Assembly: GCA_026981635.1 (NCBI GenBank) | Contig: JALSIF010000253.1 | Location: 1 to 12,521 of the forward strand | Origin: a bacterium | GTDB lineage: Bacteria; 4484-113; JALSIF01 | DNA length: 12,521 nt | Reading direction: 5' to 3' | Shown: positions 1 to 12,521 of the stretch, one piece after another | Position numbering within the stretch: position 1 is the first letter of the stretch | How the letters are laid out: each line of letters starts with the position of its first letter | Notes under the pieces: generated by a model | Database searches by the model: none | Told to the model about the DNA's origin: nothing | The model's input: only the letters and a program-made list of their open reading frames with translations | Made by a program: the position numbers and the translations under genes

Positions 1-1
1 G

Positions 2-676
2 CGGGAGGCCAAGCGGCTCATGGCCCAGGGGGAGGTGGAGCTCAGGCGAGCGAGGGAGGAGGCGGAGGCCATCCTTCGCCATGCTAGGGAGGAGGCAGAA
101 AAGCTCCGCCAGCAGGCAGAAGGGGAGGTCAGGCGGAGGGCCAAGGAGGCGGCAGAGCAGGCCCGCGCCAGGGTGGAGGGGGAGATCCGCCAGCGCTGCG
201 AGGAGGTGGTGAGAAAGCTTGAGGGCCTGCCCCGGGTGCTGGAGGAGAAGCTTAAGCAGGAGATAGAGGAGCTGGAGCCGGATCTAGTGGAACTAGCTCT
301 GGCGGTGGGGAGGGTACTGGCGGAGCACGAGCTTTCCCTGGATCCCTCGCCGGTTAGAAAGGCCATCCTGGAGCACCTCAGACTGATTGAGGGCGAGAGC
401 CATATCTCCATCCGCATCGCCCCCCGGCTCATGCGCAGATTGGAGGAGGCGGGCGAGCTTGAGCTTCTCAGAACCGAACTCAAGAACCGGGGCAACGGGG
501 TGGAGATCAGGGCCGACGAGAGCCTGGAGGGGGGCTATCTCATTGAGACCCCGCGGGTGAGCATTGATCACTGCTGGGGGCGGGTGATGGAGGAGATCCG
601 AAGAGTGCTGGGGCAAGGCGCTGGCGGCAGGCAGGAAGATACCGGGGCAGACAGGGAGGCGCAGGGAGAAGCTTAG
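2..676 (+). CDS. FliH/YscL-like coiled-coil stator protein (5' partial)
   Basis: The reading frame is already open at base 2, and the codons before the first Met (base 20) continue the same charged helix (R-E-A-K-R-L). The true start therefore probably lies left of the window and the Met at 20 is internal. About the first 65 residues from that Met are an Ala/Glu/Arg-rich coiled coil. A hydrophobic helix (LALAVGRVLAEHEL) follows, then an alpha/beta domain (ISIRIAPRLMRRLEE) and a Gly-Gly turn (DESLEGGYLIETPRVSID). This order matches the FliH/HrpE/YscL family, peripheral-stalk-like proteins that bind and regulate a rotary-type ATPase. The V-type ATPase E subunit is a distant relative and the main alternative. 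No ATPase gene follows; the next gene is fixC-like, 76 bases on. Which machine it serves cannot be told from this window. Confidence 0.6.
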   Translation, partial: REAKRLMAQGEVELRRAREEAEAILRHAREEAEKLRQQAEGEVRRRAKEAAEQARARVEGEIRQRCEEVVRKLEGLPRVLEEKLKQEIEELEPDLVELALAVGRVLAEHELSLDPSPVRKAILEHLRLIEGESHISIRIAPRLMRRLEEAGELELLRTELKNRGNGVEIRADESLEGGYLIETPRVSIDHCWGRVMEEIRRVLGQGAGGRQEDTGADREAQGEA

Positions 677-699
677 GGCTTAGGGGTAGACCTTCCTCA

Positions 700-730
700 G
701 GCCCCATCCACCCATTTCACCGCAGGGGCC
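700..730 (+). other. Inverted repeat in the gap before fixC-like gene
   Basis: GGCCCC (700-705) and GGGGCC (725-730) are perfect 6-bp arms separated by 19 bases, 24 bases past the stop of the FliH-like gene. A pyrimidine-rich tract with a few T residues follows. This could be a weak transcription terminator for the upstream gene, but the long loop and lack of a real T run make that uncertain. Confidence 0.25.
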
Positions 731-748
731 CTCTCTCTTTCCGCTAGC

Positions 749-754
749 TAGAAT
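749..754 (+). promoter_or_regulatory. Possible -10 element just before fixC-like gene
   Basis: TAGAAT resembles a sigma70 -10 hexamer and equals the one before the pilB-like gene at 12083. It overlaps the ATG at 753 and would place a transcript start near 761, close to the in-frame GTG at 765, giving a leaderless message. No -35 match is seen at the right distance, so this is only a candidate. Confidence 0.25.
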
Positions 755-2126
755 GGGTGCTGCCGTGAGCGAGCGGGACTTTGATGTGATCATTGTGGGT
801 GCGGGCATCGCCGGCTCCACCGCGGCGCTGGTGGCGGCCCGGGCGGGGCTCTCTACTGTGGTGCTTGAGCGGGGGGAGAAACCGGGAGCCAAGAACCTCT
901 CCGGCGGGGTCCTCTTCTCCCCGGTCATCAACCGGCTGATCCCCAACTTCTGGGAGGAGGCACCGGTGGAGCGGCCGGTGGTAAAGCGCAAGTATGCCTT
1001 CCTCTCCAGGGAGCGCTCGCTGGTGGTTGAGTTTGCCAGCGAGAAGTTTGCCGAGCCTCCCTACAACAACAACTTCACCGTGCTGAGGAGCAAGTTTGAC
1101 GAGTGGCTGGCGGGCAAGGCGGAGGAGGCGGGGGCGGAGATCTACTCCGGCATCGTGGTGGACGATGTGATCTGGGAGGGGGAGGGCGAGGAGCGAAGGG
1201 TTATCGGCATCAAGGCAAGGAGCGAGGAGGGCCACGACGAGATCACCGCCCACGTGGTGATCATCGCCGAGGGGGCCAACTCCTTCCTCCCCGAGCGGAT
1301 GGGCATCCGGCCCATGTGGGGGCCAAATGACTATGTCACCACCGCCAAGGAGATCGTCCGGCTGGATCCGGAAAAGATTGAGGAGCGCTTTGGCCTGGGG
1401 CCGGGGGAGGGGTGCGCCATTGAGTACCTGGGCCTGCCGGGGAGCACCATGATGGGGGGAGGATTTATCTATACCAACCGGGAGACCCTCTCGGTGGGGA
1501 TAGGGGTGCTCATCGGCGACCTGATGAAGGAGCGCATTACCCCCTACAACCTGCTGGAGATGTTCAAGAGCCACCCCCACGTGGCGCCCCTTCTGGCCGA
1601 CAGCGAGGTGATTGAGTACTCGGCCAAGATGATCCCCGAGGTGGGGCTGGACAAGATGCCCAAGCTTTATGGCAACGGGTTCATGGTGGTGGGGGATGCG
1701 GCCGGGTTTGTCAACAACTCCCTCTACCACGAGGGGACCAACTTCGCCAGCGCCAGCGGGATGTATGCGGCAGAGACGGCGGCCGAGGCCAAGGAGAAAG
1801 GAGACTTTTCGGCTAGGGCCCTTGCCTCCTACAGAGAGAAACTGGAGGGGTCCTTCGTGCTCAAGGATCTTCGCCGCTTCGGGGAGGTGGCAGACTTCAT
1901 CCACTCCCATCCGGAGCTCATCTCCACCTATCCGGAGACCTTCATGGAGATGATTGAGCACTACTTCTCGGTAAGCGAGGACCCCAAGGAGGAGAACATC
2001 ACCCGCATGATCGGCACCTTCAAAAGCCGGGTGCAGCTCTTCCGTTTCCTGATGGACAGCTACAAGGCCCACACCAAGGTGCTGGGCTTCAGCCCAACGG
2101 CCTTCCTTACGGGGAAGGGCAAATAG
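753..2126 (+). CDS. fixC: FixC-family electron transfer flavoprotein:quinone oxidoreductase
   Basis: An FAD-dependent oxidoreductase of the FixC/ETF-QO family, expected to pass electrons from an electron transfer flavoprotein to the quinone pool at the inner face of the membrane. The N-terminus has the Rossmann FAD motif (VIIVGAGIAGSTAA, residues 13-25) and a Glu ending the second strand (VVLERG). It then has the family block GAKNLSGGVL (45-54), LRSKFDEWLA (111-120), VVIIAEGANS (168-177) and the second FAD motif MVVGDAAGFVN (311-321), followed by YHEGTNFA. At 457 residues it is slightly longer than typical FixC and lacks the C-terminal 4Fe-4S ferredoxin domain of mitochondrial-type ETF-QO. 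A separate FixX-like ferredoxin would therefore be needed, and none is in the window, nor are fixA/fixB. Start: ATG at 753 has no Shine-Dalgarno; GTG at 765 (MSERDFDV) is equally plausible. Confidence 0.85.
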   Translation: MGAAVSERDFDVIIVGAGIAGSTAALVAARAGLSTVVLERGEKPGAKNLSGGVLFSPVINRLIPNFWEEAPVERPVVKRKYAFLSRERSLVVEFASEKFAEPPYNNNFTVLRSKFDEWLAGKAEEAGAEIYSGIVVDDVIWEGEGEERRVIGIKARSEEGHDEITAHVVIIAEGANSFLPERMGIRPMWGPNDYVTTAKEIVRLDPEKIEERFGLGPGEGCAIEYLGLPGSTMMGGGFIYTNRETLSVGIGVLIGDLMKERITPYNLLEMFKSHPHVAPLLADSEVIEYSAKMIPEVGLDKMPKLYGNGFMVVGDAAGFVNNSLYHEGTNFASASGMYAAETAAEAKEKGDFSARALASYREKLEGSFVLKDLRRFGEVADFIHSHPELISTYPETFMEMIEHYFSVSEDPKEENITRMIGTFKSRVQLFRFLMDSYKAHTKVLGFSPTAFLTGKGK

Positions 2127-2184
2127 GCTGGAACCTTCACCTAGCCAGACGGGAAAGGGAGCGCCCCTTGCTTCCTGCTCAGCC

Positions 2185-2991
2185 TCAGACAAGCTTTGCA
2201 ACCAGCCAGATGAGCAGGATGAGGACCAGGAGCTCCACCGAGTTCTCCGCCAGCCAGGCGGCAAAGCCCTGGGGAAAGAGAGTGCGCCATAGGGTAGCAC
2301 CCTCCTCCGGCGCCGGCGGCTCCATGGCCAAGAGGATGCGCTCTCTGACCTGGTCGTAGTGGGGGCTTCGTGCCACCTCGGGGGGGGCCTGCTCAAGCAC
2401 CTCCAGCGCCCGCTCGGGGCGCTCAAGCTCAAGGTATGCCTCGGCCAGGGCGAGATGGGGGCGGATAAGGTGGGGGGCAAGGCGCACCGCCTGGGCAAAC
2501 TCGTTTAGCCCGTCCAGCAGGTAGCCCCGCCGGGCGGCGGCGAGACCGGCGTTGAACCGCTCCATGGCGGCACGCTCACCTTCGCGCAGATAGGCCACCC
2601 TGCCCCTAAGCAGGCGGACCGGCTCGCTCTCCTGATCCAGGCGAGAAAGCAGCTCCTCCGCCTCGTCCAGGCGGTGGAGGCCCACCAGCGCCTCGGCCAA
2701 AAGGAGCTGGGCCTCCTGCCTAAGCTCGTCCCACAACAGGGCGGCCCGGTCGGCAAGCTCCAGCACCTCCTCAAACTCGCCCCGGGCAAGCTCCAACCTG
2801 GCCTGGGCGATGAGGCCCCGCGCCTCGGCGGCAAGCTCCATAAAGGGGGACAGGTCGCCCCCGCACTCGGGGCACCTATCCGGCATGGGATGGGGCAGGC
2901 GGCTCCGGCAGAGGGGGCAGAAGTGGAGGGTGAGAGCTTCGCTTCTCTGCTCGGTCTCAATCGTCACCGTAAGGCTAATGCCCCCTTGCAA
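2185..2991 (-). CDS. Zinc-ribbon, TPR, C-terminally membrane-anchored protein
   Basis: Last gene of the Hsp70 operon, 50 bases after the dnaK-like stop. The 268 residues contain a four-cysteine zinc ribbon (C25-P-L-C28 and C40-P-E-C43), then helical pairs of TPR type from about 57 to 205. The clearest TPR motifs are AMERFNAGLAAARRGYLLDG and the following ALAEAYLELERPERALEVLE. A Pro-rich hinge precedes a hydrophobic segment (SVELLVLILLIWLVAKLV, 251-268) that ends the protein, as in tail-anchored proteins. No signal peptide is present, so the ribbon and TPRs should face the cytoplasm. The start shown is TTG at 2991; GTG at 2967, after a GGGGG tract, may be the real one and would lose only eight residues. 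I do not recognise a named family. Its place after grpE and dnaK suggests that it docks the chaperone or its clients at the membrane (inference). Confidence 0.75.
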   Translation of the reverse strand: MQGGISLTVTIETEQRSEALTLHFCPLCRSRLPHPMPDRCPECGGDLSPFMELAAEARGLIAQARLELARGEFEEVLELADRAALLWDELRQEAQLLLAEALVGLHRLDEAEELLSRLDQESEPVRLLRGRVAYLREGERAAMERFNAGLAAARRGYLLDGLNEFAQAVRLAPHLIRPHLALAEAYLELERPERALEVLEQAPPEVARSPHYDQVRERILLAMEPPAPEEGATLWRTLFPQGFAAWLAENSVELLVLILLIWLVAKLV

Positions 2992-3041
2992 GTTGCCAAT
3001 CGCCTAGCCGGTTCCTTGGCTGGTTCCCGGGATGACTCAGG

Positions 3042-4787
<1,746 letters not shown>

Positions 4788-4815
4788 ATCTTTGGCCCGT
4801 CCGTTTGAGGTGTGT

Positions 4816-4830
4816 GACAGATTGCCTGTC
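4816..4830 (-). promoter_or_regulatory. GACAG-N5-CTGTC inverted repeat in dnaK leader
   Basis: A perfect 5-bp inverted repeat with a 5-base centre lies between the candidate -10 at 4849-4844 and the Hsp70 start codon. It would fall roughly at +8 to +22 of a transcript from that promoter. This suits an operator for a dimeric regulator or a small hairpin in the leader. The arms do not match the CIRCE sequence of HrcA. Confidence 0.35.
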
Positions 4831-4843
4831 TACAAGGTGGATA

Positions 4844-4849
4844 ATTATA
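4844..4849 (-). promoter_or_regulatory. Candidate -10 element for dnaK-like gene
   Basis: On the minus strand this reads TATAAT, an exact consensus sigma70 -10 hexamer, within a conspicuously A/T-rich patch of otherwise GC-rich DNA in the grpE-dnaK gap. No convincing -35 is found 16-18 bases upstream. A transcript would begin near 4837 and have a leader of about 50 bases. Confidence 0.4.
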
Positions 4850-4870
4850 CCTCAACTGTTAGCCTTCCAC

Positions 4871-5518
4871 TCACTGGCCCGGGTTGCGGTTGACCACCAC
4901 TTCGGTGGGGCGGAGCACCGCACCCTCAAACTGGTAGCCGGGCCTAAGCACCCTGATCACCCACTGATCGGGAAGGTCGTCGTGTTCCTCCCGGGCCACT
5001 GCCCGCTGGGTCTTGGGGTCAAAACGGTCGGTTAGGGGGAGGGGCTCAGCCCCCCAGGCCCTGAGCCTGCCCATGAGCAGGTCGCGGATGGCCATCAGCC
5101 CCTGCCACAGGGAGCCCTCCACCCGCTCCTCGCCCACGCTGGTAATCAGGCGGTCAAAGGCGTCAACGATGATGATCAGCTCCTCCACCGCCTGGCGGCG
5201 CCACTTCATCTCTCCCCCCATGAGCCTTTGGCTGAGGAGCTTGTTGGTCTCGGCAAGCTCGCGCCTCAGCTCCTCCAGGCCGATGGCCTCGGCGGGGGGC
5301 AGGCGCAGGGTCTTTAGCTGGTTGCTGAGGCGGAAGAACTCGGCCCTAAGCCGGCTGAGCTCGGTCTTAAGCTCATAAAGGGTGACGGCGGCTAGCTCGG
5401 CGTGATGCTCACCTGCCTCCCCGACAGGGCTGGCTTCGGACGGGGTCTCCAGCACCTCCCGGTAGGGCTCAAGCTGGTCCCACAGGCTCTCCTCGGCGGG
5501 TGCACCCTCAAGCTTCAT
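4871..5518 (-). CDS. grpE: GrpE-type nucleotide exchange factor
   Basis: A 215-residue GrpE family protein, the dimeric cytoplasmic factor that releases ADP from Hsp70. After a poorly conserved acidic N-terminus comes the long coiled-coil helix (about 45-100), the core helix RRQAVEELIIIVDAFDRLI (108-125), and LWQGLMAIRDLLMGRLRAWG (137-156). The beta-domain signature is FDPKTQRAV (166-174), then VIRVLRPGYQFEGAVLRPTEVVV. The order and spacing are those of GrpE, although identity to housekeeping GrpE looks low. It starts six bases after the stop of the giant TPR gene, and its GGAGG (5534-5530) lies inside that gene's last codons, so translation is probably coupled. The partner is presumably the Hsp70 encoded next. 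Confidence 0.88.
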   Translation of the reverse strand: MKLEGAPAEESLWDQLEPYREVLETPSEASPVGEAGEHHAELAAVTLYELKTELSRLRAEFFRLSNQLKTLRLPPAEAIGLEELRRELAETNKLLSQRLMGGEMKWRRQAVEELIIIVDAFDRLITSVGEERVEGSLWQGLMAIRDLLMGRLRAWGAEPLPLTDRFDPKTQRAVAREEHDDLPDQWVIRVLRPGYQFEGAVLRPTEVVVNRNPGQ

Positions 5519-5524
5519 CGCTGT

Positions 5525-8500
5525 CTATACCTCCGCCCACTCGCCCAGGTTTAGATTGAGGCTCAGGTTGGACCAAATCTCCTTTTCCACCTGATCGGGT
5601 GGGGAGGCCTCCCGTTCAAGGAAACCGTAGTCGGGAGGAGGTATCTCCACCTCAGGAGGCACCACCTCAAAGATGCCCGCCTGCCCCTCCCCGGCCACCT
5701 GGGCTCTGAGCTCCTTTACCGAGACGGGGTTGAAGGCAAACAGGTCCAGCACCTCGCGACGGGCGGGGCTGGTCAGGTTTTCGTAGGCCTCCTCTATGAG
5801 CATGAAGTCCTCTGCGTGGCGCTCGGGGTTGTAGATCTTGATCAGGCGGAAGTACTCCCGCTCCACCTGGGAGGGGCTGGCCCGCTTGGTTAGGCCGAGG
5901 ATGGCGTACATGCGGTGGACCCGGCGATATAGGTCTATCTTTGACTCTAGGTTGATGCGCTCAATGGAGTATTGGTCAAGGCCAGGAAGTTTCCTCAGGT
6001 CGCGGATGAGATCGTCCAGCGTCTTTAGCTTCCTGGCCAGTTCGGCGGGCACCCTTCCTCCCTCAACCTGCCGGTCAAGCAGGGTTTTGAGGCGTTCAAA
6101 GGTGGCCAGGGCATCCTCGTAGCGGCCGGCTGAGAGCTGGGCGATGGCCAGGTTCTGGACTATCTCGGGGTTGCGGTTGTCATATTTGAGGGCCTTTTTC
6201 CACTCCTCAATGGCTACCGTAAGCTGATCACGACGGGCAAGCTGGAAGGCGTTGAGATTGAGGGTGGCGGCGTATAGCTTGGCCAGGACATGGTGCATGT
6301 CCTTTAGCCTGCCCTGCTTCTCCCACAGCTTTCTCAGCTCCTCCCAGATCTCCATCGCCTCCTCGGCATAGCCCGCATCCAGGAAGGCCAGGCCCAGCTC
6401 CAGCAGGACTTGCTCGCGGCGCTGCTTGAAGTCGGGGTGGGCCTGGGAGATCTCTACCAGTCGCCGCCAGTAGTGCATGGCCACTTCCTTCTCCCCCCGC
6501 TCGGCGTGGAGCTTGCCCAGGTACCAGAGGAGGCGGGGGTCGTCCTGGCGATCCTTCTGCTTGAAGAGCTGATCAAGGATTTGCTGGGCCTTGTCTATGG
6601 TGCCGTCCTTGAGGTAGATGGCGGCGCCCACCAGGTCGTGGTCAGGAAGCTCCAGGCGGGCAAAACGCTGCTCACCCCGGGACTCGGTGTCCAGCAGAAA
6701 GGCACGGTAGAGCAGGGGATAGTCTCGCTCAAGCATTCCCCCGCGCTGGATTAGGTCGGCAAACACCTTCCAGGCCTTTTTCCACTGGGCGGCCTCCATG
6801 TAGCAGTAGGCCTGGTTGCGCTCAAGTTCAATGGGGTGCAGCCCCCACTGCAACTGCTGGTAGAAGACTACCGCCTGAGAATAAACCTTTAGCAGGTGGT
6901 AGGCGATGGCCAGGAAGTAGAGGTTGCGGGAACGCTCTGGGTCAATCTTGTAGGTGGCCTCGTAGAGAAGGATGGAGCGCTCGTAATCAGCGTTGAAGAA
7001 GGCGGGCTCGCTATAGGACCAGATCAGACGAGTGGCTAAGCCGATGAGATCCTGGTCTGCCCGAGAGCGGAAGTCACGGCCAGCAACCATTCGGGAGGCG
7101 GACTCATATTCCCCCTCCCTGAGCAGTTTGGCTGCCTGAATTAGCATGCACAAAGCGAGAAAGCGGTTCTCCGCCCGGCCGCGGGGGTTCAGTTCCAGGA
7201 TGCGCTCAAAGTGGCGCTCGGCGCCCTGGATGTCTCCCTCCCTAAGCATAATCACGCCCCGCTGGATCTCCACCCAGCGACGGAAGGCCTCCCCCCCGGG
7301 CTGTTCAAGGGCACGGCGGTAGAGGTCCTTGGCGGCGGAGAGATCACCCTTCAGCTCCAGGGCGTTGCCCCGTCGGATGGTGATCAGGGCGGGGGAGACC
7401 TCAAGGCCCATCTCCACCGACCTTTCCAACAGGCTGAGGGCGTTATCCGGCTCGCCCAGGGCAAGGTAGGCCACCGCCCGCCAATACTCCGCCCGGGGAC
7501 GCAGGCTCTCCTGCTTGATCTGGGAGAGGAGTTTCAGAGCCTCCTTGGCCTTGCCTTCCAGGATGAGCACCTTGGCCAAGCTGTAGCGGTTTAGGTCGGT
7601 ACCGGAGATCTCAAAGGCCACCCGGGCCGCCCGGGCCGCCTGCTCAAAGTTAAAGTGCTGCATGTAGAACTGGGTGATGTCGGAGAGGATTTCCACTCGG
7701 CCACTCGCCTTAAGCAGGTTCACCAGCCGGTCGGGGTCAGCATCAAAGGCGCGCACCACCATCTGGAGGGTGCGGCGAAGCAGTTTCTTCTGGCCAAGCA
7801 GTTCGGGCAGGAGACGGAAGGCGATCTCCGGGTGGGAGTGGAACTTGTCAATGTCAAAGGCCAGGTTGAGGATTTCCTTGACCGTGGGGTCCTTTTCCGG
7901 GTCGGCCCCTTCCTCAATAAATATCTGGGCCAGGATGCGCACCAGACGGGGGTTCTCGCGGACCTTGTCGCCCAGCTCCCGGTATAGCTCCAGGTAGGCC
8001 TCCTTGGCCTCCTGGTCGGTGAACTCAAGGTTGAGGAAGCAGCGGGCCTGGGCCAGCTTGAGGTCGCGGTGGCGCTTCTCCTGCTTGACCCGAGGAAGTA
8101 GAAAGTCAATCAGCCGCAGGGTCTTCTGATCAAACTGGGACTGACCAAGGCGCACGTCAAGCAGGATCTGGGCCAGCTCCACCTTGAAGGGGTGGCTGTC
8201 GGAAAGCAGGGCGAAGGCACGGTTGTAGACCTCAATGGCCTCCTCCGAGGTGTCCAGGGTCTGGGCATAGCTGTGGGCGAGAAGCTCAATGATCTCTGGA
8301 TCGGAGGGGTCGTAGCTGAGGGCGCGGTGGTATATACGGCGAGCTCCCTCGTCCACCCGCTTCTGGCGTACATATTCGCGGGAGAGCAACCAGTAGATCT
8401 TGTCGTCGGCCCGGTCGGGGAAGAGGTTGATGAACTCCTCATAGACCTTGGCGGCAAAGGGGGTCACCTCCTCAATGGCTACCAGGTGCTGCGTAAGCAG

Positions 8501-9532
8501 GTAGACCGCCCGGCGGGAGAGGTCGTGGTGGCGCAGGGCAGCCTCGTAGATCTGGCGGGCCTCCTCATCCAGGCGCTCCATCTCCACCAGGGTCTCGGCA
8601 TACTCCCCAATGAGCCTGCCCTCCCTGAGTCCCGCCTGATAGAGTCGCTCCGCCCATACCCCTTTGGGGAGGAACTTGCGGGTGCCGGAGAGCACCACAT
8701 CGGCCAGTTTTCTGAGCAGGTCCTTGTGCACCAGGCCCTGCTCCACCGCCTGCTCAATGAGGGGGGCGGAAAACTCGCTGATCTGACCGCGGCGGATCTT
8801 TTCGTTGGCATAGAGGCGAAGCACCTCGGGGTCCTCGTGCTCGCTTAGCCACTTCTCGTAGAAGCTGAGGGCAAAGTCGTCGCGGGCCTGGTGCTTCACA
8901 AGCACGTTGCGCAGCGTCTCGGCCAGCTTCTGGTCCTCGGGACGGTTTGACCAGGCTGCCTTGTAGACCGCAAGTGCCTTCTCGTCATCCCTACCCTGCT
9001 CAAGGTAGAAGCGGCAGATGAGCTCGCTTCCTCCCGTCCACATGGGGAACTCTTCCGCCGCCCGCTCAATGAGCTCAAAGTCATCCGGGGAGATATCCTC
9101 GCGCTTGACCAGCACCTTGGCCAGGTTGAGCAGGGTGCGGGTGTCCTTGGGGTCGTGGCGCAGCTTGCGGCGGAAGATCTCCTCGCTGTCGGGAGTAAAC
9201 AGCTTGTACTCGCTGATGAAGGCCAACGCCTCGCGCAGAACTTCGCTTCGGCCCAGCTGCTCCTCCAAAAGCACCGCCTCGCGGTAGGCGTGCAGGGCCT
9301 CTTCATACTTGCCCAGGCTTTTGAGGCCGCGGGCATAGAGCAGCCAGGCATCCAGCATCAGTTCCGGATCGGCCCCGGCACCGTCCTTCTCCCGCACCTC
9401 GGAGAAGAACTTTTCCAGCACCTCAATGGCCTGTTCGCTAAGTCCCCGCTCCAGCAGTCCGGAGGCTCGTCTGATGGCGGCCTGGGGGCCCCGGCTCAGA
9501 ATCTTGTCTAGCAGTCCCATGATGAAAGGCAC
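5525..9532 (-). CDS. Giant TPR-repeat protein with C-terminal J-like domain (HPD replaced by NPE)
   Basis: First gene of the Hsp70 operon; 1335 residues, predicted cytoplasmic with no signal peptide or membrane span. Residues from about 17 to 1150 are a nearly continuous solenoid of TPR-like helical pairs, for example EEALHAYREAVLLEEQ (77-92), KEALKLLSQIKQ (663-674), NPEIVQNLAIAQLSAGRYEDAL (1121-1142). Residues about 1203-1266 resemble a J domain: MYAILGLTKRASPSQVEREY, a basic helix II, then IEEAYENLTSPARREVLDLF. The catalytic HPD of helix II/III is replaced by N1235-P1236-E1237, and the loop is short. A Pro-rich tail follows. The start shown is GTG; the ATG four codons later (9520, MGLLDKIL) looks at least as good. 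Neither has a strong Shine-Dalgarno. I infer a scaffold or client adaptor for the co-encoded Hsp70; the family has no name I can assign. Confidence 0.85.
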   Translation of the reverse strand: MPFIMGLLDKILSRGPQAAIRRASGLLERGLSEQAIEVLEKFFSEVREKDGAGADPELMLDAWLLYARGLKSLGKYEEALHAYREAVLLEEQLGRSEVLREALAFISEYKLFTPDSEEIFRRKLRHDPKDTRTLLNLAKVLVKREDISPDDFELIERAAEEFPMWTGGSELICRFYLEQGRDDEKALAVYKAAWSNRPEDQKLAETLRNVLVKHQARDDFALSFYEKWLSEHEDPEVLRLYANEKIRRGQISEFSAPLIEQAVEQGLVHKDLLRKLADVVLSGTRKFLPKGVWAERLYQAGLREGRLIGEYAETLVEMERLDEEARQIYEAALRHHDLSRRAVYLLTQHLVAIEEVTPFAAKVYEEFINLFPDRADDKIYWLLSREYVRQKRVDEGARRIYHRALSYDPSDPEIIELLAHSYAQTLDTSEEAIEVYNRAFALLSDSHPFKVELAQILLDVRLGQSQFDQKTLRLIDFLLPRVKQEKRHRDLKLAQARCFLNLEFTDQEAKEAYLELYRELGDKVRENPRLVRILAQIFIEEGADPEKDPTVKEILNLAFDIDKFHSHPEIAFRLLPELLGQKKLLRRTLQMVVRAFDADPDRLVNLLKASGRVEILSDITQFYMQHFNFEQAARAARVAFEISGTDLNRYSLAKVLILEGKAKEALKLLSQIKQESLRPRAEYWRAVAYLALGEPDNALSLLERSVEMGLEVSPALITIRRGNALELKGDLSAAKDLYRRALEQPGGEAFRRWVEIQRGVIMLREGDIQGAERHFERILELNPRGRAENRFLALCMLIQAAKLLREGEYESASRMVAGRDFRSRADQDLIGLATRLIWSYSEPAFFNADYERSILLYEATYKIDPERSRNLYFLAIAYHLLKVYSQAVVFYQQLQWGLHPIELERNQAYCYMEAAQWKKAWKVFADLIQRGGMLERDYPLLYRAFLLDTESRGEQRFARLELPDHDLVGAAIYLKDGTIDKAQQILDQLFKQKDRQDDPRLLWYLGKLHAERGEKEVAMHYWRRLVEISQAHPDFKQRREQVLLELGLAFLDAGYAEEAMEIWEELRKLWEKQGRLKDMHHVLAKLYAATLNLNAFQLARRDQLTVAIEEWKKALKYDNRNPEIVQNLAIAQLSAGRYEDALATFERLKTLLDRQVEGGRVPAELARKLKTLDDLIRDLRKLPGLDQYSIERINLESKIDLYRRVHRMYAILGLTKRASPSQVEREYFRLIKIYNPERHAEDFMLIEEAYENLTSPARREVLDLFAFNPVSVKELRAQVAGEGQAGIFEVVPPEVEIPPPDYGFLEREASPPDQVEKEIWSNLSLNLNLGEWAEV

Positions 9533-9553
9533 CAGATCGCTTGGCGCTAAGTG

Positions 9554-9568
9554 GCTAACTAGGTTAGC
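9554..9568 (-). promoter_or_regulatory. Palindromic operator-like site, GCTAAC-TAG-GTTAGC
   Basis: Perfect 6-bp arms around a 3-base centre. The palindrome covers the putative -10 (TAACCT, 9566-9561) of the minus-strand chaperone operon, the usual position for a repressor site. The binding protein is unknown. It is not CIRCE, whose arms and order differ. Confidence 0.45.
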
Positions 9569-9591
9569 ACGGGCAGGGGACGGGGGTCCAA
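9561..9591 (-). promoter_or_regulatory. Candidate promoter of the TPR-J/grpE/dnaK operon
   Basis: On the minus strand TTGGAC (9591-9586) resembles a -35 and TAACCT (9566-9561) a -10. The 19-base spacer is longer than the preferred 17. The site is 29 bases upstream of the GTG start at 9532, giving a leader of about 20-35 bases. Confidence 0.35.
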
Positions 9592-9626
9592 CCCGGGGGA
9601 GGCTGTAAATCCCCCCTCCCCCAGGG
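9592..9626. other. Long G:C inverted repeat in the divergent intergenic region
   Basis: GGGGGAGG (9595-9602) and CCTCCCCC (9615-9622) pair perfectly. CCC (9592-9594) can extend the stem with GGG (9624-9626) past one unpaired A. The 12-base centre contains the only A/T-rich stretch. It lies between the outward-facing promoters and covers the expected -35 of the pilT-like gene, so a regulatory role is possible. Confidence 0.4.
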
Positions 9627-9629
9627 CTG

Positions 9630-9635
9630 TATACT
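9630..9635 (+). promoter_or_regulatory. Candidate -10 for pilT-like gene
   Basis: TATACT is a good sigma70 -10 match, 53 bases before the ATG at 9689. No -35 matches at 17 bases; TGTAAA at 9604-9609 is 20 bases away and weak. The expected transcript start is near 9642. Confidence 0.4.
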
Positions 9636-9688
9636 CTGGTAGTAGGAGAGAGTTCCTACACACCTTACCCAAAGCGAGGTGAGGAGAG

Positions 9689-10858
9689 ATGGCGGTTGAC
9701 ATTGACGAAATGCTGGCCCTGGTCAAGGAGCGCAACGCCTCCGACCTGCACATCAGCGAGGGTCGGGTGCCGGCGCTCAGGCAGGAGGGTGACCTGGTCT
9801 ACACCGACTATCCGCCCCTCACGGCGGAGGAAATGGAGCAGATCTGCAAGAAGCTGCTCACCCCCAAGCGGGAGTACCTGCTGGAGGAAGAGAACGAGAT
9901 TGACTTTGCCTATGAGCTTGACGGGGTGGGCCGCTTCAGGGTGAACATCTTTCGCCAGCGGGGTCGGCTGGCCGCCGCCCTGCGGCTGGTGAAGAAGGAC
10001 ATCCTGAGCTTTGAGGAGCTGAACCTCCCCCTGGTGCTGGAGGAGATCGCCCTGGAGCAGAGGGGCATCGTGCTTATCACCGGAACCACCGGCTCGGGTA
10101 AGTCCACCACCCTGGCCACCATGATTGACTACATCAACCAGCGCCGGCCGGTCCACATCATCACCATTGAGGACCCCATTGAGTTCGTCTTTGAGGACAA
10201 GGAGGCGATTATCAACCAGCGTGAGCTTCACGTGGATACCAACAGCTTCGTGGACGCCATCCGCGCCGCCATGCGGGAGGACCCCGACGTGATCATGGTG
10301 GGGGAGATGCGTGACCGGGAGACGGTCACCGCCACCTTCCAGGCGGCACTGACCGGCCACCTGGTCTTTACCACCCTCCACACCCTGGACGTGCCCCGGA
10401 CCATCAACCGAATCATTGACTTCTATCCCGACGAGCTCCAGAAGCAGGCCCGCATCATGCTCTCTGAGACCATCCGGGCGATCATCTCCATGCGGCTTCT
10501 TCCCATGATGGGCGGGGGGCGCATCCCGGCCATGGAGATCATGCGCACCACCGGCCGGATCAGGGAGTACATCGCCGACCCGGAGAAGACCGACCTCATC
10601 CGCAAGGCGATGGAGGAGAACCTGCAGGACGGGATGATCACCTTTGACCTCTACCTGCTCAAGCTCTACAAGGAGGGCAAGATCAGCTACGAGACGGCGC
10701 TCAACGCGGCCAGCTCGCCCCACGACTTCAAGCTGCTTGAGCAGAAGGCGACCGAGATTGAGGTCAAGGGCCGGCGAGATCCCTTTGCCATCAACCGGGA
10801 GATCGCCGAGCGCCTGCAAAAGAGCGAAACCGGCCTTGAACCGGAGCGGGGGATTTAG
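9689..10858 (+). CDS. pilT: PilT/PilU-family type IV pilus retraction ATPase
   Basis: A hexameric secretion ATPase of the PilT branch, 389 residues, expected at the cytoplasmic base of a type IV pilus where it drives pilus disassembly. The N-terminal domain is of PAS-like type (SDLHISEGRVPALRQEGDL). The motifs are Walker A GTTGSGKST (132-140), Asp box IITIEDPIEF (157-166), Walker B VIMVGEMRDRET (201-212) and His box TGHLVFTTLHT (222-232). The C-terminus (GMITFDLYLLKLYKEGKISYETALNAA) resembles PilU more than PilT, which normally carries an AIRNLI motif. It may therefore be a PilU-like or bifunctional member. The start is well supported by GAGGTGAGGAGAG directly upstream. A pilB/gspE-type ATPase begins 1.35 kb downstream. 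No pilin or platform gene (pilC) lies between them. Confidence 0.92.
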   Translation: MAVDIDEMLALVKERNASDLHISEGRVPALRQEGDLVYTDYPPLTAEEMEQICKKLLTPKREYLLEEENEIDFAYELDGVGRFRVNIFRQRGRLAAALRLVKKDILSFEELNLPLVLEEIALEQRGIVLITGTTGSGKSTTLATMIDYINQRRPVHIITIEDPIEFVFEDKEAIINQRELHVDTNSFVDAIRAAMREDPDVIMVGEMRDRETVTATFQAALTGHLVFTTLHTLDVPRTINRIIDFYPDELQKQARIMLSETIRAIISMRLLPMMGGGRIPAMEIMRTTGRIREYIADPEKTDLIRKAMEENLQDGMITFDLYLLKLYKEGKISYETALNAASSPHDFKLLEQKATEIEVKGRRDPFAINREIAERLQKSETGLEPERGI

Positions 10859-10919
10859 AAAGCTGATCAACTATCAACGACCAGCAATTTCGCTCTTAAC
10901 TGAGTTGAATTTCTGTTGT

Positions 10920-11459
10920 TTATGGACCGAACACAATGAGCAGGGTGCCCAGGATGATGAGGACCCAGGGGAGGTCGTGGGGGGAGCCGGTGGCAAAGAG
11001 GGCTATGCCGGCCCCCACCAGTCCACCCCCCAGAGAGATCACCAAGCGGCCCGCCAGAGGCGTGCGGTATAGGCTCGCCTCCTCCCCTGGGGTCAGCGTC
11101 TTACGATAGGGCTTGGGCTTGCGGACGAGGGGGTCCTGGAGCAGGGGGTCAAAGTCTTCAATGAAAAATTTGGGTGCCCCCCGCTCAAAGCCCACCTTCT
11201 CCTGGGCGATGGCCTGGGTGAGGATGAGCTGCTCAATCTCTCTCTTAGTTAGGGGACGGCCCAGCCTACGGTCGTAGGGGGCACCGTAGTACTCCGGGTA
11301 GGAGAGGCGGCGGGGATCAATGGCCTGGTGGGTAAGGCTGCTAGGCTTCTCGCGCCGCTTGGGAGTAATCAAATTGAGCAGCCTCCTGCCCGGAGAGCTT
11401 TTAGCTTTGGCCGGGGGCGGCAAGGAAGGGTCTTGCTTAGGCTGCCTCAAACTACCCAA
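10920..11459 (-). CDS. Unrecognised protein with two C-terminal membrane segments
   Basis: An open frame of 179 codons with the same G/C-ending codon preference as neighbouring genes, so I accept it as coding. The first 130 residues are basic, Pro-rich and apparently soluble, with repeated Pro/Tyr/Arg clusters (RRLSYPEYYGAPYDRRLGRP) and a short amphipathic helix (TKREIEQLILTQAIAQEKVG). Two hydrophobic spans follow (about 137-157 and 164-178), separated by a SPHDLP turn, which makes a C-terminal hairpin anchor with the long N-terminal part probably in the cytoplasm. The start shown is TTG at 11459; TTG three codons later is an alternative, and AGGT lies just upstream. It is convergent with the pilT-like gene and divergent from apt. 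I do not recognise the family. Confidence 0.65.
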   Translation of the reverse strand: MGSLRQPKQDPSLPPPAKAKSSPGRRLLNLITPKRREKPSSLTHQAIDPRRLSYPEYYGAPYDRRLGRPLTKREIEQLILTQAIAQEKVGFERGAPKFFIEDFDPLLQDPLVRKPKPYRKTLTPGEEASLYRTPLAGRLVISLGGGLVGAGIALFATGSPHDLPWVLIILGTLLIVFGP

Positions 11460-11494
11460 TTCTACCTGAGCAGGAAAAGGTGGGTGAAGAGCGC

Positions 11495-11500
11495 TAAGAT
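11495..11500 (+). promoter_or_regulatory. Possible -10 for apt
   Basis: TAAGAT fits the TAnnnT pattern and lies 37 bases before the apt start codon. There is no recognisable -35. Weak candidate in the 78-base divergent gap. Confidence 0.25.
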
Positions 11501-11537
11501 TTAGGCCCTGTGGATCGGTTAGCCTGGGGGTAAGGAT

Positions 11538-12056
11538 ATGGACCTAAAGGACTTCATCGCATCGGTGCCCGACTTCCCCCAGCCGGGGATCATCTTCCGC
11601 GACATCACCCCCCTGCTTCACGACCGGGACGCCCTGATGATCGCCGTGCGGCGGCTGATTGAGCCCTGGACCAGCTGGGATGTGGACTACATCTGTGCGG
11701 TGGAGAGTCGGGGGTTCATCTTCGGCGGGGCGGCAGCCATCCTGCTTGACTGTGGGTTTATACCGGTGCGCAAGAAGGGCAAGCTCCCCCGGGAGACCTT
11801 CGCCTATGAGTATGCCCTGGAGTACGGTTCGGACACGGTGGAGCTCCACAGGGACGCACTGGGAGAGGGGGACCGGGTGCTCATCATTGATGACCTCATC
11901 GCCACCGGCGGCACCGCCTGGGCCACCGCCAAGCTGGTTCAGGAGGCGGGGGCAGAGGTCAAGGGGGCGACCTTCCTCATTGAGCTAATCGAGCTGGGGG
12001 GGAGGAAACGGCTGGAGGAGCTGGGGGTTAGGGTGCACAGCCTGATCAAGTATTGA
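11538..12056 (+). CDS. apt: Adenine phosphoribosyltransferase
   Basis: A purine salvage enzyme that makes AMP and pyrophosphate from adenine and PRPP in the cytoplasm. The 172 residues match the family's normal length and are colinear from end to end. They include the N-terminal signature PDFPQPGIIFRDITPLL (11-27), the substrate loop ESRGFIFGGA (56-65), VRKKGKLP (77-84), the flexible loop with EYALEYGSDTVELH (91-104), and the PRPP-binding motif VLIIDDLIATGGTA (114-127). It ends in HSLIKY, typical of bacterial Apt. The ATG start is supported by GGGGG seven bases upstream. It is flanked by pilus-type ATPase genes with no evident functional link. Confidence 0.96.
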   Translation: MDLKDFIASVPDFPQPGIIFRDITPLLHDRDALMIAVRRLIEPWTSWDVDYICAVESRGFIFGGAAAILLDCGFIPVRKKGKLPRETFAYEYALEYGSDTVELHRDALGEGDRVLIIDDLIATGGTAWATAKLVQEAGAEVKGATFLIELIELGGRKRLEELGVRVHSLIKY

Positions 12057-12059
12057 GCT

Positions 12060-12088
12060 TTGCCGCCGCCCCGGTTTTGGGTTAGAAT
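12060..12088 (+). promoter_or_regulatory. Sigma70-like promoter for the pilB/gspE-type gene
   Basis: TTGCCG (12060-12065) and TAGAAT (12083-12088) are separated by exactly 17 bases, the best promoter match in the window. The -35 starts four bases after the apt stop codon. A start near 12095 would leave a leader of about 110 bases before the ATG at 12207. Confidence 0.6.
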
Positions 12089-12206
12089 GGAGGGCAAGTG
12101 GGAACTTTGTGGCGTGGGGAGGGTCTAGAAGAATCTGCCCGGCGCCAGGCTCGGGTGCTCAGAGAACACTCCACGGGCGTCCGGGTGAGTGAGGAGCGAA
12201 CCCGCC

Positions 12207-12521
12207 ATGCAAAAGAAACTTGGTGACATCCTAGTTGAGGAGGGTGTGATCTCTCTGGACCAGCTGCAGGCCGCCCTGGACCGGCAGCGGGAGACCGGCG
12301 AGCGCCTGGGAAAGGTCATCGTGGAGATGGAGATGGCCACCGAGGACGACATCCAGAAGGCGCTGGCCAAGCAGCTCAACGTGGAGATGGTGGACCTCTA
12401 CGAGGAGCCCATTGACCAGGAGGTGCTGGAGCTGGTCACCCCGGAGATGATCAAACGCCACCAGGCCATCCCGGTCCGCTTTGAGGACGAGAACACCCTG
12501 CTGGTGGCGATGGTGGACCCC
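12207..12521 (+). CDS. PilB/GspE-type secretion ATPase, N-terminal part (3' partial)
   Basis: An ATG with GAGGAG ten bases upstream opens a frame of 105 codons that runs off the right edge without a stop. The sequence is a type II secretion/PilB N-terminal domain (GspE_N or MshEN type). It has two successive motifs, KKLGDILVEEGVISLDQLQAAL and ERLGKVIVEMEMATEDDIQKAL, then LAKQLNVEMVDLYEEP and VTPEMIKRHQAIPVRFEDEN, ending in LLVAMVDP. Full proteins of this kind polymerise type IV pili (PilB) or drive type II secretion (GspE); the ATPase domain lies outside the window, so the two cannot be separated. The paired RLG-type motifs resemble those that bind cyclic di-GMP in MshE, but the second lacks the usual Gly (Glu in VEMEMATE). 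Confidence 0.85.
   Translation, partial: MQKKLGDILVEEGVISLDQLQAALDRQRETGERLGKVIVEMEMATEDDIQKALAKQLNVEMVDLYEEPIDQEVLELVTPEMIKRHQAIPVRFEDENTLLVAMVDP

What the first reader, a model, noticed from the sequence alone, without database searches (positions are those of the whole stretch)
5735..5920. J-like domain without HPD at the end of a giant TPR protein, encoded next to GrpE and Hsp70
Seen: the C-terminal region has the helix I-IV pattern of a J domain, but the tripeptide is N1235-P1236-E1237 (bases 5830-5822, minus strand) and the following loop is short. Known: the HPD His and Asp are needed for J proteins to stimulate Hsp70 ATPase, and J-like subunits without HPD, such as Pam16, act as regulators. 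Inferred: this protein may recruit or restrain the co-encoded Hsp70 rather than stimulate it, or may use a non-standard contact. The operon has no other J protein.
Basis: partly seen in the sequence, partly recalled or inferred. Interest (0 to 1): 0.78.

Follow-up and report, generated by a model that had tools for sequence, protein, structure and literature searches.

The report
HPD-less J domain with matched Hsp70
A giant bacterial helper protein ends in a J domain that has swapped the supposedly essential HPD motif for NPE, and the Hsp70 chaperone encoded beside it carries matching changes at the contact surface, so this looks like a private, second chaperone machine rather than a broken one.

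Summary
The last 130 residues of a 1335-aa TPR protein contain a true J domain (Pfam DnaJ E=1.5e-9; predicted fold matches the DnaK-bound DnaJ J domain, 5NRO, at 1.5 Å over 57 residues). HPD is replaced by NPE and the loop is six residues shorter than in E. coli DnaJ.

It is not a local mutation. All 10 genomes of the class and 34 further homologues have x-P-E with the same short loop, never HPD. In the class it is the best-conserved stretch of the protein. Every class genome keeps TPR-J, GrpE, a short Hsp70 and a Zn-ribbon/TPR protein in one operon, beside a separate canonical DnaK system.

Its partner Hsp70 differs from DnaK at the known J-contact residues in a complementary way: E206K/R and E217K/R face J residues R22E and K51E; K26 becomes Phe. 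R167, the partner of the HPD aspartate, is kept. No like-charged pair occurs in 44 pairs, though independent events are few.

Best reading: a dedicated, probably productive J–Hsp70 pair, like E. coli DjlC–HscC (HPE, same short loop; DjlC stimulates HscC). The Pam16-like "restrain" idea is less likely but not excluded. Activity is untested.

The parts
5525..9532 (-). TPR-J protein, 1335 aa from GTG (ATG at 9520 more likely): about 1150 residues of TPR superhelix, then the J domain and a ~50-residue tail
   Evidence: model of residues 813-1335, mean pLDDT 86.7
5735..5920 (-). J domain core (residues 1205-1266), x-P-E type with a loop six residues shorter than E. coli DnaJ
5822..5830 (-). Asn-Pro-Glu in place of HPD (residues 1235-1237); P-E-R invariant in the class, first residue N or D
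5861..5863 (-). Glu1224 = DnaJ R22 position (charge reversed)
5849..5851 (-). Phe1228 = DnaJ K26 position (hydrophobic in all 44 x-P-E J domains)
5792..5794 (-). Glu1247 = DnaJ K51 position (charge reversed)
4871..5518 (-). Dedicated GrpE, 215 aa; a second GrpE lies with the canonical dnaK elsewhere in the genome
   Evidence: Pfam GrpE 65 bits
3042..4787 (-). Short partner Hsp70, 581 aa, without the DnaK acidic tail; ATPase residues kept, J-contact residues changed
   Evidence: Pfam HSP70 636 bits
4359..4361 (-). Arg143 of Hsp70 = DnaK R167, the partner of the HPD Asp; kept in all partners
4224..4247 (-). Hsp70 Lys181 to Lys188 = DnaK E206 to E217 (both Glu reversed to Lys; Val183 at the G212 position)
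3678..3689 (-). Hsp70 interdomain linker TIVD = DnaK 390-393 LLLD
2185..2991 (-). Zn-ribbon (CxxC...CxxC) plus TPR protein, last gene of the operon; C-terminal hydrophobic segment in this genome

Best explanation
This is the J-domain partner of a second, dedicated Hsp70 machine. Shown: it is a J-fold domain of a coherent x-P-E, short-loop class; it is genetically tied to GrpE, a short Hsp70 and a Zn-ribbon/TPR protein in every genome of its class; and the partner Hsp70 and J domain differ from DnaK/DnaJ at the contact positions known from the DnaK-DnaJ complex, in charge-complementary fashion, while R167 and the ATPase residues are kept. Inferred: the TPR superhelix collects particular clients or a complex; the C-terminal J domain docks only on the co-encoded Hsp70 through a remodelled interface in which Glu replaces the HPD Asp against R167, Glu22 and Glu51 face Lys/Arg at 206 and 217, and Phe26 packs on a hydrophobic loop; it triggers ATP hydrolysis; and the dedicated GrpE resets the cycle. 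The reversed charges would insulate the pair from the cell's canonical DnaK-DnaJ.
For: J fold and family. Conservation: the J domain holds 19 invariant positions per 50 residues, the most of any stretch, and P-E-R is invariant in 10 of 10 class members. Operon in 10 of 10 class genomes, with a separate canonical dnaK-grpE-dnaJ set in the class genomes. Bimodal score gap between x-P-E and ordinary J domains over 385 genomes; present in 35 of 40 genomes of the G021 phylum and 4 of 4 of the G118 phylum. Interface: J22/K206 pairs are K-E 27, E-R 8, E-K 5, R-E 2, K-Q 1, Q-K 1; J51/K217 pairs never have like charges; J35/K167 is E-R in 43 of 43 x-P-E pairs. Canonical DnaKs of the same genomes keep E206 (one D), E217 (one D) and a LLL-type linker. 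Other J domains in the class genomes keep HPD and almost always a basic position 22. Contact residues R22, K26, R27, K48, K51 with E206, D211, E217, D477, and D35 with R167, are from PMC8215388 and PMC13012618. E. coli DjlC has HPE and the same short loop and alone stimulates HscC among the J proteins tested (PMC8215388). Partner Hsp70s including HscC lie on one side of a branch with support 99 from the canonical DnaKs (quick tree). Genomes with x-P-E J always have a second Hsp70: 15 of 15 against 33 of 129 without (my count).
Against: No biochemical data. In tested systems H to Q or D to N in HPD abolishes stimulation (PMC8215388, PMC13254874), and here His is also lost (N/D/P/T/S/G in relatives), whereas DjlC keeps it. 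On the Hsp70 tree the charge changes amount to only 2-4 events, so covariation is perfect in direction but not statistically significant once ancestry is counted. J48/D477 is not complementary in every lineage. In six genomes outside the class the Hsp70 is not next to the J gene. I could not model the J-Hsp70 complex.
Confidence: 0.62

Rival explanations
1. Pam16-like regulator: the domain binds the co-encoded Hsp70, or an HPD-bearing J protein, but does not stimulate it; it tethers or restrains the chaperone at the TPR scaffold.
For: His and Asp of HPD are both replaced. Known HPD-less proteins such as Pam16 are inactive and inhibit the Pam18 partner (PMC13254874). In G001, G005 and G007 an HPD-bearing DnaJ is encoded directly upstream.
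Against: The interface is remodelled on both sides with Glu opposite the kept R167. Other J proteins of the class genomes have basic helix II residues that would face Lys/Arg on this Hsp70. The nearest tested relative, DjlC, stimulates. Pam16 has DKE or DKS rather than xPE.
Confidence: 0.22
2. The domain binds the partner Hsp70 for recruitment, and ATP hydrolysis is triggered mainly by substrate or by the TPR-bound client rather than by the NPE motif.
For: In some Hsp70/J systems an HPD/AAA variant does not fully abolish J-dependent activation, and H33A preserves binding in simulations (PMC13012618). The first motif position varies freely (N/D/P/T/S/G) across the family.
Against: Pro and Glu are invariant in all 44, which suggests a specific role at the R167 contact.
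Confidence: 0.12
3. Decaying J domain with no present Hsp70 function, kept as a structural cap of the TPR superhelix.
For: HPD is lost, and the Pfam score is low next to ordinary J domains (43.5 against 104 bits).
Against: It is the most conserved stretch of the protein. It occurs outside TPR giants, including stand-alone 115-117 aa proteins next to GrpE and/or Hsp70 (L090, L092). Operon linkage is complete in the class.
Confidence: 0.04

Closest known systems
E. coli HscC with DjlB and DjlC
   Same: Specialised short Hsp70 with a private J protein. HPE motif, non-basic position 26 (Leu in DjlC) and the same six-residue-shorter loop in the J domain. HscC is on the same side of the Hsp70 tree as the window partner and is not stimulated by DnaJ, CbpA or HscB (PMC8215388).
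   Different: DjlC keeps His33 and basic 22 and 51, and HscC keeps E206 and E217 (no charge swap). HscC lacks the GrpE signature and has no dedicated GrpE. DjlB/C are tail-anchored with an N-terminal J domain, not 1300-residue TPR proteins with a C-terminal J. HscC is 35% identical to the window Hsp70, and its long branch makes its placement unsure.
Canonical DnaK-DnaJ-GrpE
   Same: Hsp70 ATPase core, J fold, GrpE partner, R167 kept; 52% identity to the DnaK of the same genome.
   Different: HPD replaced, J-contact residues reversed or hydrophobic, VVV-type linker, no acidic C-terminal tail, substrate-arch residues 404 and 429 changed, separate locus.
Pam16/Tim16 (mitochondrial import motor)
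   Same: J-like domain without HPD; the Tim14-Tim16 structure is among the fold matches (2guz_A, Z 5.2).
   Different: Pam16 motif is DKE or DKS and it is inactive in a complex with Pam18; here P-E is invariant and the Hsp70 surface has changed with it.
HscA-HscB
   Same: Specialised Hsp70 with a private J protein.
   Different: HscB has HPD (established knowledge) and works without GrpE; E. coli HscA falls in the canonical side of the tree here (long branch).

Membership tests
J-domain superfamily (fold) | Four-helix J fold with antiparallel helices II and III | tested here: met
   Pfam DnaJ over cut-off; AlphaFold2 helices I-IV; 5NRO chain B 1.5 Å over 57 residues, Z 6.8
J-domain superfamily (functional J proteins) | HPD tripeptide | tested here: not met
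   NPE in the window; x-P-E in all 44 homologues examined
J-domain superfamily (functional J proteins) | Stimulates Hsp70 ATPase | not testable with these tools
   needs purified proteins
HscC-DjlB/C system | J domain with x-P-E and shortened loop | tested here: met
   DjlC aligned with the same loop length, HPE
HscC-DjlB/C system | Hsp70 groups with HscC rather than DnaK | tested here: inconclusive
   same side of a branch with support 99 (quick tree), but HscC is a very long branch and pairs with G112
HscC-DjlB/C system | GrpE signature of the Hsp70 absent, no dedicated GrpE | tested here: not met
   dedicated GrpE in the operon; K55-E267 pair kept
DnaK (canonical) | Conserved J-contact residues E206, E217 and VLLLD linker | tested here: not met
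   K, K, TIVD in the window protein; the DnaK of the same genome has E, E, LLLD
DnaK (canonical) | Acidic disordered C-terminal tail | tested here: not met
   partner Hsp70 ends at 581 aa; canonical DnaK of the genome ends ...VIEAEVVDEEEKKE
Hsp70 ATPase | Catalytic residues D8, K70, E171, D194, T199, D201 | tested here: met
   kept in 41 of 41 partner Hsp70s
Pam16-type inactive J-like protein | Forms a stable complex with an HPD J protein and does not stimulate Hsp70 | not testable with these tools
   needs pull-down and ATPase assays

The most novel reading that the evidence does not exclude
An orthogonal J-Hsp70 code: in this lineage the whole J-Hsp70 interface, including the supposedly essential HPD and the electrostatic docking patch, was rewritten in a coordinated way (R22E/K51E against E206K/E217K, K26F against a hydrophobic loop, HPD to NPE with R167 kept). 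The result is a fully active Hsp70 machine, insulated from DnaK, on a giant TPR client scaffold.
Probability: 0.5. Interest if true: 0.78.

Novelty: new variant of a known kind. Interest (0 to 1): 0.6.

Why it matters
A 2026 review of J proteins says it is enigmatic whether departures from HPD are accidents or selected, and that HPE seems to be the only tolerated replacement (PMC13254874). This family gives a natural series of 44 HPD-less domains, most with the partner Hsp70 sequence and many in an operon, under clear conservation, with matching changes on the Hsp70. That makes the question directly testable: swap the charges and see whether specificity follows. If the pair is active, the rule 'no HPD, no stimulation' needs restating. 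If it is insulated, it offers a ready-made orthogonal Hsp70 system.

Tried and rejected
Local mutation of HPD: rejected, none of 44 homologues has HPD. Chance similarity to a J domain: rejected (Pfam, fold, family profile). Single-protein scan of named genomes with the full protein: found nothing, probably because the TPR part diverges too fast; a J-domain alignment gave 11 named loci, uncultured bacteria variously labelled Planctomycetales, UBP7 or unclassified. CIRCE heat-shock operator in the window: none found with up to 3 mismatches. Statistical test of charge covariation on the tree: only 1-2 independent contrasts on supported branches, cannot reach significance. A C-terminal membrane anchor as a shared feature of the Zn-TPR protein: rejected, a hydrophobic C-terminus is visible only in the window, G002 and G004 (read by eye). 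Position G004:C56 was read in a wrong frame and is ignored. In one search two J regions were mis-picked and the script stopped; one search replaces it. One row of A2 (G004) was typed with R instead of the native residue order at its first position; it does not touch the motif. Literature searches for an earlier description of a bacterial x-P-E J family with matched Hsp70 changes found only the DjlB/DjlC note; subscription journals are mostly not held.

Full report
What is there. On the minus strand of the window four genes lie close together: a 1335-aa protein (5525-9532), GrpE (4871-5518), a 581-aa Hsp70 (3042-4787) and a Zn-ribbon/TPR protein (2185-2991). Residues 1208-1263 of the large protein match Pfam DnaJ at E=1.5e-9. 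The HPD position reads Asn-Pro-Glu at bases 5830-5822. AlphaFold2 with 12 aligned homologues predicts helices I-IV, with block pLDDT mostly 84-93 over the J domain. All leading PDB matches are J domains, including the DnaJ J domain bound to DnaK (5NRO chain B, 1.5 Å over 57 residues, Z 6.8). Foldseek E-values are modest (best 6e-3), as expected for so small a domain; a sequence profile also finds DnaJ structures (E=6e-8). A model of residues 813-1335 has mean pLDDT 86.7 and shows an all-helical, TPR-like array leading into the J domain.

It is conserved, not a lesion. All nine other genomes of the same class have the orthologue, all with [N/D]-P-E-R, and all in the order TPR-J, GrpE, Hsp70, Zn-TPR. 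The J domain is the best-conserved stretch of the protein (19 of 50 positions invariant, against 0-13 elsewhere). Named counterparts are uncultured bacteria labelled Planctomycetales 4484_113, UBP7 and similar.

A wider class. A profile of these J domains over 385 genomes separates a high-scoring group (62-139 bits) from ordinary J domains (62 bits or less). The group also fills two other phylum-level lineages (35 of 40 genomes around G021, including 20 of 20 good ones; 4 of 4 around G118) and is rare elsewhere (1 of 201 genomes around G209). All 44 members aligned have x-P-E and the same short loop, in giant C-terminal TPR-J proteins, in ~430-aa N-terminal J-TPR proteins, and in stand-alone 115-117 aa proteins. 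E. coli DjlC has the same short loop with HPE. So the missing HPD marks a class of J domain, not an accident.

Two Hsp70 machines per cell. All 23 genomes with this J class that were searched have at least two Hsp70s. The class genomes also have a separate dnaK-grpE-dnaJ set, on another contig (in the window's own fragmented genome dnaJ is on a different contig from dnaK, and in G008 the second GrpE was not found). The partner Hsp70 is 572-613 aa and lacks the acidic DnaK tail. In a background of 144 genomes, 15 of 15 with the J class have two or more Hsp70s, against 33 of 129 without (my count; counting the class as one lineage, 6 of 6, p about 4e-4).

The interface has changed on both sides. 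In the DnaK-DnaJ complex, DnaJ R22, K26, R27, K48 and K51 face DnaK E206, D211, E217 and D477; D35 bonds R167 and Q378; H33 bonds the L391 backbone (PMC8215388; also PMC13012618). Coevolution in ordinary pairs picks N187-K23, D208-K26 and T189-R19 (PMC5519331). In the window J domain these are E22, F26, R27, M48, E51 and E35; in its Hsp70 they are K206, K217, D477, R167, Q378, with linker TIVD for LLLD. The DnaK of the same genome keeps E206, E217 and LLLD. Over 44 pairs including E. coli DnaJ-DnaK and DjlC-HscC, J22/206 is K-E 27, E-R 8, E-K 5, R-E 2, K-Q 1, Q-K 1, and J51/217 is never like-charged; J35/167 is E-R in every x-P-E pair. Position 26 is hydrophobic in all x-P-E J domains, and the facing loop position 212 is mostly hydrophobic in the partners and mostly Gly in canonical DnaKs. 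ATPase residues are intact in 41 of 41 partners. Other J domains of the class genomes keep HPD and, with one exception (Thr), a basic residue at 22. Caution: on the Hsp70 tree the charge changes need only 2-4 events, so the match is consistent but not statistically proven.

Mechanism. Shown: fold, conservation, linkage, complementary interface. Inferred: a TPR client scaffold presents clients to its own Hsp70 through a re-tuned J domain, with Glu serving where Asp normally does and reversed charges giving specificity. The dedicated GrpE resets the cycle. The Zn-TPR protein is probably an adaptor; its function is not known. Substrate-arch positions 404 and 429 are changed from DnaK's conserved L/M and A, which suggests a different client preference. 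That DjlC, the same J type, stimulates HscC while DnaJ, CbpA and HscB do not (PMC8215388) is the best outside support for activity. The loss of His33 is the main doubt, since H to Q kills ordinary J domains.

Against known systems. It works most like DjlC-HscC. It is not filed as HscC-DjlC, because the GrpE-less feature of that system is tested and not met, and the Hsp70 placement is uncertain. It is a J domain by fold but fails the HPD criterion for functional J proteins. Pam16 is the other precedent for an HPD-less J domain, but its motif and logic differ.

Organism and limits. The host is an uncultured bacterium; the genome is 85% complete in 317 contigs. No complex structure could be modelled and no biochemistry exists.

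Noticed in passing
L048:4896-6650 (G021) and relatives: Partner Hsp70s of the G021 phylum and of G137/G274 carry an insertion of about ten residues just before the interdomain linker, with D393 to H and N170 to D; unusual in so conserved a region, and it goes mostly with D-P-E or P-P-E in the J domain.
   Followed up: partly
L129:6399-9848 (G021): An Hsp70 nucleotide-binding domain inside a 1149-aa protein whose C-terminus resembles a Ser/Thr kinase tail; similar long frames in G169 and G308.
   Followed up: no
L044:12514-14708 (G005); also G001, G007: hrcA and HPD-bearing dnaJ directly upstream of tprJ-grpE-hsp70, so in one family of the class the module sits in a classical heat-shock operon.
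   Followed up: partly
L090:3138-3491 and L092:2522-2869: Stand-alone x-P-E J domains of only 117 and 115 aa encoded next to GrpE and/or Hsp70; minimal versions of the same pair.
   Followed up: partly
window 2185-2991: Zn-ribbon/TPR protein is conserved in the operon, but its C-terminal hydrophobic segment is seen only in this genome, G002 and G004.
   Followed up: partly
window 10920-11459: 179-aa ORF on the minus strand between pilT and an APRT-like gene, no Pfam match.
   Followed up: no
window 2-676: Truncated FliH / ATP-synthase peripheral-stalk-like protein (FliH 36 bits) at the contig start.
   Followed up: no
G112:C78 and G112:C2: One genome carries two x-P-E J proteins of different architecture (425 and 1075 aa).
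   Followed up: no
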